DNA from: an uncultured bacterium
GTDB taxonomy: Bacteria; Bacillota_I; Bacilli_A; RF39; UBA660
Assembly (NCBI GenBank): GCA_948433885.1
Contig: CAOJEC010000014.1
Coordinates: 1 to 33,169 of the forward strand
Length of the DNA: 33,169 bases
Reading direction: 5' to 3'
The translations under genes were made by a program, and so were the position numbers. Shown in pieces: positions 1 through 33,169 of the stretch; positions within the stretch are counted from its first letter, which is position 1, and each line of letters opens with the position of its first letter. The notes beneath the pieces are model-generated. The model did not search any database, was not told the DNA's origin, and saw only the letters and a program-made list of their open reading frames with translations.

Positions 1-63
1 TATGTCTTTTTTCAATATTGCAATCATTGCACTTCACATTTAAATTAACAATTTTGAAATCAT

Positions 64-92
64 TTGACAATTCCAAATAAATAAAATAGAAT
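64..92 (+). promoter_or_regulatory. Sigma-A-type promoter for the first gene
   Basis: TTGACA (64-69), a 17-nt spacer and TAGAAT (87-92) lie about 28 nt ahead of the start codon of the gene at 121. A ribosome site (AAAGGA) follows. The match is near consensus; no operator is seen. Confidence 0.75.
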
Positions 93-120
93 ACATGATG
101 ACTTTGAAAGGAAAAAAATT

Positions 121-1221
121 ATGAAAATCGATTATAAACAAATAATAGAAAAAATTGAAAGAACTATTTTAGCAAATAAAGAAAACATAAAAAAGCAACA
201 AAAAAATACTCTAAATATAAAACTAAAACAATTTAAGTACAAATTATTTCAGACCGCATTGTGTGCGTCTCCTCTTTACATTATTGCTTTGTTTTTGATC
301 TCGAGACCATCTCTAACATTTTTGACAGGCATGATCAATCCACTTGTTTTATCTGCATTAGCAGTAGGAGTTTCTACTACAATCGGCTACTTAATACAAA
401 GAGACCCTAAAAAACCGAATGAACCTAAAACTAAAGCTGTAGACAAGTATGTGATGGAGGTTGAAAGTGCTATCGAAGAACATAGGCTAGAAAATAAAAA
501 CACAGCTCTTTTTGAGATAAAAAACTCTTTAACACATAGACAAGATTATTTTAATAGTTTATCTGACCGTTATGAAATCAAGTTGAATGGAAAAAAATCC
601 ATAGAAGAACTGACTCGTGAAAAAGACGAATTACAAAGTACTCTACAAAATAGATTTGACCAATTGGATGTTTTGAGTTCTAAATACATTTTAAATCATT
701 CGTTTACTTTAAATAAAAAAATAGGAGATATACTTTTTTCGACTATAATTACGTCGGTTATTTGTGGATTAATTGGAATGGTAACCTTATGTATGCCAAT
801 CGTTTTGAATCCGACGGTAGTTACTAGAGAACTATATATGACTTTAAGTCCCTTCTTAATAGGAGGCTTGATGGGCACTGGTTATCTTAAAATAGGCTTA
901 GATCGTTTGAAAGCATGTGAAATTCTCGCTGAAAAAGTGGAAGAAGCATCTTCTATTCACAATGTAGAAGATGACGCAAAAATAGAAACTGTCGTCAAAG
1001 AAATTGTCTCTCTAGCAGAAAAGATCCAAGAAATAGAAGATGAAATTCGATTCATACAAATCGATGAAGAATATAGAGTATCTCACGAAAAATCGCTGAC
1101 CGATGAATTGACAATGGAACCGGTGTTGGATGTGCCGATGGAGCAACCGCTAGTGGATACTTTACAAGAAAAAGGCAAAACGATCGGTCTAAAACCTTTG
1201 GACGATCCTGATCACCAATAA
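121..1221 (+). CDS. Hypothetical membrane protein with coiled coils, 366 aa
   Basis: I do not recognise this family. The protein has a basic, lysine-rich start (residues 1-40), two hydrophobic segments close together (about 46-62 and 69-92), a charged helical stretch with coiled-coil character (about 105-200), two more hydrophobic segments (about 206-230 and 241-258), and a second charged helical tail ending in an acidic, proline-containing stretch. This gives four probable membrane spans with long cytoplasmic helical parts. AAAGGA sits about 9 nt before the ATG, and a near-consensus promoter precedes it. It is a single-gene unit closed by terminator hairpins at the stop codon. The function is unknown. 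Confidence 0.7.
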   Translation: MKIDYKQIIEKIERTILANKENIKKQQKNTLNIKLKQFKYKLFQTALCASPLYIIALFLISRPSLTFLTGMINPLVLSALAVGVSTTIGYLIQRDPKKPNEPKTKAVDKYVMEVESAIEEHRLENKNTALFEIKNSLTHRQDYFNSLSDRYEIKLNGKKSIEELTREKDELQSTLQNRFDQLDVLSSKYILNHSFTLNKKIGDILFSTIITSVICGLIGMVTLCMPIVLNPTVVTRELYMTLSPFLIGGLMGTGYLKIGLDRLKACEILAEKVEEASSIHNVEDDAKIETVVKEIVSLAEKIQEIEDEIRFIQIDEEYRVSHEKSLTDELTMEPVLDVPMEQPLVDTLQEKGKTIGLKPLDDPDHQ

Positions 1222-1272
1222 AAAAGAAAGACGCATCTTTCTTTTTAAAAGTTCGTTTATAGACGAACTTTT
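1221..1272. terminator. Two tandem terminator hairpins between convergent genes
   Basis: Hairpin 1 pairs 1221-1231 with 1236-1246 (11 bp, loop CGCA) and overlaps the stop codon at 1219-1221. Hairpin 2 pairs AAAAGTTCGT (1247-1256) with ACGAACTTTT (1263-1272). Both have A-rich and T-rich flanks, so they can serve the + gene to the left and the - gene to the right. Confidence 0.8.
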
Positions 1273-1649
1273 TACATACTTCGCTGTTTACCCTCATGAG
1301 TATGATCTAATTCTTCTCCGGTAGCCAATGTCCACAATTCTCTCTCGACTGCTTCCATTTCTTCTGTTTGACTCAGACTATTGGCAAACTGCTGTTTACA
1401 GTCAAAAAACATCATGGCCAGTTTATCGCTATTTTCTTGTAAAGCGAGACGCGCTAACGTGCTCATCAAATCCTCAAAACCTTCTTGGGAGATGAATGAT
1501 TTCTGAGGAATTTTTAAAGAAAAATCGATTACATCTTGTTGCCATGTTTGAGTACTTGTAGAATCTCCCCAACCTCTATCTTCGTATCTTTCACCAATGA
1601 TTGCCTTAGGTGAACGCACTTTTCTATCGTAATATGGATCGTATGCCAT
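1272..1649 (-). CDS. Hypothetical soluble protein, 125 aa
   Basis: I do not recognise this protein. It is small and soluble: a tyrosine/arginine-rich start, then a mostly helical acidic body with no membrane segment. The start at 1649 is chosen because AGGAGG lies 6 nt upstream of that ATG; the open frame runs further 5' to 1862 but crosses the promoter. An extended -10 promoter (see 1681-1709) lies about 32 nt upstream. The stop codon lies at the edge of the terminator shared with the convergent gene. The gene is divergent from the Cdd1-type gene at 1771. Confidence 0.65.
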   Translation of the reverse strand: MAYDPYYDRKVRSPKAIIGERYEDRGWGDSTSTQTWQQDVIDFSLKIPQKSFISQEGFEDLMSTLARLALQENSDKLAMMFFDCKQQFANSLSQTEEMEAVERELWTLATGEELDHTHEGKQRSM

Positions 1650-1680
1650 GATGCCTCCTGTATTTTGTTCTCTATACAAA

Positions 1681-1709
1681 ATTATAACATATATGTAAAA
1701 TCTCCACAA
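1681..1709 (-). promoter_or_regulatory. Promoter for the 1649 gene, extended -10
   Basis: On the minus strand TTGTGG (1704-1709), a 17-nt spacer and TATAAT (1681-1686), preceded by TGT, form an extended -10 promoter. It lies back to back with the promoter of the + gene at 1771. Confidence 0.6.
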
Positions 1710-1719
1710 CGATTTTTCG

Positions 1720-1748
1720 TTGAAGCTTTTTATACAATAAACTATAAT
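1720..1748 (+). promoter_or_regulatory. Promoter for the Cdd1-type gene
   Basis: TTGAAG (1720-1725), a 17-nt spacer and TATAAT (1743-1748) lie 22 nt before the ATG at 1771, so the leader is only about 15 nt and carries AAAGAAAG as a weak ribosome site. Confidence 0.65.
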
Positions 1749-1770
1749 TTTATAAAGAAAGAAGATTGTT

Positions 1771-2022
1771 ATGAAGACCGATTTACTAACTATCCCATAC
1801 GTCGGAAAAAATACGAAAGAAGATTTGATGAATATAGGCATCATATGTGTCGAAGATCTCAAGGGAAAAAATCCAGAAGACCTCTTCTTAAAAGATTGTC
1901 AATTCAAAAGAAGATTGGAAGATCGTTGTCAACTTTATGTCTTTCGCAGGGCCGTATACTTTGCCGAAAATGAAGTTCACGATAAAGAGAAATTGAAATG
2001 GTGGTATTGGAAAGATAAATAA
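1771..2022 (+). CDS. Cdd1-type helix-hairpin-helix protein (pathogenicity locus family)
   Basis: 83 aa. The N-terminal half has a helix-hairpin-helix pattern, IPYVGKNTKEDLMNIGI (about residues 8-24), followed by VEDLKGKNPEDLF. The C-terminal half carries the family signature of a DRC..YVFR.AVYFA block. This matches the short family annotated as Cdd1 or 'pathogenicity locus', whose biochemical role is not settled; the helix-hairpin-helix suggests non-specific DNA binding. The full family length appears to be present. The gene is monocistronic, with its own promoter at 1720 and a hairpin terminator directly after the stop. Confidence 0.85.
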   Translation: MKTDLLTIPYVGKNTKEDLMNIGIICVEDLKGKNPEDLFLKDCQFKRRLEDRCQLYVFRRAVYFAENEVHDKEKLKWWYWKDK

Positions 2023-2025
2023 AAC

Positions 2026-2050
2026 ACGGATGTAATTTGATCCGTATTTT
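2026..2050 (+). terminator. Intrinsic terminator after the Cdd1-type gene
   Basis: ACGGAT (2026-2031) pairs with ATCCGT (2040-2045) around an 8-nt loop, followed by a T-run (2047-2051). Confidence 0.65.
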
Positions 2051-2095
2051 TATGTCTTATTAGTTCAAATAGTTCAATTCCTCAACTGTTTTTAA

Positions 2096-4270
2096 CTATT
2101 CACTAGTTTTATAAAATTCTTCTCTTTCTTTGATTATACAAAGTTCGCCGACTTCCACATTTCGGTTTTCATATTTGTTTTTCAAATATGTGACAAAATC
2201 GTTTTCTAATTCGTCTTTGCTATCGCTCTCAAATTCGTTTTTCATGATGCAGTTTTCCATCACTTTCCGCAGACGTTTCCATCTATCGTAATACTTAGAC
2301 TTGGATTTGACCATGAATCCCTTCGAATCTTCTAAAACGAAACCTTCGACATGATCTCCATCCAAAGTATAATCTTCGGACATTATAGTGTCGTAAACTT
2401 TATCGAATTGTTCTACGTCCTCTACTGAAAAGACTAACTTCTTAGTTTCGATTCGATTTTTACTAGCAAAATCTATCAATTCAGAATAAACCATTTTTTC
2501 AAAATCGATTCTATTTCGAATGACATCTAAAAGTACAATTTGTGAATGCTCGTACTCGATGATATGTGGATCGTTTATAGGATCGATGACCTCGAATACA
2601 AAAGTCTCTTTTTCGGCCATGATCTTATTTTTGATCGCCCCGATTTGGTCGTCATCGAATGTTTCAAAAAATATCTTTTTGAAATAGTCCACATAATTCC
2701 CGACATTTGTCGACTTCGATGCAAAAAATAATTCACCTTTTTCTACCGACAGTATTCCCAAAAAACCATTGTACTTCAAATAAAAGTTTACAGGATACGA
2801 TAGTTCATTTTTAAGTTCGGCAAGTTGTGTTTCTTTTCTTTCACCTATTTTAAAAAATTTATTGTAACTTCTCGCGACTATCCTATTATCGGAAGTATTT
2901 ATGAAAAGACCTCTCGTCTTAGTAGTAATATCATCCCAAACGCGATTATAAAATGCCTCTTTTGTAAAATTGAATGAAGAAATATTGTCACCCAATTCCT
3001 TTTCATAAACATAGTTGTTTTTTCTGAGCGAAGAAACCAAATTGTAGATATTTGTTTCTTCAACTAAATTCTCATTGTAAACTTCATTTTTAATTGCAGT
3101 AAAACTCATCGTCCCATCATCATTCAAAGTGAGTACTCTCAAGTTTCCACCATGTTCGACATCTCCTTCGAGATTGTAAGAATATTCATAATCTTCCATC
3201 GAAACTTTAAAATAGTTTCTATGTCCGTGTATTTGAATTACTTTATCTAATGCCTTCCTAGCATATTCGTCGTAAATTTGATCTATATTAACATCGTACT
3301 TATCTACTCCATATATGAACGAATTTGTACTATAATAATCGATCGGTAAATTTGGAAAATATGGTATTCCTCCATGTGTGACTAAGTAGGTTTTATTTCT
3401 AAAATTTAAATAAGCAATTTGCGACAATTTTTTTATGAATCCTCGCACCTCGCTTTTAGAAAGACTGTGAGATTCGAATTCTTTGATCGTATTTTTAATA
3501 TCGTAATCTAAGACGAAGTCATCATCACAAGCATATTTGTATAGTTTATCTTCGTGATTTCCCACTAAAAATGTCGCATTTTTATTATCCATCAACTTCG
3601 TCAAAAATTCGTACGTTTGATAGTTTTCTATACCTCTATCGAAGTAGTCACCGACGAATATATATGCATCTTCTACTCTATAAGGATTATTATCGAAATA
3701 TGTCTTAAGGGCAGTGAAACATCCATGAATATCACCGATTATATGAACATTCTTATAATGATCGTAATTCATCGGTTCGCGTGTCAAAATGGATTCGAAA
3801 TCATCAGGATCGACTATTTTGAAAGCGCCAGGAATTTGTTCTTTAGCAAAATTTTTATAAGCTCTATCTATTGAACATTCAGGAACGACTTTATATATTT
3901 CTCGATTTTTATTCCTGTCGTACACTTCTTCTTTTGGAATTTTCGTAAAATCTAAAATGTAGAGTCTATATCTATATTTCTCGGCCAACTTTTTATAAAC
4001 GGATAGATCATCTTTTTTAGAATGAACCGCGTCGACTATTGTAAATTCTCCCTTTTTCATTCTTTCTTCCAATATACTATATAAAATATTCCATGTCTTT
4101 TTGTTATTGAACTGTGGAATCATCTCGGTGTGATCGATAGTCAACTCGGGAGAATTCAACATAAGCCTTATCGTATCAGCCGACAAAGTGAATCTTTCCA
4201 AATCATTTTTTTTCACAAAAGTGCTTTTACCTGAGCCTTGTGCTCCTCTCAAAATTATCAATTTGCGCAT
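2096..4270 (-). CDS. Polynucleotide kinase / metallophosphatase / RNA ligase fusion (Pnkp-like)
   Basis: 724 aa with three domains. (1) Residues 1-165: a P-loop 5'-OH polynucleotide kinase with Walker A GAQGSGKST (9-17) and an Arg-rich lid near YDRNKNRE (117-124). (2) About 174-395: a calcineurin-type metallophosphatase with GDIHG (179-183), GDYFDRG (207-213), GNHE (237-240), THGG (298-301) and HGH (348-350), as in bacterial Pnkp. (3) About 410-680: a nucleotidyltransferase of the T4 Rnl1/fungal Trl1 type, with TRGLFI (452-457) and KFF (471-473), motif I KYNGFLG with adenylation lysine K499, ASKS (517-520), motif IV EGFV (642-645) and motif V VKSKSKYY (654-661). CthPnkp has the same domain order but is longer, and works with Hen1; no Hen1 methyltransferase is visible here. 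AGAGGTG precedes the ATG. The inferred role is to heal and seal broken RNA, for example tRNA cut by a toxin nuclease. Confidence 0.88.
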   Translation of the reverse strand: MRKLIILRGAQGSGKSTFVKKNDLERFTLSADTIRLMLNSPELTIDHTEMIPQFNNKKTWNILYSILEERMKKGEFTIVDAVHSKKDDLSVYKKLAEKYRYRLYILDFTKIPKEEVYDRNKNREIYKVVPECSIDRAYKNFAKEQIPGAFKIVDPDDFESILTREPMNYDHYKNVHIIGDIHGCFTALKTYFDNNPYRVEDAYIFVGDYFDRGIENYQTYEFLTKLMDNKNATFLVGNHEDKLYKYACDDDFVLDYDIKNTIKEFESHSLSKSEVRGFIKKLSQIAYLNFRNKTYLVTHGGIPYFPNLPIDYYSTNSFIYGVDKYDVNIDQIYDEYARKALDKVIQIHGHRNYFKVSMEDYEYSYNLEGDVEHGGNLRVLTLNDDGTMSFTAIKNEVYNENLVEETNIYNLVSSLRKNNYVYEKELGDNISSFNFTKEAFYNRVWDDITTKTRGLFINTSDNRIVARSYNKFFKIGERKETQLAELKNELSYPVNFYLKYNGFLGILSVEKGELFFASKSTNVGNYVDYFKKIFFETFDDDQIGAIKNKIMAEKETFVFEVIDPINDPHIIEYEHSQIVLLDVIRNRIDFEKMVYSELIDFASKNRIETKKLVFSVEDVEQFDKVYDTIMSEDYTLDGDHVEGFVLEDSKGFMVKSKSKYYDRWKRLRKVMENCIMKNEFESDSKDELENDFVTYLKNKYENRNVEVGELCIIKEREEFYKTSE

Positions 4271-4341
4271 TTTTACACACCTCTAATAGATTTCTATATT
4301 TAATAAAAGATTATACTTCTATCATAAACATCGACATATCG

Positions 4342-4391
4342 TATTTTAACATAATTTTGAGTATATTAAAACTCGAACGTTCGGGTTTGTT
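4342..4391 (-). repeat. Terminator hairpin plus 36-nt direct repeat, copy 1
   Basis: Bases 4342-4377 are identical over 36 nt to 6902-6937. On the minus strand the block starts with a hairpin (AAACCCGAAC/GTTCGAGTTT, 4368-4387) whose 3' arm runs into TTTTAATAT, an intrinsic terminator shape, and continues into an AT-rich trailer with imperfect TTTTAA/TTAAAA symmetry. It lies about 110 nt past the stop of the ATP-grasp gene, in the direction of its transcription. The remaining bases of 4271-4498 show no gene. Confidence 0.75.
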
Positions 4392-4498
4392 CAAATCAAT
4401 ATAAAAAGTTTAAAAATTTTTCATATGAAGATTTATAATCGCGATTAAAACATTTAGCTTCTTTATCATAAAAATACTTTGTATAATTTGCAAAACTT

Positions 4499-5440
4499 TT
4501 ACTCCTTATAATTTATAACAAAGCGTTTTTGTTCATCACATTGAAATGTTGATTGTTTTTGCCCTAGTAGCTCATCTACTAAAAGATTACAAACTTCTAA
4601 TCCAGATGAACTTACAGGATTATATTCTATGATATCTATTACCTCTCTGCCACCAATTGACATTTGTCCTACATCTAAGACATAACTTTTTGGGAAATCT
4701 GGTATTAAAGAAGCTCTACTAACTTGTCCTTCAACAAAAGTCTTAACCTCACTTGGTACTTCTGTTGGATAATCGACATATGATCTAGAAATACTCAATA
4801 AAGTACTATTCAAAACGTATACTCGATACTCCTTACAATCCATATTATTTTCTTCATCTTTAATGGATTCAAAAACATCAGATAGAAAAACAACATCATC
4901 TGAAGATATATTCCATAAAGTAGGTTTTGTAGCAAAATATTTATTTCCTCCAATGTCAATATATCCAAAATACTCTAAAACGCAATGAGTATGACTTTTT
5001 TTAGCGGTTTTTAAAAAAATACTTTTAAAAATTGTTTTATAACTTTCAACATTTTGTTGAAAATTACCATAAGTTGTTTGAATAACTCTTCTATGAATAG
5101 GTTGAATTCTTTGTGGCCAATAAGTTATTTTTTTTAAATCACTTGCTGTTTGGATAGATAATGCCCCATTTTTCTCTAAGTAATTTAAAAGTTCTCCTTC
5201 GTAAGGCATAAAACTTCTCGGAAAAATTATTTTCCCTTTAACAGCAATTTCTTCATGATCCATATAAAATTTTTTAGTAGATCTATCAAACACTATTAAC
5301 ATATTATTTATTTTAGCCGAATCCATCAATTCTTTTTCTTTAGTTTTTATCCAAATAGTATTCTCATCATCATCTTCGCTTATAACATAATCATTTGAAG
5401 TCAAGCTTGGCACACTAAAACAAAAATAATCAATTTCCAT
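4499..5440 (-). CDS. ATP-grasp protein of the R2K clade (DUF4343-like)
   Basis: 313 aa, soluble. The C-terminal half has the ATP-grasp metal/nucleotide pattern of R2K proteins: KEYRVYVLN (203-211) with SISRSY (216-221), then YVLDVGQ (253-259) and IIEYNPVSSSG (270-280), where E272 and N274 are expected to bind metal. The N-terminal 100 residues are acidic and contain a beta-rich region. The R2K clade includes eukaryotic CDC123 and many phage and mobile bacterial proteins predicted to ligate amino acids or peptides onto proteins; the substrate here is unknown. AGGAGGTG precedes the ATG. A shared promoter/operator module (5499-5543) lies upstream and a repeated terminator downstream, so the gene looks like a self-contained cassette of the tRNA-Arg island. 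Confidence 0.75.
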   Translation of the reverse strand: MEIDYFCFSVPSLTSNDYVISEDDDENTIWIKTKEKELMDSAKINNMLIVFDRSTKKFYMDHEEIAVKGKIIFPRSFMPYEGELLNYLEKNGALSIQTASDLKKITYWPQRIQPIHRRVIQTTYGNFQQNVESYKTIFKSIFLKTAKKSHTHCVLEYFGYIDIGGNKYFATKPTLWNISSDDVVFLSDVFESIKDEENNMDCKEYRVYVLNSTLLSISRSYVDYPTEVPSEVKTFVEGQVSRASLIPDFPKSYVLDVGQMSIGGREVIDIIEYNPVSSSGLEVCNLLVDELLGQKQSTFQCDEQKRFVINYKE

Positions 5441-5498
5441 ATGTTACACCTCCTGAAAATTAAATTTAAATATACAGTGTTTATATATTGTTTTTTTC

Positions 5499-5543
5499 AT
5501 TATATCAACGTGTTTTTCTAAATTGACATAACTCAATTAAATT
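5499..5543 (-). promoter_or_regulatory. Shared promoter/operator module, copy A
   Basis: On the minus strand an extended -10 (TGATATAAT, TATAAT at 5499-5504) is preceded by an AAAACAC block and the inverted repeat AATTGA-N6-TCAATT (5521-5538) at the -35 position. The 45 nt align without gaps to 6850-6894 and 7519-7563. A bound regulator would cover the -35 region of the ATP-grasp gene. Confidence 0.65.
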
Positions 5544-5605
5544 GTACATTATCATTGTTATACCTTAGATCACTATTTCGTTGTAATCATTTTATAATAA
5601 GAGTT

Positions 5606-6471
5606 TTAGTCAAAAATTATATTTAATAAATTATTAATTAATTCTTCAGATTTCATCTCATTAATTGCAAAGCATTTCTTACCTAAGTCCTTAAATGATG
5701 CTCCACATGAATATAACTTCTTGCTATCTATAATTATAAATCTATCATGAAATATATCTATATTTTTAAATTCTATATTAGAATATTCATTTTTATATTT
5801 TTTTACTAAAATATTATCTATATTTTTAGAAATAACAATTATTTTCTTATCTACATTTTTTAGAATTTTTAACAATTCTTTCCCAGCATAGTTATCGATA
5901 ATAATTAGTTCCTTATTTGCCTCATCAAATATATCTAGTAATAAAGTATATGCATCAAATATTTGGCTTTCAAAGAATATTGTATTTATTTTTCTTGTAT
6001 TTTATTAAATGTATTTTCTAACTTTAATATTCTATTCTCATGATTTATTAGCATTTCACTATTCATTAAACTATTTGAAACATATCTTCTTAATTTTACA
6101 AAAGCATCCATAATATTAATACTTACTTCTACAGCAATTTCTGATTTTAATATAGTAGCTAACATCATTACACCTTGTTCTGTAAATACTCGCGGATTAC
6201 GTCTAGACATTTTACTATAATTTGTGGTCAAATTTTTTGACCGCAATTCTTCTAAGTCAAAAGCATTTAAAAACCATGAAAATCTATAAGGAAATTTTAG
6301 TGGATTATTTTTAACTGCTTGATTTATTTCTTTTGTACCATTTTTACATTGATATAATTTAGCTAATTCCGAATCTAACATTACTTGAGTACAATTCACC
6401 TCATAAATCATACTTTCTACACCATCATCAACTTTTTCAATTTCTTTTTCTTTAACTGCAATATCTACCAT
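5606..6471 (-). pseudogene. ORF6N-PLD-like domain protein split by a -1 frameshift
   Basis: The 5' part (6471-5986, 161 aa) is an ORF6N domain, the KilA-N-like DNA-binding domain common in phages and mobile elements: VMLDSELAKLYQ (about 30-41), FPYRFSW, NPRVFTEQGVMMLATILKSE (about 92-111) and IMDAFVKLRRYVSN. It ends at TAA (5986-5988) just after an A5 run (5989-5993). Adding one A restores one frame: QEK is followed by INTIFFESQIFDAY, then IIIDNYAG, then the 5875-5606 segment with the phospholipase-D-like pattern FHDRFIIID and GASFKDLGKKCFAI, typical of the C-terminal half of these proteins. The intact gene would give about 288 aa. AGAGATG is a weak ribosome site. The break may be a real mutation or a homopolymer sequencing error. 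Confidence 0.8.
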
Positions 6472-6621
6472 TTAAAACATCTCTAATCAATAAATTTAAA
6501 TATATACAATAGTTAAATTTCTATACATAATATAATACTTTTTGTGAAATTAGTATAGTCTATCCTTTATATTCTCATTCATAGCGTTTTCTATTACAAA
6601 AGATCATAATATTGAAGAAAT

Positions 6622-6790
6622 TCATATAAAAAAATACCCTTTTGGTCCTATTACAAAAAATATTTTTTCTATAGCTTCTATCCCTGTTGCACTATCACCA
6701 ATTTTAGAAAGCAATCCTTTTTTCAGCTATACTTTCAATATTGTTTTTTATTTGTATAATGAAAAAATGAATAACAAATATCTATATTAT
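6622..6790 (-). pseudogene. Short remnant of an unidentified coding sequence
   Basis: Within the 6472-6993 gap, minus-strand translation gives a helical stretch IKNNIESIAEK, an A6 run, then KGLLSKIGDSATGIEAIEK and IFFVIGPKG before a TGA at 6622-6624; the two parts are in different frames joined at the A-run near 6718-6723. This reads like the tail of a real protein that has decayed, and it sits just downstream of promoter module B. I do not recognise the family. No start codon or ribosome site is identified. The rest of the gap, 6472-6621, is AT-rich with no gene. Confidence 0.35.
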
Positions 6791-6849
6791 ATCTTCTACT
6801 TTCAATAATATCTACTCTTACAAAGAATCACATGAATAATGATTATGTC

Positions 6850-6894
6850 GTTATACAAGAGTGTTTATAAAATTGATATAAATCAATTTTATTT
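6850..6894 (-). promoter_or_regulatory. Shared promoter/operator module, copy B
   Basis: Same 45-nt module as at 5499 and 7519. It has the most perfect inverted repeat of the three: AAAATTGAT (6869-6877) and ATCAATTTT (6882-6890) around ATAA. The -10 equivalent on the minus strand is TATAAC (6850-6855). It points towards the decayed remnant at 6622-6790. Confidence 0.6.
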
Positions 6895-6901
6895 ACATAG
6901 A

Positions 6902-6969
6902 TATTTTAACATAATTTTGAGTATATTAAAACTCGAATAAAAGTTCGAGCAGATTCTTCTCTGGTGCCC
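6902..6969 (-). repeat. Terminator hairpin, 36-nt trailer repeat and tRNA-Arg 3'-end match, copy 2
   Basis: 6902-6937 is identical to 4342-4377. The hairpin CTCGAA (6932-6937)/TTCGAG (6944-6949) runs on the minus strand into TTTTAATAT and can terminate the HMA-like gene. On its 5' side the minus strand reads GGCACCAGA (6959-6967), then 9 nt, then GCTCGAACTTTT. The tRNA-Arg 3' end at 8630-8649 reads GGCACCAGA, 11 nt, CTCGAACTTTT. The block therefore looks like a duplicated tRNA 3' end plus terminator. Confidence 0.65.
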
Positions 6970-6993
6970 TAAGGGATGACGTTCAACAACTTT

Positions 6994-7485
6994 TTATATA
7001 TTTAATTTTAATTCAATTTGTTTCATGTCTTCAGCTTTTAAAAGATTAGGATTGTATTCAATGTTTATTGTAATTTTTTCACGCTCTTCATATTTTTTAA
7101 ACAAATAATCCTCGTTAAAATTGCCTTTAACTGTCTCTATTCCTTCTATTTCAAACAAATCTTCTATTGCTCCTTTATAACAATATTCACAACAAAGATC
7201 ATCTCTAATTATCGTATAATTAGATGTTTTAAATTTTGGATATTTATCAAAAGATAGTATAGAAGGAATTTTTGTAATATTCAAAAACAATGTAATTTCC
7301 ATTTTTATTATTTTAGGAGTTATTAAATTAGAATCATATTTTAAATAAATATCTAATTGTTCGTCACTTTTGATTTCGTGCTCAACATTTTTAATTTCGA
7401 CATCTAAAATTCCTTTTAAAGACATTAAATATTCTTTTAGTTCCTCATGTCCCCAATTATCAATTATAATAGTTATTTCTGACAT
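6994..7485 (-). CDS. Small protein with two HMA-like ferredoxin folds
   Basis: 163 aa, no signal peptide or membrane span. The C-terminal half reads like a heavy-metal-associated domain: a beta strand, a CCEYC cluster (98-102, including a CxxC), a helix, the turn EIEGIETVKGNF (112-123) and ITINIEYNPNLL (138-149). The N-terminal half (ITIIIDNWGHEELKEYL, then LKGILDVEIKNV) has the same strand-helix-strand pattern without the cysteines, so the protein may be a tandem of two folds. Binding of Cu, Zn or another soft metal is inferred only from the CxxC. AAAGGAGTG precedes the ATG. It is driven by promoter module C and ends before the repeated terminator at 6932-6949. Confidence 0.6.
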   Translation of the reverse strand: MSEITIIIDNWGHEELKEYLMSLKGILDVEIKNVEHEIKSDEQLDIYLKYDSNLITPKIIKMEITLFLNITKIPSILSFDKYPKFKTSNYTIIRDDLCCEYCYKGAIEDLFEIEGIETVKGNFNEDYLFKKYEEREKITINIEYNPNLLKAEDMKQIELKLNI

Positions 7486-7518
7486 ATCAACACTCCTTTC
7501 CTATATTGACTGTTTGTC

Positions 7519-7563
7519 AATATACAAGTGTGTTTACTAAATTGACGAAATTTAGTTAAATTC
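7519..7563 (-). promoter_or_regulatory. Shared promoter/operator module, copy C
   Basis: Third gapless copy of the 45-nt module, 34 nt upstream of the HMA-like gene. The -10 is TATATT (7519-7524). An extra inverted repeat, ATTGAC (7505-7510)/GTCAAT (7516-7521), overlaps the start region. The module abuts the divergent promoter of the small toxin-like peptide at 7565. Confidence 0.6.
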
Positions 7564-7564
7564 G

Positions 7565-7593
7565 TTGTACTATAATAAATGTTTTAGTATAAT
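7565..7593 (+). promoter_or_regulatory. Promoter of the toxin-like peptide mRNA
   Basis: TTGTAC (7565-7570), a 17-nt spacer and TATAAT (7588-7593). Transcription would start near 7600, giving a leader of about 58 nt with regulatory structure. Confidence 0.75.
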
Positions 7594-7657
7594 TTGTCTA
7601 GGGAATATATTAGCAGTTGAGTGCTTGCCAACTTTCGCAAGAAAGGAGGCTGATGAT

Positions 7658-7741
7658 ATGCATAAGAAAGATTTCTTAATCTTATCTCTTATTCTAATTA
7701 TCTTCTTACTGATAGCCTTACTTTTTACTCTAGTAAAGTAG
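7658..7741 (+). CDS. 27-aa hydrophobic peptide, candidate type I toxin
   Basis: The peptide starts MHKKDF, continues with about 18 hydrophobic residues (Leu, Ile and Phe in one membrane span) and ends with TLVK. This is the make-up of type I toxin-antitoxin peptides that damage or depolarise the membrane; I do not recognise the exact family. The ribosome site AAGGAGG is very strong, 8 nt before the ATG, but a hairpin CTTTC-GCAA-GAAAG (7632-7645) runs into it. The leader stretch TTGAGTGCTT (7617-7626) is perfectly complementary to AAGCACTCAA (7760-7769) in the 3' UTR, so the mRNA can circularise. A convergent antisense RNA covers the 3' UTR. All of this fits tight translational silencing. Confidence 0.75.
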   Translation: MHKKDFLILSLILIIFLLIALLFTLVK

Positions 7742-7748
7742 TAATCCA

Positions 7749-7868
7749 TAATAAGAGAAAAGCACTCAATTTACTTTCAGTAGATTAAGTGCTAACCAAT
7801 TTATTGGCGAGTACTCAACATTGAGGTGTTAAGTATTCCCTTTTTTATTTTATGCAAGTTCCCTTGAC
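7749..7868 (-). ncRNA. Candidate antitoxin antisense RNA
   Basis: A minus-strand promoter (7875-7903) would start an RNA near 7868. Going left it contains the hairpin complementary to the toxin terminator (7809-7838), then the hairpin 7761-7793 (AGCACT...AGTGCT with a near-continuous stem) followed by TTTTCTCTTATT (7760-7749), an intrinsic terminator. The RNA of about 120 nt is fully complementary to the toxin mRNA 3' UTR. Through the repeat GTGCTtgCCAAc (7621-7632) / GTGCTaaCCAAt (7789-7800) it is also partly complementary to the toxin 5' leader. The arrangement resembles RNA I/RNA II of the enterococcal par/Fst system. Confidence 0.65.
7809..7846 (+). terminator. Terminator of the toxin mRNA
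   Basis: GAGTACTCAACA (7809-7820) pairs, with wobble, with TGTTAAGTATTC (7827-7838) around TTGAGG. CC and six T residues (7841-7846) follow. Confidence 0.75.
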
Positions 7869-7874
7869 ATATTC

Positions 7875-7903
7875 ATAATACCATAAAAACGTACTTTTAT
7901 CAA
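7875..7903 (-). promoter_or_regulatory. Promoter of the antisense RNA
   Basis: On the minus strand TTGATA (7898-7903), a 17-nt spacer and TATTAT (7875-7880). It faces the toxin gene and lies close to the left end of the IS200-like element. Confidence 0.65.
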
Positions 7904-7914
7904 GTGCGTTTTAC

Positions 7915-8613
7915 TTAATACCCTTAAGGAAGTTTGCGAAGCAAACAAAAATCTACTCGCTAAGCGAGTAAGATTGAAGCTTAAGCAAAGAAAAGGCAAC
8001 TCTGATATAATTATGGTGTTCAAGCCCAATTATGAAAGGAGAGTTGCCTATGGCTAAAAGTTTAGCACATACAAAATATATTTGCAAATATCACATAGTG
8101 TTTATACCAAAATATAGAAGAAAAATAATATACAATCAATTAAGAAAAGACATACAAAAATATATAAAAGATTTATGTAAGTGGAAAGGTGTTGAGATAA
8201 TAGAAGGTCACATGATGGCAGATCATATACATTTGTTAGTAGATATACCACCAAAAATAAGCGTGTCAAGTTTTATGGGATATTTAAAAGGCAAAAGCAC
8301 GATGATGATATTTGAGCGACATGCAAACTTAAAATATAAATTTGGAAATCGCCATTTTTGGGCCGAAGGGTATTATGTTAGTACAGTAGGTTTAAACGAA
8401 GCAACGATACGAAAGTATATAAGAGAACAAGAAAAGGAAGATATAATAAGTGATAAATTAACAAAACAAGAATATATAAACCCTTTTAAGGGTATGCAAA
8501 AGTAGTCGAAGCACAAGGCTTGAACATGTGAAAGCCAGCGTCATTTAGGCGCTGGCTAGTATTATGCCCTTATAGGGCTTTTCAAGCCACCCTTCTTAAG
8601 GATGGTCATGACT
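7915..8613 (+). mobile_element. IS200-like insertion sequence (ends approximate)
   Basis: About 700 bp with one transposase gene and no tnpB, as in IS200. The left part has two hairpins, GTTTGC-GAA-GCAAAC (7932-7946) and TACTCGCT-A-AGCGAGTA (7954-7970). The right part has AGCCAGCG/CGCTGGCT (8533-8557), GCCCT/AGGGC (8566-8578) running into TTTT, and a hairpin around CCTTAAGGATGG (8588-8606). Such subterminal hairpins are what TnpA recognises. There are no inverted terminal repeats, as expected. The right end lies directly against the tRNA-Arg terminator hairpin at 8615. Exact ends cannot be fixed without an empty site. Confidence 0.7.
8050..8505 (+). CDS. tnpA: IS200/IS605-family Y1 transposase
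   Basis: 151 aa, the usual size for IS200 TnpA. The HUH nuclease motif is H59-I60-H61 in MADHIHLLVDIP, and the catalytic tyrosine is Y123 in RKYIREQEKE. The N-terminal KYHIVFIPKYRRK block is typical. The start at 8050 is chosen because AAAGGAG lies about 9 nt upstream; an in-frame ATG at 8032 precedes that ribosome site. The enzyme cuts and joins single-stranded DNA at hairpin ends. No frameshift or lost motif is seen, so the element may be active. Confidence 0.92.
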   Translation: MAKSLAHTKYICKYHIVFIPKYRRKIIYNQLRKDIQKYIKDLCKWKGVEIIEGHMMADHIHLLVDIPPKISVSSFMGYLKGKSTMMIFERHANLKYKFGNRHFWAEGYYVSTVGLNEATIRKYIREQEKEDIISDKLTKQEYINPFKGMQK

Positions 8614-8614
8614 A

Positions 8615-8629
8615 CTCGAAAAGTTCGAG
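8615..8629 (-). terminator. Terminator hairpin of tRNA-Arg, cut off by the IS
   Basis: CTCGAA (8615-8620)/TTCGAG (8624-8629), loop AAG, 13 nt beyond the tRNA CCA. The equivalent hairpins at 4372 and 6932 continue into TTTTAATAT, whereas here the sequence switches to TAGTCATGACC within two bases. The T-tract therefore seems to have been displaced by the IS200-like insertion. Confidence 0.55.
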
Positions 8630-8642
8630 TTTCCTATCAATC

Positions 8643-8719
8643 TGGTGCCTTTGGACGGATTTGAACCGTCTACCTCTTCCTTCGGAGGGAAGCACTCTAT
8701 CCAAATGAGCTACAAAGGC
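8643..8719 (-). tRNA. tRNA-Arg (anticodon CCG)
   Basis: The minus strand folds as a full cloverleaf: acceptor GCCTTTG/CAAAGGC, D arm GCTC...GAGT, anticodon stem CTTCC/GGAAG with loop CTCCGAA (anticodon CCG, codon CGG), T arm GACGG-TTCAAAT-CCGTC, discriminator A and an encoded CCA (8643-8645). It borders the accessory island; tRNA 3' ends are common integration sites. Confidence 0.93.
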
Positions 8720-8789
8720 AAAATAAAATTCTATAATTTTGATCGTTTTTACAATATTTCTTCCTAAATTAATATAACATACAACACCA

Positions 8790-8819
8790 AAAAAGAGAAC
8801 GATTTTTTGTTCTCTTTTT
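8790..8819. terminator. Terminator for the DUF378 gene
   Basis: AAAAAGAGAAC (8790-8800) and GTTCTCTTTTT (8809-8819), an 11-bp stem with T-rich flanks on both strands. It lies 46 nt after the DUF378 stop. Confidence 0.8.
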
Positions 8820-8864
8820 CACTTTGTCATTCACAAAGTAATATGTCGTTAATAATTGTCAAAA

Positions 8865-9062
8865 TTACTTTTCTGAATGCATAAACAATAGACCTACGTT
8901 GATAAGACCAGTAATTCCGACTATGGAATAGATAAGTCTCGTAAGTACAGTCATTTCACCAAAAAGGGCAGCTACTAGATCGAACTCTAATAGACCTACA
9001 AAACCCCAGTTTAGGGCACCTATTATAGTGAAAACTAATGCTATCTTCTGTAGTGTTTCCAT
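8865..9062 (-). CDS. DUF378 small membrane protein
   Basis: 65 aa with two membrane spans (about 6-28 and 37-61). The sequence LQKIALVFTIIGALNWGFVG then LLEFDLVAALFGE and YSIVGITGL is the DUF378 signature. The function is unknown; homologues are short inner-membrane proteins scattered through Firmicutes. AAAGGAA lies before the ATG, and TATAAT on the minus strand at 9108-9113 is a plausible -10. It is monocistronic, with terminator 8790-8819. Confidence 0.9.
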   Translation of the reverse strand: METLQKIALVFTIIGALNWGFVGLLEFDLVAALFGEMTVLTRLIYSIVGITGLINVGLLFMHSEK

Positions 9063-9171
9063 ATCAATATTCCTTTCTTCCCTACTATTATGGGTGGTTT
9101 GTCGAAGATTATACTAAATTTTTTATGAAACTTTTACGTTTAAATATCTCTTGTTAGGCCACAATAATAAT

Positions 9172-9672
9172 ATGGAAACGATAATAATATGTATAGAAGT
9201 ATTTTTTGCTAGAATGATAGACGTATCGATCGGTTCAGTTCGAACGATACTTTTAGTTAAAGGAAAGAATATAATTTCGATGATCTTGGCCTTCATAGAA
9301 ATTCTCATTTGGTTCATGGTCGCTAAACAAACTTTGACTTCCGATGAGACCAACTTAGCTATCATTCTAAGTTATGCGGGAGGATACGCCGTCGGAACAT
9401 ACGTCGGAGGACTTATAAATAAATATTTTGTTCGAGGCAATTTGATGGCCTTCATAGTCACTAAATTAGATAAACAATTTATCATCGAAAAGTTGAAAGA
9501 AGCGGACTACGGAGTAAGCACCTTGAGTATAGAGGACGGAAAATTGATTTTGTTGGTGGAGTTCAAAAAGAAATATCTCAAAAAATTGAAAAATACCGTC
9601 CGGGAATTGGATGAAGATGCTTTTCTAATTGTCAATGAATCGCTTCATGTCGAAAATGGCTACATCGTTTAA
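9172..9672 (+). CDS. UPF0316/DUF2179-type membrane protein
   Basis: 166 aa from the ATG at 9172. Three membrane segments (about 1-18, 32-52 and 62-82) include VFFARMIDVSIGSVRTILLVKG and YAGGYAVGTYVGG. A soluble C-terminal domain of about 75 residues (FIVTKLDKQFII onwards) has the DUF2179 ferredoxin-like pattern. The function is unknown; the family overlaps YebE/UPF0316. The start is uncertain: no strong ribosome site precedes 9172, and a TTG at 9151 is also in frame. It is convergent with the calcium ATPase gene and overlaps its stop by 4 nt. Confidence 0.8.
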   Translation: METIIICIEVFFARMIDVSIGSVRTILLVKGKNIISMILAFIEILIWFMVAKQTLTSDETNLAIILSYAGGYAVGTYVGGLINKYFVRGNLMAFIVTKLDKQFIIEKLKEADYGVSTLSIEDGKLILLVEFKKKYLKKLKNTVRELDEDAFLIVNESLHVENGYIV

Positions 9673-9684
9673 ACCGATGTTTTC
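9662..9684 (+). terminator. Terminator overlapping the UPF0316 stop codon
   Basis: ACATCG (9662-9667) pairs with CGATGT (9675-9680) around a loop that contains the stop codons of both convergent genes. TTTTCATTTT follows on the + strand. Confidence 0.55.
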
Positions 9685-12248
9685 ATTTTCGTTTTTTTGA
9701 CGATCATTTTACGTATAATGTCGACAGGAAGCACTGTAAATGATAAAAGTAAAGTTACAACGAATTCTTTAAAGGTCAATCCATATGTTCTGAATATCTC
9801 GCCACCACCATACAATAGGAAAATTTGAATGATGACTATGAACAAAATGATGAAGATGAACGGTTTATTCTTTTCGATATTAGCCAAAATGTTTATACGA
9901 TTCGTTCGCGCATTGAAAGAATTCACAACACCGGAGAATACGAATAGACCGAAGAAAGCTGTCATCAAATACTTGTCATCTACCGCAAGTCTAAATAAAT
10001 CTTTAAAAATTGGCATTTTTAGAAACAAAATGAGAAGTAATGCAGTATAGACACCCGTAACGGCAATCGATGAATACATGTATTTGTTGATTATTTGTTC
10101 ATCTTTCTTGATGGGCTTCTCGTACATGTATTCCTCTAATGGTGGTTCGAAAGAGAACGCTAAGCCTGCAAAAGTGTCCATGATCATATTTATCCAAAGC
10201 ATTTGCATGACTGTTATTGGAGTATTTATATTCAAGAAAGGTCCCAAAATACTAAGAGTAAGTGCACATAAATTCATCATCAGTTGGAAGATGACGAACT
10301 TTCTTATACTTTTAAATATAGTTCGTCCGTATAAAATGGCTTTACCTATAGACAACAAATCGTTATCCAAGATTACAATATCGGCGGCTTCCTTGCTAAC
10401 TTCACTTCCCGAACCCATAGCAAATCCGACGTCAGCACATTTTAAAGCAGGTGCGTCGTTTACCCCATCTCCAGTCATTCCGACAACTTCGCCCATGGAC
10501 TGTCCGATTCTTACCAACCTACTCTTATCAGTCGGAAGAGCCCGTGCTATAATGCGAATTTTTTTGTATATTGTCTTTACCTCATCGTCACTCATCTTGC
10601 CAAGTTCACTACTCGTCAATACTACATCATCTTCACTTTTTAAAAGTCCGATTTCACGACCGATATTTATCGATGTATCTAAGGCATCACCTGTTATCAT
10701 GACTGTATGTACATTCGCTTTTTCTATCATCGCCACTGCCTTTGACGCATTCGCAGAAACCTCATCTTTTAAAAGGACTAAACACATAAAAACGAGATCT
10801 TCACTATCGAGCCGAAGCTTATCTGCTAACATGATTACACGGTATCCCATGGAAGTATATTTTTTAAGTTGCTTTTCTAATTCTGCTTTGTCGACGTACT
10901 CGCGTCTTCCTTGCTCATTGTATATTTCTTTCACGTTAGGTAACAATACTTCAGGTGCACCTTTTATCAGTTCGTGCACTATGCCGTCATCGATACTGAC
11001 TGAAGAATATTTTAAACTACTCGAAAAATACTTCTGATCTATTATGCGTGCAGTTACTTTTTTACTTTTGGCATAATTCATCAAAGCTTTATCAGTTATA
11101 TTGCCACCTAAAACCGTACCATCGTCGGATAATTTTGCTTCGTTGTTCAAAATCATATTTTCGCTGATCAAATAATTGAGTTTTGGACTTCCTACTAAAT
11201 CATCCTTATTCCTTATCGTTTTCCCATTACCGAGTACTAACCCCACTACTTCTAAATTGCCTTTAGTAATAGTTCCCGTCTTATCAGAAAATAAAGTGCT
11301 TATCGATCCTGACGTTTCGATCCCGACCATTCTTCGAACCAATACGTTGTTTTTGACCATTCTTTGCATATTCGAAGACAGTACCAAAGCTACCATCATA
11401 GGAAGACCTTCCGGGACACTTACGATTATTATTGTTACTCCCAAAGTCAAAGAATATATGATATGACCGAACAAAATTTTAGGTGTAGTAATCACTTTGA
11501 CAATTGCCGCCCAATCGAAAGAATTCGCAATGAAGATAACTGAGAACAAGTAAGAAACCATCACTAGAACTGCTCCTATTGTCCCGATCTTACTTATAAT
11601 TCCCGCCAAATTGCGTAGTCTTATACGAAGTGGACTGTCGGGGTTTTTACTCAACAACTCTAAAGCAATCTTGCCGTATTTTGTGCTAGTTCCAACTGCC
11701 GTTATTTCTATGTATGCGCCTCCATTCAAGACGACACTACCTCGGTACACAGTATCCAAAGTTTTTTTAGAAACGTCCTTAGCCTCCCCCGTAAAACTAG
11801 ATTCGTCTAAAGATAAATTGCCCTCTATCAAAATTCCATCCGCCGGAATCAGATCTCCTGTGGAAAGTTTTACTATATCACCGACAACGATGTCTTCCAA
11901 ATCGACACTTACGAGTCCTCCGTCTCTTATGACACTACATTTGACTTTGGACGATTCTTCTTGCATCTTTTGAAAAGCTTTTTCACTTCCATATTCACTC
12001 AAAGTAGATATTATAGACGCCAGTGTGATCGCAATCACGATACCCAAAGTTTCAAACCAATCAAAATTTTGAAACAAAAAAACAGTTTTAACTGCTAATA
12101 CTATCAACAAAATTTTGATAATCGGATCTCCCAACGACTCGAGAAGAAGATGAAAAAATGAATTCTTTTTCTCATCCGATATGACATTTTTGCCATTTTT
12201 TAATTGGCTCGTCTTTACTTCACTGCTCGATAAACCTCGTTTGCTCAT
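9669..12248 (-). CDS. Calcium-transporting P-type ATPase (type II, PMCA-like)
   Basis: 859 aa, full length. Motifs in order: actuator loop TGEA (153-156, a variant of TGES that keeps the glutamate), PEGLP in TM4 (279-283), phosphorylation site DKTGT (D322), nucleotide-binding KGAPE (429-433) and TGDGVNDAP (592-600). TM6 has N687 and D691 in NMIMDTFAGLAFS, the PMCA-type arrangement for a single Ca site. It should pump Ca2+ out of the cytoplasm at the cost of ATP. The N-terminus is short and shows no calmodulin-type regulatory domain. AGGTGA precedes the ATG. The gene follows the AAA+ gene by 45 nt on the same strand, so the two are probably cotranscribed. Confidence 0.93.
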   Translation of the reverse strand: MSKRGLSSSEVKTSQLKNGKNVISDEKKNSFFHLLLESLGDPIIKILLIVLAVKTVFLFQNFDWFETLGIVIAITLASIISTLSEYGSEKAFQKMQEESSKVKCSVIRDGGLVSVDLEDIVVGDIVKLSTGDLIPADGILIEGNLSLDESSFTGEAKDVSKKTLDTVYRGSVVLNGGAYIEITAVGTSTKYGKIALELLSKNPDSPLRIRLRNLAGIISKIGTIGAVLVMVSYLFSVIFIANSFDWAAIVKVITTPKILFGHIIYSLTLGVTIIIVSVPEGLPMMVALVLSSNMQRMVKNNVLVRRMVGIETSGSISTLFSDKTGTITKGNLEVVGLVLGNGKTIRNKDDLVGSPKLNYLISENMILNNEAKLSDDGTVLGGNITDKALMNYAKSKKVTARIIDQKYFSSSLKYSSVSIDDGIVHELIKGAPEVLLPNVKEIYNEQGRREYVDKAELEKQLKKYTSMGYRVIMLADKLRLDSEDLVFMCLVLLKDEVSANASKAVAMIEKANVHTVMITGDALDTSINIGREIGLLKSEDDVVLTSSELGKMSDDEVKTIYKKIRIIARALPTDKSRLVRIGQSMGEVVGMTGDGVNDAPALKCADVGFAMGSGSEVSKEAADIVILDNDLLSIGKAILYGRTIFKSIRKFVIFQLMMNLCALTLSILGPFLNINTPITVMQMLWINMIMDTFAGLAFSFEPPLEEYMYEKPIKKDEQIINKYMYSSIAVTGVYTALLLILFLKMPIFKDLFRLAVDDKYLMTAFFGLFVFSGVVNSFNARTNRINILANIEKNKPFIFIILFIVIIQIFLLYGGGEIFRTYGLTFKEFVVTLLLSFTVLPVDIIRKMIVKKTKMKTSV

Positions 12249-12293
12249 AAAAAGTCACCTGTCCAATTATATGATGAATGGGTGACTTTATTA

Positions 12294-13238
12294 CTAATTA
12301 ATATCGTTTAAGTTCAAATTTTCTTCTTGTATCAAATCGAAGAAATCGATCTTGAATTTCTCAATAGCCTTCAACTTGGCATCCGGATAAACGTTTCTAG
12401 CATTGACTATCGCTTTATAAATATGCTGTAACTTTGCCTCGTTAGAATTTTCATATAGTGCATAACTTAAAGCATTTGCAATGACCGTTAAACATATGTC
12501 GGGATATCTGCTAGCTACTTCATAAATTCTCTTATACTCGCTTGTCATATCGACGATGAAATTCATGAGCCTTTCTTGAACGAAAGGCGTATAAGCAAGT
12601 TTTACTCCAGTTTGACTTTCCAATTTTGGTAGAGTACCCATTAAAATTTTGACAGTCGTCGGCCCGTCAGCTTCTTCTATATCGACTTTTTGAAAACGTC
12701 TATTGAAAGCCCTATCGCGAAGAACATAAGTTTCGTATTCTTCGGTCGTAGTTGCTCCTATCATTTTGATAGTTCCCCTATCTAATGCAGGTTTTAACAT
12801 GTTTGCGAAATCGACACCACTATTTTCGTTTCTATTGACAAGTAAATGCACTTCATCTATGAACAATATCGTTTTTTCTCTCGACTTTAACTCACGTATT
12901 AGAAGTTCTATACGATTATCGAGCTCTCCGTCTACGCTTCCTAGCAAACTAGTCATATTCAATTTATAAAGTTTCCAATCCTTCAAAACATCGGGAACCA
13001 TACCATTTTTAATTCGATAAGCCAATCCTTCGACGATGGCAGTCTTACCTATGCCGGGTTTTCCGACCATCATCGCTCCTTTTTCGGGAGTTAGCAATAC
13101 CAAAATTATTTCTTTTATTTCTTCATCTCTACATATGGCTGGATCAGTTATATATTCTTTACTAGTGAGCTCTTCTCCATAATTATCTAACAAACTATAA
13201 ATATTTTCTTCTTCTAACTTGAATGTTTCTTCCTTCAT
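12294..13238 (-). CDS. Single-ring AAA+ ATPase, ClpA/ClpB D1-like
   Basis: 314 aa. It corresponds to one nucleotide-binding domain of ClpA/B: an N-terminal lead [21 protein letters not shown] (20-40, the usual entry to D1), Walker A GKPGIGKT (59-66), Walker B ILFIDE (124-129), sensor 1 GATT (161-164), an arginine finger region RAFNRRF (176-182) and the helical small subdomain. The Clp N domain, the ClpB middle domain, the second AAA+ ring and a ClpP-docking loop are all absent, so it is unlikely to be a general disaggregase. AGGAG lies before the ATG. Its position just upstream of the calcium pump suggests, but does not show, a linked role. Confidence 0.85.
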
Positions 13239-13364
13239 AGTATCTTTCTCCTATTACTAGTATAACAAATAAACTGAAAATTAAAAAGGCCTTTCAAATG
13301 TTGTTTGCTCATTATTTAAAAAGGTGTTTTAAAGCCCTTATTTTACTCATAATTTTAATTTATT

Positions 13365-13645
13365 TTAAAGAAGAGACAATATTTTATCTATCGATAGTTT
13401 GGTGTATTTTTGTATAACTTCAGGTGCCATTCCATCTTCTAGCATAGACTTGGCTGTTTCTCTAGGCCTTTTTCTAAACCTATTGCTTCACCTACTTTAT
13501 GTGCCTCGGCTTCTTCGTAGTATTTTGCCATCTTTTCCGGATTGTATTTTAGTCTCTTTAATCTTTCTATGAATCTCATCACTTTTTCATCTCCTCCTGT
13601 TATTTTTATTATTTCTTTTTCACTCGGTGTGAACATCATCTTCAT
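13365..13645 (-). pseudogene. Broken Rpn-type (PD-(D/E)XK) nuclease/transposase, C-terminal part
   Basis: Only the C-terminal end of a recombination-promoting nuclease (Rpn/PD-(D/E)XK transposase family) is left. The segment MRFIERLKRLKYNPEKMAKY and EAHKVGEAIGLEKGLE is in one frame. After a frameshift near 13458 the expected tail ETAKSMLEDGMAPEVIQKY and TKLSIDKILSLL continues in another, to a stop at 13365. The nuclease core upstream is missing; 13646-13779 holds no recognisable catalytic motif. It is a decayed mobile-type gene between the AAA+ gene and the PH-like gene. The stretch 13239-13364 shows no gene. Confidence 0.75.
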
Positions 13646-13754
13646 TTAGTTTACTTATCCCTCATTCCTGTATTTACTCACCAAGTGTGGTAAATAAACG
13701 TCTACGAATATGATGCTCATCCTCATTCTACTTTTCTCATCTAATATCATCGTT

Positions 13755-13781
13755 ACAAAAAAAAGACTCTTCATAGTCTTT
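13755..13781 (-). terminator. Terminator of the PH-like gene
   Basis: AAAGACT (13762-13768)/AGTCTTT (13775-13781), loop CTTCAT, with a run of T on the minus strand (A-run 13757-13764). It overlaps the stop codon. Confidence 0.75.
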
Positions 13782-14721
13782 ACATCGGTTTCAATAACGC
13801 AGCCAAGGTCTCGACGATCTTTTTAGCAAATTCATAATTGGCTATATATGTTCCGTCTTCTCTTTTATATGACGTATTGAGAGCATTTTGGGGCATCGTT
13901 TCGATAACGTATTCTCCCATACTCAAAATCACTTTGACAGCCATTTTTCTAGCTTCCATTGGACTACTCATGAAACTCGAAGATTCTCCTCTTCCACGTG
14001 CTATTGCGACAGTATCGTTTACCAAGACTTGAATAGTCATTATATCGTCGATAGTGACGACTTTATTATCGGTTCCATTGTGAAGTACAATTGCTCCATT
14101 TGTGCCAATAGTTACACCCTTCATATGCATATTCAAAACTTGTTTGACCGGTATTACTCCGACCAAATATGCCACCTTGTGACTGATCACATTGTGTCTA
14201 TATTCGGGATTTTTTAAAACATCGAAAAATCTTTTTACGTCAGTTTCATTGCCGTCTATGACGAATGCTTTATCGTCAAATTTTACACTTTGAGTCATGA
14301 TGCCCTTATTGATGATTTCACACCCCTTGATCGCATCATACTCCATGATCATATATTCGTTCTTGTTGAGAATCCAAAGCCGCTTGTCGGTCGCAACCAA
14401 AGCATAGAATATCTCGGTTTGAGCTTCTTTACAAGTCCTTACATCTATCACTGTCTCGTCGATAGGCAACGCCTTGTTGATAACCTTGGCAGTTTCCACA
14501 TTCAAAGTTATACAAGAACCTAAAATAGTTTGTTCCTTGCCATCTTGAGGATCTTCATTTCTAATTACATAAGGATTTAAAGGCCCAATACGATCACTTC
14601 TCGTCTTCAACAAATCGAATTCTTGCATTGCCGCCCTTTTTTCCTTCGCCGCATCACCTACAGCCTTAGCGCCCGATTGAATCATATCTAAACCTTTATT
14701 CAAAAAATCTTTAAAAGCCAT
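13780..14721 (-). CDS. Hypothetical protein with bacterial PH-like domains
   Basis: 313 aa, soluble. An N-terminal amphipathic helix (MAFKDFLNKGLDMIQSGAKA) could touch the membrane. The middle part YALVATDKRLWILNKNEYMI, MEYDAIKGCEI, then VKRFFDVL (about residues 105-175) has the strand-rich pattern with a closing helix seen in bacterial PH domains. A second strand-rich region (about 205-300) may be another copy. No catalytic motif is visible. The start at 14721 is chosen for AGAAGGT upstream; an in-frame ATG at 14745 lies on the -10 box itself. The promoter has an extended -10 (TGATATAAT, TATAAT 14745-14750). It is monocistronic and divergent from the UDG-like gene. Confidence 0.6.
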   Translation of the reverse strand: MAFKDFLNKGLDMIQSGAKAVGDAAKEKRAAMQEFDLLKTRSDRIGPLNPYVIRNEDPQDGKEQTILGSCITLNVETAKVINKALPIDETVIDVRTCKEAQTEIFYALVATDKRLWILNKNEYMIMEYDAIKGCEIINKGIMTQSVKFDDKAFVIDGNETDVKRFFDVLKNPEYRHNVISHKVAYLVGVIPVKQVLNMHMKGVTIGTNGAIVLHNGTDNKVVTIDDIMTIQVLVNDTVAIARGRGESSSFMSSPMEARKMAVKVILSMGEYVIETMPQNALNTSYKREDGTYIANYEFAKKIVETLAALLKPM

Positions 14722-14851
14722 AATGAGTACCTTCTTTCTCTTCAATTATATCAACTATACTGTCATTATGGAATCTTTTTGAGACATCTAGACACCATAA
14801 TTCGTTAACTTCGCGACAATTATGATAGTTCACACTATAGCACCATATCTA

Positions 14852-14881
14852 TAGACAAATCCCTTCTCCATTTGTTAAAAT
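14852..14881 (+). promoter_or_regulatory. Promoter of the UDG-like/ATPase operon
   Basis: TAGACA (14852-14857), an 18-nt spacer and TAAAAT (14876-14881), 28 nt before the ATG. GAGGAGTG is the ribosome site. Confidence 0.55.
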
Positions 14882-14908
14882 AAGAATACCAAAGAGGAGT
14901 GATCACTT

Positions 14909-15577
14909 ATGAAACTAGAAGATTTAAAAGAAACATACGACAAACTTCAAATCACATACGGAGATCCGTCCCTCGATTCGGTTTACAATGGTGGATGTTC
15001 GAAGCAACCTGATATCATGTTCGTTTTCATGAATCCGACAGGAAGAAACATCGCTTCTAATAAAAATTGGACTGGCTTAAAAGCTCCATGGATTGGTACT
15101 AAAAATATATGGGATCTCTTCGATGCAACAAACCTCATCGATCCCGAATTATATAAAGAAATAAAATCCAAAAAAGGAGCAGAATGGACTTACGAATTTG
15201 CTCAAAAAGTTTACGACGACGTCACCGAGCACAAATTTTTTATAAACAATTTGGGAAAATGCACTCAAATCGATGCTCGTCCACTTCCCGACTCCGTGTA
15301 TCTAGAATATTTAGACCTTTTAAAAAAGGAGATAGAGATTGTAGATCCTAAAGTCATCATTCTATTCGGTAATCAAGTTAGTTCTATAGTTCTAAATCGT
15401 CCGATAAGTGTATCCAAAACGAGAAAAACCGAATTTCCACTTTGTATAAATGGAAAAACGTATCGTTGTTTCCCTGTATTTTACCCCGTAGGAAACGGTA
15501 GATTCAACATAGACAAATCGATCGAAGACATAATTTGGATAAAAGAAAACGTCGTAAATGAGGGAATAACTGCATGA
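14909..15577 (+). CDS. Uracil-DNA glycosylase superfamily-like protein
   Basis: 222 aa. The order of motifs follows the UDG family 4/5 fold: an initial PDIMFVFMNPTGRN (34-47) in place of the usual GEAPG loop, FINNLGKCTQIDARPL (about 110-125, equivalent to the N..KCRPP segment), KVIILFGNQVSSIVL (about 148-162, equivalent to VxLGxxA), and VFYPVGNGRFN (about 193-203) where active enzymes have HPS. The catalytic-loop residues differ from classical uracil glycosylases, so the substrate may be another base or a bound nucleotide. The stop overlaps the ATG of the next gene (ATGA), so the ATPase is translationally coupled and a joint role is likely. Confidence 0.7.
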   Translation: MKLEDLKETYDKLQITYGDPSLDSVYNGGCSKQPDIMFVFMNPTGRNIASNKNWTGLKAPWIGTKNIWDLFDATNLIDPELYKEIKSKKGAEWTYEFAQKVYDDVTEHKFFINNLGKCTQIDARPLPDSVYLEYLDLLKKEIEIVDPKVIILFGNQVSSIVLNRPISVSKTRKTEFPLCINGKTYRCFPVFYPVGNGRFNIDKSIEDIIWIKENVVNEGITA

Positions 15578-16425
15578 CATACTTAAAAAAATTCGAACTT
15601 TTAGACGATTTTCAAGAACACATTTCGTACGATGAAAGACGTATTCACAATAACACTTATCCTCTGCATATTTTCCCCGATAAGAACTTAAAGACTTTGA
15701 TTTTTTCTAATATTACGATCATCTACGGTGGAAACGGTTCGGGTAAATCGACACTTCTAAACATCATCTCTAGCAAACTCGATGCAGCGAGAAAAAATCC
15801 TTTCGAAAAAGGAGCATACTTCGACAATTATGTAAAAATGTGTTCTTTTGAAATGGACAATACACCGATAGAAATAAAATCTATCACTTCCGATGACGTA
15901 TTCGACTATCTATTGGATGTGAGAAGTATAAATACGGGTGTTCACCGTCGTAAAGAAGATTTGAGCCAAGAATACTTAAATCTCAAATATCACGATTGTG
16001 ACGCGAGCATATTCGAATATGAGACAGTCAAAGCCCAATACGAAGCTAAACACAAAACTATGTCAAAGTTCGTCCGCAATAGACTAGTAAACAACACGAT
16101 CGTAGAACAATCTAATGGAGAGTCTGCCCTTCTCTTTTGGGAAAAGGAAATAGTCGAAGACGGGCTCTACATTCTAGATGAGCCCGAGAATAGTCTATCG
16201 GCCGAAAATCAATTAAAACTCAAAACTTTCATAGAAGATTCTGTTCGCTTCTACAATTGCCAATTCATAATTTCTACGCACTCCCCATTTTTACTAGCAT
16301 TGTACGAAGCAACTGTTTACGATTTGGACAGTGAAGATGCCGAAACTCCAAAAAAATGGACAACTTTAAAAAATGTAAAAACTTATTTTGACTTCTTCAT
16401 GGAAAGAAAAGACGAATTCGAATAG
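15574..16425 (+). CDS. ABC-type AAA ATPase (SMC/RecF-like, stand-alone)
   Basis: 283 aa. Walker A GGNGSGKST (52-60), a signature-like SNGES (near 189), Walker B LYILDEPENSLS (about 202-213) and an H-loop STHSPF (about 237-242). There is no membrane part, coiled-coil arm or TOPRIM domain, so it belongs to the small stand-alone predicted ATPases rather than to transporters or OLD nucleases. It is translationally coupled to the UDG-like gene by a 4-nt overlap. ATP-driven assembly on DNA together with the glycosylase-like partner is the simplest inference. No terminator is seen right after the stop. Confidence 0.85.
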   Translation: MTYLKKFELLDDFQEHISYDERRIHNNTYPLHIFPDKNLKTLIFSNITIIYGGNGSGKSTLLNIISSKLDAARKNPFEKGAYFDNYVKMCSFEMDNTPIEIKSITSDDVFDYLLDVRSINTGVHRRKEDLSQEYLNLKYHDCDASIFEYETVKAQYEAKHKTMSKFVRNRLVNNTIVEQSNGESALLFWEKEIVEDGLYILDEPENSLSAENQLKLKTFIEDSVRFYNCQFIISTHSPFLLALYEATVYDLDSEDAETPKKWTTLKNVKTYFDFFMERKDEFE

Positions 16426-16657
16426 AATAACTCGCACTATGATTCACATTATTCTTGACCGTAATTAACGTTAAAAGAATTAAAAAAAGAAAGCCCAACA
16501 GCGAGAATCCATAATTCATACACATTCTCACGTACTTTCCATGTATTTGGGACACAGTCCACTGGAAATAGATTTGTTACCAATCTCATAGATTTCTTCT
16601 TATGATGAAATGTTTCCTCTCATCACGAGCACAATAGCCCAATGACTCTCGGTGACA
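16426..16657. other. Intergenic stretch without a recognisable gene
   Basis: Apart from the palindrome TTAACGTTAA near 16466, I see no open frame with a ribosome site, no RNA fold that I recognise and no repeat. A short minus-strand hydrophobic run (ELWILAVGLSFFNSF) could be a gene scrap, but the support is weak. Confidence 0.4.
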
Positions 16658-16807
16658 TTAGTAAGTACTAATCTTAACAGGTAGCTGAGGCGCGACGGCA
16701 CCACCGGTGTTATTGACATTCGTATTGCTCAAGTTGCCGTTAGTGTTCACATTGAATACATTAGCATTGCCGTTATAATTGTAAGGCGAGAGCGACCAAA
16801 AAAGTCT
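16658..16807 (-). pseudogene. Fragment of an Asn-rich surface-protein domain (DUF6273-like)
   Basis: Minus-strand translation gives FWSLSPYNYNGNANVFNVN, TNGNLSNTNVNNTGG and a degenerate VAPQLPVK before TAA at 16658-16660. The pattern WSLSP..., a 'V..NG.L' repeat and a closing G[VR]xP is what I would expect for the C-terminal end of DUF6273-type domains found in secreted Firmicutes proteins. The upstream frame has no start with a ribosome site and no matching domain. Base composition is visibly richer in G+C than the flanks. It is probably a relic. Confidence 0.4.
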
Positions 16808-16926
16808 TCGCATCTTTAAACAAAAGAACGCCCGACATGACAAAGCATAAAGACAAAATTCAACATTCAACCTATTCCCTATAGTATTGTATCAATAAAA
16901 GAACGATTAGAAAACATCTTTTCATC

Positions 16927-16976
16927 AAAAAAAGAGACTGTCCATATTAGAAAGTTTTGAGACAGTTTCTTTTTTT
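16927..16976 (-). terminator. Terminator of the aspS operon
   Basis: The A-rich arm 16927-16942 ends in GACTGTC; it pairs with GACAGT (16961-16966) followed by TTCTTTTTTT. T-rich on the minus strand as well, it lies 22 nt beyond the aspS stop. Confidence 0.75.
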
Positions 16977-16997
16977 ATGTGCAAATTTTAAAATTTT

Positions 16998-18287
16998 TTA
17001 TGGATTCAACCTATTTGGGCCACGGAATATGAACTCTGTTTCCTTTAAACTAGGCAATCCCAATAACAACATAGTGAGTCTATCGACTCCCAAACCGAAT
17101 CCACCGTGAGGAGGACATCCATATTTGAAAAACTCCAAATAAAATTCGACGTCCTTGCTTAATCCCTTTTCTTCGGCTTGCTTTTTCAAAATTTCATAAC
17201 GGTGTTCTCTTTGAGCTCCCGTAGTTATTTCGACGCCTCTCCAAAGCAAATCGTATCCCAAAGGCATACCTGCATCATCTCTCATATGATAAAATGCTCT
17301 CTTATCAGGTTTGAAATCGGTGACGAAGATGAACTCCGAACCAAATTCTTCCATTGCATACTGACAAGCCAACTTCTCTGCTTCGCTCGTCAAATCGGTC
17401 TTTTCAGATTCTTCTACTTTATAGCCGTATCTCTTTTCGATTTCCGAATAAACATCTTCCAACTTGACACGCGGAAAAGGTTTGTCGGGAACGACGACAG
17501 GTTTATCGAACAAGGAAGCGATCTCATCACCGTACTTCTCAGAAATCTTGCTTAAAGCATGAGTGAGCAAAGCCTCTTCCAAATCCATTACATCTTCATA
17601 TGAATCTATATAAGAGAACTCGACATCGAATCCTGTAAACTCCGTACTGTGTCTATTAGTAAAAGATTTCTCCGCTCTGAAAACCGGCCCAACTTCGAAA
17701 ATACGATCTAGTCCGGCAGCCATCGCCATTTGTTTATAAAACTGTGGAGATTGAGCTAAATAAGCATTACCATCGAAATACTTGACTTCGAATACATCCG
17801 AACCCGATTCGCTAGCTGTACCGATCAACTTCGGTGTATGAATTTCCGTAAAGGAATTTTCGTACATGTATTCTCTCATCGCCTCGACTAGAGCACTTTG
17901 AATCTTGAATATCATAGTATTACGTTCACTACGCAAATCGACCCATCTATAATCGAGTCTAGAATCTATCTCCGCACCTTCATCTATAGGACTAGGTGCC
18001 GCAATCGACTCGATATTTATACCGGTTGGAATGAACTCGCATCCTCCATTTTTGACATATTCGCTTTTGACCATCTTTCCATCTATACTGATGACTGAGC
18101 CGACTGTACACTTCGATACATCTTCTATGAGAGAAGCACATTCTTCTTTCGAAAAAGACACTTGTATCTCTCCAGTTATATCTTTGAGCATGACGAAAGT
18201 CATGTACTTAGTATCGCGTACCTTCGTGACGAACCCTGCAATCTTCGTCGTCTCATTTTCATTCAATTCTTTTATATAAGTTCTCAT
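16998..18287 (-). CDS. aspS: Aspartyl-tRNA synthetase, short archaeal-like type
   Basis: 429 aa. An N-terminal OB-fold anticodon domain (about 1-100), then a class II core: motif 2 FRAE (203-206) with NRHSTEFTGFDVE, and motif 3 GLGVDR (398-403) in PPHGGFGLGVDRLTMLLLG. The roughly 130-residue GAD insert of ordinary bacterial AspRS (about 590 aa) is absent, which places this with archaeal/eukaryotic-type AspRS and the bacterial AspRS2. AspRS2 enzymes are often non-discriminating and charge tRNA-Asn for GatCAB; that is an inference here. The ATG overlaps the stop of the preceding HAD gene (ATGA). It is the last gene of the T-box operon. Confidence 0.93.
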   Translation of the reverse strand: MRTYIKELNENETTKIAGFVTKVRDTKYMTFVMLKDITGEIQVSFSKEECASLIEDVSKCTVGSVISIDGKMVKSEYVKNGGCEFIPTGINIESIAAPSPIDEGAEIDSRLDYRWVDLRSERNTMIFKIQSALVEAMREYMYENSFTEIHTPKLIGTASESGSDVFEVKYFDGNAYLAQSPQFYKQMAMAAGLDRIFEVGPVFRAEKSFTNRHSTEFTGFDVEFSYIDSYEDVMDLEEALLTHALSKISEKYGDEIASLFDKPVVVPDKPFPRVKLEDVYSEIEKRYGYKVEESEKTDLTSEAEKLACQYAMEEFGSEFIFVTDFKPDKRAFYHMRDDAGMPLGYDLLWRGVEITTGAQREHRYEILKKQAEEKGLSKDVEFYLEFFKYGCPPHGGFGLGVDRLTMLLLGLPSLKETEFIFRGPNRLNP

Positions 18288-19093
18288 ATAGTAATTTTCT
18301 TCTCCTTATCTATTTCATTCATCATAGTAAAGTAATCTTCTCCTGGCTCCATCACCAAATCGAACCCTTCCAAAGATTTTAAATGGTCCTGATCAACCGT
18401 ATCTTGGGCGACAAATGCGACCTTCAATACTTGATTATGTGTCGATTCATCGACCATTTTCAAATCGCTTTCTTGATCACCCAAAAGTAAGACCTTGCTT
18501 CTATTGGCCACTCGTGCTTTGATATCTTCGGGAAGAGACACTTCATTTTTATTTAAACTGTGTATGATATTGCCCTCTACTCCCGTCGCGACACCATCCG
18601 TGAAAGTTATCTTGTTACTACTTATATATATATTATCATAAAGACAACCATTGTTGCGTAAGAAACACTCGATAAAATTTCCGAGCCCTGCACTTATTAT
18701 GATGAGTGGAACTCCTCGCTCAGCCAATGATTTCAAAAAAGCATTCGCGCCATTTCTGAATTCCATTATACGTAAATCCATTGCTGCTTTTTCGAACAGT
18801 TCCTCTTTGATTCCATATTTGATGAACAAATTGATATGCAATTCGAACCACTCTTTGACCAAACGCGACTTTTCTTCTAAAGGCATATCTGGATCGATCT
18901 CTATCGGTCTATACTTTTCGTAAAGAGCATCTCGATCTGCCGCATATTCTCGAGGAACCAAGTCGGACGAAGCCAAAATAGACCAAGAAGTCTTACTGTT
19001 TCCATTTGTTATAGTTCTATCGAAATCGGCAACGACATACCAATCGTTCCAATCTTCTATTTTCATCGTTTCGTTTTTTCCATTTTTTATCAT
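18284..19093 (-). CDS. HAD phosphatase, pyrimidine 5'-nucleotidase (UMPH-1)-like
   Basis: 269 aa. HAD motif I DFDRTIT (23-29; D23 nucleophile, D25 acid/base), motif II IIISAG (about 135-140) and motif IV LLGDQESDLKMV (about 203-214). A helical cap between motifs I and II (PLEEKSRLVKEWFELH and following) is C1-type, as in the UMPH-1 (NT5C3) family that removes phosphate from UMP/CMP. The exact substrate is not certain. AGGAGG precedes the ATG. The stop overlaps the aspS start, and the HisRS-like gene ends 13 nt upstream, so it is the middle gene of a T-box-controlled transcript. Confidence 0.8.
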   Translation of the reverse strand: MIKNGKNETMKIEDWNDWYVVADFDRTITNGNSKTSWSILASSDLVPREYAADRDALYEKYRPIEIDPDMPLEEKSRLVKEWFELHINLFIKYGIKEELFEKAAMDLRIMEFRNGANAFLKSLAERGVPLIIISAGLGNFIECFLRNNGCLYDNIYISSNKITFTDGVATGVEGNIIHSLNKNEVSLPEDIKARVANRSKVLLLGDQESDLKMVDESTHNQVLKVAFVAQDTVDQDHLKSLEGFDLVMEPGEDYFTMMNEIDKEKKITI

Positions 19094-19106
19094 AATCGCT
19101 TTCCTC

Positions 19107-19919
19107 CTATATGAAAGCCAATTCTTCTATCAAATTGTCTATCATCACCGTTTTAATTTCCTTAGTACCCATATCGATCAATTTCACTTGATATTTGGCA
19201 ATATCTTCCTTGTCAAATGTTATTAACAAAGAAGCATTTACATTCTCACTCGTCGCTTGCTTCAAAGAATAATCGACTTCTACCTTTAATCCCGCATCGC
19301 GAAGGTCGGTTCCTATTATAAAAGCATCGTCCAATACTTCTTCCATAGTAGGTGCGACATAGACATCGATAGGAGCTTGCTTGTATTTGTACTCGACCAT
19401 ATCGGCGAATGCGTCATAATTCATTTCCATGAACACCTTATCACTGAGTGTTCCTACTAGGCCACCGAAGGCGACCTCCTCTTCGCCCACATATACTATA
19501 AAAGTAGTCGTCTCTTCTTTTCCTAAACTAACAGGAATATTAACGACTTCCAAAGTCTCTTGTATAAATTCGGAGTCTTTTCCATTCACTTCGACAGTGA
19601 CTTCTTCTACATTCAAATTCATAAGAAACTTCACGGTCATGTTTATCATTTCTACTATCGAATACGTCGATTTCACGTCGGCAAGAGCACCCAAAATGAA
19701 CAACTCTTCTTCACCTTTTTGAATGCCATAAAAATATATTTTACTCGTGTCTTTAGTTTCAATAGCCATCGCTTCACTTACTATGTCCTTACAAACACAG
19801 CCATCTTCGTCTATCGAAGGGACCTTTATTCCCTCGAAATTGTTCAATTCACAAGTTCCTTTGAATACATCGACAACATACTCGAACTTGCGCATCTCGT
19901 CTCCTACTAATTTCATCAT
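19107..19919 (-). CDS. Degenerate histidyl-tRNA synthetase paralogue
   Basis: 270 aa, against about 420 for HisRS. The first 30 residues (FEYVVDVFKGTCELNNFEGIKVPS) match the first helix and strand of the HisRS core. The last 90 (APIDVYVAPT..., LRDAGLKVEVDYSLKQATSEN, LITFDKEDIAKYQVKLIDM) match the HisRS anticodon-binding domain. The middle is shortened and lacks motif 2 and 3 arginines and the HisA/HisB boxes, so aminoacylation is unlikely. HisZ-like regulatory or tRNA-binding roles are possible. The start at 19919 follows AGAGGAGG by a few bases; a second ATG comes directly after it. First gene of the T-box operon, upstream of the HAD gene and aspS. Confidence 0.7.
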   Translation of the reverse strand: MMKLVGDEMRKFEYVVDVFKGTCELNNFEGIKVPSIDEDGCVCKDIVSEAMAIETKDTSKIYFYGIQKGEEELFILGALADVKSTYSIVEMINMTVKFLMNLNVEEVTVEVNGKDSEFIQETLEVVNIPVSLGKEETTTFIVYVGEEEVAFGGLVGTLSDKVFMEMNYDAFADMVEYKYKQAPIDVYVAPTMEEVLDDAFIIGTDLRDAGLKVEVDYSLKQATSENVNASLLITFDKEDIAKYQVKLIDMGTKEIKTVMIDNLIEELAFI

Positions 19920-19929
19920 TTTTCCTCCT

Positions 19930-20146
19930 CTAAACAAAAAGACCATCGTTGCATAGGGACGGATACAACTCCGCGGTGCCACCCTATTTCACAATAGTCA
20001 TTGTACTCTTTTAATCGATCCTTAACGCGGTTATCGAACGATGGTGTTATCTACAAAAGTGTCTTCCCACGATCGATCTATGAACATTCCACCGACAGTT
20101 CACTCTCTTAGAAAATCGTATACATGGTACTCTTCTTTTCACCAAA
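19930..20146 (-). promoter_or_regulatory. T-box riboswitch leader, probably tRNA-Asp-responsive
   Basis: The minus strand contains the canonical T-box AGGGTGGCACCGCGG (19985-19971), with CCGTCCCTAT downstream forming the antiterminator partner. About 120 nt upstream are stem I elements: AGAGAGTGAAC, GGTGGAA and a specifier-loop-like GAAGACA, where GAC (20063-20061) is an Asp codon; the overlapping CAC (His) is the alternative. The -10 TATAAT lies at 20153-20158; a TTGACA at 20181-20186 is 22 nt away, too far for a standard spacer. A perfect 9-bp inverted repeat, ACCATCGTT (20045-20037)/AACGATGGT (19950-19942), flanks the T-box and its 3' arm runs into CTTTTTGTTT. No normal GGGACG terminator arm is present. 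The leader is about 220 nt. Confidence 0.88.
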
Positions 20147-20216
20147 AATACAATTATAGTTTAGTTCAAAATGACGAAGATGTCAAGATCTTCAAACTCG
20201 AAATAATACCCAAAAG

Positions 20217-20243
20217 AAAAAACGATTTCTTTTCTAAAATCGC
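20217..20243 (-). terminator. Terminator of the sortase gene
   Basis: On the minus strand CGATTT (20242-20237) pairs with AAATCG (20228-20223), followed by TTTTTTC. It lies 11 nt after the sortase stop and separates it from the T-box promoter. Confidence 0.75.
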
Positions 20244-20253
20244 TTTGCATATT

Positions 20254-21375
20254 TCAACTCTTCATTTGCATTTTTACCAATTTTGCATGTACAACTGTTT
20301 TAGAAGTGTTGGTATGACAAGTCGAAAGGGTGATGATTTTATCTTCTCGACCTATCGAAGTACCAAAATCGACCTGACTTCTACTAGCTAAAGTATTAAA
20401 GAAATCTAACTTTTCTTCGTCATTTTCAAACTTGTTTAGAAGATAATAATTTTCCGTATCTATGGTGTAGGCCGAGAACATTTGAAATACCATATTCGCC
20501 TTATCCGTCGAAACGTAGATCAAATATTCATCTCTTTCCTGACGCCATTTTTCTTCCAAGATCAACTTGAGAGAACCGAACATCGCATAGTTTCTTCTAT
20601 TGTGTCCATAAATGATCGTATTATCGTTGAGTTCATTCCAATCGTTCCTAAAATCGCCAAAAATCCATCCGGCCGAATTCGGTGTTCGATCGTACGAATG
20701 ATTCAAATAGAATTCGTTGTCGACCGTTTGAACTATAGGTGCACTTATATCCAACCCGTCGATCTTTATGTAACTGACTGTATCCGAGTTCACTTTCTTC
20801 AATTTGGAAAAATCTACATCGACCACCGACAACTTAGAATAATCGATCCTCTCACCTTCGGAAGAAGGATGAACGACCAAATTTTGAAGTTGATCATTTT
20901 CCAAATCGTCAGAAGTGACTACCTTCTCCGTTACGAGATCGCGAACATTTTCCATTTGTTGTTCACTATCATCGTTTTCGTTACCCCAAAGACCCACTTT
21001 TGTAGCACAATAAACCGCGGTGAAGCACAAGACGAAAGCCAAAAGTAAAGAAATAATTTTTTCACTTTTTTTCACACGCTTCTTTTTTGTGCTCTTTTTA
21101 GGCTTAACTTCTCTTACAACTTCACTATTTAAAAGTTCTTTCTTTTCTTCTAAAACATAAGTCGTACTTTCCCTTCTAGAAGACATCGTAGGTAGTTCAG
21201 CTGCTTCGTAATCGTCCGCATCGGTTAAAACTACCTTTTTAGAACCTCTTCTAGTCAATGCTTTTCTTTGGAAAGAAGATTTGGAAGCAACATCAGTTAT
21301 TCCCACTATCTTAGGCAAATCGGAATGAACTTTTCTTTGTAGTTCTTCGACATCGTTAATTTTCTTTTCGTTCAT
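20254..21375 (-). CDS. Class B-like sortase
   Basis: 373 aa, a membrane transpeptidase. Residues 1-105 are an unusually long, basic and Ser/Thr-rich cytoplasmic tail; one membrane span follows (106-124), then a linker and the sortase fold (about 185-373). IDGLDISAPIVQ (205-216), LNHSYD, GWIFGDFRN, IIYGHN with catalytic H258, and TLSTC (349-353) with catalytic C353 are of class B type. The position of the catalytic arginine (TLSTC-N5-R-xVV) holds K359 in HTNTSKTVVHAKL. It should cleave a sorting signal and join the protein to the cell wall; the gene just upstream encodes a protein ending in NPQTFD plus a membrane tail. GGGTGA precedes the ATG. Confidence 0.88.
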   Translation of the reverse strand: MNEKKINDVEELQRKVHSDLPKIVGITDVASKSSFQRKALTRRGSKKVVLTDADDYEAAELPTMSSRRESTTYVLEEKKELLNSEVVREVKPKKSTKKKRVKKSEKIISLLLAFVLCFTAVYCATKVGLWGNENDDSEQQMENVRDLVTEKVVTSDDLENDQLQNLVVHPSSEGERIDYSKLSVVDVDFSKLKKVNSDTVSYIKIDGLDISAPIVQTVDNEFYLNHSYDRTPNSAGWIFGDFRNDWNELNDNTIIYGHNRRNYAMFGSLKLILEEKWRQERDEYLIYVSTDKANMVFQMFSAYTIDTENYYLLNKFENDEEKLDFFNTLASRSQVDFGTSIGREDKIITLSTCHTNTSKTVVHAKLVKMQMKS

Positions 21376-21405
21376 TCTCGTTCACCCTTTCTATCCTGTT
21401 TTATA

Positions 21406-21445
21406 GAAAAAAGACAATAATCGGCACTTATCATCTTTCTTTTTC
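21406..21445 (-). terminator. Possible terminator between surface protein and sortase genes
   Basis: On the minus strand GAAAAAGAAAGATGATAA (21445-21428) pairs imperfectly, with G-T pairs, with TTATTGTCTTTTTTC (21420-21406) around GTGCCGA. It is weak enough to allow read-through into the sortase gene, for which I see no clear separate promoter. Confidence 0.45.
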
Positions 21446-21464
21446 ATAAATTATTTCAAAATGA

Positions 21465-22721
21465 TCAATTTAGATTCTTTTTTAACAATAACCCTGCTCC
21501 ACCGATACTGATTACAGCAAGACCTGCATAAATAGTTACACCATCGAAAGTTTGAGGATTATCGACGCCCGGATCTTTAGGATCTTCAGGTTTTTCAGGA
21601 TCAGTAGGTTCTTCAGGATCAGTAGGTTCTTCAGGATCTACTGGATCGGTTGGTTTACTAGGTTCTTCGACCTTTCCATCGAATACTTCGTCGTTTTTGA
21701 CAACAACGGTCTTTTCTTCATCGCCCAATACGATGACACTCAAGTCTTTACCTGATTTGTTTTCTATAAATGCTCCTTCTTCCATCTTGAGCATTCCTTC
21801 GGTGACCTCTACACCATTTGCGATGACCAACTTTTTGCCAGACAAAACGATAGTTTCTTCGGTGATATTCTTGTTTAATACGAGAGTCGCACCTTCGGCC
21901 AAGTAATTTAATGCTTCTTTTGTAGCAGTGATCTTACCATTTACCTCTAGAGCCACGTCATCTCTCTTTGTATCGCGACGAACGAAATTATCGGAAATGA
22001 TCACATTCTCACCTTCGAAAGAAACATTGTTAGTATGTTTTTCACTTGAATCTTCAGATGCTGCATCGTATTTCCCCAAAATTACAGGCCAATAAGCATC
22101 CAAAGTAGAATTGTTTATAGTGACATTCGCATCGTATGCTTTGCCTCCATATAAGATACTCATCGTCAAGATAGATGCACCATTCGGCACTGCTGCACCC
22201 TTGATAGTTGAATTATCTACTCTAGTGTTACCATAGTTCATGATCGCACCCGCTGTTCCAGATTCGGATGTAACTGTCGAATTTTTGACAGTCATCACAG
22301 TTCCTTCCTCAGCTTTGAGTGCTGTCCAATAAGCATCCAATTTGACGCCTTCGACAGTTAGAGATTTGTTGTTGCGAATACAAGATGATGATTTAGTCTC
22401 TTGAACAGTACCATCGACAACTGATTCCTCTTTCTCACATACGACCGATCCATTTTTGATCGTCAAATCGGTAGAACTGTTGATCAAGTAGCCGTATTTG
22501 ACTCCTCTAGATAATGTATGACCTGCCAAATCTATCGTTTTGATGTTGCTATTCTCTCCTAGTACCAAAGTTGAAGCCAACTTGACATCATCAGTCAATG
22601 TGACTACTCCATTTGCGTCCGGTTCTGGTAAAGTTGTTTGTAGTGCTTGCGTTTTCATAGGATTGAATACACAAGCCGTTGCGAAAACTCCTAATAAACC
22701 GAGTTTATTCAATGTTTTCAT
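21465..22721 (-). CDS. Secreted beta-helix surface protein with NPQTFD sorting signal
   Basis: 418 aa. A signal peptide (1-26, MKTLNKLGLLGVFATACVFN with ALQ cleavage near 26-28) leads a long strand-repeat region (about 35-340) with right-handed beta-helix spacing (LTIKNGSVV, LTVEGVKLD, MTVKNSTVT, VTINNSTLD). An acidic Pro-rich linker follows with EEPTDP repeats (about 352-385), then NPQTFD, a hydrophobic span (IYAGLAVISIGGAGLLL) and KKNLN. This is a complete cell-wall sorting signal of the NPQT[NGF] type used by class B-like sortases. AAGGAGGA precedes the ATG. The sortase gene follows 89 nt downstream. The ligand is unknown; adhesion or glycan binding is only a guess. Confidence 0.85.
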   Translation of the reverse strand: MKTLNKLGLLGVFATACVFNPMKTQALQTTLPEPDANGVVTLTDDVKLASTLVLGENSNIKTIDLAGHTLSRGVKYGYLINSSTDLTIKNGSVVCEKEESVVDGTVQETKSSSCIRNNKSLTVEGVKLDAYWTALKAEEGTVMTVKNSTVTSESGTAGAIMNYGNTRVDNSTIKGAAVPNGASILTMSILYGGKAYDANVTINNSTLDAYWPVILGKYDAASEDSSEKHTNNVSFEGENVIISDNFVRRDTKRDDVALEVNGKITATKEALNYLAEGATLVLNKNITEETIVLSGKKLVIANGVEVTEGMLKMEEGAFIENKSGKDLSVIVLGDEEKTVVVKNDEVFDGKVEEPSKPTDPVDPEEPTDPEEPTDPEKPEDPKDPGVDNPQTFDGVTIYAGLAVISIGGAGLLLKKNLN

Positions 22722-22745
22722 AATTGTTCCTCCTTTTTATTTGAT

Positions 22746-22761
22746 GAGGAGTTATCTCCTC
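22746..22761 (-). promoter_or_regulatory. Leader hairpin that can compete for the ribosome site
   Basis: GAGGAG-ATAA-CTCCTC in the mRNA leader of the surface protein gene. The CTCCTC arm can pair either with GAGGAG upstream or with the true ribosome site AAGGAGG 12 nt downstream, which suggests translational tuning. Confidence 0.4.
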
Positions 22762-22774
22762 TTCTACTATGCCC

Positions 22775-22803
22775 AGTATAGCATCGGTCTCATTATTTGA
22801 CAA
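22775..22803 (-). promoter_or_regulatory. Promoter of the surface protein gene
   Basis: TTGTCA (22798-22803), a 17-nt spacer and TATACT (22775-22780) preceded by TGC (extended -10). Confidence 0.7.
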
Positions 22804-22806
22804 TCG

Positions 22807-22850
22807 ATATTTGCAAATATTTTGTCAAATTTACACAATTTTTGACAAAA
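22807..22850. promoter_or_regulatory. Two palindromes upstream of the surface protein promoter
   Basis: ATATTTGCAAATAT (22807-22820) is a perfect 14-bp palindrome 4 nt upstream of the -35 box. TTTTGTCAAA (22820-22829)/TTTGACAAAA (22841-22850) is a 10-bp inverted repeat with an 11-nt spacer. Both are candidate regulator sites. Confidence 0.45.
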
Positions 22851-22888
22851 AGCAAACACATATTATACATATCTTTAAAAGAGGAAAC

Positions 22889-22911
22889 AAAAAAAGAAAG
22901 CTCATGCTTTC
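22889..22911 (-). terminator. Terminator of the GH3 gene
   Basis: GAAAGC (22896-22901)/GCTTTC (22906-22911), loop TCAT, followed on the minus strand by seven T. It lies 10 nt past the stop. Confidence 0.8.
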
Positions 22912-22921
22912 CTCGTACATA

Positions 22922-24286
22922 TTACATCAAACCCTTATAATACTTCCAAGCCAACACTCTGAAGACCGCTCTATTGAGAACATCTTCCTTTACAGTTCCA
23001 TTTGTCACACTAGTCTTAATTTGCTCGAAAGTATTAGCTACATCACTCGTGATGATCAAATCGTTCCCAGCAGCCAATGCTTTGCCTCCTATATTGGAAA
23101 CATTCGTCATCGCTCCCATACTTATATCATCAGTTATCACTACCCCAGTGAACTTCAATTCGTTTCTAAGTAAGGCATGCACTTTTGCCGAAATAGAAGA
23201 TTCATTTGCACTGTCGATCGCTTCGACTGTATTGTGACTGACCATGACTGCTTCAGCTCCGGCATCGATACCTGCTTTGAAAGGTGGAATGTCTTCCTTC
23301 ATGATCGCTTCATAACTCTTCTTCGAAATCGAACCGCCCAAATGTGTATCGGCATTGCTTCCATATCCGGGAAAATGCTTCAAAGTATAAGAGACACCTA
23401 AACCTTTAGAAGCGCCGATCACCTCTTTAGCGAACTCGGCGGTTTCATTTGTGCCTTTTCCCAATGTTCTCGAGTAAATGTAGTCATTTTCATCGGTCGA
23501 AACGTCGACTACCGGAGCAAAATTTAAATTCAAGCCCAATCCTTTGAGAATGCTACTTTTTTTCTTCGCGTCTTCTCTGATCGCAGCCAACCCTCCTTCA
23601 TTGTATATTTCTTGAGAAGACTTAAATGGAGTCGCCGTCAAGGAAGGATTACTACTAATTCGACTTACTCTGCCTCCTTCCTCGTCGATCGCCGTCAAAA
23701 GTGGTATTTTAGAAGATCTTTGACTAGAACTTATCATTTCGACAACTTGAGTCTTACTTTTTCCTTTAAAATCGCGTTCAAAAAAGACAAAGCCTCCTAT
23801 ATTATACTTGTTTATTAGATCCGTTGCGCCACTTGTAGGATACCTGACGATCAATGTTTGCCCTATTTTTTCTTCTAAACTCATCGTTTGTAACTTTTGA
23901 AATGCCTTTGTGTAATGAACACTGAAGATACCATCATCCAACCACGAGTCGGGAATCTTTGATTCCTCGTTTACCGTATAATCCAAAACGGTATTGTCCT
24001 TCGAAGGCTCATCTTCTTTCGGTGGTTTAGTAGAATTATCTTTGTAATCTACCGATACTTCTGTACCTTCTTTTTCTTCCAATTCCTCTTTAGGGAATTC
24101 GTACAATTTTTCATCTTCATCTTCGACGACGACTGAATCTTCATCTTTATAAAGTATAATACCAGTCACATGTTTTATATTGTCTTCGACCTCTATTTGG
24201 TCATTTTCATTTTTCCAAAAAGCCGCGACCAAAACTAACATGACACAACCGATAAAAAATACAATAGCAGTAGTTTTCTTTTTCAT
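22922..24286 (-). CDS. Membrane-anchored beta-N-acetylhexosaminidase (GH3, NagZ-like)
   Basis: 454 aa. An N-terminal anchor (about 6-24, TTAIVFFIGCVMLVLVAAF), then a charged, acidic linker (about 30-115), then a single-domain GH3 TIM barrel. Motifs: EEGGRVSRI, LNFAPVVDV, KHFPGYGS followed by ADTHLGG (the Asp-His dyad of NagZ enzymes) and VVITDDISMGAM with the nucleophile Asp. It should remove N-acetylglucosamine from peptidoglycan fragments outside the cell. The start at 24286 is chosen because AAAGGGGA lies about 10 nt upstream; an upstream in-frame ATG (24349) sits only a few bases from the predicted transcription start. It has its own promoter and terminator. Confidence 0.88.
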   Translation of the reverse strand: MKKKTTAIVFFIGCVMLVLVAAFWKNENDQIEVEDNIKHVTGIILYKDEDSVVVEDEDEKLYEFPKEELEEKEGTEVSVDYKDNSTKPPKEDEPSKDNTVLDYTVNEESKIPDSWLDDGIFSVHYTKAFQKLQTMSLEEKIGQTLIVRYPTSGATDLINKYNIGGFVFFERDFKGKSKTQVVEMISSSQRSSKIPLLTAIDEEGGRVSRISSNPSLTATPFKSSQEIYNEGGLAAIREDAKKKSSILKGLGLNLNFAPVVDVSTDENDYIYSRTLGKGTNETAEFAKEVIGASKGLGVSYTLKHFPGYGSNADTHLGGSISKKSYEAIMKEDIPPFKAGIDAGAEAVMVSHNTVEAIDSANESSISAKVHALLRNELKFTGVVITDDISMGAMTNVSNIGGKALAAGNDLIITSDVANTFEQIKTSVTNGTVKEDVLNRAVFRVLAWKYYKGLM

Positions 24287-24362
24287 CAAAATATCCCCTT
24301 TGTTATCATTATTATGGACTATCATGCCTAAAACAAAACAGTCTATCATTCATTTCTATCAA

Positions 24363-24391
24363 ATTATAACATCATCGCGACTATCTATCAA
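24363..24391 (-). promoter_or_regulatory. Promoter of the GH3 gene
   Basis: TTGATA (24386-24391), a 17-nt spacer and TATAAT (24363-24368) preceded by TGT. It is back to back with the Nudix promoter; the two -35 boxes are 9 nt apart. Confidence 0.75.
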
Positions 24392-24400
24392 ACTAAATCG

Positions 24401-24429
24401 TTGGCAATTATCCTATAAAATGCTATAAT
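24401..24429 (+). promoter_or_regulatory. Promoter of the Nudix/Ppx operon
   Basis: TTGGCA (24401-24406), a 17-nt spacer and TATAAT (24424-24429). The predicted start near 24436 lies downstream of the ATG at 24431, which supports the start codon at 24449. Confidence 0.7.
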
Positions 24430-24448
24430 TATGACAGTAGGAGATAAA

Positions 24449-25069
24449 ATGGAATACTTAGATTATTACGACGAAAATGACAATTATCTCGGATTCGAAA
24501 CGAGAGAAAAAGTTCATAGTGAGGGACTTTGGCATAAGACAGTTCACAATTGGCTATATACTCACGATGGTAAAGCAATATTTCAAGTGCGAATGGATGC
24601 ACACAAGTTATATACTACTTCATCCGGCCACGTGGATAAGGGAGAAAGTATCGAAGAAGCATTCAAAAGAGAGACGAAAGAAGAAATCAGATTGAACTTG
24701 GACGCTTCCACTGCAAAACGGATCAAGATCATCAATTGGCAAATGGATACTGTTAAAAAAGATGGTTCTATCATCAAAGACCGCGCTAAAGCATCGGTCT
24801 TCATCGTCCCGTTTGAAGGTGATTATCGAGATTTTAAATTCGACGAATCCGAAGTTGAAGGTGTAGGCTTTGTCGACGCCAAAGAAGCTTTAAAATTGTT
24901 TGCAGGAGAACTTGAAGAAATCGAAATAAAGATGGTCAAAAAAGGCGATCACGAAAACATAAATATCGATAGAAAAGTGACAATAGGAGACTTCCTCGTC
25001 ATGCCAAATGAAACAGCAATGGAAAAATACGGCTTCATATTGAGAGCAATCTTAGAAGAAATAAAATAA
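24449..25069 (+). CDS. Nudix hydrolase, Idi/YfcD-like
   Basis: 206 aa. The start region EYLDYYDENDNYLGFETR and WHKTVHNWLY matches the isopentenyl-diphosphate isomerase-like Nudix subgroup. The Nudix box is perfect: G60-x5-E66-x7-R74-E75-x2-E78-E79 in GHVDKGESIEEAFKRETKEEI. It should hydrolyse a nucleoside-diphosphate-linked or related diphosphate; the substrate is not predictable. Start 24449 follows TAGGAGA, and the upstream ATG (24431) would lie at or before the transcript start. The C-terminal 45 residues extend beyond the core fold. The Ppx-like gene follows 16 nt downstream. Confidence 0.88.
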   Translation: MEYLDYYDENDNYLGFETREKVHSEGLWHKTVHNWLYTHDGKAIFQVRMDAHKLYTTSSGHVDKGESIEEAFKRETKEEIRLNLDASTAKRIKIINWQMDTVKKDGSIIKDRAKASVFIVPFEGDYRDFKFDESEVEGVGFVDAKEALKLFAGELEEIEIKMVKKGDHENINIDRKVTIGDFLVMPNETAMEKYGFILRAILEEIK

Positions 25070-25085
25070 TTTAGGAGCAAAGAAA

Positions 25086-25985
25086 ATGAACGAAATAGAA
25101 TATTATATAGATTTAGGTTCTTCCACTATAAAAGTATACTCATATGAAGAAAATTTAAATCTTCTAGAAGAACACTCTATATATTTTAAAAATGGATTTG
25201 ATAAAGAAAAAGGAATAAGCAAAGAAAATCAAACCGAGCTGATCGATTACTTCAAAACTATAAAAGAAAAGTATAATCTTCTCTATGAAAACACTCACAT
25301 ATATGTCACAGGTATATTTAGAGAATTGAGTCATTCAAAACAAAGAGAATTGATAAAGATGATGAATGACACTTTCGATTTACACTTTAACATCATTAGT
25401 CACGGTATCGAAAATTATTTGCTAGGTAAAGCTATGCAAAACGATTATAACGGTAAAAAGGTTCTCATTATAAATATGGGTGGTAAGACAACCGAACTCG
25501 TAACTTTTAAAGGAGATAAAATAACCGACACTCAAAATTTAAAAGTAGGCGTAGCAGATCTTTTAAATAATTTTGATAAAGTGAACGACGAATACAGTAA
25601 AAACACTGTAGAAGAAATGGATGAATTTGTTGCTGAGAAGATATCCAATTTGAATTTAGATAGTGATTATGAATGTGCAATTTTCACAGGAGGAGAAGAA
25701 CGCTTTGAATTGCTAACAGGATTTAACTTAGTAGAAAACGATCTATTCGACGATGGAATACATAAATATAAACTCGATCTAGAAGATTATATAGAGGGTA
25801 CTAAAAAAGTCTTTTATGAAATTTCTCTAGAAAAATTGTACTCTCTCATGCCCGGAAATCCAAAATGGATGGATGGTGCTAGATCGGGAGCTATAATCCC
25901 ACTCACTATCTTTAAGAAAGCGAAGATCAAATGGATAATTCCTTCCGATTTAAATCTCATAAATGGAGTTATAAACGATAAATAA
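25086..25985 (+). CDS. Ppx/GppA-like actin-fold phosphatase
   Basis: 299 aa, about the length of short Ppx/GppA proteins. The phosphate-1 loop is YYIDLGSSTIKVYSY (6-20) and the phosphate-2 loop is LIINMGGKTTELVTF (about 127-141); the family usually has DIGGGSTEL here, so one Gly is Lys and the Asp is Asn. TGIFRELSH (75-83) corresponds to the 'T.A.R.A.N' segment. Hydrolysis of polyphosphate or pppGpp is possible but the loop changes leave it open. TTTAGGAG precedes the ATG. It is cotranscribed with the Nudix gene and ended by the hairpin at 25997. Confidence 0.75.
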   Translation: MNEIEYYIDLGSSTIKVYSYEENLNLLEEHSIYFKNGFDKEKGISKENQTELIDYFKTIKEKYNLLYENTHIYVTGIFRELSHSKQRELIKMMNDTFDLHFNIISHGIENYLLGKAMQNDYNGKKVLIINMGGKTTELVTFKGDKITDTQNLKVGVADLLNNFDKVNDEYSKNTVEEMDEFVAEKISNLNLDSDYECAIFTGGEERFELLTGFNLVENDLFDDGIHKYKLDLEDYIEGTKKVFYEISLEKLYSLMPGNPKWMDGARSGAIIPLTIFKKAKIKWIIPSDLNLINGVINDK

Positions 25986-25996
25986 AGAAAATTCTT

Positions 25997-26017
25997 GCAT
26001 TCGATCGAATGCTTTTT
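25997..26017 (+). terminator. Terminator of the Nudix/Ppx operon
   Basis: The perfect palindrome GCATTCGATCGAATGC (25997-26012) followed by TTTTTC. Confidence 0.85.
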
Positions 26018-26053
26018 CTTTTGTAAATTTATTTTATCATCAAGTAAAAATTG

Positions 26054-26062
26054 TGATATAAT
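26054..26062 (+). promoter_or_regulatory. Extended -10 promoter of the 26088 gene
   Basis: TGATATAAT with TATAAT at 26057-26062. I see no good -35 box, which fits an extended -10 promoter. Confidence 0.5.
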
Positions 26063-26087
26063 TGTCTAGACGAGGAGAAACCATAAA

Positions 26088-26438
26088 ATGCTGTTAAAAA
26101 TAGAAATTTTTGAAAAAATATCGAACATTTACAGTTCAGAACTCACAATAGACCTAAAAAATAAAAAGACAACTTATAAAAAAGGAAACACGACGATTCA
26201 AGAAAAGGAATTGACGACACCTGAAAAAGAAATAGCTAATCTTCTTAAAGACTATATCACTTATTGGAAAAGTGAAGATTCATCGCCGGACACAAAAGAT
26301 GAAGGAAGATCGATCGATATTCATATAATCTATGAGGAACATTCGATAAATTATAATTTTCAAAACGAATTTCCCATCGACTTAGAGGAATTCATAAAAA
26401 ATCTAAAAAACAAAGTCGATATCGATAAAGAAAGATAA
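26088..26438 (+). CDS. Hypothetical protein, 116 aa
   Basis: I do not recognise this protein. It is small, charged and soluble, rich in Lys, Glu and Ile, with alternating strands at the start (LLKIEIFEKI, SSELTIDLKNKKTTYKKG), a helix (EKEIANLLKDYITYW) and a strand-helix end. No motif, signal peptide or cysteine cluster is seen. GAGGAGA lies about 10 nt before the ATG. A stem of AAAGAAAG/CTTTCTTT overlaps the stop and may terminate it. It is monocistronic. Confidence 0.6.
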   Translation: MLLKIEIFEKISNIYSSELTIDLKNKKTTYKKGNTTIQEKELTTPEKEIANLLKDYITYWKSEDSSPDTKDEGRSIDIHIIYEEHSINYNFQNEFPIDLEEFIKNLKNKVDIDKER

Positions 26439-26589
26439 CCTTTCTTTTAAAATGCGTTTATTTAAGATAACTCTTCAAATTATCTCCTGCCCTCTTTTTT
26501 CGAGAACTTTAGATTGAATTCGAGGACTTATTGCACCCTTATTAAATTTCGTGCACTTTAATTTTAATTCAAGCGAAAAAAGAAAATAC

Positions 26590-26618
26590 TTGACATATCG
26601 ACAAAAATAGTATAGAAT
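26590..26618 (+). promoter_or_regulatory. Promoter of the 26647 gene
   Basis: TTGACA (26590-26595), a 17-nt spacer and TAGAAT (26613-26618), 28 nt before the ATG. The rest of 26439-26646 shows no gene. Confidence 0.75.
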
Positions 26619-26646
26619 ACATTCACGTAAAAAGGGGGATTTTACA

Positions 26647-27150
26647 ATGTTTATTATAGGAATAATCGATGCTTGTGTCGAAATGTCAAAAAGAGCTATA
26701 GCAATACAAGAAAAAGGACTAGATGCTTTCACTGAAGTCAAGCCAAACTCGGTACTCAATATCGAAGGTAAATCGAGAGAACAAGTAAAAGCAGAACTTT
26801 TGGAAAGTTACAAATGTAGGATAGAAGATTTGAAGCAGCAATACGAGTTTGCCTGTGCTACTTCATCCGTTGAAGATATCACCGCAGCATTAGAAAGATC
26901 TAAAAGGATAATTTCTGACATAGAACAACAATACGAAAATTTAAAAGGAAAGTTAAGTTGGGCTGCGAGAGAAGGCGAAAAAGCTCGCTCTAATGGAATA
27001 AGAATTTCTGCTCATAGATTCGACGCAATTAAATCAGAAACACAAACTGCACTTATAGATTTAACTCAAACTTTAAAGTGGAGACAAAATTTTAGTAGAC
27101 AATTGGAAGAAATTTGTGAAGAAAAGACACACAAAAAAGTGACTATATAG
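26647..27150 (+). CDS. Hypothetical coiled-coil protein, 167 aa
   Basis: I do not recognise the family. After a short hydrophobic start (MFIIGIIDACVEM) the protein is almost entirely charged helix: REQVKAELLESYKCRIEDLKQQYEFA, SKRIISDIEQQYENLKGKL, then SETQTALIDLTQTL to the end. The heptad-like spacing points to coiled coils and oligomers. GGGGGA lies about 8 nt upstream of the ATG, and a near-consensus promoter precedes it. It is convergent with the membrane gene at 27159 and shares a terminator with it. Confidence 0.65.
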   Translation: MFIIGIIDACVEMSKRAIAIQEKGLDAFTEVKPNSVLNIEGKSREQVKAELLESYKCRIEDLKQQYEFACATSSVEDITAALERSKRIISDIEQQYENLKGKLSWAAREGEKARSNGIRISAHRFDAIKSETQTALIDLTQTLKWRQNFSRQLEEICEEKTHKKVTI

Positions 27151-27160
27151 CCACTTTTTT
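27133..27160. terminator. Shared terminator of convergent genes
   Basis: AAAAAAGTG (27133-27141)/CACTTTTTT (27152-27160), with CTATATAG inside the loop. A- and T-runs on either side serve both strands. It overlaps both stop codons. Confidence 0.8.
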
Positions 27161-28340
27161 ATTTTATATTTTTTTCGTATTCGACATCGGTCACGTCGTA
27201 ACTTTGTTTCTTAGAAATATATCCCAAGATCTTTTGAGATCCCCATCCTACTAGAGCCAAAACGAAGAAGTAAACTACGCCGAATATGGTAAACTGAGGA
27301 GCAGATTCTTGGAACAAACCGATAATCGCTGCCCCGGCACTCATCGATGTGACAATAGTCAAACTGTTGACTGACTTGTTCGTCACATCTCCTTTTATAT
27401 TGTTGAACTGCTTTTGAGCAGAATTAACGTAGTTTTGAGTCATACCCCAAAGATACTGAATATAATTCAAAGTATCACGAAGGGTCTCGTACCTATAACC
27501 CGATATAGCCAAAAATTCGGCCAATTCTTCATCGCTCTTGGCAATCTTTTCTCTCGTCGAAATATACGTACTCATTTGTTTAATACGTCCATCTATCAAG
27601 TTGATAGTCTTCGCATAACCTTCGATTTTACTAGTAAATTTGACAATTTCAGATCCTTTGACTTTCACGTGTTCTTTAACTTCATCGATGCGTTCCCAAA
27701 TGATACGGTGAATATTCAAATATCTATGCATTTGACCCTTAAATTCACGAATGAAAATCTGTTCCTCGATGTATCTTTCGATCTTTTCTGAAAATTGTGT
27801 CTTGTTATTGATAAAATAGTATTTATCACCACGTATCACATCGTATTTATCGTTTTGAAATTCGAAATATTTTTGTTTCTCTGTTCTCGTAAGCAACTCT
27901 CTCATGTCTTCGGGAGTAGCCTTTTCACAAACGATGAAATAAGGATACACATTTTCGATACCCGCAAGTTCTTTAGGAACAGGAGCTCCTAAACTGAAAA
28001 GATAATTCAATGCAGGAGATAACTTGTTCTCATAATAATCTTGTACTTCATCTATATCCGCGAACAGCGTATCTTCCGACACTTCCTTGTTGTTGAGAGT
28101 GATGAGACCATCTTCGAATATTTTTACCTCTATTCCGAGTGCTGTCGTAAAAGTTACGAACTCCTCACCGGAAACACCATAATCGATGCGTCCTATTTCC
28201 AAATTTTTTCTAAATTCGGCCATTTTGTCAGGGTCCAAATTCAATTCAGTTTTACACTCTCTCAAGAAATCGTAGATTTCCGACAATTGTAACATCGTTC
28301 TTTGAAACCAGCCACCAATATAAACATTACTTATTTTCAT
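27159..28340 (-). CDS. Hypothetical two-span membrane protein with CorA-like topology
   Basis: 393 aa from the ATG at 28340, chosen because AGAGGAGA lies upstream; the open frame extends to 28457 but into the preceding GNAT gene. A mixed alpha/beta N-terminal part (about 1-170), a long helical region (about 185-330) with coiled-coil character, then two membrane spans (about 331-350 and 356-378) and a short charged tail. The long helix leading into two C-terminal spans recalls CorA/RMD1-type proteins, but the GMN signature of CorA channels is absent, so I do not claim transport. It lies 13 nt after the GNAT gene, probably in one operon. Confidence 0.6.
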   Translation of the reverse strand: MKISNVYIGGWFQRTMLQLSEIYDFLRECKTELNLDPDKMAEFRKNLEIGRIDYGVSGEEFVTFTTALGIEVKIFEDGLITLNNKEVSEDTLFADIDEVQDYYENKLSPALNYLFSLGAPVPKELAGIENVYPYFIVCEKATPEDMRELLTRTEKQKYFEFQNDKYDVIRGDKYYFINNKTQFSEKIERYIEEQIFIREFKGQMHRYLNIHRIIWERIDEVKEHVKVKGSEIVKFTSKIEGYAKTINLIDGRIKQMSTYISTREKIAKSDEELAEFLAISGYRYETLRDTLNYIQYLWGMTQNYVNSAQKQFNNIKGDVTNKSVNSLTIVTSMSAGAAIIGLFQESAPQFTIFGVVYFFVLALVGWGSQKILGYISKKQSYDVTDVEYEKNIK

Positions 28341-28353
28341 ATACTTCTCCTCT

Positions 28354-28791
28354 TTAAACTTCCTTTGTAAAAAATTTTGCATCCATAACTTCGAAACCAT
28401 ATTTGTGATACAGTCCATGAGCTGCTTCTCTGAAATTTTTTGACCACAATTCCACACATTTACAACCGTGTTCTTTTGCGATTCTAAAACTTTCGTCCAA
28501 CAGCAAAGTACCTATGTGACTTCGTCGCATGTCGGATCTTACACATACGTGGTTCAAAATTGCAAAAGTGTTCATGTCTTCGTATATAGTCGGAATGACT
28601 GTAATTTTCGTATGTGCAACTACTTCATCGTCGACTAGTCCTATCAAATATATTTGATTTTTGTCGTTTTCGTTTTCTTTAAATACTCTCTTTGCGTACT
28701 CCAAACTTGTCTTTTCATCGAAACATTCGTCACATAGACGTATGATTTGTTCTACATCTTCGAAAGTAGCAACTCTAAATTTTACATCCAT
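28354..28791 (-). CDS. GNAT-family N-acetyltransferase
   Basis: 145 aa, the size of a single GNAT domain. Motif A, the acetyl-CoA loop, is VRSDMRRSHIGTLLLDESFRIA (about 88-109) with R-R-S-H-I-G; motif B is CVELWSKN, followed by AAHGLYHKYGFE (about 122-133). The N-terminal strand-helix FRVATFEDVEQIIRLCDECF is typical. The acceptor is unknown. GAGGGAG lies before the ATG, and TATAAT on the minus strand at 28819-28824 is the likely -10. The next gene starts 13 nt downstream. Confidence 0.88.
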   Translation of the reverse strand: MDVKFRVATFEDVEQIIRLCDECFDEKTSLEYAKRVFKENENDKNQIYLIGLVDDEVVAHTKITVIPTIYEDMNTFAILNHVCVRSDMRRSHIGTLLLDESFRIAKEHGCKCVELWSKNFREAAHGLYHKYGFEVMDAKFFTKEV

Positions 28792-28911
28792 TTTTTATAC
28801 TCCCTCTATCATAAAACAATTATATCGTAATTACTCGAAAAATGAAAGAACAAAAATCATTCGAACAAAAGTTGTGTGTAAAAAAATGGCAGTTGCTAAT
28901 TTAAACAAAAC

Positions 28912-28931
28912 AAAAACCACCCGAGGTGGCT
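28912..28931 (-). terminator. Terminator of the NAD operon
   Basis: On the minus strand GCCACC-TCG-GGTGGT (28930-28916) followed by TTTTGTTTTG. It lies 7 nt past the stop of the Nudix-type regulator. Confidence 0.7.
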
Positions 28932-28937
28932 CGATTT

Positions 28938-29765
28938 TCATTTTTTATATTTGAACAGTGCCGATGGTCGATGTCCCCCACCGGTCTTCATCTTATTGGT
29001 TTTTACTACTCTCTTGGCGATGATTCTTCGGAAGGCAGGATCTAGCAATTTCTTACCTAAGATGACCTCGTACACTTGCTGTAATTCTCCTAAAGTAAAT
29101 AACTCTGGCATCATGTTGAATACCACATCGGTATATTCCAACTTGTTTCTAAGTCTTTCTAAGCCAGCCAAAATGACGAGAGGGTGATCGAAAGCCAAAA
29201 GATCGTTTTTCAATATTTCGAAAGAATATCTATCAGTAGTAGATTCTCTTAAAACCTTTTTAATTGTGAAATGAATTGTATTCGTCCCGTCATCCAAAAC
29301 GATGTCAACTACGTTGTCTTTTTCTTCATATAAAGTAACATCGAACCAAGATGCTCCCGCGTTCAACTTGTCTTTTAGGCGATTTTTATCTACGAGAGCC
29401 ATATAGGAAGTCGAAATGACGCGCATTCTAGGATCCCTATCGACTTCGCCATATGTATACAATTGCTCGAGATAAATATTCTCCAAATTGGTTTCACTTT
29501 TCAATATACGTTTTGGAGCCTCATCTAAAGCCTCATCTACCTGAACGAAACCTCCCGGCAAACACCACTTGTCTTTAAAAGGATGATTTCCCCTTTTGAC
29601 AAGAAGCACACTCATCTTTTTCTTGTCGGTTTTACGATAATTATCAGCTTCTTCATTGGACACACTGAACATCAAAATGTCCGTGGTCAAGGCCAATCTA
29701 TCGAATTTAGAGGGATCATATTCTTTCAAAAACTCCCCTTCCGTAGCATATATTTTGTTGTCCAT
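28938..29765 (-). CDS. NrtR-like regulator: degenerate Nudix domain plus winged helix
   Basis: 275 aa. A Nudix domain (about 22-150) with LTTDILMF and KDKWCLPGGFV is followed by a C-terminal winged-helix part (about 195-275: LEYTDVVFNMMPELFTLGELQQVYE, LLDPAFRRIIAK, GGGHRPSALFKY) as in the NrtR/COG4111 group. The Nudix box (72-91) reads G-x5-E-x7-R-I-L-K-S-E, so two catalytic glutamates are lost. NrtR proteins use this pocket to sense ADP-ribose and repress NAD genes. It is the last gene after nadE, nadD, pncC and nadK, which supports a regulatory role for this transcript. Confidence 0.82.
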   Translation of the reverse strand: MDNKIYATEGEFLKEYDPSKFDRLALTTDILMFSVSNEEADNYRKTDKKKMSVLLVKRGNHPFKDKWCLPGGFVQVDEALDEAPKRILKSETNLENIYLEQLYTYGEVDRDPRMRVISTSYMALVDKNRLKDKLNAGASWFDVTLYEEKDNVVDIVLDDGTNTIHFTIKKVLRESTTDRYSFEILKNDLLAFDHPLVILAGLERLRNKLEYTDVVFNMMPELFTLGELQQVYEVILGKKLLDPAFRRIIAKRVVKTNKMKTGGGHRPSALFKYKK

Positions 29766-29809
29766 AAAATCATACCTCTCTCAAAGTGCTCGTGCACGTT
29801 TATTATAAC

Positions 29810-30616
29810 CTAAAAACGCCTGTTAAGCAATTTTTCGTTAACTTTCTGAGTAAAACTGTGATGATCAGATCTCAGTCGAGAAATTTTTCTTTGAGCTAAT
29901 CGCGTTTCTATATTTGTCACCCCGACATAATGTTGGTTCTTCCCGTCGATGGTTATGATCAAATCGTCATTTTCGAATGGTTCTATTTTTATAGTTTTAT
30001 CGGGCGACACTATAAGAGAGTTTTGCAAAGACATATAGACACTAGAATTGATAGGAGCCATCGGCGTCACTTGCAAACAGGAGAAAGTATCGAAGACTAT
30101 GCTTCCACCATAACTCAAATTGTGTGCAGTAGACCCTGTCTAAGTCGCGACGATTAAGCCATCACTCACCAAACTTTCCAACTTATCTCCATCGATATAG
30201 ATGTTAGCCTTCGTCAATTTCAAGTCTGCTGCCCGAACTACGATCTCATTCAACGAAAAGAATCTCGATACGCCAGTTTTATGAGTGACAATGGTTTCTT
30301 GAATGCCGATCTCGTCGATTTTATAATTTCCTGTTTTTAAGTCATCGAGAAAAGAATTCAATTCTTCCATTTTTATTTCTTGCAAAAATCCCAACGTGCC
30401 GACATTGATTCCTACATATATGACATCTTCATCGAAATTGCTGCTTTCGACCATAGATAAAAATGTACCGTCTCCACCTACCGCCACCGCTAAATCGTAG
30501 TCTTCGTCATCTATTACATACCCTTGTTCGACAAAACATTTGGCTACTGTCGCGGCATGTCGACGAGATTCATCCACATCTCTTATAAAAAACGCTACTT
30601 TATGTAAGTTCTTCAT
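29810..30616 (-). pseudogene. nadK: NAD kinase gene with an in-frame TAG
   Basis: One continuous frame of 268 codons broken only by TAG at 30142-30140 (codon 159). The 5' part has GGDGTF (47-52), the ATP-binding and catalytic GGDG motif, YVGINVGTLGFLQEI (67-81) and SLNEIVV with NE at 123-124. After DGLIVAT comes the TAG, then TGSTAHNLSYGGS and VTPMAPINSSVY, the conserved nicotinamide/ATP-site segments of NAD kinases, to the normal end. TCG to TAG is a one-base change that would restore a Ser in the T-x-TGST loop. A truncated protein would lack the NAD site. NAD kinase is normally essential, so a sequencing error, suppression or a second copy elsewhere should be considered. It overlaps pncC by 4 nt. 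Confidence 0.88.
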
Positions 30617-31080
30617 CTTATTGTCTCGAGCAATTTATCTTCTATTGCTGCAATAACCAAATCTTTGTTCTCTGCTCGGGTATCTTTGTCGACCTCGATC
30701 GTGAAATCTTCATACCCCTCTTTTTCCTTATCGTAAATACTTACGAACACGACATCATCTTTGCCACGAATGTTATTTTGATCGGCTCTTTTCAATTTAC
30801 CAGTTACACCTACTCCATAATCGGACTTTGAAAACTCGACTATATTTTTACTCATTTCTCTGGCCGTTTCTATGCTGTAAACGCTGTATTTTTCGATAAC
30901 TTTCTCATCGACACCCATTTCGATTTTATATTCGTTCGAATAAGTGACTGCACTGAACTTCAATACTTCACTAGCGCCTTCGATATTCGTTATCGCATTT
31001 ACGACACCACCACCCGTACAAGATTCCATCGTACTTATCGTCTTATGCTTTTCCTTCAAAAGTTCTACTACTCTTTTCAT
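30613..31080 (-). CDS. pncC: Nicotinamide-nucleotide amidase (CinA C-terminal type)
   Basis: 155 aa, the length of a stand-alone PncC without the CinA N-terminal domain. TMESCTGGGVVNAIT (17-31) holds the catalytic Ser (S20 in ESCTGG); SAVTYSNEYKIEMGV (43-57) holds the dyad lysine in the YSNExK block; DYGVGVTGKL (87-96) is the phosphate loop. It converts NMN to NaMN, returning nicotinamide-containing nucleotide to the NadD step. Its start overlaps the nadD stop (ATGA) and its stop overlaps the nadK start (ATGA), so translation is coupled through three genes. Confidence 0.88.
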   Translation of the reverse strand: MKRVVELLKEKHKTISTMESCTGGGVVNAITNIEGASEVLKFSAVTYSNEYKIEMGVDEKVIEKYSVYSIETAREMSKNIVEFSKSDYGVGVTGKLKRADQNNIRGKDDVVFVSIYDKEKEGYEDFTIEVDKDTRAENKDLVIAAIEDKLLETIR

Positions 31081-31676
31081 ATTCCATCATCCATCCTTCT
31101 ATATAAATTATTCTTATCTATATACTCGTAAACTGATTCATCCAAAAATTCTTTGACAGTCTCTTCTTCATTCAAAAGAGCCATTCTCACTTTAGTTGAA
31201 GACAAATCTCCTACTTCGACATTCGCGACAGTTATAGAACCTTCATAAAGAGAATAGCTGCTGACGATTTCTTCGACATCATCCCCGTTGCGGCGCGCAA
31301 CTAAAACATTGTAATTAGATAAAATGTACTCGTATCTTTTCCAAGAGTTCAATTCCCGAAGATTGTCAGTACCACACACGAAATATAATTGTACATCGGA
31401 ATACTTATCTCTCAATTTGTCCATCAACTGATAAGTAAACTCACAATCCCTAGTTCCTCCTATTTCTAAAACTGACATTTTATCGTGATCTCTCACCATC
31501 AATTTTAACATATTTACCCTGTCTTCAAAACTAGCAAGATTGCTTTTTGGATAAAAATCTCCTGTCGGCACGAATATAATTTCATCGACATAACCGTTTT
31601 CCATAAGTAACTCGGCGATTTGTTTATGAGACTTATGAGGAGGATTGAAGCATCCACCGAATACACCGATTTTCAT
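31077..31676 (-). CDS. nadD: Nicotinate-nucleotide adenylyltransferase
   Basis: 199 aa, the usual NadD length. The nucleotidyltransferase motif GGCFNPPHKSH (7-17) corresponds to GxFNPxHxGH. FVPTGDFYPKS (about 35-45), YFVCGTDNLREL (about 98-109) and LSSTKVR, equivalent to the ISSTxIR site, complete the family. It makes NaAD from NaMN and ATP. Second gene of the NAD operon: it starts 16 nt after nadE and overlaps pncC by 4 nt. Confidence 0.93.
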   Translation of the reverse strand: MKIGVFGGCFNPPHKSHKQIAELLMENGYVDEIIFVPTGDFYPKSNLASFEDRVNMLKLMVRDHDKMSVLEIGGTRDCEFTYQLMDKLRDKYSDVQLYFVCGTDNLRELNSWKRYEYILSNYNVLVARRNGDDVEEIVSSYSLYEGSITVANVEVGDLSSTKVRMALLNEEETVKEFLDESVYEYIDKNNLYRRMDDGI

Positions 31677-31692
31677 ATCGTATCACTCAAAA

Positions 31693-32457
31693 CTATGCAG
31701 ATTTTTTATATGTAGGTATGTTGAATTTGTGTAAATTGTTCGCGTGCAACTTGCGGATCTTCTCGGCAACTTTCTCATCCACTGCATTTTCATCTTCCAT
31801 GAAGGCTGCCACATCTGCATACTTGACTCCCAATTTGTCTTCATCACTTTGATTCGATAGACCATCATTAGGTTGCTTATATAATACTTTTTCAGGCACT
31901 TTCAAATATTCGCCAATCTTTATCACTTCTTCTACAGTGAAATCCGCAATCGGAGAAATATCATGAACAGAATCGCCACCTTTTGTAAAATACCCGACGT
32001 ACAATTCACATTTGTTACTAGTACCCGCGACCAAGTAAGTTTTACCTCTTAAACTAGAATACAAAGCAGCCAAATAATACAAAGTCGCCATTCTAAGTCT
32101 AGGCTTGAGATTTATATCGCTGTTTTTGAGATCACCTTCGCTGAATCCACCCAATCCTTCGAGTTCGTTCTTAAAGGTATCGAAAGTTCCTGTAATGTCG
32201 AAATTTATCAATTCGAATCCATAATAATCGCTGATCAATTTGGCGTCCGTTTTATCTTCTTCTTTAGAATGACAAGGCATCGTCACACCGATGACGTTTT
32301 CCTTGCCCAATGCTTCTACCATAAGTCCTGCCACTATTCCAGAGTCTTTGCCACCACTTATTCCCAATATAGCCCCACCGACTCCTGCAGATTTATAATA
32401 ATCTCTTATGAACTGCACCACCTTCTCAGTCTGTTCTTTTGCATCAAAATTTTTCAT
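31693..32457 (-). CDS. nadE: NH3-dependent NAD synthetase
   Basis: 254 aa. The PP-loop is SGGKDS in LGISGGKDSGIVAGL (about 33-47). LINFDITGTFDTF, NLKPRLRMATLYYLA, LVAGTSNKCELYVGYFTKGGDS and ISPIADFTVEEV match NadE. No glutaminase domain is present, so ammonia is the nitrogen donor. It converts NaAD to NAD+. First gene of the operon: a consensus promoter lies 88 nt upstream and a 15-bp palindrome sits in the leader. AGAAGG is the ribosome site; an ATG 18 nt further upstream lacks one. Confidence 0.94.
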   Translation of the reverse strand: MKNFDAKEQTEKVVQFIRDYYKSAGVGGAILGISGGKDSGIVAGLMVEALGKENVIGVTMPCHSKEEDKTDAKLISDYYGFELINFDITGTFDTFKNELEGLGGFSEGDLKNSDINLKPRLRMATLYYLAALYSSLRGKTYLVAGTSNKCELYVGYFTKGGDSVHDISPIADFTVEEVIKIGEYLKVPEKVLYKQPNDGLSNQSDEDKLGVKYADVAAFMEDENAVDEKVAEKIRKLHANNLHKFNIPTYKKSA

Positions 32458-32475
32458 AGTTTACCTTCTTTCCAT

Positions 32476-32512
32476 GAGTTTACTTATTAACAAAATATTA
32501 ATAAGTAAACTC
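32476..32512. promoter_or_regulatory. 15-bp palindrome in the nadE leader, candidate operator
   Basis: GAGTTTACTTATTAA (32476-32490) and TTAATAAGTAAACTC (32498-32512) form a perfect inverted repeat around CAAAATA. Each arm holds TTAATAAGT or its complement. The same 9-mer recurs at 32551-32559 between -10 and -35, and a near copy (ACTTTATTAA) is at 32586-32595. As RNA it is also a stable hairpin just before the ribosome site. Confidence 0.65.
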
Positions 32513-32517
32513 TAAAT

Positions 32518-32540
32518 GTAGCAAGCTTCTCGCTTGTTAC
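32518..32540. other. Stem-loop at the predicted nadE transcript start
   Basis: GTAGCAAGC (32518-32526) pairs with GCTTGTTAC (32532-32540) with one mismatch and a 5-nt loop. It could stabilise the 5' end of the NAD operon mRNA. Confidence 0.4.
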
Positions 32541-32544
32541 TAAC

Positions 32545-32573
32545 ATTATATTAATAAGTTGTGATTTTGTCAA
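32545..32573 (-). promoter_or_regulatory. Consensus promoter of the NAD operon
   Basis: TTGACA (32568-32573), exactly 17 nt, TATAAT (32545-32550): a perfect consensus promoter. The spacer ends in ACTTATTAA, one operator half-site, so a repressor bound there would block RNA polymerase directly. Confidence 0.85.
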
Positions 32574-32608
32574 CTTGTTTTTAACACTTTATTAATATTT
32601 ATGAAATT

Positions 32609-32902
32609 TTATGCAAACTCTCTATCTAACACATCCAAGATTATTGGGTATTCGTCGGGCAAATCGACAAAATCGTCCTGTCCTTCTCTACACATTCTCT
32701 TAAATCTCTCATAGTCGACGAACATTAATTCAGATATTTCTTCTTCCTGCATACTCATTTCGTCTAATCTTTTCGTAGTGTGTAGCAAGTACAAGTCATC
32801 ATATTCATTGTCTACAAATCCGTCATCATGTATAGGACTTCTCTTCTTGACGAGACCTGTGTTGTATCCATTCTCATCTAAAATATCGAACATTTCTTCC
32901 AT
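32609..32902 (-). pseudogene. Nudix gene with the catalytic box deleted
   Basis: 97 aa from the ATG at 32902 (weak site GAGAGTGA). Residues 1-23 (MFDILDENGYNTGLVKKRSPIHDDG) are the start of an Idi/YfcD-like Nudix protein, as in the intact gene at 24449. The next residues (FVDNEYDDLYLLHTTKRLDEMSMQEEEISELMFV in pieces, then YERFKRMCREGQ) are the end of the same fold. The middle of about 80-90 residues with the Nudix box is missing, in frame. A small stable product is possible, but it cannot be a Nudix hydrolase. It lies 53 nt downstream of tRNA-Val, probably in its transcript. Confidence 0.7.
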
Positions 32903-32955
32903 ACATTCACTCTCATTTCTTAAAATTAAAAAGCCTATATAGGCTAATTTTCTAA

Positions 32956-33032
32956 TGGTGAGCAATATAGGACTCGAACCTACGACCTCCACGATGTCAA
33001 CGTGGCGCTCTAACCAGCTGAGCTAATCACTC
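32956..33032 (-). tRNA. tRNA-Val (anticodon GAC)
   Basis: Minus-strand cloverleaf: acceptor GAGTGAT/ATTGCTC (with G-T pairs), D arm GCTC...GAGC, anticodon stem CCACG/CGTGG with loop TTGACAT (anticodon GAC), T arm GTAGG-TTCGAGT-CCTAT, and an encoded CCA (32956-32958). Confidence 0.93.
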
Positions 33033-33046
33033 ATAAGAACACATCT

Positions 33047-33075
33047 ATTATATAATCTCGATCGCATTTTGTCTA
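33047..33075 (-). promoter_or_regulatory. Promoter of tRNA-Val
   Basis: TAGACA (33070-33075), a 17-nt spacer and TATAAT (33047-33052), 14 nt before the tRNA 5' end. Nothing recognisable lies in 33076-33169. Confidence 0.75.
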
Positions 33076-33169
33076 GCAAAATTTTGTGCTTTACTGCCTC
33101 TCGTATATAGAACGCCCGACTTTGACACTTTTGAAAATAGGAATCGGCAAAGATTCTTTTATTATGGGA

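Follow-up and report, generated by a model that had tools for sequence, protein, structure and literature searches.

A stop codon inside the NAD kinase gene of an uncultured bacterium and the scarcity of nadK among its relatives

How does a bacterium come to carry an in-frame stop codon within its NAD kinase gene (nadK), a gene usually regarded as essential? The question is raised by the window, i.e., the whole stretch of 33,169 nucleotides analysed here, which is contig C14 of a draft genome (G000; 1.41 Mb in 62 contigs, 91.4% complete and 0.5% contaminated). NAD kinase is described in PMC6675116 as the only enzyme that produces NADP(H), typically encoded by one gene in prokaryotes.

The interrupted frame and its operon

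The relevant features of the window are as follows.

28938..29765, minus strand: nrtR-like gene encoding a NUDIX and winged-helix regulator of NAD metabolism (PF21906 NrtR_WHD and PF00293 above cut-off)
29810..30616, minus strand: nadK (NAD kinase) frame, 268 codons and a terminal TAG, broken at codon 159 (PF01513 and PF20143 above cut-off)
30140..30142, minus strand: in-frame TAG, nadK codon 159 (of 19 family genes, 17 have Ser here, one Thr and one Pro)
30164..30166, minus strand: nadK codon 151, Ser instead of Gly, the first Gly of the G-x-G ahead of the TAG
30613..31080, minus strand: pncC, CinA C-terminal-like nicotinamide-nucleotide amidase (PF02464; TIGR00199 above cut-off)
31077..31676, minus strand: nadD, nicotinate-nucleotide adenylyltransferase (TIGR00482 above cut-off)
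31693..32457, minus strand: nadE, NAD synthase (PF02540; TIGR00552 above cut-off)

The operon reads nadE, nadD, pncC, nadK and then the gene of the nrtR-like regulator, which scores 153.6 where the NCBIfam NtrR model requires 400, and all of its genes other than nadK are open. In gene content and order the window and its relatives share the organization of NrtR-linked NAD salvage operons (pncA-pncB-nadE-nadD-pncC-nadK-nrtR), but nadK is absent or broken in several of the family copies. The genes pncA and pncB are not seen in the window because its part of the operon stops at nadE and a tRNA gene before the contig end. Elsewhere in the window, a T-box leader (Rfam RF00230, 99.1 bits) occupies 19952-20151 of the minus strand, the genes at 20254-21375 and 21465-22721 presumably encode, judging by their motifs, a sortase and a cell-wall-anchored protein, and the 724-residue protein encoded at 2096-4270 is one that we take to be a polynucleotide kinase-phosphatase-ligase of RNA repair.

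In the assembly sequence, positions 30140-30142 of the plus strand read CTA, which is TAG in frame on the minus strand. Along the frame from 30616 to 29810 this codon is the sole internal stop, and the terminal stop at codon 269 is likewise TAG. The initial annotation, which had located the TAG at codon 159 between DGLIVAT and TGSTAHNL and had seen no frameshift around it, is borne out on both points: the flanking residues are as claimed and the rest of the 268-codon frame is open. The reading frame is nevertheless disrupted, as in a pseudogene, and no uninterrupted frame runs across both NAD kinase domains. When the protein is read through with the TAG as X, its residues 35-98 match PF01513 (39.8 vs. 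a cut-off of 25.5 bits) and its residues 124-231 match PF20143 (60.9 vs. 23.7 bits). The window protein thus shares with bacterial NAD kinases (NadK/PpnK; PF01513 and PF20143) both domains, the GGDG motif, the motif at codon 159 and the overall length; it differs from them in the in-frame TAG, in the replacement of Gly151 by Ser, and in a score under every NCBIfam NAD kinase cut-off. Eighteen such models matched it, the best being PRK04885.1 (160.5 vs. 220), a comparison that does not discriminate, since it covered the window protein alone.

The TAG cuts inside the conserved motif T-S/P-x-G-S-T-A-Y/H, before most of the C-terminal domain. As the predicted 158-residue product ends within this motif and is devoid of most of that domain, the truncated NAD kinase should be inactive, judging by its sequence. 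The nearest solved structures, which are NAD kinase 1 entries (e.g., 5ejg and 2i1w), align with STPSG at the site of codon 159 (e.g., 5ejg), and class-level outgroups have mostly Pro there. The serine of the 17 family genes is encoded by TCA, TCT, TCC or AGT, and in none of them by TCG. The single change from TCG to TAG proposed earlier is plausible, as TCG makes up 91 of the 544 Ser codons across the 29 window ORFs, but the ancestral codon itself is unobserved.

The statement that both halves of the protein are fully conserved proved too strong. Eight codons upstream of the TAG, the position of Gly151 is occupied by Gly in all 93 aligned homologs and in 62/62 of the whole-genome set, while the window gene encodes Ser, and so the otherwise conserved G-x-G that precedes the T-x-x-G-S-T-A motif is not preserved. 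Lineage-specific changes are, in addition, about twice as numerous as in the sister gene in both halves.

Substitution rates along the operon

The latter result comes from a relative-rate test in which the window genome was compared with a sister genome of the same genus, G003, whose nadK is intact. A site was counted as lineage-specific when one sister differed and the other matched the outgroup, and significance was set at chi2 > 3.84. For nadK, the window lineage and its sister had on average 36.1 and 18.3 lineage-specific sites, and the window lineage was significantly faster with 41 of 57 outgroups and the sister with none, these outgroup tests not being independent of one another. The corresponding means were 14.0 and 10.2 for nadE (significant with 1/20 outgroups), 20.4 and 19.5 for nadD (0/28), 13.0 and 12.0 for pncC (0/35), and 21.0 and 21.7 for nrtR, where the window lineage was faster with none of 43 outgroups and the sister with one. 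A smaller outgroup set gave 38.6 and 19.4 for nadK (14/17), 15.9 and 10.7 for nadE (2/19), and 4.3 and 3.6 for rpoB (0/24). The excess is alike in the two halves of nadK (24.0 vs. 12.3 and 12.8 vs. 6.0), which indicates that the weakening does not begin at the stop.

While the rate test points to relaxed selection relative to the intact sister gene, as would be seen in a pseudogene, other measures are less clear. Between the two genomes nadD is as divergent as nadK (44.6% and 53.6% identity, respectively), and the pN/pS ratios of nadK and nadD are 0.47 and 0.45, with synonymous sites saturated. Differences of nadK from the sister gene at codon positions 1, 2 and 3 amount to 0.37, 0.27 and 0.59. 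In leave-one-out comparisons of columns conserved in at least 95% of sequences, the window gene departs at 3 of 35, and intact genes depart at up to 5 of 36 (median 0). The identity deficit of nadK relative to nrtR is second largest of 45 in the window, that of the full-length gene of G276 being larger. From these comparisons of sequences we infer that selection on NAD kinase has weakened in the window lineage, with nadK alone accelerated among the genes tested.

nadK in related genomes

Of 98 family genomes, 19 proved to carry nadK when searched with a profile built from 19 nadK proteins of the family; PF01513 was likewise above its cut-off in 19 of the 98, and in 14/14 control genomes. Within the window genus, two of nine genomes carry nadK, namely the window genome and its sister G003. 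Two weak profile matches were left out of this count, a remnant in G095 and a doubtful match in G082 (E 5.5e-4). A wider draw at the level of the order comprised 240 genomes with a completeness of 90% or more, 59 of which pass the PF01513 cut-off; every listed member of this draw belongs to the same family, the 133 genomes without a match not being listed. Sixty-five loci were taken as nadK, and the removal of that of G287, which passes the PF01513 cut-off and has no match to the profile, left 64. Internal stops are present in two of these 64 genes, which belong to different genera: the TAG of the window and a TAA in G252.

Gene counts were made in 80 genomes, the same for every gene, namely G003 and 79 members of the family with a completeness of 90% or more; nadK was found in 19, nadE in 29, rpoB in 75 (a few of them only fragments) and MurB in 68. 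The number for nadE depends on its threshold: 76 of the 80 genomes have a match at E <= 0.001 and only the 29 with E <= 6.5e-27 were counted, the rest being mostly weak, partial matches in longer frames, which we take to be other ATP-pyrophosphatases. The next match after the 29, in G068, is a fragment with stops (E 3.6e-11). The presence of nadE goes together with that of nadK, as it was found in 18 of the 19 nadK-bearing and 11 of the 61 nadK-less genomes (Fisher p 1.5e-9, without correction for kinship). MurB was found in 54 of the 61 nadK-less genomes and in 14 of the 19 nadK-bearing ones. The MurB C-terminal domain, which 68 of the 80 family genomes have, was not found in three genomes of the window genus (G000, G003 and G006).

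The nadE loci of the 11 genomes with nadE and without nadK were examined, and these and other loci of the family provided the following features.

L218, about 4244-4351: nadK C-terminal remnant of G095, between nadD and nrtR, a profile match with a stop
L247, 1475-4093: AIPR gene and an orphan gene of G006, in the slot of nadK in the window and G003
L220, 2254-3273: APH-type phosphotransferase of G118, a candidate replacement kinase
L324, 1649-2446: nadK of G252 with a single in-frame TAA near codon 128, operon neighbours open
L217 (G068:C5:8141-8524): nadE fragment of G068 with three in-frame stops

In G108 and G013, for instance, nadE, nadD, pncC and nrtR lie together with no nadK between them. 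The remnant in G095 is similar to the C-terminus of nadK over some 30-36 codons (E 8.7e-6). In G006, which belongs to the window genus, pncC and nrtR are separated by an AIPR-family gene and by the gene of a 265-residue orphan that matches no Pfam family, and in G118 the APH-type phosphotransferase occupies the position between the same two genes that in the window and some relatives holds nadK. The nadE fragment of G068 indicates that nadE also erodes in this family. The interrupted nadK of G252 is not accelerated (14.6 vs. 13.5 in comparison with G236), and its stop may therefore have arisen very recently or be erroneous.

An rpoB tree of 70 genomes, 17 of which carry nadK, requires at least 16 changes in the presence of the gene. 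That NAD kinase was lost about 16 times is not claimed here, since counts of changes do not separate loss from gain. Distances of nadK are correlated with those of nadD (r 0.50) and hardly with those of rpoB (r 0.05). As nadK thus follows nadD and not rpoB, part of its distribution is probably due to horizontal transfer of genes of the operon. Loss of nadK is directly supported only for G095, by its remnant; it is likely for G006, where the operon slot of a member of the same genus is without the gene, and it is in progress in the window genome and in G252.

Origin of the stop codon and supply of NADP(H)

An error of sequencing or assembly, with nadK in fact intact, functional and fast-evolving, is an unlikely alternative. 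The genome is a draft in 62 contigs, the event concerns a single base, the 266 aligned nadK codons are otherwise open, and the variation of nadK, highest at third codon positions, points to prolonged purifying selection. Speaking against an error, the excess of substitutions and the loss of the invariant glycine are found in nadK itself and not in its operon neighbours, and internal stops, present in two of 64 nadK genes, are absent from the strong matches of nadE (0 in 29), rpoB (0 in 75) and MurB (0 in 68), although the Fisher p for this difference is only 0.073. A near-identical copy of the window nadK from another assembly was not present among 80 related loci obtained by a profile search of contigs (titled uncultured Bacilli, Tenericutes, Erysipelotrichaceae, Candidatus Onthousia and Candidatus Avacholeplasma), the best identities listed among them being at most 57%, to the protein of G003; a contig search with the single window NAD kinase protein for an independent assembly of the species gave no match. 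We consider it very unlikely that a second, intact NAD kinase escaped detection, whether by excessive divergence or by lying in the unassembled portion of the genome. The 8.6% of the genome absent from the assembly leaves room for it, but none of the 19 nadK-bearing family genomes matched the nadK profile more than once, and PF01513 was found in all 14 control genomes. The search for a second copy suggested by the initial annotation, made with PF01513, the window protein and the 19-row profile, detected a single nadK in the 91.4%-complete genome.

Read-through of the TAG by a suppressor tRNA, or its recoding, would yield a full-length enzyme and would agree with both halves of nadK staying in frame; we regard it as highly improbable. 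The search for a suppressor, also suggested earlier, revealed no CUA anticodon among the 32 tRNA genes of the genome, a set that is incomplete, with Tyr and others missing, so that a suppressor could be missing as well. Two proteins of the release factor family are present, with PAT and SPF motifs near the usual place, and presumably represent RF1-like and RF2-like factors, respectively. TAG is the terminator of 8 of the 29 ORFs of the window, nadE and nadK among them, and with the RF1-like gene retained and TAG in such use, a recoded TAG was rejected. Moreover, the sole other interrupted nadK of the family, that of G252, has TAA, and suppression would leave the rate excess unexplained. Amber suppression, one of the options raised at the outset, is accordingly disfavoured, and the same holds for two separately translated chains that rebuild the enzyme, which we find barely credible. 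A second ORF does start eight codons past the TAG, at a TTG (30118-30116), the next start-like codon, but the two chains would divide the conserved motif and lack eight of its residues, and none of the other 62 uninterrupted family genes is a split NAD kinase.

The window nadK is therefore probably a recent null allele of a gene already under weakened selection and turning into a pseudogene. Among the four options proposed initially, a recent null with a second copy, its first part is the best supported, while the second copy was not found. Selection on NAD kinase would have weakened in the window lineage, the otherwise invariant Gly151 would have been lost, and the stop would then have arisen at codon 159. 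We further infer that the stop has become fixed and that the cells live without the canonical NAD kinase. Such a cell would still make NAD and would no longer phosphorylate it to NADP, tolerating the loss as most sampled relatives, which show no nadK, would, by uptake of NADP(H), by enzymes using NAD(H), or by an unrecognised kinase. The gene resembles young nonsense pseudogenes of genome-reducing lineages in its single stop, open remainder, weakened selection and relatives that lack or erode it; it differs from them in the essential role usually ascribed to NAD kinase and in its operon neighbours, which remain open. The assumption of an indispensable NAD kinase does not hold for this group, as most of the sampled relatives show no detectable nadK.

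Taken alone, a nonsense null allele in a draft genome is ordinary, and the family-wide scarcity of nadK matters more than the single stop in the window. No account of a loss of NAD kinase in this group, presumably the RF39-like gut bacteria with reduced genomes, came up in our literature searches. As the only detected nadK of the window genome is broken and most sampled relatives are without the gene, these bacteria may have another source of NADP. MurB, for instance, is usually NADPH-dependent. Our tentative proposal is that most of the family has no recognisable NAD kinase and keeps such normally NADPH-dependent enzymes, that its NADP(H) is imported or made by an unrelated NAD kinase, for which the APH-type protein of G118 is a candidate, and that the window genome has been caught losing the canonical one. 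A family in which most sampled genomes are without a detectable nadK and MurB is kept poses a testable question, namely, where its NADP(H) comes from and whether an unrecognised enzyme supplies it.
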